From an uncultured Poribacteria bacterium (lineage in GTDB: Bacteria > Poribacteria > WGA-4E > WGA-3G): 64,000 nt of DNA. Under the pieces are notes generated by a model, which worked only from the letters and a program-made list of their open reading frames with translations, made no database searches and was not told the origin of the DNA. This document shows positions 1 to 64,000 of this stretch, one piece after another. Location: contig OX638316.1 of the NCBI GenBank assembly GCA_951812525.1, positions 3,590,506 through 3,654,505 of the forward strand, given 5' to 3'. Numbering within the stretch: the stretch's first letter is position 1; every line of letters begins with the position of its first letter. The translations under genes and the position numbers were made by a program.

Positions 1-508
1 ACGTTGCTGAATTAAGTCCTTGGTTTCTTCCAAGATTTATCCCTCCTTTTAGAGGGTATTGCCCAAATAATGATATTTCCGAATAAATAAAAAAACTTGA
101 ATCTATCTCGGTTCTACGTGAATGTTGTCGTCCAATCTGAAAGTATACAGACCCGCTCTCGTTTTTTAGGTTTCGCGCCATTTAACGCAACCTATAGGCA
201 TCTGATTTTATCGGCGTTTTTGTTTAAAAAGTTACCATTTGGTAACTTTTTGGTAACTTTTTGAATCTGGTTAGAAACCCAGTCTATATCTGGTATCAGA
301 AGCATTTTTCGTGCTATTTTCTGCTGTAAAAAATCTTGAGCGTGAAGTGTCAATATATTTCAAATTTTACATCAGGCACTCTATATCATTAGTTTGGGAA
401 AACCCTTATTTTTTATTTTCAGCGATTTGTTCTGCTAATATTTTGCTTTAACAATTATACCCCAATTTTATGCATAAAGCAACCAAAATCCATTGCGATT
501 GAACAGTG
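1..508. other. Non-coding stretch downstream of prfB
   Basis: No open frame here has coding character. The region is AT-rich with several short poly-T runs. The one clear structure is a perfect hairpin near 226-251, listed separately. It may be a long 3' intergenic region or may hold an unrecognised small RNA; nothing in the sequence decides this. Confidence 0.6.
226..262. terminator. Bidirectional terminator-like hairpin with repeated arm
   Basis: The arms AAAAAGTTACC (226-236) and GGTAACTTTTT (241-251) pair perfectly around a 4-nt loop and leave U-runs on both strands. The right arm GGTAACTTTTT is repeated immediately at 252-262. It lies about 260 bp past the prfB stop, so it could end the minus-strand lnt-prfB transcript. 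Confidence 0.6.
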
Positions 509-1613
509 TTATTTCGGGTGTGCCTTCATTTTCAGGTAGGCTTCAATGAAGGGATCTAACGCACCATCTAATACAGCATTAACGTTTCCAGTTTCGACGT
601 TTGTGCGTAAATCCTTGACGCGTTGATACGGATGTAGCACGTATGAACGAATTTGGCTTCCAAAATCGATGTCGAGGCGTTCACTTCGTTGTTTTGAAAG
701 TTCTTCTTCGCGTTCTGCCCGATACTTGTCATGGAGGCGCGAACGAAGCAGTTTCATTGCGATCTCTCGATTTTTATGCTGGGAACGTTCGTTCTGGCAC
801 TGCACAATAATCCCGGTAGGTTTATGCGTAATCCGGACGGCTGAGTCTGTGACGTTGACGTGTTGCCCGCCTGCCCCACTTGCGCGATAGAAGTCTATTC
901 GGAGGTCTTCTGTTTCGATATCTACCTCAACAGAATCGTCAATTTCAGGTGTGACATCAATAGCAGCGAAAGAGGTATGTCGACGTTTATTAAAATCGTA
1001 GGGCGACAACCGGACAAGTCTATGCACGCCAGCTTCAGCTTGTAAATAGCCGTAAGCCGAGTGCCCTTTGACGAGGATGGTTGCCCCTTTGATACCGGCT
1101 TCATCTCCCGCTGTGAGATCCACGATTTCAGTTTGATACCCGCGTTGATCACACCAGCGGAGATACATCCGCATCAACATCCCTGCCCAGTCTTGGGCAT
1201 CGACACCGCCTGCGCCGGAGTGAACGTTGAGAATGGCGTTGTTCCCGTCAAAATCGCCGTTCAGCATTAACCGCAGTTCCATCTGCTCAAGGCGGTTCGC
1301 GACGCTGTGTAAACCTTCTGCGATTTCGGTCTCTAAACTCTCGTCGTTTTCTTCACTCGCGAGTTCAAGCAGGGTCTGGATGTCTTCAATTTTCAGATTG
1401 AGTGCTTCATACGTCCCGAATTCATCACGGAGGACGGAGATACGCTGGTTGACTTTTTGGACCCGCTGGGCGTTGCTCCAAAAATCTGGGGCGGTGGTTG
1501 CTTCTTCGAGTTCAGTTAGCTCTTTTCGTTTTTCAGCCAGGTCAAAGATAGTCTCCGAGTTCTAAGAGACGGGTATGCATCTCTTCAACCTGTGTTTTTA
1601 AATCTACAAGCAT
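509..1613 (-). CDS. prfB: Peptide chain release factor 2 with programmed +1 frameshift
   Basis: Release factor 2 recognises UGA and UAA and triggers peptide release. The domain-3 motif GGQ is in RASGAGGQHVNVTDSA. The anticodon-like tripeptide reads SPY (LSPYDFNKRRHTSF) instead of the usual SPF. The gene must be read across a frameshift. From ATG at 1613, preceded by AGGAG, 23 codons run to TAT CTT, then an in-frame TGA at 1544-1542. A +1 slip at CTT-TGA-C continues as D-L-A-E-K-R to the stop at 509. A GGAG lies just upstream of the slip site, as in other prfB genes. The total is about 367 aa, the usual RF2 size. It follows lnt by 18 nt on the same strand. Confidence 0.95.
1542..1560 (-). promoter_or_regulatory. 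prfB autoregulatory +1 frameshift site
   Basis: The minus strand reads GGAGAC TAT CTT TGA C. This is the known RF2 autoregulation signal: an internal Shine-Dalgarno-like GGAG, a slippery CTT and a UGA with a following C. When RF2 is scarce, the ribosome slips +1 at CTT and makes more RF2. The GGAG sits 5 nt from CTT, slightly farther than the 3-nt spacing in E. coli. Confidence 0.92.
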
Positions 1614-1631
1614 GTGGCTCCTCATAAAATA

Positions 1632-3308
1632 TTAGGAATCTCTACGGCGAGATCGAACTACGATTTGACTGCCGAACCATCCAACACAGATGATAGCACA
1701 GAGAATCGGAAACCAATCGCCATAGCGGGTATAGAGTGTATATTTGCGTTCTGAAGATGAAAGCAGCGGAACGGATGCAATCAGCACCTGTTGCGTCGTG
1801 TCCGGTGTTATCAAAGGCGTTGTTATCCTACCGAACCGATCAACGGCGCATGTGAATCCACCGTTCGCACAGCGAAATACTGCGATTCGATTCTCAACGG
1901 CGCGAAATGGTGCCATTGACAGGTGGAGTCCAGGGAAAGCGGTTCCTTTGAACCAAGCATCGTTCGTAAAGATTCCCATCACCTTCGCGCCTTTTTGGAC
2001 GGGTCTGCGAAATTCGTCTGGAAATACTGACTCAAAGCAGATGGACGCGCCCACTTCTATCTTCTGACGTTCTGTATTATCTTTAACGTTAAACACGGGT
2101 AAAAGGTTTACTGATTTTCCATGGGCAAAGGGTCTAAACTGAATAAAATTAGGAATGAAATCAGGAAGAAGATTTACCAAAGGCACGTACTCACCGAATG
2201 GGACGAGGTGCATCTTCGCATATCCACCATGTATCGTTCCGTCAGAAGCAATTGACAAAATTCGGTTGTATATCTTAGTATCCTTCCGTGCCTCTTTCGT
2301 ACTTTTGGAAAATTCGCCTATTGCTGTGTCTATCTCTTCTCCCTCGTTAGCTGTGCCGATCAGCATTGGGATTGCTATATCGCGCAGCATTTGGGAGAAC
2401 CGCCTATAGTAGGTGGGCCACTCACCTGTCAATGCTTTACTTCTTGTCGCTGTTTCGGGCCACACGATGAGATCGGGATTTTCTCGACTCGCTTCGTGTG
2501 TTAACCTGATATAGCGTTGCAAAATGGTTGGGAATTGGTTGACATCCCATTTGTCAAGTTGTGGAATGTTACCCGGGACGAGTGCGATGTTTAAAGTTTC
2601 GGTGCGCACATCAGAAGTGGTGTCTGATGCTTCGTCTATGAGTGCTGCATCTCGAAGTTGAAAAATGCCATAGCCAAAGCAGAAAAGTGTCAGGATTAGC
2701 GGTAGGATTAATGCAGGAACCTCCTGTCGCCATCGATGCCGGTTGCAAAGCACAGTCGCAATTCCAGCGTTGAAGAGCACAATGACGAAACTGATACCGT
2801 GTACGCCAACGAGCGATGCCATCTGTATTCCAAGGACATTATTCCACTGTGAGTAACCGATACTCCCCCAAGGGAAACCTGTTATCACCCAACTCCGCGC
2901 CCATTCCAGTGCTGTCCAGATGCAGGCGGCTGCAACCGGAAACAGGATACCAGAGTGCCACGGCACGATTCTCATCAGTACCGGAAAAACAGCGAAATAG
3001 AGTGCGGTATAACCGACAAGTAACAGGTATCCAACCATTGTTGCGAAGATATTCGCGTATGGATAGAGAAGGGCAATGGCGGTCAGCAGACCTGCGAAAA
3101 ATAGAAACCCGGTTAGGTAACCGATCCAGAAGGTGGTTTTCCAGTTCGTTACGCGCCTAAGAGCAATGAAAAGCGGTACCAGTGCAACCCAAGCGAACGG
3201 AAAAAGGTTGGCGTTGGGAAAACTGAGAAACAGCAGGACTGCTGAAAGTGCTGCAAGCATCCAGTGTTGGTAGCGTTTCAGAAAGTTTTCCGTGGGAATT
3301 TTCTCCAT
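1632..3308 (-). CDS. lnt: Apolipoprotein N-acyltransferase
   Basis: Lnt transfers the third acyl chain to the N-terminal cysteine of lipoproteins in the inner membrane. The 558-aa protein has about six hydrophobic helices in its first ~215 residues. A nitrilase-fold domain follows, with the catalytic Glu in VWPETATR, Lys in YAKMHLVPFGEY and Cys in GASICFESV. A last membrane helix (LCAIICVGWFG) lies near the C-terminus. It is the middle gene of a minus-strand run with the DUF5916-type gene 9 nt upstream and prfB 18 nt downstream. Lipobox proteins elsewhere in the window (31.3, 39.7 and 60.3 kb) are plausible substrates. Confidence 0.95.
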   Translation of the reverse strand: MEKIPTENFLKRYQHWMLAALSAVLLFLSFPNANLFPFAWVALVPLFIALRRVTNWKTTFWIGYLTGFLFFAGLLTAIALLYPYANIFATMVGYLLLVGYTALYFAVFPVLMRIVPWHSGILFPVAAACIWTALEWARSWVITGFPWGSIGYSQWNNVLGIQMASLVGVHGISFVIVLFNAGIATVLCNRHRWRQEVPALILPLILTLFCFGYGIFQLRDAALIDEASDTTSDVRTETLNIALVPGNIPQLDKWDVNQFPTILQRYIRLTHEASRENPDLIVWPETATRSKALTGEWPTYYRRFSQMLRDIAIPMLIGTANEGEEIDTAIGEFSKSTKEARKDTKIYNRILSIASDGTIHGGYAKMHLVPFGEYVPLVNLLPDFIPNFIQFRPFAHGKSVNLLPVFNVKDNTERQKIEVGASICFESVFPDEFRRPVQKGAKVMGIFTNDAWFKGTAFPGLHLSMAPFRAVENRIAVFRCANGGFTCAVDRFGRITTPLITPDTTQQVLIASVPLLSSSERKYTLYTRYGDWFPILCAIICVGWFGSQIVVRSRRRDS

Positions 3309-3317
3309 TTTTTCGTA

Positions 3318-5504
3318 TTAGAAAAGATCTGTTTTCAGCAAATGTGAGACTTTGATGAACACGATTCGCTCGGTGTCTCCATCGATGTCGCGATTGTCGG
3401 TGTAAACGATAAAGAAGTTGCTTTCAGGACGATACTCATAAGCGAAAAGCGCAAAGACTCGACGCTCATCTTCAATCGTAAATTCGGCGCTCGCTCTTGC
3501 ATACATGCGCTGTGCAAATTGATAGTTCACAACAACACGTCGCGTCCATTCTGCAAGCTGCCAGCCTGCTGCATTGGGTTCCTTTTCATGGAGTCGCTGC
3601 AAAATGAACTCAAAACTAAGTTTGGCAGTAGGACGAATCGTAATTTCTGGACGGAGGAAGAAAATGTTGTTGTTATTACGGACACCGAAGTTACCCGTGT
3701 TTCGGATCTGCACATATTTCGGTGGGAACCATCCGACGAAGAATCGGGCTGTTCTGTCAGTAAGGGGCATATCATCGTCATCGACATGATAATACCATTC
3801 GGGTCCAACAAGGAAAAAGAAATCGTAGACCCCGAAGAGTCCGCTAAAACCTGCCCTGTGGTTCCGCAGCTCACCGTTGTGGTCCGTGAGCCGTTCATAT
3901 TCGACTTCACCGCGAAGCCTTTCAACTGGACCCTTGTACTGCTTATTATAGCGGCTTCTGATAACGACACCACGTCTATCCACACGCGGGACAAAACCGG
4001 TTTCGGGATTAAAATACTGCCCAATATCTGCGTAAATAGCGTCTATTGAGAACACATTCGTCCGCCGCGCAAGCTGAAAAAAGATCAGATCATCGGCAGT
4101 GCTCTCTGCCCTTTCAAGTCCGCCTGCTTTCCATTCTCTTGCGTATTCCATATTCAGACTCGTAGCAGCGGGGAGTTGAATGCGGGCATCAAGTCCTCCG
4201 GCGCGATCGTATGTAGCACCGCGTTGTTTATTAACACCTAAAAACCCGACGGATGAGGTCTTGCCGACTTCCCGTTGCAATCGGAGCACGGAGTAGTTAT
4301 AGTTCGCAAGCGGGAGGTCCCCTGTTTCTAGTTCTTGCTCCGGATTTTCCGGTCCCGCAACCGCACCCACAAAGGCGATGTTGTACTTATTGTATTTCCC
4401 GATGACCTTTCCACCACCGAGCAAATCTTCAACGGTTCGACTGTAGAACAGATCTAGGGGCATCTGGAAAAGTTCGTTGCCTTCGAGGAAAAAGGGACGT
4501 TTTTCAGGGAAGCGGAGTGGAATGTCGGTGAGATTTACGAGGTCAGGATCCGCCTCAATTTGTGCGAAATCTGGATTTATTGTCAGGTCGACGGTGAAGT
4601 CGCCGATCGGGTACCGGAAGTCTAACCCAGCGTCGGGTTGCAAGGCAGTTGTTGTTTCACCATCTGCGGGTTGTAGCACTTGTGGCCTTAGTGTGGCGTA
4701 GGGTTTGAATTTCACCGGTCGCTTTGTAACGAGACTGGCGATCGGGAGGTCTGTCAGACGTCCGAATTCTGACACAGCGTACTGACGTTCTCCTAAATCC
4801 GCCCACATCTGTTCTTCTGCGGGGGATTCATCGTTCCGCCAAAAGTTGATGCCCCAAGTCGCTATTTCTGTGTCTTTTGAGAATCGAAGTTCGGCAAACG
4901 GAATAGCGAATTCTGCTGTCCATTTGTCTGTTTCTTCGCTTGCTTGACCTTGCCAATCGCAGTCCCATGAAATAGCCGTGCCTATCATAGACTGCCCGGT
5001 ACGTCTGTTTGAACCTTCATTAATGAGTCTTCGATCGGTTTGGGTGCCGAGAGGGTTCAGCGCAAACGCGTAGCAATTTCTGCCGTCAAGGAATGTATCG
5101 ATCAGTACCTCGACATGATCATCGGAGAAGAAGAAGGAGTCTCGCCGGGTCAGATTCGCCGAGAGATTGTCCATGTCGTTCTTAAAGCATTCAAACGCCA
5201 CGTAGAGATTATTGGCATCGTAAGCGAGGTAGATGGTAGTGGGTTGGGTCGCTGGCTCGCCGTTCTGGGGTTCAAATTGAATCAACTCGCCGGTTTTGGC
5301 ACTGTTTTGCCAGCATACGTCGTCCAATTTTCCATCAATTTTGGGAGGTGTTTGGATGCGTACGGCTTTAATTTCTCGACGTGTGGGAATTTCGGGAATT
5401 TCATCATCTGTGTTTGCAGGCGAGGTACTAAGTCCCCACAAGCAGAGGATGAGGTAGACTACTAATGTCAAATATGGGCTTAGTTGTGCCCTAATTGTTC
5501 GCAT
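3318..5504 (-). CDS. DUF5916-type outer-membrane protein with CBM9-like N-terminal domain
   Basis: The 728-aa protein starts with a signal peptide (LTLVVYLILCLWGLSTSPA). A CBM9/DOMON-like beta-sandwich follows, with the typical PKIDGKLDDVCW opening and IYLAYDANNLYVAFE (about residues 45-240). The remainder is rich in aromatic, alternating beta-strands typical of a DUF5916 outer-membrane barrel, with RFPEKRPFFLEGNELF as a recognisable family segment. It ends in a hydrophobic/Phe residue (LLKTDLF), as barrels often do. The substrate is unknown; carbohydrate or glycan handling is only a guess from the CBM9-like part. An AAAAGGAGGA lies 16 nt before the ATG. Confidence 0.8.
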   Translation of the reverse strand: MRTIRAQLSPYLTLVVYLILCLWGLSTSPANTDDEIPEIPTRREIKAVRIQTPPKIDGKLDDVCWQNSAKTGELIQFEPQNGEPATQPTTIYLAYDANNLYVAFECFKNDMDNLSANLTRRDSFFFSDDHVEVLIDTFLDGRNCYAFALNPLGTQTDRRLINEGSNRRTGQSMIGTAISWDCDWQGQASEETDKWTAEFAIPFAELRFSKDTEIATWGINFWRNDESPAEEQMWADLGERQYAVSEFGRLTDLPIASLVTKRPVKFKPYATLRPQVLQPADGETTTALQPDAGLDFRYPIGDFTVDLTINPDFAQIEADPDLVNLTDIPLRFPEKRPFFLEGNELFQMPLDLFYSRTVEDLLGGGKVIGKYNKYNIAFVGAVAGPENPEQELETGDLPLANYNYSVLRLQREVGKTSSVGFLGVNKQRGATYDRAGGLDARIQLPAATSLNMEYAREWKAGGLERAESTADDLIFFQLARRTNVFSIDAIYADIGQYFNPETGFVPRVDRRGVVIRSRYNKQYKGPVERLRGEVEYERLTDHNGELRNHRAGFSGLFGVYDFFFLVGPEWYYHVDDDDMPLTDRTARFFVGWFPPKYVQIRNTGNFGVRNNNNIFFLRPEITIRPTAKLSFEFILQRLHEKEPNAAGWQLAEWTRRVVVNYQFAQRMYARASAEFTIEDERRVFALFAYEYRPESNFFIVYTDNRDIDGDTERIVFIKVSHLLKTDLF

Positions 5505-5756
5505 TGTTTTATGTCTTCAGTCCTCCTTTTGTTGTCAATCTATTTTATGATTTTAGCACGGTTATGTTTTTCTGTCAAGGTGAAAGAGCGCGGTAATTAG
5601 TGACATTTCGTTTTAGGTTATTGGTTTTTAGCGGTTGGCAATTAGCGGTGTTGGCTGTTAGTTATCTGAATCAGGATTTACAGGATTTTAGGATTTGCAG
5701 GATTATGCAAGCGTTGGGTTTCGCTATGCTCTACCCAACCTACACGGACTGTCGTC

Positions 5757-5785
5757 TTGATTTCTTGCTTGGATTATGTTAGAAT
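5757..5785 (+). promoter_or_regulatory. Sigma-70-type promoter for the EamA gene
   Basis: TTGATT (5757-5762) and TAGAAT (5780-5785) are spaced by 17 bp. The expected start of transcription, about 7 nt downstream, coincides with the ATG at 5792, and no Shine-Dalgarno is present. This suggests a leaderless mRNA. Confidence 0.6.
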
Positions 5786-5791
5786 GCTTCT

Positions 5792-6691
5792 ATGATAGAA
5801 AAAGAATTTAGGAACGAAGACCCACCTGTCAAGATTATCCTTCTCATGCTGCTTGTCGCTTCGCTGTTGGGAGGGGGTGCGCTCGCTGTTAAAGTTGGTT
5901 TACAAGGCTTTCCGCCGTTGAAAATGGCATTTTTCCGCTCTATATTGGGCGTTATCGCTGTAGGTGGTATCGGACTCTACTATGGTATGTCGATGCGATT
6001 GCGCTTTGAGGAATTGCCCCGGTTGCTCTTTATTGCGGCACTTTATACATTGCATACAATTACCTTAAACTTCGGCACCGACTTCACGACTGCCTCTCGT
6101 TCAACCATTTTTTTTACGCTTTACCCGGTTTTTACGGTACTATTCGGGCATTTCTGGCTTCCCGGCGATCGACTCTCTGTTAGAAAAGTAATAGGGATTT
6201 TCGCAGCTTTTTTCGGTGTGGTTGTAGCTCTCGCACCGAACCTACAGGATGGGAGCGTCACGAAGTACTTCATCGGAGACGTGATAGTGATACTTGCTGC
6301 CTGTTTTTTGGGACTCCGTGTTACACTGACGAAGGTGTTCGTTCAAGACATTTACCCCTACCGCTTCCTCGTTTGGTTATTAGGTTTAAACATCCCAATT
6401 TTTCTGGTCTTAAGTTACTTCTTTGAGCGTGAGCAGCCAATAAAGTGGACATTGGCAAGCGGGGCAGCATTGCTCTATCAAGGATGGATCATCACCGGCT
6501 TCTGCTTCTTGATGTTGACATGGACGCTAAGGACATATAAAGCGAGTAAACTGGTTGTCTTATCTTTTCTGATGCCGATATCCGGTGTCTTATTTAGCTA
6601 CCTATTTTTAGGCGATGAACTGACGTTTAGTGTGTTGATAGGTACTGGGTTAGTGGCATCAGGGATTTATCTTGTAAATATGAGGCGTTAG
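5792..6691 (+). CDS. EamA/DMT-family membrane transporter
   Basis: The 299-aa protein is almost entirely hydrophobic, with about ten predicted membrane helices in two similar halves. This is the architecture of the drug/metabolite transporter superfamily. Family-like segments are FPPLKMAFFRSILGV in the first half and KASKLVVLSFLMPISGVLFSYLFLGDEL in the second (helix 9-10 region). It probably exports a small metabolite; the substrate cannot be told. It is monocistronic, with its own promoter and apparently no 5' leader. Confidence 0.88.
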   Translation: MIEKEFRNEDPPVKIILLMLLVASLLGGGALAVKVGLQGFPPLKMAFFRSILGVIAVGGIGLYYGMSMRLRFEELPRLLFIAALYTLHTITLNFGTDFTTASRSTIFFTLYPVFTVLFGHFWLPGDRLSVRKVIGIFAAFFGVVVALAPNLQDGSVTKYFIGDVIVILAACFLGLRVTLTKVFVQDIYPYRFLVWLLGLNIPIFLVLSYFFEREQPIKWTLASGAALLYQGWIITGFCFLMLTWTLRTYKASKLVVLSFLMPISGVLFSYLFLGDELTFSVLIGTGLVASGIYLVNMRR

Positions 6692-7086
6692 ACGCACACG
6701 CAGAATATGTCTTAGGATCCCCCATGTGACAGTCTGATTTTTGCTGTCTTAAATCCACTGCTCCACGACGATTTATAAATTTGAATGTTGACAATTATCA
6801 CCTACATTCTCTGACCAAGTTCTGCTTTGACCTACCTGTTGGTAGATTTTAGAATTAAGTGGACATTAAGTACTGGCGAGGTTGGGAAACCTCGCCAGCG
6901 GCGATAGTGTATTTCGTGTCTACTTATTTTTAGATTCACCATGTGTTGGATTCAAAAAACACTTTTCTGACAACTTCAACCTAATATCCCTAACGCAGTG
7001 TAAACCAAATTAAAGCGATTTGCGTTTTTATACCCAATTGCGTTATCATATTAAGTGTCAACGCATCAAGTTAAAATACAATTTAA
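6692..7086. other. Intergenic region with one strong palindrome
   Basis: No gene is seen. A perfect 11-bp stem with a 4-nt loop (arms CTGGCGAGGTT / AACCTCGCCAG) lies at 873-898 of this kilobase (6873-6898). It belongs to the GCGAGG palindrome family found throughout the window. A preceding TTTTAGAATTA is also found just before the related palindrome at 47.3 kb. Confidence 0.6.
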
Positions 7087-8235
7087 ATGAGAAAGAGGAG
7101 CTACAATTCAGTGGGCTGTTTTTTACGCAAAATCTTTATACTACTTTTAGGGATCGCCATCTTTTTGCCGGTCACCGCATTTGCTGGACCTGGACGAACG
7201 GGTGCGCAAATTTTGAACCTCGGTGGCGGTGCACGGGCAAGGGCTCTCGGCGACGCATTTTCTGCTATGTCTGGTGATGTGACCACATCCCTTTGGAACC
7301 CAAGTGGGCTTGCAGATATGCCTGAAAGCAAACTCCGATCTGGCAAGGAAGCGGCACAAGCATCAATGTTTTATACAGATTACAGCGCGCCTTTCGGGGA
7401 AGCAGGCGAAGGTTTATACTACACTTTCCTTTCCGGCGCGATGCCGCTCGGAGATATGGGAACTATTGGTGCGACACTTCAGATGCAAGGACAGGGGACG
7501 ATTGCCGTAACAACTGATTCTCCGGACGTACTCCGTGAGGAGAGTCTCGGTACCAACTTCGCTGTGACGTTCTCCTATGCAGACCGTATTTCGGAATCCC
7601 TGTCGGCAGGCATCAACGGTAAAATGATTCGGATGGTACTCGGACGCGAGAGCGGGAGTTCCTACGCCGTCGATCTCGGTATGCAATACCTCCTGCCTAT
7701 TGACCTTGTACCAACGACGGTGGGTGTCGCTATTCAGAATGTCGGACCGGGGATCTCTTTTATTGATGAAAACCAAGCGGATCCCTTACCTCGATTTTTG
7801 AGGGTTGGTACATCAATGGATCTCTACCGTGGTAGGTATCTCCACCTCCGCCTTGTCAGTGGTATCACAGCGTATATTGATAAATTGGCGGAAAACGAAG
7901 ATGAATTAGCCGTGGATTTGGAACGGCTCAACGCCGAAAGAGAAGAAAAACTGACACGGGAGCAGTTGCTTTCTGACCGCGGGGTTGGTATCCGGGCATT
8001 TGAGTGGCGGCATCTGCAAAAGAATCTCGGTTTAGAGTACTGGATCGCTAATCTGCTTGCCCTACGTGTCGGCTACAAGTCTGAACCCGGCATTAACTTG
8101 CCAGACTTGACAGATTACTTTACCTATGGTATCGGGGTCCGAGTGTATCTATTCAACGTTGACTTGACGTATGGACCACGCTTTGGACCCAGTCGTGAGC
8201 GACTCATCGAAGCCACTGGAATGATCATCTTTTAA
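7087..8235 (+). CDS. PorV/PorQ-family (UPF0164-like) outer-membrane beta-barrel
   Basis: After a signal peptide (IFILLLGIAIFLPVTAFA) the mature protein begins with ARARALGDAFSAMSGDVTT and LWNPSGLADM. This N-terminal signature is typical of PorV/PorQ and FadL-like barrels, in which early loops enter the pore. The rest of the 382 aa alternates in barrel fashion. PorV proteins shuttle type IX secretion cargo in Bacteroidetes, but many PorV-like proteins lie outside that system, and no Por machinery is visible here. An in-gene AAAGAGGAG could instead serve a GTG start at 7111. Two small-gap genes follow, so it probably heads an operon. Confidence 0.8.
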   Translation: MRKRSYNSVGCFLRKIFILLLGIAIFLPVTAFAGPGRTGAQILNLGGGARARALGDAFSAMSGDVTTSLWNPSGLADMPESKLRSGKEAAQASMFYTDYSAPFGEAGEGLYYTFLSGAMPLGDMGTIGATLQMQGQGTIAVTTDSPDVLREESLGTNFAVTFSYADRISESLSAGINGKMIRMVLGRESGSSYAVDLGMQYLLPIDLVPTTVGVAIQNVGPGISFIDENQADPLPRFLRVGTSMDLYRGRYLHLRLVSGITAYIDKLAENEDELAVDLERLNAEREEKLTREQLLSDRGVGIRAFEWRHLQKNLGLEYWIANLLALRVGYKSEPGINLPDLTDYFTYGIGVRVYLFNVDLTYGPRFGPSRERLIEATGMIIF

Positions 8236-8252
8236 GAGGAATAGAACATAAA

Positions 8253-9071
8253 GTGAAATCTAATATCCAAATTTTAATACCTGTGCTAATATTCTGTCTG
8301 GTGTCTGGTGTCTGTTTGGCATCCGAAGGTCCCCACGCACAACTCTTCACGTCTTTCTATCTGGATTCTGCACTCGGAGATCGTTCACTCGCCGACCAGG
8401 CTGCTGTCACTATGGAGACAAACCAAAGTCTTCAACCGCGAAAATCCCCAAATGAAGCGTTTCTCTATTCGCTCGTCATACCTGGTATGGGTCAACTCTA
8501 CACTGGTGCCAAACACGGGTATTTTTATACTGCTGCAGAGGTGGGGTTACTCGTAACCTACTTTGTGCTGCGAAACAGTGCCTCAAACACTCGCGAAGAC
8601 TATCGCGATGTCGTTAGGGAGCATGTTAATTTTATCGGTTCTGGTTCCTTTGAAGATTGGGATCCCATTGAGGATTTTGAACACGCTACGCAATATGAGA
8701 CTTGGAACCATGTCTACGATTCGGAGGAGACACGAAAGCGGACTGGCAAGTGGTACTGGGGAGATCTCGATCCAACCCTAAAAAACGAACCCGACTTAGA
8801 CATCGATTTTGAATCACCGCATCGGTTGGAAGCTTTTGACTTACGGCAGAAAGCAAACGATACTTTTCAACTCGCTCGGACTATATTAGGCGTGGCAATC
8901 TTAAACCACGTCGTCAGTGCTGTGGAGGCACGGATTACAACCAAACGTTTGAACACACGCTTGCAAGATACGTCAATGCAGACGCAAGCAAACGCATTTG
9001 AGATAGATCTGCAAACTGACATGTCGGCGGGAGCACTCGCAGGTGCCCTGGTCCTGCGAAAAAGATTTTAA
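8253..9071 (+). CDS. DUF5683-like secreted/membrane protein
   Basis: It starts with GTG behind AAGAGGA, 17 nt after the PorV-like gene. It has a signal peptide (IQILIPVLIFCLVSGVCLA). The segment PNEAFLYSLVIPGMGQLYTGAKHGYFYTAAEVG resembles the DUF5683/TM2-like 'PGxGQxYxG' hairpin, with two short hydrophobic segments near it. A later hydrophobic stretch (RTILGVAILNHVVSAVEA) may be a third. It probably sits in the envelope next to the barrel encoded upstream. The function is unknown. Confidence 0.65.
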   Translation: MKSNIQILIPVLIFCLVSGVCLASEGPHAQLFTSFYLDSALGDRSLADQAAVTMETNQSLQPRKSPNEAFLYSLVIPGMGQLYTGAKHGYFYTAAEVGLLVTYFVLRNSASNTREDYRDVVREHVNFIGSGSFEDWDPIEDFEHATQYETWNHVYDSEETRKRTGKWYWGDLDPTLKNEPDLDIDFESPHRLEAFDLRQKANDTFQLARTILGVAILNHVVSAVEARITTKRLNTRLQDTSMQTQANAFEIDLQTDMSAGALAGALVLRKRF

Positions 9072-9084
9072 CAAGGAGGACTTT

Positions 9085-10023
9085 ATGCCATTAGAGATAC
9101 CGCAACTTTTAGATGTTCTCAATTCGGTTACTGCGATTCCTATTATCCCTTTCAAAGACGACAAAATTGATTACACAGGACATGCGAAAAATGTTGACTA
9201 TTTGATGGAGAATAACTACCTTGACCAAGGGAGACGGCGCGTCGTCGCCATCGCAGGAACGAGTCTAATCCACCACATCAGTGAAACAGAGCAGCTTCGC
9301 CTTATTGATAAAACCGGGCAGCAAATGGGTGATGACGGTATCCTTATGTCCGGCATCGTACCGAATCCCATCCGCCAAGCCGGTCAGCTCATCGAAGCAC
9401 AATCAGAACTCCAAAGACCGCCCGATGTATATCTACTCATGCCGTTGACCGGGGTCTCTAATCCAGAAGGCGTTTACGAGGCGTACATGAAATTCGGTGA
9501 GACGTATGGTGCTACGTGTGGTGCACGTTTCCTCTACTATTTCCGTCAGAAACGCGATATGTCCGCAGTCATCCGTCTACTCAACGATTCCCCGCATTTC
9601 GTCGGTGTGAAGATTGGTACGGGTGAAGAAGATGTGGAACCTCTTATAGAAGGGGTTGGCAACAGTGGGATTGTGATGTGGGGTATCGGCGATAGATGCA
9701 CACGTCCTGCGCAATTAGGAACGAAGGGGCATACCTCCGGTATTGCTGTCGCTTTCGCGCGTGCCTCCGACGAAATTAACAACGCACAACGTCGTGGTGA
9801 TTATGATACCTCGGCACGCATTGAAGCCGATATTGCACCGCTTGAAGAGATCCGTTTCATGAACGAACGCGTCTATAATTATTCTGCTGTTGTTGAGGCG
9901 ATGATCCTCAGTGGTTTCGACGATATTGCTGCGGGTGCTGGCGGTCCATTTAATCCGCGCGTACCATCTGAAATTCAGGAACAACTCCGCAAGGTGATGC
10001 CCAAATTGAAGCCGTATCATTAA
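9085..10023 (+). CDS. DapA/NanA-superfamily class I aldolase
   Basis: The 312-aa TIM-barrel protein starts at the ATG after a strong AAGGAGGA; an in-frame GTG at 9043 inside the previous gene is unlikely. The Schiff-base lysine is recognisable in FVGVKIGTGEED. The usual GTTGE substrate loop is replaced by AGTSLIHHISETE, so it is probably not a standard 4-hydroxy-tetrahydrodipicolinate synthase. It more likely cleaves or condenses another pyruvate-derived keto acid. It lies 13 nt after the DUF5683-like gene in the same apparent operon. Confidence 0.8.
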   Translation: MPLEIPQLLDVLNSVTAIPIIPFKDDKIDYTGHAKNVDYLMENNYLDQGRRRVVAIAGTSLIHHISETEQLRLIDKTGQQMGDDGILMSGIVPNPIRQAGQLIEAQSELQRPPDVYLLMPLTGVSNPEGVYEAYMKFGETYGATCGARFLYYFRQKRDMSAVIRLLNDSPHFVGVKIGTGEEDVEPLIEGVGNSGIVMWGIGDRCTRPAQLGTKGHTSGIAVAFARASDEINNAQRRGDYDTSARIEADIAPLEEIRFMNERVYNYSAVVEAMILSGFDDIAAGAGGPFNPRVPSEIQEQLRKVMPKLKPYH

Positions 10024-10070
10024 GGAGTAAGTGCTATGTTCAGTTTGCAACGGGATCGAAAACTGTTAAT

Positions 10071-10099
10071 TTGACATAAGCATCACTGCATGTTACAAT
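10071..10099 (+). promoter_or_regulatory. Promoter-like element overlapping the PIN gene start
   Basis: TTGACA (10071-10076) and TACAAT (10094-10099) are 17 bp apart. The -10 box overlaps the first codons from ATG 10090. If it is used, the transcript would begin near 10106 and translation would have to start later, near the KPTLYVETT segment. Confidence 0.4.
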
Positions 10100-10782
10100 A
10101 TTCAACTATAAAACCGACACTCTATGTCGAAACAACAGTAATAAGCTATTTGGTGGCGCGTCCAAGCAACGATGCCTCGTTAGTTCATCGGCAACACATT
10201 ACCCAGCAACTATGGGAAGAATGTGCACACGACTATGAATTTGTCGTTTCGGATATAGTTATCAGTGAGATATTAAGGGGCGATGCAGCGGCAGCGCAGC
10301 GTCGGTTTGATGTAGTAGCTAGTCTAGAAATATTGGATCACTCACCAGATGTGGATAAACTTGCACAAGATTTAATAGATGCTAAAGCCGTGCCACGTCA
10401 ATCGCGATCAGATGCCCAACATATAGCCGTTGCAGCAGTAAATAGCATTGATTATCTCGTTTCTTGGAATTATAAGCATATTGTAAATGAAGTAGTGCGA
10501 CAACTCATCAACAAGGTTTGTAACGCAGCAGGTTTTCTACCTCCAGTTATTTGCACGCCATTTGAAATTGTTGAGGGAACTCAAATGAAAGAGAAAGTTG
10601 ACACGCGGACGGACGCTGTTCTTGAAGAGTGCTATCGTATGAAAGAAGAATTCAATGCGCAATTTGATTCTATGCAGGAACTTTCCAATTATTTGAAAGC
10701 AGAAAATAAAAAACGGAAAGCACTTGGTTGGAAATATGTTTCGACACCGCAGATGTCTAACAACTGCCACAAGAAGAATTAA
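10090..10782 (+). CDS. PIN-domain (VapC-like) protein fused to a C-terminal helical partner domain
   Basis: Residues ~8-155 match the PIN nuclease fold: LYVETTVISYL, an acidic VISEILRGD and SDAQHIAVAAV, ending CTPFEIVEG as in many VapC-like proteins. In relatives I recognise, a separate small gene usually follows the CTP-E-x-x end. Here the frame continues without a stop into MKEKVDTRTDAVLEECYRMK and a charged helical tail. This looks like an in-frame fusion of toxin-type nuclease and downstream partner. There is no separate antitoxin gene. The stop is 2 nt from the rqcH start. The start codon is uncertain because a promoter-like element overlaps ATG 10090. Confidence 0.75.
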   Translation: MLQYSTIKPTLYVETTVISYLVARPSNDASLVHRQHITQQLWEECAHDYEFVVSDIVISEILRGDAAAAQRRFDVVASLEILDHSPDVDKLAQDLIDAKAVPRQSRSDAQHIAVAAVNSIDYLVSWNYKHIVNEVVRQLINKVCNAAGFLPPVICTPFEIVEGTQMKEKVDTRTDAVLEECYRMKEEFNAQFDSMQELSNYLKAENKKRKALGWKYVSTPQMSNNCHKKN

Positions 10783-10784
10783 TC

Positions 10785-12494
10785 ATGTCTTTCGATAGTT
10801 TAGCCCTCCGTCTTATTGTCCCTGAGTTACGCGAGGCCCTTTTAGGTGCCACAATTCGGCATATTGAACAGGCAAATGCACACACCTTTTCATTCAAGGT
10901 CGGTCGCGCTGCGGAAACGCATTGGCTCACCTTATCAGCACATTCACTGCATGCGCGGGCACATCTCATCGAAAAACCGCCTCCTGGGCAGAAACAGTCT
11001 TATCTTGCCGATTTCCTCACAACACATCTCAGACGTGGTACGATCACCGAGGTTGAACAACTCGGTTGGGATCGGATACTCAAGATAACTGTCCAACCCG
11101 TCTCCGATGACCCGATACAACCCTCCCCGAAAGCTATTATAGCCGAGTGCATGGGCAAATACAGCAACATCATTCTCATTGACACGACCGATGATAGAAT
11201 CTTGGAAAGTTTCAAGCGTATTGATGAGACAATGAGCCGGCATCGCGAGGTTTTGCCGGGTGAGACTTACACCTTACCGCCACAGCAGGAGAAGTTGAAT
11301 CCTTTGACGTTAGATGAAGCATCGTTTACTGAGCTTGTGGGTGGACAGGCAAAAGTCAGTTGGCGGCAGCTTTTTAATAAGATTGACGGTTTCGGTCCGT
11401 CGCTCGCGAAGGAGGTCGTCGCACGCGCTGCGGACATAGGACTCTGGGATGCGTATCAGCAAGTAATCGCTTATTTCGATCCAGAATATGCTTCTCCGCA
11501 GCTTCTTGTAGATGCGGGTGAACCGATTGCAGCGTCTCCGTTGCCGTTACGTCAATTTCCGCAAGCCACTAGTCAAGCGTTTGATACAATGAACGAAGCA
11601 CTCGCCGCATACTACGATGCAATCACGCTGAAAGAGCTAACGGATTCAGAACGTCGCGCTCTTACACAGGCGTTGAAGAAACAGGAGAATCTGCTCCAGC
11701 GAAAAGCAGATGGGCTTTGTGCCGACTTAGATCGGGCGGAAAGATCGGAAGATTATCGCATTCAGGGTGAGTTACTTCTTGCCAATTTACACGCCATCAC
11801 CCGCGGACAAGAACAGGTCGAGTTGCAAAACTACTACAGTCCTGAACTGGAAATGTTGTCAATCTCTCTCAATCCTGAGCGGACACCTTCCGATAATGCA
11901 CAAGACTATTTCAAGAAGTATACCAAAGCAAAACGCGGGCGGTCGCGTATCCTGCAGCTGATTTCAGACTTGGAAGCAGAGCAGGAGATGCTGCGGCTTT
12001 GTGTATCCAAATTAGAAAACGCTGACACTTTAGAGGCACTCCAACGCCTCCGCAATGCGTTTGTTACAAACGGCTATATTAAGGCACCGCGGCAAGGAAA
12101 GCAGAAACAGCACGAGAGCGATGGTCCTTTCCGAAGATACACCTCTACCAACGGCTTTCAGATGTATGTTGGTCGCAACAGCCAGTCCAATGATCTTCTC
12201 TTGCGTCAGATTGCTAAACCGCGTGATATGTGGTTGCATGCGAAGCAGATTCACGGTTCGCACGTTATTATCCGTAACCCAGAAAACCGACAAGATATTC
12301 CAATGCCGACCTTATTGCAAGCCGCGCAACTCGCCGCCTACTACAGCAAAGCCCACCATGCTAGCAATGTCCCTGTTGACTACACATGGGCGCGCTATGT
12401 CGTCAAACGCAAAGGCAATGTCGCCGGTTATGTACATTATACGCGTGAGAAGACGCTGTATGTAGAGCCTGCTGTGCCAAAGTCGAAAGCGTAG
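10785..12494 (+). CDS. rqcH: NFACT-family ribosome quality-control protein RqcH
   Basis: The 569-aa protein has the NFACT layout. An NFACT-N domain starts MSFDSLALRLIVPELREAL, a HhH-like segment and long coiled coil (about 290-430) follow, and a C-terminal NFACT-R domain contains FQMYVGRNSQSND, PRDMWLHAKQIHGSHVII and YVVKRKGNVAGYVHY. Bacterial RqcH binds stalled 50S subunits carrying peptidyl-tRNA and directs alanine-tail addition for degradation. Older databases call it a fibronectin-binding protein. It starts 2 nt after the PIN-fusion gene, suggesting co-translation. Confidence 0.92.
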   Translation: MSFDSLALRLIVPELREALLGATIRHIEQANAHTFSFKVGRAAETHWLTLSAHSLHARAHLIEKPPPGQKQSYLADFLTTHLRRGTITEVEQLGWDRILKITVQPVSDDPIQPSPKAIIAECMGKYSNIILIDTTDDRILESFKRIDETMSRHREVLPGETYTLPPQQEKLNPLTLDEASFTELVGGQAKVSWRQLFNKIDGFGPSLAKEVVARAADIGLWDAYQQVIAYFDPEYASPQLLVDAGEPIAASPLPLRQFPQATSQAFDTMNEALAAYYDAITLKELTDSERRALTQALKKQENLLQRKADGLCADLDRAERSEDYRIQGELLLANLHAITRGQEQVELQNYYSPELEMLSISLNPERTPSDNAQDYFKKYTKAKRGRSRILQLISDLEAEQEMLRLCVSKLENADTLEALQRLRNAFVTNGYIKAPRQGKQKQHESDGPFRRYTSTNGFQMYVGRNSQSNDLLLRQIAKPRDMWLHAKQIHGSHVIIRNPENRQDIPMPTLLQAAQLAAYYSKAHHASNVPVDYTWARYVVKRKGNVAGYVHYTREKTLYVEPAVPKSKA

Positions 12495-12525
12495 AAGTTT
12501 CAGAGCATTCAGTTTTCCTGTAGTA

Positions 12526-12574
12526 GGGATTTCCAAATCCCGACATCTTCCTGTATGAGCGATCTCCCGATCGC
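12526..12574. repeat. Two adjacent short palindromes (GGGATTT and GCGATC types)
   Basis: GGGATTT-CC-AAATCCC (12526-12541) and GCGATC-TCCC-GATCGC (12559-12574), each preceded by 'cctgta', lie just behind rqcH. The same two types recur at 42.6 kb and 50.3 kb. They may act as terminators, although neither has a clear U-run. Confidence 0.7.
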
Positions 12575-12603
12575 GACTTTCTAGCCAAACGAGTAAAAAT
12601 CCG

Positions 12604-12784
12604 AAAACTGGATAGTCCTAATTGATGCAGTAGGGCATTTAGTTTTAAGAAATAAGTTTGCCTATGTGAAGGGTTCCTGTTGATGGACGCCCGAATTTAT
12701 TCGGGTTACGTGCCTTGTCCCGAACAAGTTCGGGCGTCCGGATATAAATTATTGTAAAACTGGATAGTCCTAATTGATGCAGTA
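12604..12784 (+). mobile_element. MITE-like element, copy 1, with 29-bp flanking direct repeat
   Basis: The element runs 12631-12772, begins GGGCATTTAGTTTT and ends AAAACTGGATAGTCC, with TA at each end. Its termini are imperfect inverted repeats. Inside are two palindromes, CCCGAATTTATTCGGG and CCCGAACAAGTTCGGG. A 29-bp sequence (12604-12632), consisting of the element's own last bases plus a 12-bp spacer, recurs exactly at 12756-12784. This implies that a former tandem copy was lost. There is no transposase, so it would be moved in trans. Confidence 0.75.
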
Positions 12785-12812
12785 ACGTCTTGCTTTTTTT
12801 CGGGATTATGCT

Positions 12813-13025
12813 ATGATTGAATATAAAGGATATATTGGTGCTGTTGATTTTGACCCGGAAATTAATCTCTTTCATGGAACGGTAATTAACATCAATGACG
12901 TGATTACATTCTATGGTGCATCTGTAAACGAACTACGCGAAGAGATGCAAAAATCAATTGAAGGTTACATTGAGTTTTGCAAGGAGCAAGGGAAAATACC
13001 CGAGAAGCCTGTTCAGATAGATTGA
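12813..13025 (+). CDS. HicB-family antitoxin, orphan
   Basis: The 70-aa protein matches the partial RNase-H-like HicB fold: YKGYIGAVDFDPEINLFHGTV, then NDVITFYGASVNELREEM, and a basic/Pro end KIPEKP. HicB normally neutralises the HicA mRNA interferase, usually encoded next to it. No hicA-like frame is present on either side; the MITE copy ends 40 bp upstream. It may be a solitary regulator or the survivor of a broken module. Base composition is AT-rich compared with rqcH. Confidence 0.8.
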   Translation: MIEYKGYIGAVDFDPEINLFHGTVININDVITFYGASVNELREEMQKSIEGYIEFCKEQGKIPEKPVQID

Positions 13026-13063
13026 ACATAACAGTGATTTCATAAGGAATAGAGAAGTTTGGC

Positions 13064-14182
13064 ATGAACGATTTAAGTAACACTATTGCGCATATTCTTG
13101 AACACGAGCGACACTTGGTAAATGCTAATGAAGCAACTATCCAACAATACGTGGTCTTACCGATTCTGCGGGCTTTAGGGTGGGACGATGCTAATTTAGC
13201 AACAATGGAAGTGCTACCTCAATATGTTGTTAAAGGAGCTAAAAATGGAATCGTTGATTATGCCTTACAAGTAGCGGAGAAAATTGCTTTATTGATTGAG
13301 TGCAAAAAGTGGAACGATCCACTCGAAAAACATGAAAGTCAAATTACCGACTATGCATTTAAGGCTGGAGCACCTATTGCGATTCTTACTAGTGGCAAAG
13401 TATGGTGTTTCTATTTCTCGTGGGTTGAAGGAATCCCCGTGAACAAAAGGATTTTCTGCGATATTAATATTGAAGATCGTGAGAATGCTATATCCAATTT
13501 GGAGAAATATCTCCTAAAGTCCAATGTGGTTTCAGGACAGTCCAAACTCTACGCGCAAATAGCATTGAAAGAAAAGGAGAAAACCGATGCTTCTAAGTCT
13601 GTTCCGATTCCCGCTGAGACTAGCACTGTTAATGAGGCAATTAATCCGAAACCAATGAGACTGGAGGTAACCATTGCTGGCAAATTGACAGTAGAGCGGA
13701 TTAGAAATTCGTTATCCCAAGAGCTTAGATCCTACTATGAAAAAATGTACCCAGAGGAGAGGCTTAAGTTGTTCTACGAAGGCGTTGCAGGAGTACAGAA
13801 TTTAATAATAAAAGAAGAATGGAGACTAAATTCATCAAAATTTTCAAAAATGCTTTGTGGTTTTATGCTAACTGATAAAGGGGCTATAGGAAACATAAAA
13901 AGAATATTTGGAATTCATCCTGATGTTGGATTTCCTCTTGCGGAGGTCGTAGGTAGAGATGGTAAGTTGATTAAAAAGACTCGAGCTTCTGTTCCGCCGA
14001 GACTTTTTGTCCGAATAACTGAAGAAGAAGCAAAGCAATTGGAACGAGAACATAGTAGGTGTGAATTTTGTGGTTTTCATGAGGGTAAGTCAGTGGATTA
14101 TGTTTATTATAATATTCCTAAAGACATGTCGGTCCTTCTTCCTGTCCTTGAGTTTGCATATAAAAAACATAGCGGCAATTAA
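13064..14182 (+). CDS. Restriction-type PD-(D/E)XK nuclease domain protein
   Basis: The 372-aa protein begins like the nuclease part of type I restriction R subunits and related stand-alone proteins: EATIQQYVVLPILRALGWD, then IVDYALQ and LLIECKKW, the D...E-x-K catalytic pattern (about residues 64-83). Residues ~200-372 form a second part I do not recognise, with CEFCGFHEG as half of a possible zinc site. No helicase, methylase or specificity gene is nearby. It may be a small defence nuclease. It follows hicB by 38 nt and lies between two MITE copies. Confidence 0.7.
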   Translation: MNDLSNTIAHILEHERHLVNANEATIQQYVVLPILRALGWDDANLATMEVLPQYVVKGAKNGIVDYALQVAEKIALLIECKKWNDPLEKHESQITDYAFKAGAPIAILTSGKVWCFYFSWVEGIPVNKRIFCDINIEDRENAISNLEKYLLKSNVVSGQSKLYAQIALKEKEKTDASKSVPIPAETSTVNEAINPKPMRLEVTIAGKLTVERIRNSLSQELRSYYEKMYPEERLKLFYEGVAGVQNLIIKEEWRLNSSKFSKMLCGFMLTDKGAIGNIKRIFGIHPDVGFPLAEVVGRDGKLIKKTRASVPPRLFVRITEEEAKQLEREHSRCEFCGFHEGKSVDYVYYNIPKDMSVLLPVLEFAYKKHSGN

Positions 14183-14224
14183 GTCTGATCAGTACCTACC
14201 CTAAGAACTTTCCTACCAACCTAC

Positions 14225-14367
14225 TAGGGTCATTTAGTTTTAAGAAATATGGTTACTTATGTGAAGGGTTCCTGTTGATGGATGCCCGAATTTATTCGGG
14301 TTACGTGCCTTGTCCCGAACAAGTTCGGGCGTCCGGATATAAATTATTGGAAAACTGAATGATCCTA
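14225..14367 (+). mobile_element. MITE-like element, copy 2
   Basis: It begins TAGGGTCATTTAGTTTT and ends AAAACTGAATGATCCTA, with terminal inverted repeats of about 20 bp and TA at both ends. The interior matches copy 1, including the CCCGAATTTATTCGGG and CCCGAACAAGTTCGGG palindromes. It has the same orientation as copy 1. Together they bracket hicB and the nuclease gene. Confidence 0.8.
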
Positions 14368-14446
14368 TCAACCTACCAAAATCTATAGACACCAAGTCTA
14401 AATCCTATTATACTATTCCCACATACCAACAGAGGAGGAATCTGTT

Positions 14447-15175
14447 ATGAAACTGGTTAAGTTTTCAGTACTGATAGCCCTGTTGTGTGCTATCGGTGTT
14501 TTTTCAGTAGGAATCGCTACGGCATTAGACGAGTGGATATATGTTGACTTAGAAGAAAAGTCGAACACATTCCTGGTTGGGCATCAATGGTGGACCAAGA
14601 CTCCCGGTGACAGCACGCTTTCTCTTTTGCCTATTGATAAAGTAGGTGCCTTTGATGGACCCGATGGGAAAGTCAAATTCCAGATTATTGACGGTGCAAT
14701 CGTGGTTTTCGGCACCAATGCAGTACAATGGCCCAAGGAAGTCGAAGGCATTGTTGTTGAAGGTAAGGCGAATTTCATCTACTTCCTTCACGCAACCGGA
14801 TGGGAACAGAACGGTGTTCCAAGTTACGTATTTGTCATGAACTACCGAGACGGAAAAAAAGAGGAACTTGAGCTGATTTCGGGTTTTAACTCGGATGACT
14901 GGTGCCATGAGGAAGCTCCACTCGAAGATGATAACTCCGTCTGGGGATGGTTCAAGAAGGTAGGCGGTCCTTGTGGACACGCCGGATTGATTACTACAAA
15001 ATGGGAGAATCCGCGCCCAGATATCTGGATTGATACTATAGATATCGTCTCTCTGGAATTAGGATCCGTGCCTGTCATTCCAGCGATTACGTTGGGTGAG
15101 GCGACACTTGACGTAGATGCTGTAGGGAAATTATCAGTCACTTGGGGTAGCTTGAAAGATTCACGACGGTTCTAA
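14447..15175 (+). CDS. Secreted protein with C-terminal TWG tail
   Basis: A strong GAGGAGG precedes the ATG. A signal peptide (VLIALLCAIGVFSVGIATA) is followed by a beta-rich region with aromatic patches (VGHQWWTKTPGD) resembling a carbohydrate-binding-like sandwich; the family is not certain. Near the end comes PRPDIWIDTIDIVSLEL and a low-complexity linker. The last residues GKLSVTWGSLKDSRRF match the tails of three other secreted proteins in this window (49.6, 58.6 and 59.4 kb). I infer a shared sorting or anchoring tag. It appears monocistronic, with a terminator-like hairpin at 15255. Confidence 0.75.
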   Translation: MKLVKFSVLIALLCAIGVFSVGIATALDEWIYVDLEEKSNTFLVGHQWWTKTPGDSTLSLLPIDKVGAFDGPDGKVKFQIIDGAIVVFGTNAVQWPKEVEGIVVEGKANFIYFLHATGWEQNGVPSYVFVMNYRDGKKEELELISGFNSDDWCHEEAPLEDDNSVWGWFKKVGGPCGHAGLITTKWENPRPDIWIDTIDIVSLELGSVPVIPAITLGEATLDVDAVGKLSVTWGSLKDSRRF

Positions 15176-15187
15176 CCGATTTTCCTT

Positions 15188-15285
15188 GTAGGCGAGGTTC
15201 TAACTTTGCCGATTCACTGTAGGCGAGGTCTCTAACCTCACCAGTCGTCCGCTGTAGGCGAGGTTTCTAACCTCGCCTATTTTTC
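15188..15285. repeat. Three tandem GGCGAGG palindromes, the last a terminator
   Basis: Three successive copies of the GTAGGCGAGGTT...AACCTCGCC palindrome occur at about 15188-15210, 15219-15242 and 15255-15279. Only the third is a perfect 11-bp stem (TAGGCGAGGTT / AACCTCGCCTA), and it is followed by TTTTT, so it should terminate the upstream gene. The first two have mismatched arms. Confidence 0.7.
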
Positions 15286-15309
15286 TGTTTTCGAGTGTCC
15301 TATAAAAAA

Positions 15310-15338
15310 TTGACTTTACGCATTGTATATGCTATAAT
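15310..15338 (+). promoter_or_regulatory. Near-consensus sigma-70 promoter of groEL
   Basis: TTGACT (15310-15315), 17-bp spacer, TATAAT (15333-15338). No CIRCE operator (TTAGCACTC-N9-GAGTGCTAA) is seen between it and groEL, so HrcA-type control is not evident. The 5' leader would be about 65 nt and ends with AGGAGG. Confidence 0.8.
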
Positions 15339-15395
15339 TATATCAGCGTTTTTCAGCGCAACACTTTATATTTAACACTACAACATAACAACTGA

Positions 15396-17045
<1,650 letters not shown>

Positions 17046-17057
17046 ACGTATTTACCG

Positions 17058-17083
17058 ATAGGTGCGCTTCCGAGCGCACCTAT
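17058..17083. terminator. Bidirectional hairpin between convergent genes
   Basis: A perfect 11-bp stem (ATAGGTGCGCT / AGCGCACCTAT) with a 4-nt TCCG loop lies between the end of groEL and the end of the minus-strand gene at 17083. Its position suits a shared terminator, although a U-run is lacking. Confidence 0.65.
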
Positions 17084-17607
17084 TACCTGTGTACTTGATA
17101 GCGCGGCTCCATCCCACTGTCCCAATCACAATCAAGGCAGAACATCACTTTTGGTCCCAAATACTGAATGTTCTTGCTCCCGCACTCTGGACACACCTTT
17201 ACTGGCTTGTCCACCTCGGTATCATTTTCTTCAAAAATGTTCAGGTAATAAACCTTCAATTCGCCTCGGTAACGGTGCCCCATTGGGCAACGAATCGAAT
17301 GAGAACCCTCGTTCTCGAAACGCTCAATCGTCTCCCGAAGAAACGTCAGCCGATGATGACAAATTGGGCAGGGATTCGGGATTAATTCCTTGAGGATAAC
17401 CAAATCCGTATTTTCCTGTTGAATAGAGACTGTTAAGGCGAGATGATGCGCCACTTGCAAATGCGATATTCCGGGAGTGCCAAGTTTCTCGGAAAGCTCC
17501 GAGACAACTTGCGCGTAACTTCCCGAACTCAACACGATCTCTGTGGGGATCATCGTTCCACCCTTTAAACTGGAAAGAAGCCGATAGATGCGTTCTAAAA
17601 TGGACAC
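17083..17607 (-). CDS. Zinc-ribbon protein of unknown function
   Basis: The 174-aa protein carries two cysteine clusters. CPICHHRLTFL with CPMGHRYRG lies in the middle, and CPECGSKNIQYLG with CLDCDWDSG at the end. Both look like zinc ribbons. The N-terminal half is helical without known motifs. It lies 23 nt downstream of another small minus-strand gene and probably shares its transcript. I do not recognise the family. Confidence 0.6.
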   Translation of the reverse strand: MSILERIYRLLSSLKGGTMIPTEIVLSSGSYAQVVSELSEKLGTPGISHLQVAHHLALTVSIQQENTDLVILKELIPNPCPICHHRLTFLRETIERFENEGSHSIRCPMGHRYRGELKVYYLNIFEENDTEVDKPVKVCPECGSKNIQYLGPKVMFCLDCDWDSGMEPRYQVHR

Positions 17608-17630
17608 CGCGCTATGCCTTTCTAAAAAAA

Positions 17631-18017
17631 TTAGACTGTCCTACCCTCGGTCGGTTCAGATGCGAGCGTCTGTCCGCTACTTCGGGCAAGTGGAGATACG
17701 CCCCGTTGTGAGCGGTACGCATCTGTCGGTTGATTGCGAAGCAGAATGAGATCGTTCCTATCTCGCTCAATAATGTCGTTCTCCATTAAGGCGATTTCAA
17801 ATTTTCGCATACTCGTCGTGAAAGTAATAGTAACACGTGCCGGTGCTTCTAACTTGATTCTCCAACCCGACTCCGTTTTCACTCGAGTGAATCGCTCACT
17901 AATATCCAGCGACTGCATCTGCACAGCATTGATGATAACGCCACTCTCTGCCTGTGTCGAATCTTGGGTTTCAGCGACACTCTCGTTATTATTTTGCTCT
18001 GCCATGTTCTGCTCCAT
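17631..18017 (-). CDS. Small hypothetical protein
   Basis: The 128-aa protein has a polar, Gln/Asn/Glu-rich start and a central beta-strand pattern (GWRIKLEAPARVTITFTTSM). ATG 18002-18004 (MAEQNN) is an alternative start. No membrane segment or catalytic motif is seen. It precedes the zinc-ribbon gene in the same direction, so the two may work together; the function is unknown. Confidence 0.5.
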   Translation of the reverse strand: MEQNMAEQNNNESVAETQDSTQAESGVIINAVQMQSLDISERFTRVKTESGWRIKLEAPARVTITFTTSMRKFEIALMENDIIERDRNDLILLRNQPTDAYRSQRGVSPLARSSGQTLASEPTEGRTV

Positions 18018-18220
18018 GTCTATAGATAGAATTTGAATTGAGCATATTCTATCATACAGTTTTCAGATTGTCAAGCGAGTTTTCGGTTGCAGTTGACAAC
18101 CTCATTGGAAGGATCCGGGATCTCTATTCCTACAACCAACCAGCAACCACCCGCGGAATGCCACACGCGCATTCCGTGTTGATTCTTGCCAACTCCTGAA
18201 ATCGATAACTGAAATTCCGA

Positions 18221-18250
18221 TTGACATCATCCCAATAAGTACACTATAAT
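18221..18250 (+). promoter_or_regulatory. Consensus-type promoter for the VWA operon
   Basis: TTGACA (18221-18226), 18-bp spacer, TATAAT (18245-18250). The start of transcription would be near 18257, giving a 20-nt leader with AAGGAG before the ATG at 18277. This excludes the in-frame GTG at 18253 as the true start. Confidence 0.8.
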
Positions 18251-18276
18251 ATGTGGAGAAAGGAACAAGGAGAGAT

Positions 18277-20688
18277 ATGCGATTCACCTATTTTTGGCCC
18301 GGATGGGCAGTTGCGCTCGGTATCGGCATTGCCATCGGCATAACCGTGTTCGTCTACTTCCGGGTGGCACGTCCTATGCCCCCGAGATATAGGGTTTTGC
18401 TCGTTGTGCTGCGGATCTTCGCAGCCGCAATATTGCTCGGTTGTCTGTTAGCTCCCATTGTTATTGAAAAAAAGGACATCACGCCACCGACACACCTCTC
18501 TATCTTGGTAGATACTTCGCGAAGTATGGAACTCGTCGATGTGCCTACTGATGAGATACCTAAGTCCAGACTGAGTCAGGTGAATCAGCTCCTATCTGAT
18601 GTTGAAGCGGAATTCCTTCAGTCGTTGCGAGATCGATTTGAGGTGCATCTCTATCCTTTCGATACAGGACTCCATCAAAGTGTTCTGCTTGCACAAAGTA
18701 TTGATGCCGAGATACCACAGTTTGAACCTGAAGGCGCGCTCACTGATATTGCTGGTGCTATACAAGAGGCCGCATCGACATGGAAAGGACAGCAGACTGC
18801 GGGTATTGTGCTTATTACAGATGGCGGACATAATTCTGGACAGTTCCCTTTAGCAGCGATTACTGCGTTGGAAGTGCCAGTCTATGCAGTGGGTATAGGT
18901 GCTGTAGAACCACCAAAGGACATCCAGATTCAACAAGTTGATTATGCCCCGATCGCCTACACAGACCACGAAAGCGTCATCCGCGTGAATGTAACGCAAA
19001 CCGGTTATACCGGCAAGACGACACGATTGTCTCTGCGTGATGTGAAGGGAAATACACTTATAGATGCAGCGACACTTACCTTTGACGCTAACACACAGTC
19101 TTCTACCGAGTCACTTAGGGAGAACACACAAGCGAATACCACCACCAAACAGGTGGTTGAACTGAAATTGACACCACAGACTGAGGGAAATTTTCAATAC
19201 ACTGTCGCACTTCCAGCACTTGATGGTGAATTAACAGAGGCGAACAATCAGAAGACGTTTTCTGTGAAGGTTGTAAAAGCAAAACTCAATGTATTCTATC
19301 TTGAAGGCAGACCGAGATGGGATTACACGTTCTTAAAACGCGCATTGGAGCGGGATCCAGATATTGAAGCGACTTGTGCAATCTTATCGGGTAGCAAATC
19401 AAGAGATAGGTTTGCTGATACAGTGCTTGAGCACTTAGATGGGTATTATCCACAATCTACATCGGCATCCGAAACACCGCGATTTCCTGAGACGCTCGTT
19501 GAACTCTCTAAATACGATGTGCTGATTTTAGGAGATTTGGGGGAAGTGCATCTTACCAAAGCGCAGCAGCTTGCCATTGTTGACTTTGTTGAGATGCAAG
19601 GCAAACCCATTATTTTTCTCTCCTCGGGGAACACGCTCGGTGTAAATGGGCTTAGGAACACGGAGTTGGCGCAGCTTCTGCCGATTGACATCCCGGCACG
19701 TGGGTGCCGTCCGCAAAACACAGAATTCACAGTAGAGTTGACCCAATCTGGGGCGTTTCATCCGATGCTCCAGATGAGTGATAGGCAGAGCACACAGAGA
19801 AATGACACCGAGGTGGCAGTCGGAAATAACGCTACCGTCTGGGAAAACGTCCCGGTCTCCTTATCTCGATCTTTTAGCGGATTCCGTCTCAGAGGCGGCG
19901 CAACCGCCCTTATGGAGAACGGAAAGGGGACACCTATTCTGGTTCTGCAGCGTGCGGGTTTAGGCAAGAGCCTCCTGATTGCAGCAGAAGGACTATGGAA
20001 TTGGCATTTCGGGGTTAAAACCTTTAAAGATAGTCGTTATCAAACGATTTATCCACGATTCTGGGCGCAGGTTTTACGATGGATGGCAACAGACACCGAT
20101 GATGAGAAACTTTATCTTTCTACAGATGCCGCAGCCTATACAATAGGCGATACAGCCAAGGTTACAGCATATCTGTATTCTGAAACCTATCAGCGGCAAA
20201 TGGGCGCGACGGTTCAGATTGAGGTTGCACCACCTGAAGGCGTACCCTTTCGACTCCAAATCCGCACCGCAACTGAGAACGCAAACGGGGTCATATCACA
20301 ACAGAATGCTACTGCAGATATTGGAAACCTCTATACTGCCCAATTTGAGTTACTACAGAAAGGAACTTACCGTATTCAGGCAATCGGTAAAAGTGGAAAT
20401 CTGACATTAGGCGAAGATCAGATTGACGTTTATGCCCACCCGCAGCTTGCCGAATTGGAAGCACCGCAACTCAATGAAACCTTGCTGAAACAGCTCGTGG
20501 AACAGACGGGTGGTGCATATTTTGCGATGGCAGAGGCGAGATCGCTTCCTGAGAATGTTGCTAATGTCCAAAACCCGGTATTCGTTGATGCCGAACGCGA
20601 ACTCTGGGCACATCCCCTGATTCTCATTGCAGTCGTCGGGCTATTAGGTACCGAATGGTTCTTGCGTAAGCGGATTGGGTTAATTTGA
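18277..20688 (+). CDS. Membrane-anchored VWA-domain protein with GATase-like region
   Basis: The 803-aa protein has two N-terminal membrane helices (WAVALGIGIAIGITVFVYF and LRIFAAAILLGCLLAPIVI). A von Willebrand A domain follows with the MIDAS motif DTSRS and TDGG (about 80-230). After a beta-sandwich region comes a flavodoxin/GATase-1-like part (LNVFYLEGRPRWDYTFLKRAL to about 490), and a final helix (LILIAVVGLLGTEWFL) lies close to the end. Such proteins occur with DUF4159 and DUF4175 proteins and a MoxR ATPase in planctomycete-like clusters. The first two partners follow here, but MoxR and DUF58 are absent. Confidence 0.8.
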   Translation: MRFTYFWPGWAVALGIGIAIGITVFVYFRVARPMPPRYRVLLVVLRIFAAAILLGCLLAPIVIEKKDITPPTHLSILVDTSRSMELVDVPTDEIPKSRLSQVNQLLSDVEAEFLQSLRDRFEVHLYPFDTGLHQSVLLAQSIDAEIPQFEPEGALTDIAGAIQEAASTWKGQQTAGIVLITDGGHNSGQFPLAAITALEVPVYAVGIGAVEPPKDIQIQQVDYAPIAYTDHESVIRVNVTQTGYTGKTTRLSLRDVKGNTLIDAATLTFDANTQSSTESLRENTQANTTTKQVVELKLTPQTEGNFQYTVALPALDGELTEANNQKTFSVKVVKAKLNVFYLEGRPRWDYTFLKRALERDPDIEATCAILSGSKSRDRFADTVLEHLDGYYPQSTSASETPRFPETLVELSKYDVLILGDLGEVHLTKAQQLAIVDFVEMQGKPIIFLSSGNTLGVNGLRNTELAQLLPIDIPARGCRPQNTEFTVELTQSGAFHPMLQMSDRQSTQRNDTEVAVGNNATVWENVPVSLSRSFSGFRLRGGATALMENGKGTPILVLQRAGLGKSLLIAAEGLWNWHFGVKTFKDSRYQTIYPRFWAQVLRWMATDTDDEKLYLSTDAAAYTIGDTAKVTAYLYSETYQRQMGATVQIEVAPPEGVPFRLQIRTATENANGVISQQNATADIGNLYTAQFELLQKGTYRIQAIGKSGNLTLGEDQIDVYAHPQLAELEAPQLNETLLKQLVEQTGGAYFAMAEARSLPENVANVQNPVFVDAERELWAHPLILIAVVGLLGTEWFLRKRIGLI

Positions 20689-20842
20689 TAACGTTTGCCG
20701 TGTGGAAACGCTTCACCTCCACTTCTCGCTCTTGGTAGGCGATGTTTCTATCTTCGCTGGTCTTGTGTAAAAGGCGTTGGTGGGACCAACCCTGTAGACA
20801 GTATGTATATCTTATAGTACGACGGAAAAAGTGATATATTTT

Positions 20843-21520
20843 ATGGGACAATTAATAAAATGGCGACTTCCTTTTTTTTTGTGTTGCTTTCTGCTTTATA
20901 CAACAATTGGCACGCCAGAAGTCGGTGAAAAGTTCACTATCGCTCAGATCCATTACGGCGGTGGCGGGGACTGGTACGGGGACGCAACAACAATTAAGAA
21001 TTGGCTCCATCTCCTCCGCTCGCGAACGGATATTGAAACAGCCGAAGATAGAGTCATCCTTAAACTAACAGATCACACACTTTACCAATATCCGATGCTC
21101 TATCTTGTAGGACACGGAAATATCCGATTGACAGAAAGCGAAGTTGAAATTTTGCGGGACTATCTCATGAACGGTGGATTTCTGTTCGCCAACGACGATT
21201 ATGGACTTAACGAGAGTTTCCGACGTGAAATCCGAAGGGTGTTCCCCGATCAGGAATTACAACCTATACCCAACACACACCTGATTTACCGATGCTTCTA
21301 CGAACTGAAAGGGTTACCTAAAATTCACGAACACGACAGCGAACCCGCACAAGGATTTGGACTCTTTCACGATGGAAGAATGGTCCTTTACTACGTTTAC
21401 AGTGCTGACATCGGCGATGGTCTTGAGGATGCGGATGTACATCCGGAGGATACCCCGCAAGTCCGTGAACTCGCGGCAAAAATGGCAGTTAATATCGCTG
21501 TCTATGTCTTAACTCACTAA
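20843..21520 (+). CDS. DUF4159 domain protein
   Basis: After a hydrophobic N-terminus (LPFFLCCFLLYTTIGTP) the protein shows the DUF4159 signature: AQIHYGGGGDWYGDATTIKNW, YPMLYLVGHGNI, LRDYLMNGGFLFANDDYG and a C-terminal AAKMAVNIAVYVLTH. The domain is GATase-like and, in known clusters, is co-encoded with VWA and DUF4175 proteins of the envelope. The role is not established. ATG 20843 is chosen over the in-frame GTG at 20831 because both lack a clear Shine-Dalgarno and ATG fits the signal peptide better. Confidence 0.85.
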   Translation: MGQLIKWRLPFFLCCFLLYTTIGTPEVGEKFTIAQIHYGGGGDWYGDATTIKNWLHLLRSRTDIETAEDRVILKLTDHTLYQYPMLYLVGHGNIRLTESEVEILRDYLMNGGFLFANDDYGLNESFRREIRRVFPDQELQPIPNTHLIYRCFYELKGLPKIHEHDSEPAQGFGLFHDGRMVLYYVYSADIGDGLEDADVHPEDTPQVRELAAKMAVNIAVYVLTH

Positions 21521-21548
21521 TAACGTGGAGATTGGTAAAAAGACTTGT

Positions 21549-21619
21549 ACCGCAAACTGTTAGTTTGCGATCTCTCTGCGTTTACTTAGCACGGCACAAA
21601 CTAAAAGTTTGTGCTACAA
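21549..21619. repeat. Two AAACT/AGTTT palindromes
   Basis: GCAAACTGTTAGTTTGC (about 21553-21569) and CACAAACTAAAAGTTTGTG (about 21595-21613), the second followed by CTACAAT. The same types recur at 36.26, 47.35 and 47.41 kb. The trailing TACAAT could serve as a -10 box, but no matching -35 is visible. Confidence 0.65.
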
Positions 21620-21655
21620 TGACCTATTTGACTGACGACTGACAACTATTAAGCT

Positions 21656-24600
21656 ATGAACACAGAAAATGTAAACCGTGCTTACGAAAACTTAATCGCG
21701 CAGCTTCGTACTATTCGGAGGCAGTGGCGATGGCTCATCTTCTCAGAGGGGTTGTTGATGTGTGTCGGCATCCTTGCCCTTGTGATGGCAGTTGTCTTCA
21801 TCGCTTTGGCACTTAGCTTGCGAACAGGGCAGTTCTCTTTCTCGCACTGGATACGCATCGGTATTCTGATGTTATCAATAGGTATTGCCATCTACGCTGT
21901 GCTCCGGACGCTTGTTCTGCCGCTCCGGCGCAAGTTGACAGACGCAGCGGTCGCAGCACGCCTTGAATCTGTACAGACGGAAACCGAGTTCGCATCCGAA
22001 AACCGGATCCTTAGTGCTGTACAACTCCAGAAAACATTAGCCAACAATCCACTCGGATACGCACCGGAATTTATTGAACACCTCATTGTTCAAACCAGTA
22101 CGGATATGGAACAGGTGCGAACCAAACAGGTGTTTCAGTCCGAATTTCGGAGAATTAGACGAAATGGAGGGATTGCTGTTGCCGGTTTCGTATTTCTGTT
22201 CATCACACATCTTCTTCTACCTACTGCTTTCGTAGACTTCGCACACTCCTTTAAAGCTTTGCCAGCGACCCTACAAGTGGATCCCGAAAATCTGGAAAAA
22301 TCCATTCATATTACGGAAATCCAGCCCGGCAGCATTCAAATTGAGCGCGGTACTGATGTTAACATCACAGCAAAGGTAGATGGACACTTCGGCGCGCCTG
22401 TAGAACTCTATTACCGCGTCGGGACAGTAGGTGAGGCTGCGTTGACGACAAAATGGCAATCGTTATCAATGCAACGGATGTCTGCCGACGTAGAACGGAG
22501 TTTGCAGATTTCCGACTCTTCTGAGCCGTACAGCGTAGGTCTTGAAAAGGTGAGTCGTCCACTCCAATACTATGTCTCCGTCAAAGGGGTGGTTTCCGCA
22601 CAGTATCAATTAACAATCAGCAACGAGCCAGTTGTCACACGGTTCCAATATCGGCTCAACTATCCTGCCTACACGCAGCTACAACCCCAAACACTTCCGG
22701 CAAATGCCGGTGATATTCAGACGCTCTTCGGAACCGAGGTAGTGTTCACTGCGGAAAGCAACAAACCGCTTGAGAAGGCATCCCTTGTGTTTGAGGTGTC
22801 TGGTGATGTTTCGTTAGAGATTATAGGACAGCCTGAACAGCGATCTAGTACACAATCGGCAGAAGATGGACAGATACCACGGATATCTCCTGTGCCTCGC
22901 ATAATGCAAGGATCTTTTATTGCACAGCAGAGCGGAAATTATCGTATCCATATCACCGACATTGACGGTTTCACGAATCGTGACCCCGTTAACTATACAC
23001 TCACTGTTTTTGAGGATGCTGTCCCTGACGTCTCTATCGTTGCGCCTGCGCGGGATACCGTTTTGGACAATACAATGTTGGTGGAATTGAACGTCGAGGC
23101 TACTGATGACTACGGTATACAGGAACTCCAACTCGTGTATCGGGTCGAAGTTGAGGGTGCTGAAGAAGTGAATGTGCCGTTGAAACGCTGGAATGTTGAA
23201 GGTGCTGATGTCCGCAGGTCGGTTTTCCTGACATACACGTGGGACGTGGATCAAATTGGTATTTTCCCGGGTGAGACACTGGCGTATTACGTTCAAGCTT
23301 TGGACAACGATAACGTCTCAGGACCGAATATCGGTAAATCGCATACTTACACGCTCCGATTTCCGTCCCTCTCCGAATTGTACGACGCAGTTGCAACTGA
23401 ACAGGAAGCTGAACAGCGCGGACTTGACGAACTTTTTGACGAGCAGGCAGATACCACCGGATTGGTTGATGACCTCCTTGATACCATGAAGACACTAAGC
23501 AGAAAGAATCAGGAACTCACGCGCACCGATGAGAACCTCATGCAACAGGTGCTTGAAAACCAGAAACGGATTGAGCAGACAGCACAGCAATTGGTCGAAG
23601 ATATGAAAGAGACCGTGAAACAGATGGAGCAGAATCAACTCTTTGACGCTGAGACCATTGAGAAGTATCAAGAACTGCAAGATCTGATGGAGAAAGCACT
23701 CTCTGAAGAACATAAGGAGATTTTGAGGAAGTTATCTGAGGCGATGGCGAAACAGCAGATGGATGAACAACAAGCATCTATGCAGGAAGCGAATCTCAGC
23801 CAAGAGCAATTTTTACAGCAATTAGAACGCGCCAAAGCACTCTACGAACAAATCCTGCTTCAGCAAGAATTGGAAGCCGCTGCGAAGCAGGCAGCAGCGC
23901 TCGCTGAACAGCAGAAGGCGTTGATGGACACATTAGAAGCGTCTACGGCATCTGCACCTTTGAGTGACCTTGCGCAAAAGGAAGATAGAATCGGTGAAGA
24001 ATTTGGACAACTCAGTGAAAAATTGGAGAAACTCGGCACTGAGATGAAAGAACTCGCTCAGAACAGCCAGAACGCGCCACCGCAGGTAGAGCGGATCGCA
24101 GATGAAATCCTGCGCCTCAACCAGTTTACTCAGGAATACAAACTTCCTGAAATGCTTGATGCTACCAGTGACAGTCTACGAAGTGGACAGAACAGTGAGG
24201 CACTCGAATCCGGACGAGGCGCACAACAGACTTTGACGGAACTCGCCCAAGGTTTAGATAACGCTTTGGCATTCATGGAAGGCGCAAACGCAAACGAAAC
24301 CTTAACTGTGATGCGCGAAGCCGTTGAAAGTGGGCTCCATCTCTCTCATCTCCATGAAGAGGTTATCACACAAACGAACGACATCCTCACCGGCGGGCAG
24401 TCTGGTGCTTATATCCAGAATGAAGTCTTGAGATTACAAAAACTCGCAGCCAATGAACTAACCACGGCTGAAGGGATTACGCAACTTTCGAGCAAACTTT
24501 GGGAATTAGGGAATCGGCAGATAGAGGTGCCGCCTGAAGTTGTTTGGCATCTCAACGCCTCAAACGACGCACTCTCTCGTGCTGCGCGCGCTTTAGAGGA

Positions 24601-25273
24601 TAGACAACCCAGCCTTGCGATCCCCATCCAAAAAACCGCACTCGCCGATCTCAATCAAGCAATCTTTGAACTGCTTGACGCAATGGCACAGATGAACCAG
24701 CAGATGGATGCCAGCGGATTAGAAAACATGATGCAGCAGCTACAGCAACTCGCCGAAAGTCAAGACCAGTTGAACCAGATGGCGCAGCAGTTAAGTCAAC
24801 AGATGCGAGAACAAGGTCAAACTCCAGGGCTCGAACAGATGGTGCAGCAGCTCGCTGCCCAACAGCAGATGATCCGGGAAGCAGCTGAACGTCTCGCAGA
24901 ACGTACGGAACAGATGGCACAGATGCTTGGCAGTCTTGAGGATGTCGCGCAAGAGATGACCGAGGTGGAAAAGTCGCTTCAGCAAGGCAGGCTTGATCAG
25001 GATGTTCTCGATAGACAAGCGCAAATTTTGACTCGGATGCTTGATAGTTTAAAGTCGCTTCAGAAACGAGATGTCGGTAAGCAGCGCAAAGCCGAAGTGG
25101 CACAAAGTTCTTCAGCACCGGCGCAGGAGGTCCCGCCTTTGCATCCCGAATTACTCGAAATCGTTCGGAAGTTGGAAACCGCGCCGAATGCCAAGGAATT
25201 TGAGGATATTCCATTTCAGTATCGCGAGCAATTAAGGCGTTACTTTAAGGCACTCTCTCAAAAGCGACAGTAA
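21656..25273 (+). CDS. Large DUF4175-like membrane protein with long coiled coil
   Basis: The 1205-aa protein has two N-terminal membrane helices (LMCVGILALVMAVVFIALAL, IGILMLSIGIAIYAVL) and a third near residue 175 (GIAVAGFVFLFITHLLL). Beta-sandwich domains fill about 200-580. From ~590 to 1170 it is an extended Gln/Glu-rich coiled coil, with MAQMNQQMDA and many LAEQQ-type heptads. This layout resembles DUF4175 proteins. It closes the VWA-DUF4159-DUF4175 trio and is probably a structural envelope protein. It starts 135 nt after DUF4159, behind two short palindromes. Confidence 0.75.
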   Translation: MNTENVNRAYENLIAQLRTIRRQWRWLIFSEGLLMCVGILALVMAVVFIALALSLRTGQFSFSHWIRIGILMLSIGIAIYAVLRTLVLPLRRKLTDAAVAARLESVQTETEFASENRILSAVQLQKTLANNPLGYAPEFIEHLIVQTSTDMEQVRTKQVFQSEFRRIRRNGGIAVAGFVFLFITHLLLPTAFVDFAHSFKALPATLQVDPENLEKSIHITEIQPGSIQIERGTDVNITAKVDGHFGAPVELYYRVGTVGEAALTTKWQSLSMQRMSADVERSLQISDSSEPYSVGLEKVSRPLQYYVSVKGVVSAQYQLTISNEPVVTRFQYRLNYPAYTQLQPQTLPANAGDIQTLFGTEVVFTAESNKPLEKASLVFEVSGDVSLEIIGQPEQRSSTQSAEDGQIPRISPVPRIMQGSFIAQQSGNYRIHITDIDGFTNRDPVNYTLTVFEDAVPDVSIVAPARDTVLDNTMLVELNVEATDDYGIQELQLVYRVEVEGAEEVNVPLKRWNVEGADVRRSVFLTYTWDVDQIGIFPGETLAYYVQALDNDNVSGPNIGKSHTYTLRFPSLSELYDAVATEQEAEQRGLDELFDEQADTTGLVDDLLDTMKTLSRKNQELTRTDENLMQQVLENQKRIEQTAQQLVEDMKETVKQMEQNQLFDAETIEKYQELQDLMEKALSEEHKEILRKLSEAMAKQQMDEQQASMQEANLSQEQFLQQLERAKALYEQILLQQELEAAAKQAAALAEQQKALMDTLEASTASAPLSDLAQKEDRIGEEFGQLSEKLEKLGTEMKELAQNSQNAPPQVERIADEILRLNQFTQEYKLPEMLDATSDSLRSGQNSEALESGRGAQQTLTELAQGLDNALAFMEGANANETLTVMREAVESGLHLSHLHEEVITQTNDILTGGQSGAYIQNEVLRLQKLAANELTTAEGITQLSSKLWELGNRQIEVPPEVVWHLNASNDALSRAARALEDRQPSLAIPIQKTALADLNQAIFELLDAMAQMNQQMDASGLENMMQQLQQLAESQDQLNQMAQQLSQQMREQGQTPGLEQMVQQLAAQQQMIREAAERLAERTEQMAQMLGSLEDVAQEMTEVEKSLQQGRLDQDVLDRQAQILTRMLDSLKSLQKRDVGKQRKAEVAQSSSAPAQEVPPLHPELLEIVRKLETAPNAKEFEDIPFQYREQLRRYFKALSQKRQ

Positions 25274-25401
25274 TCTCATTCGGCTGTGGGCAAAATGGCC
25301 TGCGCCTCGGTAGGGGAGTTTCCTAACTTCGCCGGTCCGTGATGTATAAATACTTATAATATCGGCTATAATCCGAATTCGCAATTGTGAGGAGCCACAG
25401 C

Positions 25402-26610
25402 ATGCTTAATCAAGTAAGAAAGCAAAGAATAAGCATCTCGCGCCGGAGCTTCTTGAAGGATGTAACCACAAGCACTATTGCCACTGCGATGGCACCTAAC
25501 GTCTTGATCGGCAGTACGCTTGCCTTTGGAGCCCAAACGAATCGGTCAGGCTCCCGTGCGAAGGTTCAATACAATACTAAGGAGAAAAAAATGAAAACAG
25601 CAGTGAGCATTGTTGAAGATGCGTTTTACATTAATGGTGAAATTACCTATCCGGGACGTTTCTACCAAGATAATAAAATCGAGGGATTGCTCATCAACAC
25701 CCGCATGGTGCAGGGTATCTTCGATGATCGGAACCCGGAGACTGTTCACCTATGGGAATATCCCGATACAGGTGAATGGGATGCTGAGCGCAATACCCGT
25801 GAATTTTTAGCGGCTATGCCGACGTGGCGTGCCCACGGCGTATTAGCCTTTACAATTAACCTTCAAGGCGGCAGTCCCGAAGGCTACTCTAAAGCACAAC
25901 CGTGGCATAACTCAGGCATAGAGGCGGATGGAAGCCTCAACCCGGATTATCTGTCGCGACTTGAACGCATCATCGACTTTGCCGACGCGCTCGGTATGGT
26001 TGTCATTCTCGGATATTTCTATTTTGGGCAAGACCATCGACTGACAGACGAAAACGCCGTCAAACAGGCTGTAGACAACGCAACCGGATGGATTTTTGAC
26101 AAGGGCTATACCAACGTTATCGTTGAGGTTAACAACGAATGTAACGTCAGATATTCACACGAAATCCTACAACCGCATCGGGTACATGAATTGATTGAAC
26201 GGGTGAAAGCGACGACACGCAATGGGGATAGATTCCTTGTAGGGACCAGTTACGGCGGTGGCAGGGTGCCACTCGAAAATGTTGTCGGTTCCTCCGATTT
26301 CCTACTTGTCCACGGAAACGGCGTGAGCGATCCGAACCGTATTATTTCCATGGTTCAGGAAACGCGCCAGGTCTCCGGTTACCGTCCGATGCCGATTCTC
26401 TTTAACGAGGACGACCACTTTAATTTCGATAAACCGCTAAATAACTTCGTCGCTGCTGTAAGTCAATACGCCTCGTGGGGCTACTTCGATCCGGGTGAAA
26501 ATGACTATTGCAACGGTTATCAATCCGTGCCAGTACAATGGCAACTCAACACACCTCGCAAACAAGCCTTTTTTCAGAAGGCTCGCGACATCACCGGATT
26601 TGATGCTTAG
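25402..26610 (+). CDS. Tat-exported glycoside-hydrolase-like TIM barrel
   Basis: The N-terminus has a twin-arginine signal (SRRSFLKDV, Arg 14-15) and a hydrophobic stretch ending near ALAFGAQ. The mature part reads like clan [35 protein letters not shown], and an Asn-Glu pair after strand 4 (IVEVNNECN), the usual acid/base position. LFNEDDH could hold the nucleophile. The substrate is unknown. An in-frame ATG at 25591 has its own AAGGAG at 25579-25584, so a shorter form lacking the Tat signal is possible. GAGGAG precedes the first ATG. Confidence 0.75.
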
Positions 26611-26647
26611 ACCTATCTATGTTTATAGAGAAAGAGGAACACCGAAA

Positions 26648-27415
26648 ATGCCACAAATTGATCCAACTTATTTTGCCATTGTTGTTGCTGTCGCTATTAT
26701 GCTTGGGACGAGCGTTAGGATCCTAAAAGAATATGAGCGTGCGGTTATCTTCCGTCTCGGACGCTTAACCTCGACCCGCGGTCCTGGACTTGTCTTTATG
26801 ATTCCGTTCTGGATTGAACGCATGCAACGCATCAGCCTGCGGGTTATCGTCAACGATGTCACCCCACAAGACGTGATTACAAAGGATAATGTCTCTGTGA
26901 GCGTTAACGCCGTACTTACTTTCAGGGTAACAGAACCTAACAGGGCGGTAATCGAGGTGGAAGACTTCGGTTTTGCTATTGCCCAAACCGCACAAACGAC
27001 GCTCCGCAGTGTGCTTGGACGTGCGGAACTCGATGACCTACTCTCGGAACGCGAGAAGTTAAATCAGGATTTAGAGGAGATCATCAAAAAGCATTGTGAA
27101 CCGTGGGGGGTTGAAGTGCTGGCGATGGAGATCAAACACGTTGATCTCCCTGTTGAGATGCAACGTGCAATGGCAAAACAGGCGGAAGCGGAACGGGAAC
27201 GCCGCGCCAAAGTTACACACGCCGAAGGTGAATTTGAGTCTGCCGAGGTGCTAACCAATGCCGCCGAAATCCTTAGCAGGGTTCCGACTGCCGTCCAACT
27301 CAGGTTCCTTCAGGCGTTGGTAGAGGTTAGTGCGGAGAAGAACTCGACCATGGTTTTCCCAATTCCGATAGACCTGCTCAGCCCGTTCATTGATAAGTTG
27401 AAGGATGAGAATTAG
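26648..27415 (+). CDS. SPFH/Band 7 (slipin-type stomatin) protein
   Basis: The 255-aa protein has one N-terminal membrane segment ([16 protein letters not shown]) and the slipin core: [43 protein letters not shown] and a C-terminal coiled coil [15 protein letters not shown]. Slipins form membrane microdomain scaffolds and often pair with a NfeD protease, which is not seen here. It follows the glycosidase-like gene by 37 nt with GAGGAAC before the ATG. Confidence 0.93.
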
Positions 27416-27882
27416 CGGAAATTTGGGCGTTGGTTGTTAGTGTTGGTGGGCGTTGGTTGTTAGTGTTGGGCTGAAAATGTTGCTTCATTGAATTTCAATA
27501 AATATAAGAGTTTATCGCTCTTTTTTCATAGATAGGTAACCGAAATATCAAGTCCTAAACTACATGTTGCGTTTTTATTAGTCTGTTTTATCTTTGTTTT
27601 GGTAAAATCGTAGGTTGGGTTGAACGGGTAAGAACGAAAGGTTAGCAAGGCGAGGACAAACGACACTTAATTTATATCTATGTCATTGCATAGAACCCAG
27701 TGAAACCCAACACTGTCCTTTGAATATTTTATGAATTTTGTGGATGGAGTTGGGTTTCACTACGTTTTGGCGGTGTATGACGCTGTGTTGGTGTTGAGGC
27801 GCGTTTTGAATGTTAGCATCTGATTTCTAAGTATCGTTCAACCCAACCTACGAATACTGAATAACGCTATTTGAAAACGAGC
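27416..27882. repeat. Nested inverted-repeat element in a 467-bp intergenic region
   Basis: Next to the slipin stop is a direct repeat of GGGCGTTGGTTGTTAGTG. Farther on, a 16-bp perfect inverted repeat, GTAGGTTGGGTTGAAC (27610-27625) and its complement (27836-27851), encloses a second perfect 13-bp inverted repeat (27699-27711 / 27749-27761, AGTGAAACCCAAC). The ~242-bp unit has no coding frame and looks like a non-autonomous element or a large structured repeat. A GTTGGGTTTCGC...ACCCAACCTAC fragment of the same kind is at 5715-5743. Confidence 0.7.
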
Positions 27883-28938
27883 CTACCAATCCTCATCAAA
27901 GAACGGCGTACTCGGATAACTATAGACGTTACCCTCGTAATTCTGAAGTTGGATCTCTTCATCATCGAAGGTTACAACCGGGTCGGGAATCAGAGCGATT
28001 TTTCCACCACCACCGGGGGCGTCAACGACATAGTGTGGCACACCAAGCCCAGAAATATGTCCACGCAACGCACCGACAATATCTAAACCGGTTTTCACGG
28101 CTGTGCGGAAATGGTCAGTACCGACGACAAGATCCGCTTGATAGATATAGTACGGCTTGACTCGGATACGCAATAACCCTTTCATAAGCTCCACCATCAC
28201 ATCGGGATCGTCATTCACACCTTTGAGAAGGACCGTCTGGTTACCCATTGGTATCCCGGCATCGGCTAACATACCGCATGCCTTTTCCGTTTCAGGCGTG
28301 ATTTCGCGTGGGTGGTTGAAGTGCGTGTTAATGTAAAATGGGTGGTACTGCTTCAGAATTGCACACAGTTCTGGCGTAATCCGTTGTGGCAATGTTACTG
28401 GGACCCGCGAACCGATCCGAATGATTTCTAAGTGTTCAATTGCGCGCAATCCGCCGACGACATAGTCGATTTTCTTATCCGTCAGCATAAGCGGATCCCC
28501 ACCAGAGATGATAACATCACGAATCTCTGGATGTGCCTGAATATAGGCAAGTCCCTTCTCAACGTTATCTTCAGAGATTGAGTGGGGGTCACCGACTTTC
28601 CGTTTGCGGGTGCAGAACCGACAGTAAATCGGGCACATATAGTTCACATAAAAAAGGACTCGGTCTGGGTATCGGTGTGTGACGTTTGGGACTTCGCTGT
28701 CGTCTTCTTCGTGGAGTGGATCCTCTACACCCGTGCTGATTAACTCCTTTGGATCAGGGACTACCTGTTTCCAAATCGGGTCTCCTGGTTCTTCTATGAG
28801 GCTGAGATAATACGGGTTAATGCGGATCGGGAACTCTTCGTGAATACGCCGCATCTCCTCCACGTCAACATCGAATGCGGCTGCGAGTTTTTCGGGTGTG
28901 TTAACTGTGTCTCTAACGAGACGTTTCCATTCATCCAT
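27883..28938 (-). CDS. KamA-family radical SAM aminomutase
   Basis: The radical SAM cluster motif is C-x3-C-x2-C (MCPIYCRFCTRKRK, Cys 102, 106, 109). The PLP lysine lies in APGGGGKIAL (Lys ~313). These are the marks of lysine 2,3-aminomutase and its EpmB relatives. At 351 aa it is shorter than typical KamA (about 415) and close to EpmB size (about 340). It could therefore make free beta-lysine or modify elongation factor P; no epmA or efp gene is in the window to decide. Confidence 0.88.
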   Translation of the reverse strand: MDEWKRLVRDTVNTPEKLAAAFDVDVEEMRRIHEEFPIRINPYYLSLIEEPGDPIWKQVVPDPKELISTGVEDPLHEEDDSEVPNVTHRYPDRVLFYVNYMCPIYCRFCTRKRKVGDPHSISEDNVEKGLAYIQAHPEIRDVIISGGDPLMLTDKKIDYVVGGLRAIEHLEIIRIGSRVPVTLPQRITPELCAILKQYHPFYINTHFNHPREITPETEKACGMLADAGIPMGNQTVLLKGVNDDPDVMVELMKGLLRIRVKPYYIYQADLVVGTDHFRTAVKTGLDIVGALRGHISGLGVPHYVVDAPGGGGKIALIPDPVVTFDDEEIQLQNYEGNVYSYPSTPFFDEDW

Positions 28939-29068
28939 CTATTATGTCCGTCCTTTCCAAATTTTCATGGTATACAATTTTCTCCGCGGGGATCTGTCGA
29001 CTACATTATGTGGCGTTGAAACCGGCACTTTATATTGAGGTTACGGGATACGAAATCGATGAGGCGTA

Positions 29069-29602
29069 CTACGGTGCCGGTGTGTAATTTTCAATTGTTA
29101 CTTTGCTCATAACATCACGTTCGCGGAGTGCGTCTACTACATCTATGCCTTCAATAACCTTTCCGAATGTGGTGTAGCTGCCGTTGAGGTGGGCGTAAAT
29201 TGTCGGATCCGTACTGACGCAGATATAAAACTGGCTTCCCGCTGAATCGGGATTCTGCGTCCGCGCCATAGCGACGACCCCTTTTTCATGGGCAGGCATC
29301 TTCTCTCTGAGATTCGGGTCTTGGAATTCCCCAGGGATCGTCCATCCGGGTCCGCCTCTACCTGTTCCATCCGGGTCGCCGCCTTGTATGACAAAACCGG
29401 GAACAAAGCGGTGAAAGATTACACCATCATAAAATCCTGATTCGATAAGCTGGGCGAAATTTGCTACCGCAGCAGGGGCAGCTTCTGGGTAAAGTTCAAT
29501 AATAATGTTGCCTTTTCCAGTTTCAATCGTTACATTAGGCAATTGTTCGCTATTACATGATATTACTGTCGCGAAAAACGCAGTTAATAAGCTAAATCGC
29601 AT
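29069..29602 (-). CDS. Cyclophilin-type peptidyl-prolyl isomerase, lipoprotein
   Basis: The cyclophilin core is clear: VIFHRFVPGFVIQGGDP with the catalytic Arg, AGSQFYICV, and HLNGSYTTFGKVIEG. An N-terminal MRFSLLTAFFATVISC looks like a lipoprotein signal with Cys at the lipobox, so the enzyme would act outside the cytoplasm. I chose ATG 29602 because it gives this compact signal; a TTG 33 nt upstream is possible, and neither has a good Shine-Dalgarno. The length of 177 aa is normal. Confidence 0.88.
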   Translation of the reverse strand: MRFSLLTAFFATVISCNSEQLPNVTIETGKGNIIIELYPEAAPAAVANFAQLIESGFYDGVIFHRFVPGFVIQGGDPDGTGRGGPGWTIPGEFQDPNLREKMPAHEKGVVAMARTQNPDSAGSQFYICVSTDPTIYAHLNGSYTTFGKVIEGIDVVDALRERDVMSKVTIENYTPAP

Positions 29603-29665
29603 AATTTGGGTGTGGAAATTCGGGAATTTCCACAAATTCCTTTACTGTTTTTTTATGTGACAAAG

Positions 29666-29705
29666 TTTACGCAGAAAACCTCCTTTTGGAGGTCATAAAC
29701 GTAAA
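29666..29705. promoter_or_regulatory. Two-stem symmetric hairpin between cyclophilin and disA
   Basis: The inner stem is ACCTCC-TTTT-GGAGGT (29678-29693). After a symmetric 6x6 internal loop (CAGAAA / CATAAA), an outer stem TTTACG / CGTAAA closes it (29666-29671 / 29700-29705). It lies in the divergent region. On either strand it could be a 5'-leader structure, since GGAGGT resembles a Shine-Dalgarno. No known riboswitch class is recognised. Confidence 0.4.
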
Positions 29706-29967
29706 TTCTATATTGAAAGTTTATATAATAAATCTCCGATTTATAGGGGCATAAGGTCTGGTCCCGACGAAAATAGGAGATTCCTATACATTATACACGC
29801 TTATGCGTGCGGTGTCAAACAAAATTTTGGAACTGTTCGGTCTTCGGTTTTTTATTTATATTATACCTAACAACTGAAAACCGAAAACTAAAAGCGGTAA
29901 GCAGGTTGACTACCTTGACACTGCCGGATTAGACATGATACTCTATTATAATTAGGAGGTGGTCGCA

Positions 29968-31065
29968 GTGCGGAATATGTTAATAGAGAGTCAGAAGACG
30001 CGAGAACTCGTCGCGACTCTGAAGCTACTGTCGCCAGGAACGCCTCTCAGAGAAGGCATTGATTATATTATTCAAGGCAAAACGGGTGGACTCATTGTCG
30101 TCGGTGACACCCCAGAAATTTTAGACTTGACCGAGGGTGGTTTCCGAATTAATTGCCAATACACACCGACGCGCCTGTTTGAATTGTCAAAGATGGATGG
30201 TGCCATTCTTTTGTCTGAAGATGCGAAAAGAATCGTGCGCGCCAATGTAACACTGAGAGTCAACCCTTCTATACCTTCTCGCGAAACAGGACTCCGTCAC
30301 CGTTCGGCAGATAAATTCGCTAAACAGACAGAACACATCGTTCTGGCTGTCTCGCAAAGCAGGAATTCTCTCACCTTATACCTCAAGAACCAACGTTACA
30401 TTTTCCGGGAACGTCCACTTTTGCTTTCCGGTGCCAACCAAACTATGCTTGCGCTGACGCAGTACGTCAAAGCCATGCAGGATGCTGTCTCGATCCTGAA
30501 TTGGGCAGAATTAAGTGGCAATGTTACTTTAGCGAACGTCGTCACAACGATTCAGTTGTGTGAACGCGTCCGCCGCGCCGATCAAGAGTTAAATCGCTAC
30601 AGAATCGAATTAGGCACTGAGGCTGAGTCGATGCAATACACGCCAGAACTCACAACTGAAATTGAGAAAGGGCTTCTGATTACAAGAGACTATTATCACG
30701 AAAGTCTGCGTGACGGATCTCAGGCTCTTGAAAGCATTCTCAGACTTGATGCGAGTGGCCTTGCAAGCCGAAGTAATATCAGTGAGGCTTTAGGGTATCC
30801 CCGCGATATTCACGGCACTTTCGATGTCCTCGAACCACGTGGATACCGGATGCTGAGTCAGGTTCCCCGAATTCCATTCAGGGTCATTGAAAACATTGTA
30901 TGCCGATTCAAAACATTGGATAAAATTTGCACCGCCCCCATCGACGAACTTCAAGCTATTGATGGTGTTGGGAGAACGAGATCTTTGACAATTGCGGATA
31001 CACTCGCGCAGATGAAGACTACTACTGTTCAACCGCACGCTTTTGCTTTATCTGCGTTTGAATAG
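29968..31065 (+). CDS. disA: DNA integrity scanning protein DisA, diadenylate cyclase
   Basis: DisA makes c-di-AMP from two ATP and scans DNA for branched structures. The DAC domain has GIDYIIQGKTGGLIVVGD, the DGA motif (KMDGAILL, residues 77-79) and the RHR motif (GLRHRSADK, 110-112). The C-terminal helix-hairpin-helix part contains ELQAIDGVGRTRSL. The 365-aa length fits. GTG 29968 is 8 nt after AGGAGG; the in-frame GTG at 29959 overlaps that site and ATG 29977 is too far. Confidence 0.95.
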   Translation: MRNMLIESQKTRELVATLKLLSPGTPLREGIDYIIQGKTGGLIVVGDTPEILDLTEGGFRINCQYTPTRLFELSKMDGAILLSEDAKRIVRANVTLRVNPSIPSRETGLRHRSADKFAKQTEHIVLAVSQSRNSLTLYLKNQRYIFRERPLLLSGANQTMLALTQYVKAMQDAVSILNWAELSGNVTLANVVTTIQLCERVRRADQELNRYRIELGTEAESMQYTPELTTEIEKGLLITRDYYHESLRDGSQALESILRLDASGLASRSNISEALGYPRDIHGTFDVLEPRGYRMLSQVPRIPFRVIENIVCRFKTLDKICTAPIDELQAIDGVGRTRSLTIADTLAQMKTTTVQPHAFALSAFE

Positions 31066-31268
31066 CATTGAAGGAACGGATTACCAAGTTTTATTTTTCT
31101 TAAATTTAATGATTAACGGAGACTCCACACGCACGTCCGCCTGTGTTGGGTGTCTCCGCGAAGAAGCGCAATTGGTTGCCCTTCTTCCTTAGTATTACAC
31201 CGATATTATGTGGACGAAAAACTAACAATTGGAACCAGAGTACAAAAACATCTAAAAGGAGTCACAAA

Positions 31269-32597
31269 ATGAAACAGTTCATCGCTTTATCGCCGAAGGG
31301 TAACTCGGTATTGCGCAGAAATTTGCTCGTCGGCTTGCTCCTTGTTTCGTTTGGTTTAGCAGGGTGTGCCGGACAACTTGGAAAAATTGAACCTTCAACT
31401 GTTGATACGGCAATAGCGGATGCAGAGGCAGCTATCATCGCAGCACGAGAGGTAGATGCGCTATCCCTCGCAGCCGATGCGTTTGCAGCCGCAGAATCCA
31501 ACCTTGAAGCCGCGAAAATCGCGCTCACAGAAAAGAAAGGCGACGAAGCACTTCGCTTCGCATATCAAGCCACTATAGACGCAAGAGTGGCGCAAAGAGA
31601 TGCGATTAGCATCGCTAAAAACGCAGCGTTGAATGCCACTTTACTTCAGAAAGAGGCAGGTGTAGACAAACTACGCCAGAACCTTGGGGACACAGAGAAG
31701 GAACTCGCCGAAGTCCGAACAGAAATTCAGGACATGTATCGCAACAGCGAGAAACTAAGGGAAACCGTCAGCGAACTTCGGAAAAAGAATCTCGACTTAG
31801 GAAAGAAACGGGAAACCTACAGCACACAGGTCGCTGAACTCTCCAAGACTTTAGAAGATATTCAGGCACGCGCGCGACGGGCAGAGACAGAAGTCCGTAG
31901 CTACGGCAGAGATGTCTCGGCGCTCCGTCGGAAACTCGAAGTCGCTGAAAGAATGGCGAAAGAAGAAGGGCATCAGAAACGAGCAGTTGTCGCTGAAATA
32001 AGTGAACTGAGAAGACAACTTCGCGAACAGGCAGCAATCTACACCGAAAGACTTGCACAGGCAAGTCATCAGAGCTCTGATAGGCAGCACGAAGAATACC
32101 TCCAACAGAAGGCACGAGAAGCACGCGCCTACGTTGATAGTCAACCTGCCCTTCATCCTCCCAAAACGGGACGGACCTCTCTCTCCACAGCGCAGATTGA
32201 TGCCGGTAAGGCAGCAATCAGTAATTGGGAGCATGCTTGGTACAACAAAGACCTTAATGTCCATCTTTCATACTATACACCGGGTATTGTCGCTGACAAA
32301 GTGGTGATTCATGAAAGCAAGGAACATCGAAACAAGATCGACTTACAGCAACTGCAGTCCGACCTTCGTGAGATGAACACTTACGCTTGGAGCAAAGCCA
32401 AAACGGACACCCAAGTTGAAGGTGAGAGTGTTATCGGTGTAAACCGATTGACCCGATTGGTCGCACCAGCAGCCGACGAGAATGCTACGGCACTCTACAA
32501 TATTTGGATTCGCGAAGTCTGGATGCATCAGGTGGGAAACACTTGGAAAATTCATCACGAAACTTGGCAGATTTATGAGAGCGTGCCGAACTTCTAA
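31269..32597 (+). CDS. Lipoprotein with coiled coil and C-terminal NTF2-like domain
   Basis: The lipobox LAGC follows a signal LLVGLLLVSFG. Residues ~35-130 are alanine-rich helices in DUF4398 style (DAEAAIIAAREVDAL). A long coiled coil spans ~135-290. The last ~120 residues form an NTF2/SnoaL-like domain (NWEHAWYNKDLNVHLSYY ... TWKIHHETWQIYESVPNF). The same domain ends the next gene's product. It is likely periplasmic, attached to the inner face of the outer membrane. AAAGGAG precedes ATG 31269. Confidence 0.75.
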   Translation: MKQFIALSPKGNSVLRRNLLVGLLLVSFGLAGCAGQLGKIEPSTVDTAIADAEAAIIAAREVDALSLAADAFAAAESNLEAAKIALTEKKGDEALRFAYQATIDARVAQRDAISIAKNAALNATLLQKEAGVDKLRQNLGDTEKELAEVRTEIQDMYRNSEKLRETVSELRKKNLDLGKKRETYSTQVAELSKTLEDIQARARRAETEVRSYGRDVSALRRKLEVAERMAKEEGHQKRAVVAEISELRRQLREQAAIYTERLAQASHQSSDRQHEEYLQQKAREARAYVDSQPALHPPKTGRTSLSTAQIDAGKAAISNWEHAWYNKDLNVHLSYYTPGIVADKVVIHESKEHRNKIDLQQLQSDLREMNTYAWSKAKTDTQVEGESVIGVNRLTRLVAPAADENATALYNIWIREVWMHQVGNTWKIHHETWQIYESVPNF

Positions 32598-32630
32598 GCA
32601 CATATCTCGGTTAAGCACGGAGGTTAAATT

Positions 32631-34034
32631 GTGAACAGCACACAGAACGGACAGAATCAATCAAAGAAACCTATACCGCGGAGCCTGATATGGGGCGGAG
32701 GTATCGCAGCCATTGTTATCGCTTTCATTGTGCTTTTAGTGATATTGATGAGTTCCAGTGAAACCCCTACCGCCTTTTTGGCGAAGTGGAAAAATGCACT
32801 TGAGTCTGGTAGCGTCAAAAGATATGAAGCGCTCTGGGTGAAGAGTGCACGCCAGCGTCCTGATGCTAGCTATCAGCAGACCGTCCAACTTCTTACGGGC
32901 GGAGTGAATTTTGAAGTTAACCTTGGGGGTGCCACCCAAACATTCCGGGTGCCTCGATATCCCAATCGCTACCGAATTGAAGGGATCCCACTGACTGTCC
33001 ATCTTCCCGGCGAATCCCAAGAGCAGTTCCGAAATCTTGTTATTGAAAAACAGGGATTTGTTCAGCAACGGTGGAAGATTATTAGGGATGAAATCGTTGG
33101 TAGTGATTTCGTTACCACCTTGCCAGACCCTGATCCTGTGCAGCAAACGACCGCACAACCCAACAGTCCAGTCGTACCAGTCGTACTGAGTTGGAAAAGT
33201 GCTTTGGAATCCCAAGATGTGAAGAAGTACACTGACCTATGGGACAAGTCCTCCCGTAAAAAGAGGGCATCGAGTTTCCGACGCGCAACAGAACTTATGT
33301 CGCAAACCCATGTCATTGATCTTTCAGGAGCGACCTATACACCTGTGCCGCGCCAGAAAAACCGTCATATCGTTGACAACATTAGTGTAACTTTACAGAG
33401 TGGTGATAGCATCATTGAGACGCACGTCCGAACGCTTACTATTGAGAAAAAGGGATTTTTCAGACGGAAATGGAAAGTTATTAACGATCAAATTGGCGAT
33501 ATGGGTTCTAATGCCATCGCACTCGCACCAGACGTAACCTCCGGTGCGAACACCGTCTCAGGCGAAGATTCCGGTGGCACCTTTGATGGGAATGCGCCAC
33601 TTGATACGCAGCTCAAAGTGAGACAGGTTTTGGGGAAGTGGCAGAAAGCTTGGGAAGAGAAAGACCTGCGAACCTATATGTCTACTTATTCGGACAGATC
33701 ACGCATTACGCGTGTTACTATACGCGGTGGGAGAGAAACCTCAGTCCACCTCACAAAAGGGCAGCTCCGAACGAAGATGAAGCAACTCAACGACATATAC
33801 GCCGAAATCCAAGTCTCTATCTCCAACCTACAAGTTAACGGGGACCGGGCGGTCGCGGATGTCCAATTCTTGCAGAAATTCACAGGGACCCGCGCAAGCG
33901 GTAGCCGACCCGCTTACTCTGATTACGGGACCAAACGGCTGAATCTCATGGTGGATCCGACCGATGGTCACTGGCGAATCTACTCCGAGACATGGAGTCG
34001 TTACGAAGATGTCCCGGAATTCCCGAAGATGTAG
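32631..34034 (+). CDS. Membrane-anchored protein with three NTF2-like repeats
   Basis: The GTG start has ACGGAGG 7 nt upstream. One membrane helix (IAAIVVIAFIVLLVILMSS) anchors three successive repeats. The openings correspond: FLAKWKNALESGSVKRYEALW, VLSWKSALESQDVKKYTDLW and VLGKWQKAWEEKDLRTYMSTY. The first two end in KQGFVQQRWKII and KKGFFRRKWKVI. The third is longest and ends HWRIYSETWSRYEDVPEF, like the end of the preceding lipoprotein. The domains look extracytoplasmic; Cds6-type C-terminal domains are similar. The function is unknown. Confidence 0.75.
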   Translation: MNSTQNGQNQSKKPIPRSLIWGGGIAAIVIAFIVLLVILMSSSETPTAFLAKWKNALESGSVKRYEALWVKSARQRPDASYQQTVQLLTGGVNFEVNLGGATQTFRVPRYPNRYRIEGIPLTVHLPGESQEQFRNLVIEKQGFVQQRWKIIRDEIVGSDFVTTLPDPDPVQQTTAQPNSPVVPVVLSWKSALESQDVKKYTDLWDKSSRKKRASSFRRATELMSQTHVIDLSGATYTPVPRQKNRHIVDNISVTLQSGDSIIETHVRTLTIEKKGFFRRKWKVINDQIGDMGSNAIALAPDVTSGANTVSGEDSGGTFDGNAPLDTQLKVRQVLGKWQKAWEEKDLRTYMSTYSDRSRITRVTIRGGRETSVHLTKGQLRTKMKQLNDIYAEIQVSISNLQVNGDRAVADVQFLQKFTGTRASGSRPAYSDYGTKRLNLMVDPTDGHWRIYSETWSRYEDVPEFPKM

Positions 34035-34056
34035 TGAATAAACTGCTGAACGAATA

Positions 34057-34100
34057 GGCGCGCCGGTAGTGGGCTCTCAGCCTCGCTTCTTCGGCGCGCC
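34057..34100. terminator. GGCGCGCC hairpin
   Basis: GGCGCGCC occurs at 34057-34064 and again at 34093-34100. As a self-complementary octamer it can form an 8-bp stem around a 28-nt loop. It lies between the NTF2-repeat gene and the thioesterase gene and may terminate the former. Confidence 0.45.
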
Positions 34101-34122
34101 CGTTATATAAAGACAACAAAAA

Positions 34123-34539
34123 ATGCCCACTGAGTACCGAACCAAGCGGAAAATTGAGTTCGCTGACACCGATATGGCAGGGATCGTCCATTTTACACGA
34201 TTTTTCGTCTTCATGGAGTCCGCAGAACACGAATTCCTGCGCAGCTTAGGGACAAGTGTCGCAACCGAATGGGATGGAAACAAAATCGGATGGCCCCGAC
34301 TCGCAGCCTCGTGTGAATATCTTAGTCCGCTCCGGTTTGAAGATGAGGTTGACATTCTCCTCTGGGTCTCCAAAAAAGGGACGAAGTCGCTCACCTATCA
34401 ATTTCACTTTACACATCAAGGAAAAGACATCGCACGAGGTGAGGTTACAACCGTCTGTTGTATAACGAATCCCGGTGAGAAACTACGGGCTATTCCTATA
34501 CCCGATTTTATTGCCGATCAGATCTCCTGTCCGCGGTAG
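34123..34539 (+). CDS. YbgC-like hotdog-fold acyl-CoA thioesterase
   Basis: The 138-aa protein has the 4-hydroxybenzoyl-CoA thioesterase active-site pattern: FADTDMAGIVHFTRFFVFME, with Asp and His as expected, near the N-terminus. The hotdog helix AEHEFLRSLG and the strand pattern GTKSLTYQFHF fit. It hydrolyses an acyl-CoA or acyl-ACP of unknown identity. The length is normal. There is no strong Shine-Dalgarno before ATG 34123. Confidence 0.88.
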   Translation: MPTEYRTKRKIEFADTDMAGIVHFTRFFVFMESAEHEFLRSLGTSVATEWDGNKIGWPRLAASCEYLSPLRFEDEVDILLWVSKKGTKSLTYQFHFTHQGKDIARGEVTTVCCITNPGEKLRAIPIPDFIADQISCPR

Positions 34540-34711
34540 AAATAGCCAACAGCGATCAGCATAATAGCAGTTAGTCGCTAACATCAACTAAGAGGCTATC
34601 TGGAATAATTCATGTTATCCTGGAATCCTCCGATTTAGGTTGACTGTTACGTCAAAGTCTCTTTACTTACAGCTGATCGCTGACGGTTTCCGACAGCAAA
34701 GGATAAAAACT

Positions 34712-35401
34712 ATGGAACAGCCACGTACTACTACACCTCAGATTAAAGTAGCCAATCTCTCTAAAGACTACGGACCCGTTCAAGTCTTACGCAATATTTC
34801 ATTCGGTTTCACCGGCGGTGTTTCTGTTGCCATTACAGGTCCCTCTGGTTCAGGTAAAAGCACACTTTTACATGTTGTTGGAACGTTAGAGAAACCCAAT
34901 AGCGGGCGGGTTGAAATTAACAACATTGATCCGTTTATGCTCTCTGAACCTGAGCTCGCAAAGTATCGGAACGCCGTAATCGGGTTTGTATTTCAGGATC
35001 ATTATCTACTTCCGCAGTATTCCGTGCTTGAGAACGTCCTTGTTCCGACGTTTGCTTTCAAGCAACAGCCTGACGCAACAGAACGCGCACGCGAACTCCT
35101 CAGACGGGTTGGACTCACACACCGCCTGACGCACCGACCTGGCGAGCTTTCCGGTGGTGAACGGCAACGCGTCGCAATCGCGCGTGCCCTTATCAATCAA
35201 CCCGATATTCTCCTCTGTGACGAACCGACGGGGAGCTTAGATTCCACAACCGCTGAAACGATCGCTGACCTGCTGTTTGAGCTACACGACGTAGAGCGGA
35301 ATACGTTAATCGTTGTTACACATAACCTTGAACTCGCCTCGCGCTGCCAACAACATCTACAACTTGTGGATGGCACTTGCAGCGTCAACACAAATTCTTA
35401 A
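34712..35401 (+). CDS. ABC transporter ATPase, LolD/MacB type
   Basis: The 229-aa ATPase has Walker A (GPSGSGKST), Q-loop (FVFQDHYLLPQ), signature LSGGERQR, Walker B (ILLCDEPTGSLD) and the switch His (VVTHNLE). The sequence is of the LolD/MacB/FtsE type that pairs with FtsX-like permeases. The natural partner at 36.4 kb is separated from it by an inverted small gene and a MITE fragment. AAAGGA lies before ATG 34712; the longer in-frame TTG start at 34640 is less likely. Confidence 0.93.
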   Translation: MEQPRTTTPQIKVANLSKDYGPVQVLRNISFGFTGGVSVAITGPSGSGKSTLLHVVGTLEKPNSGRVEINNIDPFMLSEPELAKYRNAVIGFVFQDHYLLPQYSVLENVLVPTFAFKQQPDATERARELLRRVGLTHRLTHRPGELSGGERQRVAIARALINQPDILLCDEPTGSLDSTTAETIADLLFELHDVERNTLIVVTHNLELASRCQQHLQLVDGTCSVNTNS

Positions 35402-35668
35402 CTAACCTGCCAAACGTCATCGGGGCACTGAAGCTGGAATAAGGAAAAAAACGAGTTGAAGGCGAATCTCCTTGATAGAAAAGGCAAGAAGGTTACATCG
35501 TATAATGCCTCATCGACGACGAAGAATTCAGGATAGGGTAAGTAGGAGTGTGCCATACGAGTTTGGGTTGATGTTCCAACAGACAAACATGTTTTCACAT
35601 TCCGCAAAATAGCCCCGGTGATTCTTTAGATGAGAGTTCATTTGTTGATTTTGTTGGTGGAAAAGAGG
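35402..35668. other. Non-coding gap behind the ABC ATPase gene
   Basis: No convincing gene is seen on either strand in these 267 bp. No palindrome of the families found elsewhere is present. Confidence 0.5.
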
Positions 35669-36043
35669 TTAGGGGTTGACGATTCGCTGTTGTTTGAGGA
35701 TCTCGATTTCTTGAGTCAGTGTTTCGATCTGTTTTTCCAGTGAGCGATCTTTTCTACTGCGCCATGCGATGACAATTTGCGGGACACCAACGGCTACCAC
35801 GATTATGACCATAAGCCAAGTGATCTGTTTTTCAATACCATCAATGCGCCCGTTAACACTCTCGATTTTCAGGTCAACGTACTGCTTTATGCGTGCTTCG
35901 GAACTGGTGACTTCTGCCTTGACCTCCTCTTTGACAATCAAGCGGATTTTGTCAAGATCGGCATCCGTCAACTCGGCACGAGTCGGCAGTGCGATGACAC
36001 AGAATAAGATTGAGAAAAATAAAACGTGTTTCATGACTTTCAC
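35669..36043 (-). CDS. Small exported coiled-coil membrane protein
   Basis: The 124-aa protein has a signal peptide (HVLFFSILFCVIALPTRA), a helical region (KIRLIVKEEVKAEV), one membrane helix (ITWLMVIIVVAVGVPQIVIAW) and a short coiled coil (LEKQIETLTQEIEILKQQ). The layout recalls small hemolysin-XhlA-like or DUF-type envelope proteins, but I do not recognise the family. It starts at GTG 36043 or ATG 36034. It lies on the strand opposite to the ABC genes that flank it. Confidence 0.65.
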   Translation of the reverse strand: MKVMKHVLFFSILFCVIALPTRAELTDADLDKIRLIVKEEVKAEVTSSEARIKQYVDLKIESVNGRIDGIEKQITWLMVIIVVAVGVPQIVIAWRSRKDRSLEKQIETLTQEIEILKQQRIVNP

Positions 36044-36178
36044 GCTATCACGCCTTTAACCCCTATCAAGTGGGTAGGCGAACAACTTACCAAGCGGTAA
36101 GCCGTGATATCCCGCCAGCGTGATAAGAATAGTGTAGCAGGGATGGAGGTTTTTGTCAAGAGAAACAGTCATTCAGAT

Positions 36179-36285
36179 TAGGGTTATTTAGTTTTAAGAA
36201 ATAAGTTTACTTATGTGAGGATTTCTGTTGATGGATGCCTCTGACCGTAGAGGCACTCGACATGCCACAAACTAACAGTTTGTGG
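36179..36285. mobile_element. MITE left-end fragment plus AAACT palindrome
   Basis: TAGGGTTATTTAGTTTTAAG and the following ~60 bp (36179-36239) match the left part of the MITE family, then the similarity stops; the right end is missing. It is followed by a palindrome CCACAAACT / AGTTTGTGG (about 36263-36283) and TACAAT. The fragment lies between the ABC ATPase and permease genes. Confidence 0.7.
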
Positions 36286-36362
36286 TACAATATACTTGCC
36301 AGAGCCCGATAACCTATAACAAACAAATCGTGATATTCGGTTCCGATTACTATAGACAAACC

Positions 36363-39300
36363 ATGCGCAAATTTATGTCGAAATCCTTCAGGTACTTTTG
36401 GCAGATACATCTCACCGTCGCACTCTGTACAGCCGTGGCGACAGGTGTCCTTGCGGGTGCGCTAATTGTCGGGGATTCTGTGCGTGGGAGCCTTCGTAGC
36501 CTCACAACGGAGCGACTCGGCACAATTCAGCACGGACTCCTCGCCGATCATTTTTTCCAACCCGAACTCTTAAATCGACAGAACACTGTACCAGCGATTC
36601 TATTGAATGGCACAGTCGTTGCTCCGCAAACCCAGACCCGCGCATCAAAGGTGAACATCATCGGTATAACGGAAGACTTCTTCGCCTTTTGGGAGGGAGA
36701 TCCTGTACCAAACCTCAGCAAAGCCGAGAGCCAACCTTTCAACGCAATCGTCATCAACGAGGCACTCCAAAACGAATTGAACGTCCAAGTCGGTGATGCT
36801 CTGCTGGTGAATATGCCGCAAGTCGCCGATATCCATCCCGAATTTCTCTTGGGTGAGCGTGACGCTTCCGAGGCGATTCAGAGCCTCCGTTTAGTCGTGA
36901 GCGACATTATTCCTACGGAGAATGCTGGTAGATTCAACCTTCGCGCGCATCAGAATCTCCCTTTCAACGCTTTCATCACACTCCCAATTTTGCAAAAGGC
37001 ACTAGGACAAGCGGAAAAAGTAAACTCCGTGTTTATAGCAGATACGGCACCGATCTCACCTGATCAGCTTACCCTAACGCTTGAGGCACTCGACTTGAGC
37101 ATTCAGGTTCGTGAAAATCACTTCGATCTCCAGAGTCAACAATACCTCCTCAAACCTGTGTTGGTCGAAAACGCATTGACGGTTGCAACTGAGAACGGCG
37201 TTCCAACGCTTTCAACGTTCACTTATCTCGCGAATACGATATCTGCTAACGACAATATCGTTCCATATTCCACAATTCTTGCACTTCCAACGGATACGAG
37301 TGAATTCCCTGTTCCACTTGCTGAAAATGAAATTGCCCTTAATGCGTGGGCAGCAGATGACCTCAGTGTTAAAGTAGGCGATGAAATCACTATGACCTAC
37401 TATAGTGTCGGAGCAGGAGAAGAATATACTACCGAAACAGCGTCTTTTATTTTGAAGGAAATTCTACCAATTGAGGGCATCGCCGCCGATAAAGACATCA
37501 TCCCTGAGTTTCCAGGCATTCACGACACCGCCGATATGTCCGAATGGGAATCCCCTTTTCCAATTGATTACACCCTCATCCGTAGTCAAGACGAAGCGTA
37601 TTGGGATGAATACGGTCCAACACCGAAGGCATTTATCTCGTTGGAAACCGGCAGGCGGCTCTGGAAAAATCGTTTCGGTGACTTAACCACTATCCGAATG
37701 AACGCTTCACAAGATTCAGATGTCCATGCAACACGTGCGCGTTTTGAGACTGAATTCCTGAAAAAGATTCAACCTGAGCAGATAGGATTCCAATTCTTAT
37801 CTCTCCAAGCAGAAGGTCTACAAGCCGCCACGGGTGCCACGGATTTCGGAATGCTATTCGGGAGTTTGAGCGGTTTTATTATTTTTGCCGTCGCGTTGTT
37901 AGTGGGGATGCTCTTCCGTATCGGTGTAGAACAACGGTCACGCGAGATTGGTCTCCTACAAGCCGTCGGTTACCCGCTCGCCAAAGTCCGCCGCCGATTC
38001 CTTTTGGAGGGAGGTACTGTCGCCAGTATAGGTAGTCTATTGGGCTGCCTGTTCGCGATTGGGTATGCACAACTGATGATATTCGGGCTACAGACGTGGT
38101 GGTTACCTGCTATCGGCACCCCGTTTATGGAACTCCATGTCAATCCATGGAGTCTGGTGAGTGGTTTGCTCACCGCGCTGGCTGTTGTGATGATCTCTAT
38201 CCGTCTGACTGTCCAGCATTTAGGACAGGCACCGGCAACAGCACTCCTTGCGGGTGAAACCGATTTCTCTGAAATAACGCTCAAATCACGAGTGGAGAAG
38301 ACGAAAGCACGTTCAGGATTGGCAATAGTGAAGAGCGTCGCAATAGGACTTGTCGCTGTCGTAATTGTCTTTTTTCTTTTCTTTGACAAATTGCTTTCTG
38401 GCACTGTTGGTATCTGGATTGAAGACCCGATAATCGATTTTTTAGTCCTCACTTTAGGGATTATCGGCGCAGGTTGGAGTGCCTTTGATAGTTGGTTAAA
38501 ATCACAAAGGGTGCCAAAACGGTTCAATAGGATGCGGTTTGCCCTCAAAAATGCCGCACGTCAACCTAGACGGAGCAGTACCTGCATTCAAACGGTCAGT
38601 TTGGCGTGTTGTATTATCGTCGCAGTCGGTGTGAATCGGCACGATGCACCGCCTGAGACGGAATATGCCTTTGTCGCTGAGTCTGCGCTCCCTTTACACC
38701 ATAGCCTGAGTACATCCGAAGGCAGGTTTGAACTGGGTTTCTCTGAAAAAAATTCTGAATTTCTCAGTGCATCAGAGGTTATTCCGTTTCGCGTACTTCC
38801 CGGCGAGGATGTCAGTTGCCTGAATCTCTACCAGCCCCAGAAACCGCAAATCTTGGGTGCAGCCGATGCCATGCTGGAAACACCTCCTTGGAGAAGATTA
38901 ACCCTCGTCAATTTTGATGAAGGACGGATACCGGCTATCGGTGATGATAACTCGCTCCGATGGATCTTACATCACAATCCTGACGAAGATTTTATCATCC
39001 AAGATGAGTATGGGAAAACACTTAGTTTGAATCTTGAGACGGTCACAAACAGTCTGTTCCAAAGCCAATTGATTATCTCAGAATCTAATTTTACCAAATA
39101 CTTCCCCAGCCAAAGCGGGTACCAGTTTTTCCTTATCAAAACGCCTCCCGAACTACGAGAGGAAACGGCGCAGATCTTAGAGAAAACGTTGGGCGATTAT
39201 GGATTCGACCTTACATCGGCATCCGCCAGATTGGCAAGTTTTCGGTCGGTGGAAAATACCTATATCTCCACTTTTCAGAGCCTGGGCGGTTTGGGTGTAC

Positions 39301-39635
39301 TACTCGGCACCTTAGGATTGGCACTGGTGTTATTTAGAAATATCATTGAACGCCGCGGTGAACTCGCCATACTCCGCGCCTTCGGCTTCCGCCGTCAACT
39401 CCTCTCACGGATGTTATTCTTGGAAAGCTGCTTCCTCCTTACTGTCGGTATGCTAATCGGAATAGTCGCTGCGCTTGTTGCAGTTCTTGCTTCCCAAGGA
39501 CATCTTCCTACCTTCCCGTGGTTTTCCCTCACAATTACTTTGCTTTTTATCTTCGGTTTTGGTATAATTGCAAATGCTGTTGCGGTTGCTATAGCACTTC
39601 AAAGTCCGCTCTTGGCAACACTTAAATCTGAATAA
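36363..39635 (+). CDS. ABC transporter permease with two FtsX domains
   Basis: The 1090-aa protein has an N-terminal membrane helix and LAGALIVGDSVRGSLRSL, large extracytoplasmic domains, and two FtsX cores. The first is LLVGMLFRIGVEQRSREIGLLQAVGYP (about 520-700); the second is LVLFRNIIERRGELAILRAFGF at the C-terminus. The type resembles MacB/LolCE-like permeases that power envelope lipoprotein, lipid or peptide export. Its ATPase partner is very probably the gene at 34.7 kb. I start at ATG 36363 because the longer frame runs into the repeat region. Confidence 0.85.
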   Translation: MRKFMSKSFRYFWQIHLTVALCTAVATGVLAGALIVGDSVRGSLRSLTTERLGTIQHGLLADHFFQPELLNRQNTVPAILLNGTVVAPQTQTRASKVNIIGITEDFFAFWEGDPVPNLSKAESQPFNAIVINEALQNELNVQVGDALLVNMPQVADIHPEFLLGERDASEAIQSLRLVVSDIIPTENAGRFNLRAHQNLPFNAFITLPILQKALGQAEKVNSVFIADTAPISPDQLTLTLEALDLSIQVRENHFDLQSQQYLLKPVLVENALTVATENGVPTLSTFTYLANTISANDNIVPYSTILALPTDTSEFPVPLAENEIALNAWAADDLSVKVGDEITMTYYSVGAGEEYTTETASFILKEILPIEGIAADKDIIPEFPGIHDTADMSEWESPFPIDYTLIRSQDEAYWDEYGPTPKAFISLETGRRLWKNRFGDLTTIRMNASQDSDVHATRARFETEFLKKIQPEQIGFQFLSLQAEGLQAATGATDFGMLFGSLSGFIIFAVALLVGMLFRIGVEQRSREIGLLQAVGYPLAKVRRRFLLEGGTVASIGSLLGCLFAIGYAQLMIFGLQTWWLPAIGTPFMELHVNPWSLVSGLLTALAVVMISIRLTVQHLGQAPATALLAGETDFSEITLKSRVEKTKARSGLAIVKSVAIGLVAVVIVFFLFFDKLLSGTVGIWIEDPIIDFLVLTLGIIGAGWSAFDSWLKSQRVPKRFNRMRFALKNAARQPRRSSTCIQTVSLACCIIVAVGVNRHDAPPETEYAFVAESALPLHHSLSTSEGRFELGFSEKNSEFLSASEVIPFRVLPGEDVSCLNLYQPQKPQILGAADAMLETPPWRRLTLVNFDEGRIPAIGDDNSLRWILHHNPDEDFIIQDEYGKTLSLNLETVTNSLFQSQLIISESNFTKYFPSQSGYQFFLIKTPPELREETAQILEKTLGDYGFDLTSASARLASFRSVENTYISTFQSLGGLGVLLGTLGLALVLFRNIIERRGELAILRAFGFRRQLLSRMLFLESCFLLTVGMLIGIVAALVAVLASQGHLPTFPWFSLTITLLFIFGFGIIANAVAVAIALQSPLLATLKSE

Positions 39636-39664
39636 GCCATAGACGAGGTTTAACTGCGTCTTGT

Positions 39665-40282
39665 GTGAAAAAACACGCTATGCCTTCTATTACGCTGAAA
39701 ATGACACTTCACATAATATATGCGGGTATAATCGTTTCCTGTTTTCTGATCCAGGGCGGTTGCTCCAGTGATTCCGAGACGGACACGCCAAGCGCGGTCA
39801 ATTATACGGAATCGGGGTGGCGTTCTTACAATGCAGGCGACTATGCCCAAGCACTGCTCAGTTTTGAGCGTGCACTTAACTTCGATGGAACGCTGGCTGA
39901 TGCGCACAACGGCGTGGGATGGAGTCATCTCAGCTTATCGCTAAACCCAACACTCGCACAGGAATCATTCCAGAATGCTGTTCAACTTGATGCGTCAAAT
40001 GCTGATGCTTGGGTCGGACTCGCGAACGTGCTATATTTACGGAATAAAGACATCACCGATTTCAGAGCGGCTATCCGTGCGATTGACAACGCACTGCAGG
40101 GTGATGCCCAATACCTCTTTCGGCACGACTATCGTTCAAAAGCCGATCTCTATGCCTTTAAAGCGTCGTGTTATTACTACCTCGGCGAGATTCAATCTGC
40201 AAGGCAGGAGACTGGCAAGGCACTCCAAATTGATATAACAAATAGGACTGCTGTCTCTTTACAAAACCTACTGAACAGGTAA
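39665..40282 (+). CDS. TPR-repeat lipoprotein
   Basis: The GTG start (or ATG 39680) is followed by IYAGIIVSCFLIQGGCSS, a lipoprotein signal with Cys after GG. About four tetratricopeptide-like helical pairs follow (GWRSYNAGDYAQALLSFERAL, ADAHNGVGWSHLSL, ADAWVGLANVLYL, SCYYYLGEIQSARQETGKAL). TPR lipoproteins usually act as scaffolds. It lies 29 nt after the permease gene and could belong to the same transcript. Confidence 0.82.
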   Translation: MKKHAMPSITLKMTLHIIYAGIIVSCFLIQGGCSSDSETDTPSAVNYTESGWRSYNAGDYAQALLSFERALNFDGTLADAHNGVGWSHLSLSLNPTLAQESFQNAVQLDASNADAWVGLANVLYLRNKDITDFRAAIRAIDNALQGDAQYLFRHDYRSKADLYAFKASCYYYLGEIQSARQETGKALQIDITNRTAVSLQNLLNR

Positions 40283-40342
40283 AGGAAGACAAGAAACCGA
40301 CTGCTGATTGCTGATCGTTGATTGCTTCCGAAGGAGAAAAAT

Positions 40343-41236
40343 ATGTCTCAAGACGTTATCACCTCTACACAATTAACCAACATATCGCCTGCCCACAGCG
40401 GCAAAGTGCGAGACCTCTATGACCTCGGAGATCAACTCCTGATTGTATCCACCGATCGGATCTCCGCTTTCGATGTCGTTTTACCGAACGGCATTCCTGA
40501 TAAAGGCAAAGTCTTGACCGGTTTGTCCAAATTCTGGTTTGACTATACCGAGTCAGTCGCTGACAATCATCTCATTACAACAGAAGTTGAAGAGTATCCC
40601 GATGTCTTACAACCCGATGCAGACCTCTTAAAGGGACGCTCTATGCTTGTCCAAAAAGCAGATCGTGTCGATGTTGAATGCGTCGTGCGCGGGTATCTCG
40701 CTGGATCGGGCTGGTCATCATACCAAAAGACCGGTGAGATCTGTGGTCAGAAACTTCCCGATGGGCTACAGGAATCGGATCGGCTTCCAGAACTCCTCTT
40801 CACACCGACAACCAAAGCAGAGCAGGGAGAACACGACGAACCGATCTCTATTGATGAGATGCGTGATCAGGTCGGCAGTGAACTGACAGATCGGTTGATT
40901 GCTGCCAGTTTCGCGCTCTTCCATGCTGCCAGTCAGCACGCCGAAACCGCCGGAATTATCCTCTGTGATACCAAGTTTGAATTCGGACAGCGCGATGGCA
41001 AACTCATCGTCATCGACGAGGTATTCACACCCGACTCCTCCCGTTTCTGGCCCGCAGACCTCTACGAACCCGGTAAACCGCAGCAAAGTTTCGATAAACA
41101 GTTCGTCAGAGACTACCTCACCGAGATCGGTTGGAACAAGCAACCCCCCGCTCCTGAGTTACCGGAGACTGTTATCTCTAAAACGAGCGAGAAATACCGC
41201 GAAGCGTATCATCTCATTGTTGGCGAAGCGTTATAA
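40343..41236 (+). CDS. purC: Phosphoribosylaminoimidazole-succinocarboxamide synthase
   Basis: PurC joins CAIR and aspartate using ATP in purine synthesis. Family segments: HSGKVRDLYDLGDQLLIVSTDRISAFD, LPNGIPDKGKVLTGLSKFWF, CVVRGYLAGSGW, and DEVFTPDSSRFWPAD. The 297-aa length is that of the longer SAICAR synthetase group. The start at ATG 40343 follows AAGGAG; no other purine gene is adjacent. Confidence 0.96.
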   Translation: MSQDVITSTQLTNISPAHSGKVRDLYDLGDQLLIVSTDRISAFDVVLPNGIPDKGKVLTGLSKFWFDYTESVADNHLITTEVEEYPDVLQPDADLLKGRSMLVQKADRVDVECVVRGYLAGSGWSSYQKTGEICGQKLPDGLQESDRLPELLFTPTTKAEQGEHDEPISIDEMRDQVGSELTDRLIAASFALFHAASQHAETAGIILCDTKFEFGQRDGKLIVIDEVFTPDSSRFWPADLYEPGKPQQSFDKQFVRDYLTEIGWNKQPPAPELPETVISKTSEKYREAYHLIVGEAL

Positions 41237-41248
41237 GTCTGCATTAGG

Positions 41249-41361
41249 GTATTTCACGTATACTGGATAGGCGAGGTTTGTGAAACCATAAAGGTCTTTG
41301 GCAACCGCAAAGAACGTATTTCACCTATACTGGGTAGGCGAGGTTTCCTAACCTCGCCGAT
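41249..41361. repeat. Direct repeat carrying GGCGAGG palindromes
   Basis: A ~32-bp sequence starting GTATTTCAC and running through TATACTGG to TAGGCGAGGTTT occurs at about 41249 and again about 66 bp later. Only the second has the full AACCTCGCC partner arm, so it alone forms the typical hairpin. It lies between purC and the CoA-transferase gene. Confidence 0.65.
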
Positions 41362-41390
41362 TTGTAGCGTCCAAATCAGGAGAGTTGAGA

Positions 41391-42578
41391 ATGGCAAGTC
41401 CCCTTAGCGGCATAAAGGTCTTGGATCTGACACGCGTACTCGCCGGTCCGTATGCGACCATGCTTCTCGGTGATCTCGGTGCTGAGGTACTCAAGATCGA
41501 ACAACCCGGCACAGGGGACGAATCTCGCAATTTCGGTCCCTTCAAGAATGGGTTTAGTCTTTACTTCATGAGCGTCAATCGCGGAAAACAGAGCGTGACG
41601 CTCAACCTTAAGACTGAACGTGGACAGGCAATATTTAAGCAGTTATTGAAGCGGACCGACGTGCTTGTGGAAAATTTTCGACCCGGCACGATGAAAAAAT
41701 TGGGCTTGGATTATGATACCCTCAAATCCGAGCATCCATCGCTTATCTATGCCGCATGTTCCGGCTTCGGGCAGACCGGTCCCTACGCAGAGCAAGGCGC
41801 GTATGACATGATTATCCAAGGCATGGGCGGTATTATTAGCATTACCGGTGAACCCGACGGACCGCCTGTACGAGTCGGCACCTCTATCAGCGACATTACC
41901 GCTGCGCTCTTCACGACGATTGGCATCCTCTCCGCACTACACCATCGCAACCAGACAGGCAGAGGACAATTCGTTGATGTTGCTATGTTGGATAGTCTTG
42001 TTGCTGTCTTAGAAAATGCGGTTGTCCGCTATTTCGCCACAGGTGAACCGCCGAAACCGCTCGGTGCGAGGCATCCAGCAATTACGCCGTTTGAGGCGTT
42101 CGCATCTGCAGACGGACATGTTATCATTGCCCTCGGAAACGATACCCTCTGGGCGAAGTTCTGTGAACATGTGGATCGGGGAGAACTCATCTCGGACAAA
42201 CGATTTCAGACGAATGCCGACCGGACAGAGAATCACAGTCAACTGTTTCCTATTCTCTCAGAGATCATGTCCGAACGCACAACAGATGACTGGATTGATG
42301 CGCTCGGTAAAATCGGTGTTCCCTGCGGTCCTATCAATACGATGGACAAGGTCGTCACCCACCCACAGGTCCAAGCACGAGAGATGATCACACGCATCGC
42401 ACACCAAATTACGGGTGAAGTCGAGGTGCCGGGAGTCCCCATTAAACTGTCAGAGACCCCCGGAAGTGTAGACGCGCCCGCACCGAGTCTCGGCGAACAT
42501 ACAACCGAGGTCCTAACAGGTTTGTTGAAAATGCAACCGGATGAGATCGAGAAGTTAAAACGAGATGGAGTCATTTAG
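41391..42578 (+). CDS. CaiB/BaiF-type (class III) CoA-transferase
   Basis: The 395-aa protein shows the class III features: GIKVLDLTRVLAGPYATMLLGDLGAEVLKIE at the start, NRGKQSVTLNLKTERG, VLVENFRPGTMKKLGLDY, and the catalytic Asp in QGAYDMIIQGMGG (about residue 139). It moves CoA between carboxylic acids; the substrate pair is unknown. AGGAGA precedes ATG 41391. Confidence 0.92.
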   Translation: MASPLSGIKVLDLTRVLAGPYATMLLGDLGAEVLKIEQPGTGDESRNFGPFKNGFSLYFMSVNRGKQSVTLNLKTERGQAIFKQLLKRTDVLVENFRPGTMKKLGLDYDTLKSEHPSLIYAACSGFGQTGPYAEQGAYDMIIQGMGGIISITGEPDGPPVRVGTSISDITAALFTTIGILSALHHRNQTGRGQFVDVAMLDSLVAVLENAVVRYFATGEPPKPLGARHPAITPFEAFASADGHVIIALGNDTLWAKFCEHVDRGELISDKRFQTNADRTENHSQLFPILSEIMSERTTDDWIDALGKIGVPCGPINTMDKVVTHPQVQAREMITRIAHQITGEVEVPGVPIKLSETPGSVDAPAPSLGEHTTEVLTGLLKMQPDEIEKLKRDGVI

Positions 42579-42636
42579 ACCGAATCTGACCGCTGACCCT
42601 GATGGCTGACCGCTGACCGCGAAAATCATTGTAGGA

Positions 42637-42651
42637 GGGATCTCCAATCCC
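42637..42651. repeat. GGGAT palindrome
   Basis: GGGAT (42637-42641) and ATCCC (42647-42651) with a short loop follow 'attgtagga'. The same type is at 12.53 kb. It precedes the esterase gene by about 18 nt. Confidence 0.55.
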
Positions 42652-42668
42652 GACCAAAGGAGCCACAC

Positions 42669-44924
42669 ATGCCAAACGAAGCTGCACAAGTATTGCAGGG
42701 AACAACCCAATTGACGTTAGAAGGAGATCTTGCCGCACAGATGGTTGAAGTGCTTGATGGGTATGTTACCGACGCGACGGCGCGTTCTCCTGAGAAACGG
42801 GAGGCGTTATGGAATCGCGATTACAGTTCCCACAGTGCGTATACTGAATCCATCGAATCGAATCGGGAACGCTTTGGAAAACAGATTGGCTCCCTCGATG
42901 CGCGTCTACCAATTGAGGATCTCAGCTACGTAGCTACCACGCGAACCTCGGCGCAGATCACGGAAGGTGAAAATTTCACCGTATCCCGCGTCCGATGGCA
43001 GGTCTTTGATGAAGTCGAGGGAGAGGGACTTTTATTGGAGCCGATGCACAATGTGCCAATTGCTGCCCAAATCGTAGCTTTACCCGATGCAGAGTGGACA
43101 CCTGAGATGGTTGCTGGCGTAACGGGCGATCTACCAGCGAACGCACATTTTGCACAGCGTTTAGCGAAGGCAGGATGCCGCGTCGTCGTCCCGCTCCTCA
43201 TCAACCGCGACGATACCTATTCCGGCAATCCAACGCTGGGCGCGATGACGAATCAACCGCACCGTGAATTCATCTACCGGATGGCGTATGAACTTGGAAG
43301 GCATATCATAGGATATGAGGTGCAGAAGGTGTTGTCGTTAGTGGACTGGATGTCTCATTCCGAAGTCCCGATCGGTGTCATTGGTTACGGCGAAGGCGGA
43401 CTCATTGCGCTCTACAGTGCTGCTGTCGATACACGCATTCAGGCGACGGCTGTTAGTGGCTACTTTCAGTCGCGACAAGAGGTATGGCGGGAGCCGATCT
43501 ACCGAAACGTATGGGGGTTACTTCACGAATTTGGTGACGCTGAAATCGCTAGTCTCATCGCACCGCGCCCGTTGATTATTGAGGCAAGCAGCGGACCTGA
43601 AGTCGCCGGTCCACCACCGTCCCGCGCTGGACGTGGTGGCGGAGCACCCGGGCAATTGGTGTCCCCACCGATGACCTCCGTCCAATCAGAATTTGACCGG
43701 GCACAAGGCTTTTATCAGCAACTCGGATGTGAAGACGTTCTACATCTCGTCTCACCTGACGATAGTTTACCGGGTTCTCAAGAGACCTTGAGCACGCTCT
43801 TGAGCAAACTCGGTGTTGAAAATGTGCACATTGATGGATACCACTCTCTTTCCGCACCGAGTGTTGACGACTTCGATTACGAAGCCCGACAAGAACGACA
43901 ATTCATGCAGTTGGTTAATCTGACGCAACGCTTCCTACGAGAAGCGGCATCGCGACGGCAGGAGCTCTTCTGGGATAAAACCGATACCTCTTCGCTCACG
44001 CGATGGGAGGAGACGTGTAAGGAGCCCAAAGCTTATTTCTGGGACGAAGTTATCGGTAGATGTCCAGCACCCGATGTGCCTGCCAATCCAAGAACGCGTC
44101 TCATCTATGATGAACCCAATTGGAAAGGTTATGAAGTCGTTTTGGATGTCTGGAAGGACACTTTCGCCTATGGCATCTTACTGCTCCCGAACGATCTGCA
44201 GCCCGGAGAGCAGCGTCCCGTGGTTGTTTGTCAGCACGGCTTAGAGGGTAGACCGCAGGATACCGCCGATCCGAAGATAGAGTCCGTTTATCACTCCTAC
44301 GCCGCGCACTTGGCAGATAGAGGGTTTATCACCTACGCACCACAGAATCCATACATCGGTCAGGACGCATTCCGTGTCATTCAACGCAAGGCAAACCCGA
44401 TAAAATGGTCGCTCTTTTCGCTAATCATCCGCCAGCATGAGCAGACCCTTGAGTGGCTTGCCGAACAACCTTTCGTTGATGCCGAACGAATCGGATTTTA
44501 CGGTCTATCTTACGGCGGAAAAACAGCGATGCGAGTGCCAGCGGTGCTGGATCGGTATGCTTGCTCAATCTGTTCCGCTGATTTCAATGAATGGATCGTC
44601 AAAAATGCTACTTTTCATTCGCGTTATAGTTATATGTTCGGTGGTGAATATGAGATGCCGGAGTTCGATTTAGGCAATACGTTCAACTATGGCGAGATGG
44701 CTGGGTTAATTGCGCCGCGTCCGTTCATGGTGGAACGAGGACACGAAGACGGCGTTGCCCCTGATGAATGGGTTGCCCACGAGTTTGCTGTTGTCAGACG
44801 GCTTTACGTGCAACTCGGTATCGCCGATAGAACGGAGATCGAATTCTTTGACGGCGGACATCAAATTAACTCCGAAGCCACATTCCGTTTCCTCCACCGC
44901 CACCTAAATTGGCGCGAACCTTAA
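42669..44924 (+). CDS. Double alpha/beta-hydrolase protein (acetyl-xylan-esterase/dienelactone-hydrolase type)
   Basis: The 751-aa protein consists of two hydrolase-like halves. The C-terminal half has an intact nucleophile elbow (FYGLSYGGKTAM, Ser ~617), an acidic residue region and a final His (FDGGHQI). The N-terminal half has the corresponding elbow as IGYGEGGLIALY (about 237-248), where Ser is replaced by Glu, so it is probably inactive or structural. There is no signal peptide. Related two-domain proteins act on ester-linked carbohydrates; the substrate is unknown. Confidence 0.78.
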   Translation: MPNEAAQVLQGTTQLTLEGDLAAQMVEVLDGYVTDATARSPEKREALWNRDYSSHSAYTESIESNRERFGKQIGSLDARLPIEDLSYVATTRTSAQITEGENFTVSRVRWQVFDEVEGEGLLLEPMHNVPIAAQIVALPDAEWTPEMVAGVTGDLPANAHFAQRLAKAGCRVVVPLLINRDDTYSGNPTLGAMTNQPHREFIYRMAYELGRHIIGYEVQKVLSLVDWMSHSEVPIGVIGYGEGGLIALYSAAVDTRIQATAVSGYFQSRQEVWREPIYRNVWGLLHEFGDAEIASLIAPRPLIIEASSGPEVAGPPPSRAGRGGGAPGQLVSPPMTSVQSEFDRAQGFYQQLGCEDVLHLVSPDDSLPGSQETLSTLLSKLGVENVHIDGYHSLSAPSVDDFDYEARQERQFMQLVNLTQRFLREAASRRQELFWDKTDTSSLTRWEETCKEPKAYFWDEVIGRCPAPDVPANPRTRLIYDEPNWKGYEVVLDVWKDTFAYGILLLPNDLQPGEQRPVVVCQHGLEGRPQDTADPKIESVYHSYAAHLADRGFITYAPQNPYIGQDAFRVIQRKANPIKWSLFSLIIRQHEQTLEWLAEQPFVDAERIGFYGLSYGGKTAMRVPAVLDRYACSICSADFNEWIVKNATFHSRYSYMFGGEYEMPEFDLGNTFNYGEMAGLIAPRPFMVERGHEDGVAPDEWVAHEFAVVRRLYVQLGIADRTEIEFFDGGHQINSEATFRFLHRHLNWREP

Positions 44925-44937
44925 AACACTCTATCAC

Positions 44938-44962
44938 TGTAGGTGCGGTTATCAACCGCCCC
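44938..44962. repeat. GTGCGGTT palindrome
   Basis: The imperfect hairpin GTAGGTGCGGTT-ATC-AACCGC lies just after the hydrolase stop. A perfect version (GGTGCGGTT / AACCGCACC) is at 50224-50244. Confidence 0.55.
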
Positions 44963-44992
44963 GCCCCCACATAACACCCACGCGAGAAAAAC

Positions 44993-46045
44993 ATGTTATA
45001 TTCAATAATGATAAACCAAGGACTCGAAACAATTGCACGCCAGGAGTTAACCGAACGCTTTAACGACACAGGACACCTGAAAATTCTTGACCGCAAACCG
45101 CAGCGACTTCTCTTCCAGTACACAGGTAACCCGCGCGACCTATTATCCCTACGAACAGCAGAGCATCTTTTTTTGGTCCTGAAGCAGATGCGAAAAATGA
45201 CGCGCTCACGGAGTTCTCTTGCAGCATTGAGCGGTCCACTCTCCCGCTTTAATTTTAAAGAGGCATTTGACTGTTGTCGACAGGTCGGTATCAACATCCG
45301 GAAGCGCACTTCGTTTCGAGTAACGAGTCGGTTATCAGGAAAACGCAACTTCCGGCGACGCGACTTGCAGCAGGTAGTAGAAAGGGCGTTTTTGGATCGC
45401 GGATGGTATTTGGCAAAATCAAATTCAGCGTTAGATGTCTGGGCAGAGGTGCACGGAGACGACGGTTACATCAGCATCAAGCTCTCAAAAAACGATATGG
45501 CACAACGACCGTATAAACAGGCACATATCCCCGCATCGCTCAAACCGACCATCGCGTATAGTATGGCGCGACTCTCGCGACCACATCCGGAGGATGTCTT
45601 TTTAGACGCTATGTGCGGTGCTGGTACGATTCTATTGGAACGCGCCCTGATGGGCCGCTACCGTTACCTAATCGGCGGCGATATTTTTGCTGAGGCGTTA
45701 GACGCCACTAGAACGAATTTCGGTAGACAACATCAACCCCGCCAATTCTTCCACTGGGACGCACGCACCTTACCGCTACAGCCAAACACAGTTGATAAAA
45801 TCGTCTGTAACCTCCCATTCGGTGAGACTATCGGAAACCTCCCTCAACTCACGAATCTATATCGACAGAGTCTCAGAGAATATGAACGCGTACTAAAATC
45901 GAGAGGAAGGATGGTGCTACTCACCTCACAACGCGCACTGTTTGAGAGTGAACTGAAACAACGCCGTACGCTCAAGGTTGCCCAGCGATTGACAGTCGAT
46001 GTCCGCGGCATGCGTGCATGGATATATGTCATTCGTTTCGCATAG
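44993..46045 (+). CDS. THUMP-domain RNA guanine-N2 methyltransferase (RlmL/TrmN-like)
   Basis: The first ~150 residues form a ferredoxin-like plus THUMP region (GLETIARQEL, FNFKEAFDCCRQVGINIRKRTSFRV). The SAM-binding part begins DAMCGAGTILLERAL, continues GGDIFAEALDATRTNF, and the catalytic motif is CNLPFGETIG, a variant of N-P-P-[FY]. The enzyme should methylate a guanine N2 in tRNA or 23S rRNA. The 350-aa length fits the Trm14/TrmN type. Confidence 0.85.
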   Translation: MLYSIMINQGLETIARQELTERFNDTGHLKILDRKPQRLLFQYTGNPRDLLSLRTAEHLFLVLKQMRKMTRSRSSLAALSGPLSRFNFKEAFDCCRQVGINIRKRTSFRVTSRLSGKRNFRRRDLQQVVERAFLDRGWYLAKSNSALDVWAEVHGDDGYISIKLSKNDMAQRPYKQAHIPASLKPTIAYSMARLSRPHPEDVFLDAMCGAGTILLERALMGRYRYLIGGDIFAEALDATRTNFGRQHQPRQFFHWDARTLPLQPNTVDKIVCNLPFGETIGNLPQLTNLYRQSLREYERVLKSRGRMVLLTSQRALFESELKQRRTLKVAQRLTVDVRGMRAWIYVIRFA

Positions 46046-46065
46046 CATAACACACCGCACATTAC

Positions 46066-46094
46066 GGTAGGCGAGGTTTCCCCACCTCGCCTCT
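46066..46094. terminator. GGCGAGG hairpin between convergent genes
   Basis: TAGGCGAGGTTTCCCCACCTCGCCT followed by CTTCTT lies between the methyltransferase gene and the convergent oxidoreductase gene. One mismatch in the stem leaves a usable 9-bp pairing. It is probably a terminator. Confidence 0.5.
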
Positions 46095-46152
46095 TCTTAC
46101 GCGCCAATCCCTAAATCCGTGAAATCTGCGTAATCCGCGATTCAGACAAAAC

Positions 46153-47244
46153 CTAAATTTCGGGAACCCTAACCGCTACCTCTTTCCCTGTTTCGTGCGA
46201 ACGGAAAATACCGTCCATAATCACGTTGGTAAGCAAGACTCCGTCTGGCGGTATTGGTGACGGTGCATCTGCTTTGACAGCCTCGCGAAACGCCGTCATC
46301 TGTGCTTCCCAAACATCAACTTCTGGGAATCCTGACAACCGGATCGTTGTCATCCCTTCAGGTGGGTTCGGCTCTGCAGTCAATCCTTCCGATTCAACCA
46401 ATTTCTTAAGCTCATTTGTATAGGAATCCGCATAAACAACCGGTCCATCCAAAGAAATACCCATCTCTTTACCGAGGCAGAAACTTGGACCGAGCGAATC
46501 CTGATGGATTGCCCAAGAGATCTTAAACACCATCACGCTGCCATCTTCAAACCGTACCCACGCCACACCGAACTCTTCAACATCCATGATGCCGCGGAAC
46601 TGGGGATCTTGCTGAGAGATGTAATCCTCCGTGATAGCAGAAACGCGCACAGGTTTCGGATAACCCATCGCATACAGTGAGTTGTGCATGTTATAGACAC
46701 CGATGTCAACGGTTGCACCGGCACCCGCAGTCTTTTTATAGATGAACGTCCGTCCGGGATTCCCGCGCCGTCTACCGCCTGAGGATTCGGAGTAGTAGAT
46801 GTCTCCGAGTAAGCCTTCATCGATGACCTTCTTTGCGAATTGGAGTCTCGGATTAAACGTACTATGGAGACCGATTTGCAAGATTTTACCTGAAGCCTTT
46901 GCTGCCCGCGCCATAGCAGTGGCATCTGGGAGTTTAGCTGCCATCGGTTTTTCACAGAAGACGTGTTTACCGGCGTTCAGTGCGGCGACAGTGGGTCGGC
47001 GATGTCCCTGATTGTAGGTGCAGACACTGACTGTATCGATTTCATCCATCTCAAGCATTTTGTTGTAGCTTGTGAAGACGTTCTTTTTAGGGACACCCCA
47101 CTGTTCGGCGGCTTCGTTTGCCTTACTTTTGATGATGTCGCAAACAGCGACGATCTCAAAGCCGCCTACTTTCATGTAGGTGCGCTGGTGTGCGCGTGAG
47201 ATGCCACCTGTACCAACAATACCGACTCGGATAGTCATAGTCAT
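46153..47244 (-). CDS. Gfo/Idh/MocA-family oxidoreductase, paralogue A
   Basis: The 363-aa protein has the Rossmann start VGIVGTGGISRAHQRTY, the DI cofactor segment (IVAVCDIIKSKA), VSVCTYNQGHRRP and the family CEKPMA motif. The C-terminal beta domain contains AGAGATVDIGVYNMH, with the conserved D-x-G-x-(x)-H catalytic-site pattern. It probably oxidises a sugar or polyol with NAD(P). It is nearly identical to the next gene upstream on the same strand; a tandem duplication is evident. ATG 47244 or 47238 may be the start. Confidence 0.93.
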   Translation of the reverse strand: MTMTIRVGIVGTGGISRAHQRTYMKVGGFEIVAVCDIIKSKANEAAEQWGVPKKNVFTSYNKMLEMDEIDTVSVCTYNQGHRRPTVAALNAGKHVFCEKPMAAKLPDATAMARAAKASGKILQIGLHSTFNPRLQFAKKVIDEGLLGDIYYSESSGGRRRGNPGRTFIYKKTAGAGATVDIGVYNMHNSLYAMGYPKPVRVSAITEDYISQQDPQFRGIMDVEEFGVAWVRFEDGSVMVFKISWAIHQDSLGPSFCLGKEMGISLDGPVVYADSYTNELKKLVESEGLTAEPNPPEGMTTIRLSGFPEVDVWEAQMTAFREAVKADAPSPIPPDGVLLTNVIMDGIFRSHETGKEVAVRVPEI

Positions 47245-47298
47245 CTTCTCCTTGTAGGTAGAACTATGGTAGGTTTTAGAATTACTTTTACACTCTGA

Positions 47299-47426
47299 CC
47301 GGCGAAGTTAGGAAACTTCGCCTACCGGTGTGTTACGTCGCCAGTGCCGCAAACTGATAGTTTGCAGGCTGCCAAATGCAGCATAGTAGACAGCACAATA
47401 CACAAGACACAAACTAAAAGTTTGTG
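47299..47426. repeat. Cluster of three palindromes between the duplicated genes
   Basis: CCGGCGAAGTT-AGG-AAACTTCGCC (about 47299-47322), GCAAACTGATAGTTTGC (47349-47365) and CACAAACTAAAAGTTTGTG (47408-47426, followed by CTAC) lie in the 218-bp gap. Each belongs to a palindrome type seen elsewhere in the window. Confidence 0.7.
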
Positions 47427-47462
47427 CTACAAAGGGAACGCTACCGTGAAACGCTATTATCC

Positions 47463-48548
47463 CTAAATCTCAGGCACTCGAACCGCCACCTCTTTCCCGG
47501 CTTCATGCGATCGGAAGATGCCGTCCATAACTACATTTGTAAGCAGCACACCCTCTGGCGGTATTGGCGACGGGGCATCTGATTTGATGGCTTCACGGAA
47601 CGCGATCATCTGTTTCGCCCAGGCATCGACCTCTGGAAATCCTGACAATTGGATCGTCGTCATTCCTTCTGGTGGGTTCGGTTCTGCAGTCAACCCTTCT
47701 GATTCGACGAACTTTTTGAGTTCACCGCCATATTCATCGGCATAAATCACCGGTCCGTCCAAAGAGATACCGGCTTTTTTACCGAGATGGAAATTGGTGC
47801 CAAGTGAGTCTTGATGAATCGCCCAAGAGATCTTAAATACCATCACGCTGCCGTCTTCAAACCGTATCCACGCCACGCCGAACTCTTCGACATCCATGAT
47901 ACCGCGAAATCTCGGATCTTGCTGAGAGATATAGTCCTCTGTAATCGCTGAGACGCGCACGGGTTTCGGATAGCCCATTACGTACATTGATCTGTGCATG
48001 TTATAGACACCGATGTCAACGGTTGCACCAGCACCTGCGGTCTTTTTATAGATGAACGTATGCCCTGGATTTCCGCGCCGTCTGCCCCCGGCGGATTCGG
48101 AATAGTAGATGTCGCCGAGCAATCCTTCATCGATGAGCTTCCTTGCGAATTGGGTTTTCGGTGCGAATGTGGGATTGAGACCGATTTGCAAGATTTTACC
48201 CGATGCCTTTGCTGCCCGAACCATGGCTGTAGCGTCTGGAAGGTTTGCCGCCATCGGTTTTTCACAGAGGACGTGTTTACCGGCGTTCAGTGCAGCGACA
48301 GTGGGGCGGCGATGTCCTTGATTGTAAGTGCAGACACTGACCGCATCAAGTTCGTCCATTTCAAGCATCTTGTTGTAGCTTGAGAAGGCGTGCTTTCTTG
48401 GAACTCCCCACTCATCTGCAGCTTGGTTTGCCTTACTCTTGATAATATCGCAGACAGCGACGATCTCGAAGCCGCCTACGCTCTTATAATATCTCTGGTG
48501 TGCGCGCGAGATGCCACCCGTACCAATGATACCGACTCGGACTGTCAT
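47463..48548 (-). CDS. Gfo/Idh/MocA-family oxidoreductase, paralogue B
   Basis: This 361-aa protein has the same motifs as paralogue A (VGIIGTGGISRAHQRYY, CEKPMAANLPDATAM, AGAGATVDIGVYNMHRS). By eye it differs at scattered sites, mostly conservative, and ends with the same EVAVRVPEI. Two copies in direct tandem suggest recent duplication, perhaps with slightly different substrates. AGGAG-like GAGGAGATAAT precedes the ATG on the minus strand. Confidence 0.93.
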   Translation of the reverse strand: MTVRVGIIGTGGISRAHQRYYKSVGGFEIVAVCDIIKSKANQAADEWGVPRKHAFSSYNKMLEMDELDAVSVCTYNQGHRRPTVAALNAGKHVLCEKPMAANLPDATAMVRAAKASGKILQIGLNPTFAPKTQFARKLIDEGLLGDIYYSESAGGRRRGNPGHTFIYKKTAGAGATVDIGVYNMHRSMYVMGYPKPVRVSAITEDYISQQDPRFRGIMDVEEFGVAWIRFEDGSVMVFKISWAIHQDSLGTNFHLGKKAGISLDGPVIYADEYGGELKKFVESEGLTAEPNPPEGMTTIQLSGFPEVDAWAKQMIAFREAIKSDAPSPIPPEGVLLTNVVMDGIFRSHEAGKEVAVRVPEI

Positions 48549-48605
48549 GTTATTATCTCCTCGTAAGCAGGATAGAATTGCTATACGAGTTTAGACGAAA
48601 TCGTT

Positions 48606-48634
48606 TTGCAGTGCAAGGGAAAATGTGATATACT
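48606..48634 (+). promoter_or_regulatory. Promoter of the hypothetical gene at 48.7 kb
   Basis: TTGCAG (48606-48611), 17-bp spacer, TATACT (48629-48634). The start site would be near 48641. It lies in the divergent region from paralogue B. Confidence 0.65.
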
Positions 48635-48676
48635 TCAATGTAGGTATTCTATACGATGGACAGAGAGGAGGGTATC

Positions 48677-49318
48677 ATGGGGATTAAAAAACGTTATTAT
48701 GATTTACAAAAAGTGAGTCAAGAACATCTCGGTTGGCAGTGGTTATTGCCGTTGCTACCTGATGACGCTCACCACTTACAATCATTGAATATTCCTGGGA
48801 CCGATGAGCAAGGGGATTTGGATAGTTTGGTGTTAAGTCTTGCCAAGATACTCATTGATTCTCTGAATGAGGAGTCATTAAAAAAAATGATTCCTTATGA
48901 GAAGCGGGATTCCCTTAAAGATAAAAACTGTATTGGCCTCCTTGAAGCCGTCTTACATTTGAACGACTTTGAAGATGCTGAGATTCACATAGCTTTTCTA
49001 CGGAAACTTCAGAACCATCGCTCCAGTCGCAGTACCCATCAGAAAGAGCAAAACAATTTAAAAGTAGTGGAGCCTGCAAAATATAAAAATCAGAATCTAC
49101 AACATATTTCTGCCAACATTCTAAACAGTGCTTTGGATACGCTTGAATATTTCATTGTTCTTGTGAAGAGTGAGCGTATCCATGAAATCATCAAACGGAA
49201 TCACAGGGCAGCGGCGGACGCTATTTTTAGGGAGATGATTGGAATGTCGGAATCTGACAAAACAGATGCTTCTGTCAATCATGATGATGTTATCTATGAA
49301 TTGAAAACGAAACTATGA
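48677..49318 (+). CDS. Hypothetical protein
   Basis: The ATG at 48677 follows GAGGAGG, so it is preferred to ATG 48656 which lies before it. The 213 residues are mainly helical and polar, with no signal peptide, membrane helix or catalytic motif that I recognise. The C-terminal part has a helical stretch NILNSALDTLEYFIVLVK. It has its own good promoter and is AT-richer than the oxidoreductases, suggesting an accessory gene at the edge of the following defence region. Confidence 0.6.
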   Translation: MGIKKRYYDLQKVSQEHLGWQWLLPLLPDDAHHLQSLNIPGTDEQGDLDSLVLSLAKILIDSLNEESLKKMIPYEKRDSLKDKNCIGLLEAVLHLNDFEDAEIHIAFLRKLQNHRSSRSTHQKEQNNLKVVEPAKYKNQNLQHISANILNSALDTLEYFIVLVKSERIHEIIKRNHRAAADAIFREMIGMSESDKTDASVNHDDVIYELKTKL

Positions 49319-49571
49319 TTTTTGTTGATAAAAGCCTTTTTCTCAATATGACTCGGCGCTGTTATCCTTCACCGACTGCACAAGTTTTGTGGTGTGCAGG
49401 GAGAATCGCATCAATGAAGCTTTTGCTTTTGACCGACATTTTCCGATAATGGGCATTGATTTGCGGCGGTAAGTCGTTTTCCCTCCGACTAGCACTCATC
49501 GGTTTTCTATCTTCTCTCCAAATTAAATGCCGCAATTTTTGGGACCTTCATATAAATTGGGGGTATAAATA
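49319..49571. other. Non-coding gap
   Basis: This is 253 bp without a convincing gene or palindrome. A few pyrimidine-rich runs are present. Confidence 0.45.
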
Positions 49572-50165
49572 GTGTTTAGATTAAGCATTTTGATTGCAAT
49601 TTATGTCCTTTTGAGCTTGAAGTTGTATGCCGAGCCTACAAAGGTTATTGTTACCGATGTTAGAGATAATATAGGAGGAGAATACGCAGTATCCGAATTA
49701 CAGGAGGCAGGTAAGTTTTTTCATGATAGGGATTACACAATGACCAGCATTCCTGAAAAATATCTCGGACTCACACAAATTCAGACATCAGCAGACTGTC
49801 CAGGTGGAATAGACTATCGTTTATCCTTCGTTATTGATCGTCCTGCTAAGGTCTACATGGCATGGGACAGTAGGCATAGACGCCCTGAAAACCGTGAGCA
49901 AAACCCGGAAGATTGGTTTGCAGATGCCTATGTGGATACTGGTGAAATATTGGTCCTGGATGACCCACATCCTCCTGTTGAATATTTCATATATGAGCCG
50001 GTGGAAAGGGTGGAAGGAAAGATAGACCTTTTTGGTATAGAAGAAATATCGCCTGATGATCCTGTGAATATGTGGACAATTTTTTTACAAGAGACCATAG
50101 TATCCGTTGATCCAACAGGGAATTTGGTAACTACATGGGGAAATATAAAAGAACGCTCAAAATAA
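49572..50165 (+). CDS. Secreted protein with C-terminal TWG tail
   Basis: From a GTG start, a signal peptide (ILIAIYVLLSLKLYA) leads into a beta-rich domain of about 170 residues with DYRLSFVIDRPAKVYMAWDSR and WFADAYVDTGEILVL, which reads like an all-beta sandwich. The very end, GNLVTTWGNIKERSK, matches the tail found on three other secreted proteins in this window. There is only a weak Shine-Dalgarno (GGGGG). No enzyme motif is visible. Confidence 0.65.
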   Translation: MFRLSILIAIYVLLSLKLYAEPTKVIVTDVRDNIGGEYAVSELQEAGKFFHDRDYTMTSIPEKYLGLTQIQTSADCPGGIDYRLSFVIDRPAKVYMAWDSRHRRPENREQNPEDWFADAYVDTGEILVLDDPHPPVEYFIYEPVERVEGKIDLFGIEEISPDDPVNMWTIFLQETIVSVDPTGNLVTTWGNIKERSK

Positions 50166-50566
50166 TTATGTTAGTTCATAACTACTTCGAGCGTAATTTT
50201 ATTTTTCCTGAATCTCCGCTGTAGGTGCGGTTTCCAACCGCACCGGATGTCCAACATAAAACGCCTTACAATCCATACCTCTTTTCCTGTAGGAGCGATC
50301 TCCCGATCGCGACACGGGTCTCAAGAATCAGATACAGCATTATCATAGTCTTCCTGTGGGAGCGAACTGTGATCGCGCCTCCCAGTCGATGTCTAAAACT
50401 TGTAGAACCTAATTACATTTTGAGATTCGATCATATCTTTCCTACAAAATTTGGTAGCTCTCACGATTTGACACTTATGGTCCATTATGATATACTTTAT
50501 GTAGCAACACCCAAAATCAAGCGTTATATTTCCATATAGGCATCTTCGTTAGAAGGGACAAAATTT
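50166..50566. repeat. 401-bp intergenic region with three palindromes upstream of dndC
   Basis: GGTGCGGTT-TCC-AACCGCACC (50224-50244), GCGATC-TCCC-GATCGC (50295-50310) and an imperfect GAGCGA...TGATCGC near 50350 follow one another, each introduced by 'ctgtagg' or 'ctgtggg'. The rest is unstructured up to the dnd promoter at 50468. No gene is seen. Confidence 0.65.
50468..50496 (+). promoter_or_regulatory. Promoter of the dnd operon
   Basis: TTGACA (50468-50473), 17-bp spacer, TATACT (50491-50496). The leader would be about 65 nt. No clear palindromic operator for a DndB/SprB-like repressor is recognised around it. Confidence 0.75.
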
Positions 50567-51973
50567 ATGTCTGAGACCCCTTATAGCATCTTCAATTCGC
50601 GGGCCCCAGAGGATATCCATCGCGAAATTCAGGAAGTCTATCTTGAAAACGCCCGTCCTTGGGTCATTGGGTATAGTGGCGGAAAAGATTCAACCACAGC
50701 ACTTCAACTTATCTGGTATGCTCTTGCTGAGTTAGAACCCGAACAACGGAAATATCCAGTCTATGTGATTTCATCTGATACGCTGGTCGAGACACCAGTA
50801 ATTGTTAGCTACATAACTGGCACTTTAGAACGAATTGAAAAGGTCGCAGGCGAACAAAAGATGCCGTTTCAGACAGCTCTCGTCCGTCCAAGGACTGAGG
50901 ATACTTTTTGGGTTAATCTCATCGGTAAGGGGTATCCTGCTCCCTACAGCCGCTTCCGATGGTGCACCGACCGAATGAAAATTCAGCCAGCGAATCGGTT
51001 TATTTTGGACAGAGCCTCTGAGCATGGCGAGGTTATTTTGGTGCTTGGGGTTCGTAAAGGTGAAAGCTCAACACGGGATCAAGTCTTGAGTTTACACCGC
51101 ATGAAAAATTCACTCCTCTCACGACACACAACGCTTCCTAATGCTTTTGTTTATACACCTGTGGTCGATTTTACAATGGAAGATGTCTGGATGTACCTAT
51201 TGTCCAATCCGTCCCCGTGGGGTGGTGATAATCGACAATTGGTGACACTGTATAGGAATACGAGTGCACAGGGTGAGTGTCCGCTTGTGGTTGATGAAAT
51301 GACTCCTTCTTGTGGGAACAGTCGCTTTGGGTGCTGGACTTGCACAGTCGTAACTAAAGACAAAGCGATGGAGGGTCTCATTGATAACGGTGAGGAGTGG
51401 ATGCTACCGCTACTTGAGTTCCGGGACTTCCTCGCCGAAACCCAAAATCCTGAGAAGAAACCTGAAATCCGTGAACATCGACGACGAAACGGGCAGATTA
51501 CAATCCTCAATAATAAACTTGTTCACGGCCCCTACACGCTTGAATTCTGCAAGGAACTCTTAAGAAAACTGCTCGCAACTCAGCAGCAAGTGCGTGAAGA
51601 GGGACCTGACTCAGATATGAAACTCATCACTGACGATGAACTTGAAGAGATTCGTAGAATCTGGCGAACTGAACGTCAAGATTGGGAAGATGCTGTCCCA
51701 CAGATTTACGCAAAAACTGTTGGGGACCGCGATTGGATTCTTGATGATACAATCTCTTTTACTGAGAAGGATAAAGAAATCTTGGCAGCAGTCTGTGATG
51801 AAAAAGGAATCCCTGTTACCCTTGTCGCAAAATTGCTTGATACAGAACGACAGATGGATGGAATGAGTCGGCGTGCCGGAATACAATCTCGGATTGACGA
51901 AATATTCCACGAGGACTGGCGTTCAGAAGAAGAAGTCCGTGCCAATTTAGATGGCGGTGACTCCCAGCAATGA
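50567..51973 (+). CDS. dndC: DNA phosphorothioation sulfurtransferase DndC
   Basis: DndC is a PAPS-reductase-like ATP pyrophosphatase with an Fe-S cluster that activates DNA for sulfur insertion. The PP-loop is SGGKDST at residues 37-43. The family segments YVISSDTLVETP, RFRWCTDRMKIQP and the cysteine group CGNSRFGCWTCTVV are present. The 468 aa are near the usual size. It overlaps dndD by 4 nt (ATGA). No dndA (cysteine desulfurase) or dndB is next to it; a housekeeping IscS may supply sulfur. Confidence 0.93.
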   Translation: MSETPYSIFNSRAPEDIHREIQEVYLENARPWVIGYSGGKDSTTALQLIWYALAELEPEQRKYPVYVISSDTLVETPVIVSYITGTLERIEKVAGEQKMPFQTALVRPRTEDTFWVNLIGKGYPAPYSRFRWCTDRMKIQPANRFILDRASEHGEVILVLGVRKGESSTRDQVLSLHRMKNSLLSRHTTLPNAFVYTPVVDFTMEDVWMYLLSNPSPWGGDNRQLVTLYRNTSAQGECPLVVDEMTPSCGNSRFGCWTCTVVTKDKAMEGLIDNGEEWMLPLLEFRDFLAETQNPEKKPEIREHRRRNGQITILNNKLVHGPYTLEFCKELLRKLLATQQQVREEGPDSDMKLITDDELEEIRRIWRTERQDWEDAVPQIYAKTVGDRDWILDDTISFTEKDKEILAAVCDEKGIPVTLVAKLLDTERQMDGMSRRAGIQSRIDEIFHEDWRSEEEVRANLDGGDSQQ

Positions 51974-53982
51974 TCCTCCACAAACTCACACTTAACAATG
52001 TAGGCTTGTTCCGTGGTACACAAGCTATTCATCTCACACCAAACGGTAGGGGACCTATAATCCTAATCGGTGGGATGAATGGTTCTGGCAAAACGACGCT
52101 CTTGGATGCAGTCCGTCTTTGTCTGTATGGTAGGCGTGCACTTGGCAACCGGGTCAGCCTTAATGAATATCACGAGTATCTCGCTGCAATGATCCATCGC
52201 GGATCCGATTCAGCAGTGCCTTTAAACCGTGCTGCTGTATCGCTTGAATTTGAGTACGCACATGGTGGGGAAACAAAGCAGTATCGGGTTGAACGCTCAT
52301 GGCAACAGGAGAGTTCAAACCTGCGTAGCGTTAACGAAGGCTTGACAGTTTCCGAAAATAACTGGTTAGATATCGAATTCGGTGCAGAACATTGGCAAGA
52401 TCGTATTGATGAATTCATCCCAATCGGAGTGTCACAATTCTTCTTTTTCGATGGTGAGGACATCCAGAAGTTAGCGGATGACTCCAGTCACGACCTTTAT
52501 CTTGCTGAGTCAATTAAAGCATTGCTTGGAATTAACTTGGTAGAGAGGTTGCAATCGGACTTGCGTGTTTATGCAAATCGCTTGGTTAAGCGCGACAGTC
52601 CAGAACCAGTACAGCAAGAGATTGAGGCAGTAGAATCAGAAATTGCAAAACTTAAGTCTGCGCTCACGGACGCACACGCACACGCAGAATCTTTGGATAC
52701 GCAAATTGCAAAACTCGAAACACGAATTACTCGACAAGAGTCGCGTATTGCAGCCGAAGGAGGTAGTTATGCCGAAAGACGGGAAAGCCTGAAATTACAG
52801 CAGGGGCAACTCCTTGCTGATATTGAGGCATTAGAGGATAACATTCGAGATTTATGTGGAGATCTATTTCCGTTCGCTCTTGTCCCTGATCTGCTCAAAC
52901 GATTGGTAGTGCGCCTTCGTAAGGAGATAGAGTTAGACGAATGGGAAGCGAAAGACCGCGTGTTAGAGACACAGAACACGGAGCTACTTAAGACTATCAC
53001 AGCTGGAACATTTTGGGATGATTCGTCCTTATCCGAGTCACAGATTGATACTGTTCGTACCAAGCTTACGCCACTTCTAAAAACACGACTTGAGCGTCCA
53101 AAGATACTTTGCGATTTCAAAAAAATCCGGGAACGCTCTCCTTCAGAATGTGATCGTCTGTTAGGGTGGATTGATGCCTGTCTAAATGATGTGCCCCAAG
53201 AGTTTCGCGAATTGAACGATGCCCTGCAAGAGGCACAATCGGAACTGCAAAAGGTTGAACAGGCTCTTCAGAAAGTACCAGCCGAAGAGGTATTGAAGCT
53301 ACTGGTTGAAAAACTATCAACATTAAATCAAACACTTGGGCAACTCCATAAACAGGAGCAAGAGGCAGAGCAGTCTATCCGTACGTTATCGTATCAAATT
53401 GAGGTGGCGGAGCGAAAATTGGATAGCCTGCGTTACACCCAGCAGCTTGGGGAAGCTCACATCCAACGCCAAACCCGAGTGGGAGCTGTACAGTCGGTCC
53501 TTGCCGCGTATACAGCACAGCTCACACAGGCAAAAATTGCTACATTGGGCGATGCCATCGCGGAAGGGTTCAATCAACTTTCACACAAGTCGGATCGAAT
53601 TAAGCGAGTTGAACTTGACCCGCAGACTTTTGCTGTAACGCTCTATGATACCCAGAATCGAGCACTGTTAAAAGAGGAGTTATCGGCTGGTGAGAAGCAG
53701 ATTTACACGACTGCGCTCTTGTGGGCATTGGCGAGAACCTCTGGCAAGGCATTGCCGATGATTCTTGACACACCCCTCGGACGTTTGGATAGTAGTCACC
53801 GTCAGCTTCTTGTTGAACGTTATTTTCCCTATGCCAGCCATCAAATTATTCTGCTTTCAACCGACACTGAGGTTGAAGGAGATCTCTGTTCGCTGTTGGA
53901 ACCCCACATTTCGCATACTTTCCATTTGTCGTATCAACAAACCGAGGGACTTACTACAATTAAGGAAGGCTATTTCGGGTAG
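51970..53982 (+). CDS. dndD: DNA phosphorothioation ATPase DndD
   Basis: DndD is an SMC/Rad50-like ATPase of the phosphorothioation complex. The 670-aa protein has Walker A (GGMNGSGKTT, 34-43), an FFFDGEDI segment near 155, a long coiled coil with central turn, the signature-like LSAGEKQIYTTALLWAL and Walker B (MILDTPLGRLD). The end matches DndD (QIILLSTDTEV). It overlaps dndC and is followed by dndE after 6 nt. Confidence 0.93.
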   Translation: MILHKLTLNNVGLFRGTQAIHLTPNGRGPIILIGGMNGSGKTTLLDAVRLCLYGRRALGNRVSLNEYHEYLAAMIHRGSDSAVPLNRAAVSLEFEYAHGGETKQYRVERSWQQESSNLRSVNEGLTVSENNWLDIEFGAEHWQDRIDEFIPIGVSQFFFFDGEDIQKLADDSSHDLYLAESIKALLGINLVERLQSDLRVYANRLVKRDSPEPVQQEIEAVESEIAKLKSALTDAHAHAESLDTQIAKLETRITRQESRIAAEGGSYAERRESLKLQQGQLLADIEALEDNIRDLCGDLFPFALVPDLLKRLVVRLRKEIELDEWEAKDRVLETQNTELLKTITAGTFWDDSSLSESQIDTVRTKLTPLLKTRLERPKILCDFKKIRERSPSECDRLLGWIDACLNDVPQEFRELNDALQEAQSELQKVEQALQKVPAEEVLKLLVEKLSTLNQTLGQLHKQEQEAEQSIRTLSYQIEVAERKLDSLRYTQQLGEAHIQRQTRVGAVQSVLAAYTAQLTQAKIATLGDAIAEGFNQLSHKSDRIKRVELDPQTFAVTLYDTQNRALLKEELSAGEKQIYTTALLWALARTSGKALPMILDTPLGRLDSSHRQLLVERYFPYASHQIILLSTDTEVEGDLCSLLEPHISHTFHLSYQQTEGLTTIKEGYFG

Positions 53983-53988
53983 GGTGCT

Positions 53989-54210
53989 ATGCAGTTAAAT
54001 CGAATTCACATCTCCGAGGATTCTCGCAATAAATTGAGCATTCTGAAAGGACGGACGGGATTATTGCCGAATGTCTTGGGTAGAATTGGTTTGATGCTCT
54101 CGCTCGCAGAAGTCAACGAACCCGAGCTTGATGCCGATGCTACGGACGGATCCGAGTTTAACCGGTTTACTTTAATGGTGAAATGGGATCCGCTGATTGT
54201 AGCACTTTAA
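53989..54210 (+). pseudogene. dndE: Truncated DndE
   Basis: The 73 residues match the start of DndE: LNRIHISEDSRNKLSILKGRTGL, PNVLGRIGLMLSL and SEFNRFTLMVKWDPLIVAL. DndE normally has about 110-130 residues and continues with a helical segment ending in a conserved R-A-H-x-N-R-G motif. Here a TAA follows directly after the first two thirds, and no R-A-H-x-N-R-G sequence occurs downstream in any frame that I can see. The frame instead leads into a TIR-domain remnant. The truncation may abolish phosphorothioation, unless the short form still binds nicked DNA. Confidence 0.8.
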
Positions 54211-54501
54211 GGATTTTATTTCATAGTGTGTTTCTCAAGTGAATACCATGGGCGTGAAAAAACGTACGTGAACGATGAGCTAAAAACGGCAATTGATGAA
54301 CTGCGTCAATGTTCCGCTGATTGAGTATGGTTTGTTCAAGTAAAATTGAACGAATGCGAAATCCCTGATATTGACATTGGTGGTGGCGAAACTCTACAGG
54401 GCCTTCAATATGTTTCACTCTATGAGGACTGGAATGCTGGGATTCAACGTATCCTCAACGTTATTCAATCCGAACAACCTACACCTTACTATGGGTGGTA
54501 G
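54211..54501 (+). pseudogene. TIR-domain remnant (5' truncated, one nonsense codon)
   Basis: Reading on in the dndE frame past its TAA gives FIVCFSSEYHGREKTYVNDEL and LKTAIDELRQC, then TGA at 54322-54324, then VWFVQVKLNECEIPDIDI, GGGETLQGLQYVSLYEDW and NAGIQRILNVIQ, up to TAG at 54499. This is the C-terminal two thirds of a bacterial TIR domain (EKTYxNxEL, then IPVxLNExEIPD, GGGETL, YEDW). The TGA stands where such proteins usually have Arg. The N-terminal part, including early TIR strands, is missing. It is probably the scar of a deletion that joined dndE and a TIR gene. Confidence 0.82.
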
Positions 54502-54622
54502 TCCTGTTAAAGGTAGAGATACTCAGAGTAAACAGGACAATGATGTCGGAGATCAAGACTATCTGGAACGCGGTTCTAAGAGGCACAAAGATGGTAATTT
54601 AGATTATACAACGGAGGATAAG

Positions 54623-55504
54623 ATGGGATTAGCGGATTGGTTTAGCACGTTTTGCTCCAATATACAAATTCAAAATAGTGGAACAATCTCCACACGCTAT
54701 AAAAATATTACTCGTCGATTAAATACAGATTTTTGGGACACAACCTCTGATACTTCACACAGTCTCTATGTTGGTTCGTATGGTCGAAATACTGCTATTA
54801 AGGGATTTAGCGATCTTGACATGATTTTCCAACTGCCCTCCTGGATGTACAAGCGATATGACGAACATAAGGGGAACGGACAGTCGGCTCTCCTTCAAAC
54901 GGTAAAAAAGTCGATAGAAAAGAGGTACTCAAGTACAAGTATCAGAGCTGACGGACAGGTGATTCTAGTTCCGTTTGATGATGGTATCACATTTGAAGTA
55001 GTCCCTGCTTTTTTAAAAACGGATGATAGTTATATTTTTCCTGATGCAAATAATGGTGGACGGTGGCGTGTAACGAACCCCAAACCCGAAATTGCTGCTA
55101 TTAGAACTAGAAATAGCAACTGCAACAACAACTTAGTTCCTTTGTGCCGGATGATGCGAGCATGGAAATCAAAATGGGCTGTGCCGATTGGAGGACTTTT
55201 AGTTGATACGCTTGCTTATCAATTTATCGACGATTGGGAATACAAGAACAAGTCTTTTTTTTACTACGATTGGATGTGTAGAGACTTTTTTCTTTTTATG
55301 GCAGACCAAGACAAGGAGCAGGTATACTGGCGGGCACCAGGTAGCGGACAATATGTCTATGGAAAAGGTCTCTTCCAATGGAAAGCTAAGAGATGCTACA
55401 ATATCTCACTTGAAGCAATAGCACACGAACAAGCTGATCCGAAACGAGAGTTGTCAGCTAAACAAAAATGGAGGGAGATTTTTGGCACCTCATTCCCAAG
55501 TTAA
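54623..55504 (+). CDS. SMODS-type CD-NTase (CBASS cyclic-nucleotide synthase)
   Basis: The enzyme makes a cyclic di- or trinucleotide upon phage infection. The nucleotidyltransferase motif is GSYGRNTAIKGFSDLDMIF (Gly-Ser 51-52, Asp 64 and 66), and the third acidic residue is in GITFEVVPAF (Glu 125). A C-terminal helical domain follows. The 293-aa length fits. ATG 54623 has ACGGAGG 5 nt upstream; the open frame reaches back to 54371 but that part overlaps the TIR remnant. It overlaps the next gene by 23 nt. No Cap2/Cap3 genes accompany it. Confidence 0.88.
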   Translation: MGLADWFSTFCSNIQIQNSGTISTRYKNITRRLNTDFWDTTSDTSHSLYVGSYGRNTAIKGFSDLDMIFQLPSWMYKRYDEHKGNGQSALLQTVKKSIEKRYSSTSIRADGQVILVPFDDGITFEVVPAFLKTDDSYIFPDANNGGRWRVTNPKPEIAAIRTRNSNCNNNLVPLCRMMRAWKSKWAVPIGGLLVDTLAYQFIDDWEYKNKSFFYYDWMCRDFFLFMADQDKEQVYWRAPGSGQYVYGKGLFQWKAKRCYNISLEAIAHEQADPKRELSAKQKWREIFGTSFPS

Positions 55505-56066
55505 TGACTCACCCGAGTCCGTTCAGGTTCTCGAAGGACAACTTCGTGAGTGTTTTGGTAGAGTCATTTATTCACACAAAACGCATGAAAAATGTGCCGA
55601 CATTCTTCTAAAACGCTTATCACAAATTAAATTTTGGCAAATTGTTCTATCTCTAATAACAACAGGCGGGTTCATTTCGACGTTTTTCGGCGTAGAAACA
55701 ATAGGTTCAATTATTGGAAGTACTGTTTCAGCAATTTTTCTCGGTTTGACACTATACACAAAGGATTATAATCTGGCAGAACTTGCTCAAAAGCATAGGC
55801 AGGCAGCAAGTGATATTTGGCTCATCAGAGAAAAGTATCAGTCGTTAATTACGGATTTAGTAATCGGTGGAAAAACATTGGAGACTATACAGGAAGAAAG
55901 GGATGTTTTAATGGGGGATCTTCATTTGGTTTATTCTAGTGCTCCAAGTACTACATATAAGGGTTATAAAAATGCACAGCAGGCTTTGCAGTCTAGTGAG
56001 GATATGACGTTTTCAGATGAGGAAATTGATGCATTCTTACCTAGTGAAATAAAAAGAGGCAATTGA
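55482..56066 (+). CDS. SLATT-domain two-TM effector
   Basis: The 194-aa protein has two membrane helices (FWQIVLSLITTGGFISTFF ~52-70 and IGSIIGSTVSAIFLGLTLY ~74-92), and the family segments YSHKTHEKCADIL before and LAELAQKHRQAASDIW after them. SLATT proteins are predicted pore-forming effectors paired with SMODS cyclases. The start is TTG at 55482 with GGAGGGA inside the CD-NTase end, giving a 23-nt overlap and likely coupled translation. The product would respond to the nucleotide made by its neighbour. Confidence 0.85.
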   Translation: MAPHSQVNDSPESVQVLEGQLRECFGRVIYSHKTHEKCADILLKRLSQIKFWQIVLSLITTGGFISTFFGVETIGSIIGSTVSAIFLGLTLYTKDYNLAELAQKHRQAASDIWLIREKYQSLITDLVIGGKTLETIQEERDVLMGDLHLVYSSAPSTTYKGYKNAQQALQSSEDMTFSDEEIDAFLPSEIKRGN

Positions 56067-56156
56067 AACAACTCGTCGGATGAATAGGCTGAAAGGATCT
56101 CTCTTTCAGCAATACAAAAGGTTATTAGTAAAACATACTGAGGAAAGGTTACGCAA

Positions 56157-57203
56157 TTGGCACTTACAAGTGAATACATAAATGACATTCTTTCTCTAAA
56201 TGGAGATGCTCTTGAGGATGGCGAGAGCGAGAAATTGGAATTTAAGGAGCAGTTTAGTTTATCTAGTTTACCAGATTATTACAAAAGTTTCGCAGGATTT
56301 GCGAACAATCAAGGAGGATACTTGATATATGGTGTTCAAGACTCTCCACGAGTTCCTGTAGGTTTGTCGGAAAGAAGCCTTGACCAATTCAAAAATATTG
56401 ATCCTCAAAGGATAACAGGAGATTTACTTGAAATATTTTCAGCAAGTATACAGTGGGAGCCGGCAGAAGTTGTCACTAATGGCAAAATCTATGGAGTTTT
56501 CAAAATTCATGAGGCACCTAAGAAACCTATAATGGCAAAAAAGAATTATGGGAGAAATCAACCTATAAAAGCAGATGAGGTATATTACAGATATAACGGA
56601 AGAACACAGAAAATCCAATACGCTGAGTTGGAAGCAATTATTCAAGGAAGAATCCAGGAGATCGTTGATCAATGGATGGATTTGATGTCTAAGATTGCTA
56701 GGATTGGTCCACAGAATGTAGCACTACTTGATACTGAAAAACGTTCTCTTGAGACCGACGATAATACAATTCTGACCATTGATGAAGAATTATTTCAGAC
56801 GATCAAATTTATCAAAGAAGGAGATTTTTCAACGAGTGATGGAGCTGAAACGCTTAAAATTGTCGGGGATGTCGTACCAATTGTAGAGGTAGTTAAAAAA
56901 GAAAAGGAAAATCTTCTAGCGGAGTATCCTCTTTCTGCCACAGATTTAGCAGAAACGGTAAAAGAACAACTACCAAATATTTCGCGGAGTAAGGTTTGGG
57001 AAACAATAAAAAATAACGATATGAAAAATAATGTAGACTACTCGGCATATAATTTTCGCAATAGAAAGCAGGAAGAACTATACAAAGAGAGTGGTCAATT
57101 GCCAGTTGGAACACCAAGTATCTACAACCACAGGGCAGTAGACTTCATTGTCACTAGACTGACAAGTCTAGATTCTACTGCTCAAGCAAATGAACAAGAT
57201 TGA
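56157..57203 (+). CDS. AlbA_2 (Schlafen-like) domain protein
   Basis: Residues ~20-165 form an AlbA_2/Schlafen core: ESEKLEFKEQFSL, FAGFANNQGGYLIYGV and YYRYNGRTQKI. The rest is helical with a possible winged helix-turn-helix (SATDLAETVKEQLPNISRSKVW) near residue 265. AlbA_2 proteins are found as regulators and nucleases in defence loci. The TTG start has GAGGAAAGG 7 nt upstream. It lies 90 nt after the SLATT gene in the same direction. Confidence 0.82.
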   Translation: MALTSEYINDILSLNGDALEDGESEKLEFKEQFSLSSLPDYYKSFAGFANNQGGYLIYGVQDSPRVPVGLSERSLDQFKNIDPQRITGDLLEIFSASIQWEPAEVVTNGKIYGVFKIHEAPKKPIMAKKNYGRNQPIKADEVYYRYNGRTQKIQYAELEAIIQGRIQEIVDQWMDLMSKIARIGPQNVALLDTEKRSLETDDNTILTIDEELFQTIKFIKEGDFSTSDGAETLKIVGDVVPIVEVVKKEKENLLAEYPLSATDLAETVKEQLPNISRSKVWETIKNNDMKNNVDYSAYNFRNRKQEELYKESGQLPVGTPSIYNHRAVDFIVTRLTSLDSTAQANEQD

Positions 57204-57275
57204 TAATACTGTCCAATGTATTCTCAAGTATACTAAAGTTCCGGTCCTTGAAATAGCATTGGATACTACTTTAGG

Positions 57276-58250
57276 TTATTCTCTGAACACTTCCTTACGA
57301 TGCCACTTCAGTGCATTTGGAGCTGGATGATGCAAATCCTGTTCAGGCAACAGTATAGACTTATCGCGTTGTTCAGTCAGAAGCCATTCTGTCGGCTGTC
57401 GATCCGACATAAGCGGTGAAACTAGAACTTTATATGTGTTGCTCAGTGAAATCAAGCCTCTGTCAAATGCCCAATGATGCAACTTACAAAGTGAGATTCC
57501 ATTTCGTATATCGTTGTTGTGCGCGATCCTCCACGGAATAATGTGGGCTGCTTCTGTCGCACTTTCACCATCCATTGTGACAATACGCAATCGACAAATA
57601 GCACACGTGTAGTTGTACAGTCGCATAATTTCCCTACGGAAAGCTGCATTGCCAATTCGATTTTCTTTTTTAGTTGATTCTGGGACTACCTGATATGAAA
57701 ATGGGTATTCAGTAACTTCTTGGATCAGTAATTGACCATGTTCTCCAATTTGTTGCTCTTCTACGAAGATACTTTCGATTACTGACTTGGAATCTGGAAA
57801 ATGCTTATTAATTAAGGTTTGACGAATTACTTCCCGACTCTGTGGATTAGTGAGTAAAACAAAGAATTCCGTATCCAAACTCGCGTGATTGACAATTTCA
57901 AGGAGATCGGAAACCTTTCTTATTTTACGGGTAACTTTTAACTTCTCTTCCTTACCTGCGTTCGGATGAAGATGCCAAAATCTGCCTTTTTTTCTCCCTT
58001 GCAAATGAAAGAATGGCATGGCGAAATTGTGGGTTCTGTTTGTTACAACTTTTGACCAATACTTCAGGAACATTTCAGCCAAGTCAGGGGAAGGAAAGAT
58101 TTTGTTTTTATCAATCTGTCCTTGTCTAATCAAATCAATGACTGCTAATAAGAGAAGAGGTCTGTGAGGTGCAGGTCCCTCGCTTGCCTTTTCTCCCCCT
58201 CGTAAGCCTTCCATCTTTTGCATGTATTTTTGTAGAATGTTGTTAGACAT
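57276..58250 (-). CDS. HNH endonuclease with possible sulfur-binding-type N-terminus
   Basis: The 324-aa enzyme has a complete HNH site: CAICRLRI (216-219), AAHIIPWRIAHN (His 236) and LCKLHHWAFDRGLI. The N-terminal ~150 residues contain PAPHRPLLLLAVIDLI and AMPFFHLQG ... FWHLHP, which resemble the fold start of the sulfur-binding domain in phosphorothioate-dependent HNH restriction enzymes. The same start also occurs in other HNH proteins, so this is an inference. It is convergent with the AlbA_2 gene. The ATG at 58250 has AAGGAAG upstream. Confidence 0.78.
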   Translation of the reverse strand: MSNNILQKYMQKMEGLRGGEKASEGPAPHRPLLLLAVIDLIRQGQIDKNKIFPSPDLAEMFLKYWSKVVTNRTHNFAMPFFHLQGRKKGRFWHLHPNAGKEEKLKVTRKIRKVSDLLEIVNHASLDTEFFVLLTNPQSREVIRQTLINKHFPDSKSVIESIFVEEQQIGEHGQLLIQEVTEYPFSYQVVPESTKKENRIGNAAFRREIMRLYNYTCAICRLRIVTMDGESATEAAHIIPWRIAHNNDIRNGISLCKLHHWAFDRGLISLSNTYKVLVSPLMSDRQPTEWLLTEQRDKSILLPEQDLHHPAPNALKWHRKEVFRE

Positions 58251-58609
58251 TTTCCATGCTTCCTTCGATACTACAATAAGAGCATTTCCTTTGCTAAACC
58301 TACGCAGAAACAAAGCTGCTTCCAACAATGGTCGTCTCTTATCCGATACCCCTCCCTATCAGTTTAATCCTATCCCCTAAAAAAGTCAATTTTTCGTTTG
58401 ACAAATTTTCGACAAAAAAGTAAAATGTGCAATAGTAAGTAATCGCTGCTAACGTGGGGAATGATTGCAACTTTGCAACAAAAACGTGTTGACATCGTTT
58501 TCTATTATATAGAAAGTCGCGAAAGCGGACAGATCTACACGAGTCCTAAAGAGCTATGTCGCAAATCGCGATGCGGATTTTCACGCTAAATCTATAGGAG
58601 ATTTTTCAC
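58251..58609. other. Intergenic region between HNH gene and the TWG-tail pair
   Basis: 359 bp without a gene. A TTGACA at 58489-58494 lacks a -10 at a proper distance. A weak inverted repeat TCGC-GAAA-GCGG lies near 58518. It marks the border between the AT-rich defence island and the GC-richer secreted-protein genes. Confidence 0.5.
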
Positions 58610-59434
58610 ATGAAACTATTTATGATTATTGCTGGCGTACTATGCGCCGCAATGCTTCTGGCACCGACAGCCGACGCTGCGAATAAGGTAGATATCTTTA
58701 TCTACACTGACACCGTACAGTGGATCGGTCAAGCACAAGCCGTAGAAGAGGCTGAAGTATTGGCGGACCTACTTGACGGACAAGATGGAATCGGAGAACT
58801 CATTCTCCACGGTCCAGCGAAAACTGTCGAAGCGTGGACGAAAAAGCACACCGTGGACAACGGACACCATCTGATTGTCATGTTCGGTGACACGCCGCCC
58901 GAAATTTATGATGTTGGACAAGACGCGAAGAAAGAGACCGTCGCGGAGCGGTTCCTTGATGCTGGTAATACCTTCTCGAACAGTGCCGACTACTTTTTCT
59001 GGGGACAGGGAGGCAGAAATCAGGAGGGTGGTATCAAGAATATGATGGATATCCCCGATATGGTGCAATGGGACGATAACACAGCTATGTCTGTCACGAA
59101 AGAAGGTAAGAAACTTACCCCGTCCCTCGACGATTATGCAACAGATCGTCCTTTCCACGTTGATAAACTCAAAAACGATTGGGTACTGGAGATCGCATTC
59201 GCTTCAGATAGTGGAGATCAAAAAGGTGATCGTTGTGATCCGTGTATTGTCCACAATACAAAGACGAATGGACGACTTATCCAGGTTTACCAAACCGCTA
59301 ACCAAGATGACCCGAAAGGCGAGGTCATTGCCGAAATTATTCTCAACTACTACCTTGAGGTTGTCGGCGCACTTGACGTTGACCCACAAGATAAGCTTCC
59401 CGCGTTGTGGGGAGACATTAAAAGAAGGAGATAA
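58610..59434 (+). CDS. Secreted ThuA/GATase-like protein with TWG-type tail, paralogue 1
   Basis: A signal peptide (MKLFMIIAGVLCAAMLLAPTADA) precedes a Rossmann-like domain with IYTDTVQWIGQAQAVEEAEVLADLL, LIVMFGDTPPEIY, YFFWGQGGRNQEGG and IKNMMDIPD. The order of strands resembles ThuA or class I glutamine-amidotransferase folds, but no catalytic triad is identified. The C-terminus QDKLPALWGDIKRRR is the TWG-type tail with LWG in place of TWG. GGAG precedes the ATG. Its last codons AAA AGA AGG AGA hold the Shine-Dalgarno of the next gene. Confidence 0.7.
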   Translation: MKLFMIIAGVLCAAMLLAPTADAANKVDIFIYTDTVQWIGQAQAVEEAEVLADLLDGQDGIGELILHGPAKTVEAWTKKHTVDNGHHLIVMFGDTPPEIYDVGQDAKKETVAERFLDAGNTFSNSADYFFWGQGGRNQEGGIKNMMDIPDMVQWDDNTAMSVTKEGKKLTPSLDDYATDRPFHVDKLKNDWVLEIAFASDSGDQKGDRCDPCIVHNTKTNGRLIQVYQTANQDDPKGEVIAEIILNYYLEVVGALDVDPQDKLPALWGDIKRRR

Positions 59435-59440
59435 CATTTA

Positions 59441-60244
59441 ATGCGAAATATTTTGCTTTCACTAACGCTTATCGCGTTACTGGCACTTCCTGTAGTACCC
59501 GTTCTTGCTGCCAGTGAAGTCGCTATCTACACAGGCGTAACGCAGTGGATCGGCAAGGCACAAGCCGACGAACAGGCACAAATCTGTGTCGATATGCTCA
59601 ACGATGCTGGCATTTCTAACACATGGTACGATGCCGAGGGCGATACGGGTGCCTTGGCTGACTGGATGGAGAGTGTCACAGGCGACGACGGCTTGGATAT
59701 CTGTGTCCTCTACGGTGATTTCCCGCCGGACCTCTATCCCGAAGGTAACACACAGACGGATGGTTCCATTGCCGAGACCTTCATCGAAACCACAGACGGC
59801 GATGTATTCATCAATCACGCCGACTACATGTTCTGGGGCCTCGCTGGTAGAAATGAAGAGGGTGGACTAAAGAATATGATGGATATCGATGGGATCACTA
59901 TGTGGGACGATAATACCGATATGACGGTTACCACCGAAGGTGCAGCTATCTCTCCCACGCTCGCCGATTTCCAATCTGACCGTCCCTTCCACGTTGATGA
60001 ATTGGAAGGCAACTGGGAAGTAGAAGTCTCCCTCGCACAGAACGATGACGGCACTCGTGCCGATCCGATTATCGTCCGCGACGGAAACCTCGGCAGACTG
60101 ATTCCGGTGATTCAGACAGCGAACGGCGATGAAGAGAAAGGCGCAGTTGCAGCTGAAATTATCACTTGGCTCATGGCAACAACACCTGTTGAACCTGCCG
60201 ACAAGCTCTCCACAACGTGGGGTGCCTTGAAAGCAGTCCGGTAG
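59441..60244 (+). CDS. Secreted ThuA/GATase-like protein with TWG tail, paralogue 2
   Basis: It has the same architecture as its neighbour 6 nt upstream. A signal peptide (LLSLTLIALLALPVVPVLA) is followed by IYTGVTQWIGKAQADEQAQ, ICVLYGDFPPDLY, YMFWGLAGRNEEGG, LKNMMDID and MWDDNTDMTVTTEGA. It ends ADKLSTTWGALKAVR. It is a tandem paralogue with conserved blocks but diverged surface. A perfect hairpin follows (60268-60306). Confidence 0.7.
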   Translation: MRNILLSLTLIALLALPVVPVLAASEVAIYTGVTQWIGKAQADEQAQICVDMLNDAGISNTWYDAEGDTGALADWMESVTGDDGLDICVLYGDFPPDLYPEGNTQTDGSIAETFIETTDGDVFINHADYMFWGLAGRNEEGGLKNMMDIDGITMWDDNTDMTVTTEGAAISPTLADFQSDRPFHVDELEGNWEVEVSLAQNDDGTRADPIIVRDGNLGRLIPVIQTANGDEEKGAVAAEIITWLMATTPVEPADKLSTTWGALKAVR

Positions 60245-60267
60245 GAGAGATTCTCAATCTCAATATT

Positions 60268-60306
60268 CTGTTGATAGGCGCGCCTACAAAACGCTCCTAT
60301 CAACAG
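60268..60306. terminator. Perfect 11-bp hairpin
   Basis: Arms CTGTTGATAGG (60268-60278) and CCTATCAACAG (60296-60306) with a 17-nt loop that itself contains GGCGCGCC-like sequence. It stands behind the second paralogue and probably ends that transcript. Confidence 0.55.
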
Positions 60307-60346
60307 AGCTTTCCAGTCCATATAATACCCCTCTACAGAATTAGAA

Positions 60347-61219
60347 ATGAGATTTAGCACATCCAGTATCCTGTTTACACTCTTGGCGCTTTCTTTATTT
60401 GTGTTTGCCTGCCATGATCCAATAGAGCCCTCTCTTGTTGGCACCCTCCCTATTGAAACGATCACGACTCCCAAAGATAATGCTGTGATGGTTTATGTTC
60501 CTGCTGGTGAGTTTCTCATGGGAACCAATGACGCAGAGATTGAACACTACAAAGAGATTTTCCCGCTCCGCGATATCGCACGATATGACAACGAACGTCC
60601 GCAGCGGACCGTATATGTTGATGCCTTCTACATTGATAAGTTTGAGGTGACAAACCAACAATACAAGCAATTTCTCAGTGAGACTGGGTATATACCTCAG
60701 CACTACTTGGATCGTCTCCCGTATAATGCACCTAACCTTCCTGCTGTTGTCTTAAAATGGGAAGATGCTGTCGCTTATACCGTGTGGGCTGGTAAAAGGT
60801 TACCTACTGAGGCAGAGTGGGAGAAAGCTGCACGCGGCACAGATGGACGTACCTGGCCCTGGGGCAACGTATTTGACGATACGAAACTCAGTGGTAACGA
60901 CGGCAGAGGACACAGAGATGGTTATAAAGAGACGGCGCCCGTCGGGCAGTTTCCACAAGGTGCGAGCCCTTACGGTGTGCACGATATGGCGGGCAACCTC
61001 TGGGAATGGGTATCCGATTGGTACGACCCGAACTATTACCGTACCAATCCTCCTAATGTCAATCCAAAGGGACCCGAAACGGGTGATGGGCATGTCTTAA
61101 AAGGCGGCGGTTGGGCGGAGAATTTAGACTTCACCCGGTGTGCCAGTCGACTGGGTGGAGAACCCGGTTCTCTCCTGCGCGGATTCCGATGCGTCTTGGC
61201 TGTGTCTCCTGAAGAGTAA
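60347..61219 (+). CDS. SUMF1/FGE-domain lipoprotein
   Basis: A lipoprotein-type signal (ILFTLLALSLFVFAC) leads into a formylglycine-generating-enzyme fold: YVPAGEFLMGTND, YIDKFEVTNQQYKQFL, GKRLPTEAEWEKAARG, WPWGN, GVHDMAGNLWEWVSDWY and the final RGFRCVLA. True FGE enzymes use two Cys near the C-terminus; here one Cys occurs at RCAS and one at FRC, in other positions, so sulfatase activation is not assured. The usual fate of this family is a secreted binding or modifying protein. Confidence 0.88.
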   Translation: MRFSTSSILFTLLALSLFVFACHDPIEPSLVGTLPIETITTPKDNAVMVYVPAGEFLMGTNDAEIEHYKEIFPLRDIARYDNERPQRTVYVDAFYIDKFEVTNQQYKQFLSETGYIPQHYLDRLPYNAPNLPAVVLKWEDAVAYTVWAGKRLPTEAEWEKAARGTDGRTWPWGNVFDDTKLSGNDGRGHRDGYKETAPVGQFPQGASPYGVHDMAGNLWEWVSDWYDPNYYRTNPPNVNPKGPETGDGHVLKGGGWAENLDFTRCASRLGGEPGSLLRGFRCVLAVSPEE

Positions 61220-61262
61220 CATTTGTAATCCTGATTCAGACAATCCACAACTAACCACCCCT

Positions 61263-61555
61263 TAGGGTCATTTAGTTTTAAGAAATAAGTTTACTTATGT
61301 GAAGGATTCCAGTTGATGGGTGCCCGAATTTATTTGGGTTCCGCGCCTTGTCCCGAACAAGTTCAGGCGTCCGAATATAAATTATTGGAAAACTGAATGG
61401 CCTTACCAACTACTAGGGTCATTTAGTTTTAAGAAATAAGTTTACTTATGTGAAGGATTCCAGTTGATGGTGCCCGAATTTATTTGGGTTCCGTGTCTTG
61501 TCCCGAGCAAGTTCAGGCGTCCGGATATAAATTATTGGAAAACTGAATGATACTA
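61263..61555 (+). mobile_element. Two MITE-like elements in direct tandem (copies 4 and 5)
   Basis: Copy 4 (61263-61405) and copy 5 (61414-61555) begin TAGGGTCATTTAGTTTTAAG and end GGAAAACTGAATG plus a few bases and TA. They lie in the same orientation, 8 bp apart, and differ by only a few bases. The internal palindromes are slightly decayed (CCCGAATTTATTTGGG). Short frames within them are the element's own sequence and are not genes. Confidence 0.82.
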
Positions 61556-61564
61556 CCAACCCGC

Positions 61565-61593
61565 TTGACAATCCATTCATAAATTCGTATAAT
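61565..61593 (+). promoter_or_regulatory. Perfect consensus sigma-70 promoter
   Basis: TTGACA (61565-61570), 17-bp spacer, TATAAT (61588-61593). It begins 10 bp after MITE copy 5 and drives the DHH-like and PQQ genes. The start site would be near 61600. Confidence 0.85.
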
Positions 61594-61617
61594 AAATAAG
61601 CGATGGAGGATTGTGAT

Positions 61618-62091
61618 TTGAAACAGATTGTCACGCATGCAGATCCAGACCTTGACGCTATCGTCAGTGCTTGGATCGCCCAAGATTTTCTTTTCCGAGG
61701 GCAGGCGTCAGAAGTCTTATTTGTGAGTCGCAAAGTGCCAGAAAAACTCATGTTGCATGCCGACTGTTTGGTGGACGTTGGGAATACGTATTCCCCCGAG
61801 AACTATCGGTTCGATCACAAGCCACCCGCATTTGAGAAGAGAAATAGTACATGTGCAACACGGCTCATTTGGGAATACCTACTCAATGCCGAGGTTGCCG
61901 TCAAACATCTTGAGCCTTTGGTACAGATAACGTATCAAGGCGATACGCGTCGAAATTCGGAAGCACTCAAACAGAGCCGGATCAATGGACCGCACGCGAA
62001 ATTGAAGGCACTGAAAACAGAGCACAAGGACATAACAGAAGTTTATCAACAGATGGTTCTCTGGCTAAGGAGTTATACAAAAAATCTATGA
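61618..62091 (+). CDS. DHH-like phosphoesterase-type protein
   Basis: The 157-aa protein opens KQIVTHADPDLDAIVSAWIA, a DHH-type metal motif, and has a second acid/His site in YRFDHKPPAF. It resembles short DHH-superfamily proteins; the substrate is unknown. The start is uncertain. TTG 61618 has GGAGGA 7 nt upstream and places the motif at the N-terminus; ATG 61603 is the alternative and would be nearly leaderless. The stop overlaps the next ATG by 4 nt. Confidence 0.68.
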   Translation: MKQIVTHADPDLDAIVSAWIAQDFLFRGQASEVLFVSRKVPEKLMLHADCLVDVGNTYSPENYRFDHKPPAFEKRNSTCATRLIWEYLLNAEVAVKHLEPLVQITYQGDTRRNSEALKQSRINGPHAKLKALKTEHKDITEVYQQMVLWLRSYTKNL

Positions 62092-63407
62092 AACAGTTTA
62101 TATGTCTACTCATTGCATTGTTTGTTATTTTACCAATGCAGACCCATCTCGCAAGTGCCGATGAATGGCATCAGTGGCGTGGCAAAGACCGCGAAGGCGT
62201 TTGGAAGGAGACCGGTATCGTTGAAGCGTTTGAAGGCACTGAGATTCCGCTCCGTTGGCGTGTCCCTATCGGAAGCGGCTACAGCGGACCGAGTGTTGCG
62301 GATGGACGTGTCTATGTCACTGATCGACTTACTAAACCGAAACAGGTCGAACGCGTTCACTGCTTTGACTGGGAGACAGGCGAATCCTTATGGTCATATA
62401 CCTATGAATGTGTCTACAAGATTGATTACACGGCAGGACCCCGCGCGACTGTGACCGTACATGACGGACTCGCTTACGCCCTCGGCGCAATGGGACACCT
62501 ACACTGTTTTGACGCTGTCACGGGTGAAATCGTATGGAAAAGAGACCTCAATGCCGAATATAATATTAATATGCCTATCTGGGGTATTGCCAGTGCACCT
62601 ATTGTCGAGTCAGAAAACCTCATCGTTCAAATCGGCGGGAAGCCAAACGCTTGCATAGTCGCATTTGACCGGAAAACCGGCGAAGAAAAGTGGAAAGCAT
62701 TGGACGACAACGCCTCTTATTCGGCACCAATCGTCATCACGCAATCCGGCAAACGTGTTCTCGTCTGTTGGACAGGTGCAAATATAGCGGGTCTTAACCC
62801 ACAGACCGGTGAATCATATTGGCTTTATCCGTTTCTACCGGAAAGTTTTGAGATTGGTATTGCTACACCTGTTTTCGACCAAAACGAATTATTCATCACT
62901 GATTTCCGTCTCGGATCTCTTCTTCTAAAGTTAGCACAAGATAAACAGGCAGTAGAACTCGGTTGGCATCGTAGGGGGAAGAACGAGCAGAATACCGATG
63001 CGCTTCAGACCACGATGGCAACGCCTGTCCGTTTTGGCGATTACATTTACGGTGTAGATAGCTACGGCGAACTTCGCTGTTTGGATGCGCGAAACGGCGA
63101 CCGAATTTGGGAAGACCTCTCCGCTGTACCGAAAGCACGCTGGAGCAATATCCATCTTATCAAACACCCAACAGCATCGGAAAATAGAGTCTGGATGTTC
63201 AACGAACGTGGTGAACTTCTTATAACAGATCTTTCTCCCGATGGGCTGAACATCATCAGCCGCGCGAAATTAATCGAACCGACACGCGATCAACTCAACC
63301 GCAGAGGTGGCGTTACATGGGCGCATCCCGCCTTTGCCTATAAACACGTCTTCGTCCGAAACGACAAAGAACTTGTTTGTGCCAACTTAGAAAAACCTAA
63401 AAAATAG
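62088..63407 (+). CDS. Secreted PQQ-type beta-propeller protein
   Basis: A signal peptide (LLIALFVILPMQTHLASA) precedes WHQWRGKDREGVWKETG, a start typical of PQQ-like propeller proteins of planctomycete type. Blades are seen as repeated A-[FY]-D-x-x-T-G-E-x-x-W units: HCFDWETGESLWSY, HCFDAVTGEIVWKRD, VAFDRKTGEEKWKAL and RCLDARNGDRIWEDL. The protein probably binds or senses rather than oxidises; no dehydrogenase Glu/Asp pair is evident. It is translationally coupled to the DHH-like gene. Confidence 0.85.
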   Translation: MKQFICLLIALFVILPMQTHLASADEWHQWRGKDREGVWKETGIVEAFEGTEIPLRWRVPIGSGYSGPSVADGRVYVTDRLTKPKQVERVHCFDWETGESLWSYTYECVYKIDYTAGPRATVTVHDGLAYALGAMGHLHCFDAVTGEIVWKRDLNAEYNINMPIWGIASAPIVESENLIVQIGGKPNACIVAFDRKTGEEKWKALDDNASYSAPIVITQSGKRVLVCWTGANIAGLNPQTGESYWLYPFLPESFEIGIATPVFDQNELFITDFRLGSLLLKLAQDKQAVELGWHRRGKNEQNTDALQTTMATPVRFGDYIYGVDSYGELRCLDARNGDRIWEDLSAVPKARWSNIHLIKHPTASENRVWMFNERGELLITDLSPDGLNIISRAKLIEPTRDQLNRRGGVTWAHPAFAYKHVFVRNDKELVCANLEKPKK

Positions 63408-63430
63408 AGTGAAACCATGGAGGCATAATA

Positions 63431-64000
63431 TTGGAAACCACTCGGATACCAGAAGTAGACTTACGTCCCGGCGAGCAACTGCACGGCTTTGAGGTGAAAG
63501 CCATCACACCCGTCGGCGAGTTACGGGCAGTGACCATCGAATTGGCGCATCAGCATACCGGTGCACGCCTGTTACATCTTTATACACACGATACTGAAAA
63601 CCTCTTCTCTATTAATTTTCCGACCCCGCCATCAGACGACACCGGCGTACCGCATATCCTTGAACATGCAGTCTTAGCAGGCTCCCAAAAATACCCCGTC
63701 AAAGAGCCGTTTTTTGAAATGATTAAGATGAGCATGGCAACATTTATCAACGCCATGACTGCTTCAGATCACACCTACTATCCAGTCGCCAGCAACGTCA
63801 AAAAGGATCTCTTTAACTTAGCGGAAGTCTACTTTGACGCCGTCTTCCATCCGCTTCTTACGGAAGAGACGTTTAAGCGTGAAGGACATCATCTCGCACC
63901 CGTCGATCCAGAGAATCCCACGGGCGACCTGAAGGTAACCGGCATCGTCTATAATGAGATGAAAGGTGTCTTTTCAGATCCTGAGTCGCGACTCTACCGA
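63431..64000 (+). CDS. M16C-family zinc metallopeptidase (PreP-like), partial
   Basis: The TTG start follows GGAGG and continues to the window edge (190 codons seen). The inverted zinc motif H-x-x-E-H appears in PHILEHAVLAGS, preceded by NLFSINFPTPPSDDTG. The later KREGHHLAP and GIVYNEMKGVFSDP are typical of presequence-protease/Cym1-type M16C enzymes, which have about 970 residues. It lies 23 nt after the propeller gene. It degrades peptides in a closed chamber; whether it is exported cannot be told, as no signal peptide is seen. Confidence 0.92.
   Translation, partial: METTRIPEVDLRPGEQLHGFEVKAITPVGELRAVTIELAHQHTGARLLHLYTHDTENLFSINFPTPPSDDTGVPHILEHAVLAGSQKYPVKEPFFEMIKMSMATFINAMTASDHTYYPVASNVKKDLFNLAEVYFDAVFHPLLTEETFKREGHHLAPVDPENPTGDLKVTGIVYNEMKGVFSDPESRLYR

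Follow-up and report, generated by a model that had tools for sequence, protein, structure and literature searches.

The locus studied here raises the question of how a dnd operon with intact dndC and dndD genes came to end in a dndE gene that stops after 73 codons and is followed, in the same frame, by the remains of a TIR domain. It lies in a stretch of 64,000 nucleotides (hereafter the window) of a single-contig Candidatus Poribacteria genome of 5.06 Mb, and the related bacteria of this phylum are sponge-associated. The distribution of phosphorothioation (PT) systems is patchy, and PT-dependent nucleases may exclude them.

The broken dndE and its neighbours

The features of the window, with positions counted from its first letter, are as follows.

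44993-48548, both strands: left flank of the hotspot, a methyltransferase (plus) and two Gfo/Idh oxidoreductase genes (minus), named by our reading of the sequence; they flank most related loci
50567-51973, plus strand: dndC, intact, 468 amino acids (TIGR03183, E 2e-170; PP-loop SGGKDS and Cys motifs kept)
51970-53982, plus strand: dndD, intact, 670 amino acids, ABC-type ATPase (TIGR03185, E 1.4e-161; Walker A, Walker B and signature motifs kept)
53989-54210, plus strand: dndE stub, 73 of about 120 codons, then TAA
54204-54220, no strand: interval within which the dndE/TIR homology junction falls (dndE alignment ends at codon 73; TIR alignment runs from 54211)
54211-54501, plus strand: TIR-domain remnant without its N-terminal part, with a TGA at 54322-54324
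54623-55504, plus strand: CBASS-type CD-NTase (SMODS), 293 amino acids (PF18144, E 3.5e-55; PADLOC cyclase, E 8e-143), taken from residue 85 of a longer open reading frame
55482-56066, plus strand: SLATT_4 effector with two TM segments (PF18186, E 8e-68; PADLOC 2TM effector)
56157-57203, plus strand: Schlafen AlbA_2-domain protein (PF04326, E 3e-17)
57276-58250, minus strand: predicted SBD-HNH endonuclease, convergent with the dnd operon, the longest open reading frame extending to 58328
58610-61219, plus strand: right flank of the hotspot, two paralogous secreted proteins and a SUMF-like protein, named by our reading of the sequence; they flank many related loci

Translation of 53989-54600 gave a 73-residue DndE piece closed by a TAA at 54208-54210, followed in the same frame by GFYFIVCFSSEYHGREKTYVNDELKTAIDELRQCSAD, the TGA at 54322-54324, and VWFVQVKLNECEIPDIDIGGGETL...YYGW, closed by a TAG at 54499-54501. 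The first piece matches the start only of the DndE profiles (PF08870, positions 1-69 of 111, E 2e-10; TIGR03184, 1-68 of 104; PADLOC DndE, 4-75 of 128), and intact orthologues are 119-135 amino acids long; about 40% of DndE is gone, comprising the remainder of the second ribbon-helix-helix and the C-terminal helix. The 96-codon piece beyond it begins at position 53 of PF13676 TIR_2 and matches through position 122 of 122 (E 1.3e-4), below the gathering score, as expected of a fragment, and thus lacks the N-terminal strand of a complete TIR domain; intact TIR proteins from this phylum share 54-66% identity with it (E 1e-30 to 1e-37). Judged from these matches, the DndE and TIR identities of the two pieces are far beyond chance. 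A first-pass annotation, made from the letters of the sequence, had described both the truncation at 54210 and a decayed TIR C-terminal part in the dndE frame with one TGA, and the translation and the profile searches it called for bear this out. The common frame, a one-in-three outcome by chance, is meaningless, since a stop parts the stub from the TIR piece. Assuming an error of assembly or base calling at 54208 would not bring dndE back, because the DNA beyond is TIR and not dndE, and a search of the whole window genome found no second dndE copy. The genome thus has the full-length dndC and dndD expected of a functional DndCDE PT system, with their motifs, and lacks its intact dndE.

The same annotation had considered the scar recent and ascribed it, tentatively, to a deletion that took the end of DndE and the start of TIR. 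Recent origin agrees with the 92% identity of the stub to the nearest intact dndE, that of G035, and with a single stop in 96 TIR codons; the stub is altered at codons 64-65, which are nearly or fully invariant across 15 complete genes. The end of DndE and the start of TIR are indeed lost, but the idea that two adjacent intact genes lost the DNA between them found no support: a TIR gene occupies this place in none of 20 related dnd loci, and intact TIR relatives lie at other genomic places. We also considered the TIR piece as a lost member of the CBASS operon and rejected this, as TIR is absent next to the related CD-NTase/SLATT pairs of L036 and L086. That pair (54623-56066) lies 38 bases after dndD in L036 and upstream of dndC in L086.

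Identification of the nuclease gene rests on a profile of 11 copies of its family, which matches the sulfur-binding domain SBDHga1 (8h0l, E 1.3e-25) and the HNH endonuclease 6yex (E 0.002), and on the catalytic His/Asn/His residues, whose AAHI, RNG and LHHW columns are invariant in the 11 aligned copies. The window protein itself matches PF13391 (E 7e-13) and scores 135.4 bits against NF045808, short of the cut-off of 180. A structure prediction from the 11-sequence alignment was too poor for use (pLDDT 39.6). Those SBD-HNH enzymes that have been characterised cleave PT-DNA and act against dnd+ plasmids by restriction, and fewer than 3.6% of SBD-HNH genes lie near dnd, non-functional dnd clusters having been suggested for the outliers (PMC7461809).

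Complete dndE and SBD-HNH genes across the phylum

A DndD search of whole genomes retrieved 20 related dnd loci, and comparison of their gene content split them in two, complete-dndE loci never having an SBD-HNH gene and SBD-HNH loci never having a complete dndE. Widening the comparison to 85 genomes of the phylum, searched for DndC, for the DndE family and with an SBD-HNH profile, yielded 26 scorable dndC loci, and here a recurrence appeared that the first-pass annotation had missed: 11 of them, the window included, lack a complete dndE (eight lost dndE, three lost both dndD and dndE), and all 11 carry an SBD-HNH gene 3′ of the cut, against none nearby in the 15 loci with a complete dndE. Fisher's test on this table gives p = 1.3e-7 with kinship ignored; the tree-aware figure is more trustworthy, the DndC tree requiring at least eight state changes and the independent supported pairs, no more than six in number, all pointing in the same direction (sign test, p = 0.031). 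G015, with a broken dndD on a contig of 3.2 kb, was kept outside these counts. Order-wide, an intact SBD-HNH gene of the window's family is present in 0 of 15 complete-dndE genomes versus 46 of 58 others (some of the 46 being partial), and the only complete-dndCDE genome with a copy of this family, G049, has one without its C-terminal end (L117, G049:C14, 4962-5792). With SBD-HNH as the starting point, a second genome collection returned the same truncated loci, together with many SBD-HNH loci without dnd genes.

About 10 different breakpoints were found among the 11 truncated loci. Five cuts fall inside dndE, at about codon 73 (window), 24 (G040), 30 (G016, where the stub has also lost its start codon), 15 (G025, where the cut abuts the SBD-HNH tail directly) and 12 (G053). 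Others lie at the dndD stop (G031), the very end of dndD (G055) and the dndD C-terminus (G061), or early in dndD, at codon 24 in the sisters G008 and G023, which have the same junction, and at codon 20 in G002. Most loci occupy one chromosomal hotspot between the methyltransferase/Gfo-Idh block and the block of secreted paralogues and SUMF-like protein. Three types of allele occur there: one has SBD-HNH by itself, one combines complete dndCDE with different cargo (such as Pbe-type modules and DndB-like genes), and one is the hybrid of truncated dndC(D) and SBD-HNH. Where these alleles carry the SBD-HNH gene, it sits at the right, and recombination between allele types is therefore a plausible source of the hybrids. 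The tandem paralogues encoding secreted proteins (58610-60244), the first without a Pfam match, mark the right flank in many Poribacteria.

The exclusion was observed within this phylum. SBD-HNH genes from another one, apparently Cyanobacteria, have 32-37% identity to that of the window and adjoin complete dndC-dndD-dndE, which rules out a universal incompatibility of SBD-HNH and dndE; the fold alone therefore does not force exclusion, and specificity or regulation must differ there. In these loci (L124-L135, phylum of G130), SBD-HNH lies upstream of dndC-dndD-dndE on the same strand in a conserved arrangement, and a CxC/PbeC-like ATPase gene often precedes it.

Probable self-restriction and its alternatives

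The truncation of dndE, its recurrence at different breakpoints and the mutual exclusion of complete dndE and SBD-HNH in the phylum were observed directly, and we consider it fairly probable that self-restriction by the resident SBD-HNH nuclease explains the recurrent loss of dndE beside it. The window would then be a hybrid hotspot allele, its left dndCDE part cut within dndE and joined to a right part with the TIR fragment, CBASS and SBD-HNH. Loss of DndE would stop phosphorothioation by the truncated operon, which should be PT-dead because dndE deletions elsewhere abolish PT (PMC9521924; PMC8569181). An SBD-HNH enzyme of the window family would recognise and cut PT-marked DNA, any recombinant that brought it together with a complete dnd operon would attack its own chromosome, and those whose operon is broken would be the sole survivors; selection, not chance, would hold the two apart. 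The distribution of the genes suggests that the PT mark and its cutter may be unable to coexist at these loci. Counting against self-restriction, several genomes with a complete dndE contain a weaker HNH paralogue whose match to SBD is faint, and G024 has two SBD-HNH copies and, elsewhere, a Dnd-like set of another kind, in which DndE is fused to HerA. The SBD-HNH genes beside complete operons in the other phylum count against it too, as does the lack of decay in dndC and dndD of the truncated loci, which could reflect continued function. The Dnd-like set of G024 (L116, G024:C72, 2900-9674) encodes a DndC-like protein (43% identity), an ATPase resembling PbeC/DndD, a HerA-type ATPase with a DndE domain fused to it, and a nuclease of the GmrSD type.

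The state of the remaining dnd genes bears on a rather unlikely alternative, a function independent of DndE, in which DndC with DndD, or DndC alone, would work beside SBD-HNH after repeated switches to a reduced system, the nuclease taking over a DNA-binding or nicking role or acting as effector. In all 11 truncated loci, dndC, and dndD where kept, has no stops and keeps its motifs, and omega is 0.04-0.15, not above that of complete operons. No disabling mutation occurs in 31.5 kb (11 dndC and 8 dndD genes), whereas two such events, the start-codon loss in the G016 stub and the TGA in the window TIR piece, fall in the roughly 1 kb of leftover sequence; were every one of these sequences equally neutral, this skew would have a chance of 9e-4, in a rough count that includes a TIR piece which may have died before the junction formed. 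Taken roughly, the count favours some constraint on dndC and dndD. The sisters G008 and G023, with one dndD scar in common and a dndC dS of 0.50 at omega 0.046, also speak for lasting function, as do nicking of DNA by an archaeal DndE in vitro (PMC9239217) and the SBD-HNH relatives that adjoin complete operons in the other phylum. However, the junction of the sisters is far more alike than their dndC genes, and its history is therefore likely one of recombination. The stubs at the other truncated loci are also little changed and dS between loci is about 1, a scale on which most scars look young, and intact dndC and dndD therefore need no selection; open genes of low omega would be expected of young scars, but of continued function as well. 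Three loci also lack dndD, so that there is no fixed reduced set, SBD-HNH in the phylum occurs mostly without any dnd gene, and PT needs dndE where this has been tested (PMC8569181). That a selected, DndE-less function of DndC, with or without DndD, was paired with SBD-HNH as a PT-type defence branch of many origins in Poribacteria is doubtful. A few codons from the junction, near the 3′ end of SBD-HNH, the nuclease genes of the sisters G023 and G008 (L112 and L113) drop sharply in similarity, with DNA identities of about 50-65% in blocks of 100 bases, which looks like a replacement of the nuclease later than the scar.

Neutral exchange of cargo, by which recombination at the hotspot would replace everything 3′ of dndC or dndD, with breakpoints anywhere and SBD-HNH at the right of a common allele by happenstance, is unlikely to account for the pattern. 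Defence islands often exchange cargo, all allele types share the same flanks, and SBD-HNH keeps to the right whether dnd genes are present or not, all as such exchange would have it; but breakpoints should then also fall in the short gap after dndE, and the other 3′ cargo (Pbe-type modules, DndB-like genes, helicase/ParB-like sets) follows a complete dndE in 15 of 15 cases, while SBD-HNH does so in 0 of 11. A one-off deletion between an adjacent dndE and TIR gene, with the nuclease irrelevant, or an assembly artefact, is highly improbable. The local anatomy by itself fits a deletion, but TIR stands beside dndE in none of the 20 related loci, the window genome is one contig, and the loss of dndE in the same setting at ten further loci, in independent assemblies, largely refutes this account.

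With self-restriction as the favoured reading, the hotspot offers eleven natural cases with a nameable broken gene (dndE, or dndD and dndE), about 10 breakpoints and clean controls. Closest to this in earlier work is the suggestion that the few SBD-HNH genes found close to dnd may adjoin non-functional clusters (PMC7461809). Should dndC and dndD turn out to be selected at the truncated loci, DndE would be less indispensable than assumed.

Relation to known systems

Compared with DndABCDE, the window has intact orthologues of dndC and dndD with catalytic motifs and a recognisable DndE N-terminus, but its dndE is truncated. A published survey described DndD and DndE as an obligate pair and put absences down to poor assemblies (PMC10853773); the truncated Poribacteria loci are exceptions to this pairing, and that of the window comes from a genome assembled as a single contig. 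No dndE-less PT system was found described in the literature searched, which had most subscription journals outside it. The nuclease resembles the PT-dependent SBD-HNH enzymes EcoWI, SprMcrA and Bsp305I, and ScoMcrA, which has an SRA domain, in its N-terminal SBD and C-terminal HNH, and like them its family also stands alone in genomes without dnd; unlike them, it scores 135 bits to NF045808, recurs beside truncated dnd operons and is known here from sequence. PbeA- and PbeC-like genes in several complete-dndE relatives at the same hotspot recall DndCDE with PbeABCD-type modules, which are absent in the truncated loci examined, with SBD-HNH in their place. The pair of CD-NTase and SLATT two-TM effector has exactly the two genes of a minimal CBASS and is an ordinary neighbour, of which the TIR piece is no part. 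Finally, IscS-DndBCDE-DndI (PMC11662687) likewise pairs one HNH nuclease with Dnd genes, but DndI is a DUF262-DUF1524 protein and PT spares self, whereas the window nuclease is of the SBD-HNH type and its dndE is broken.
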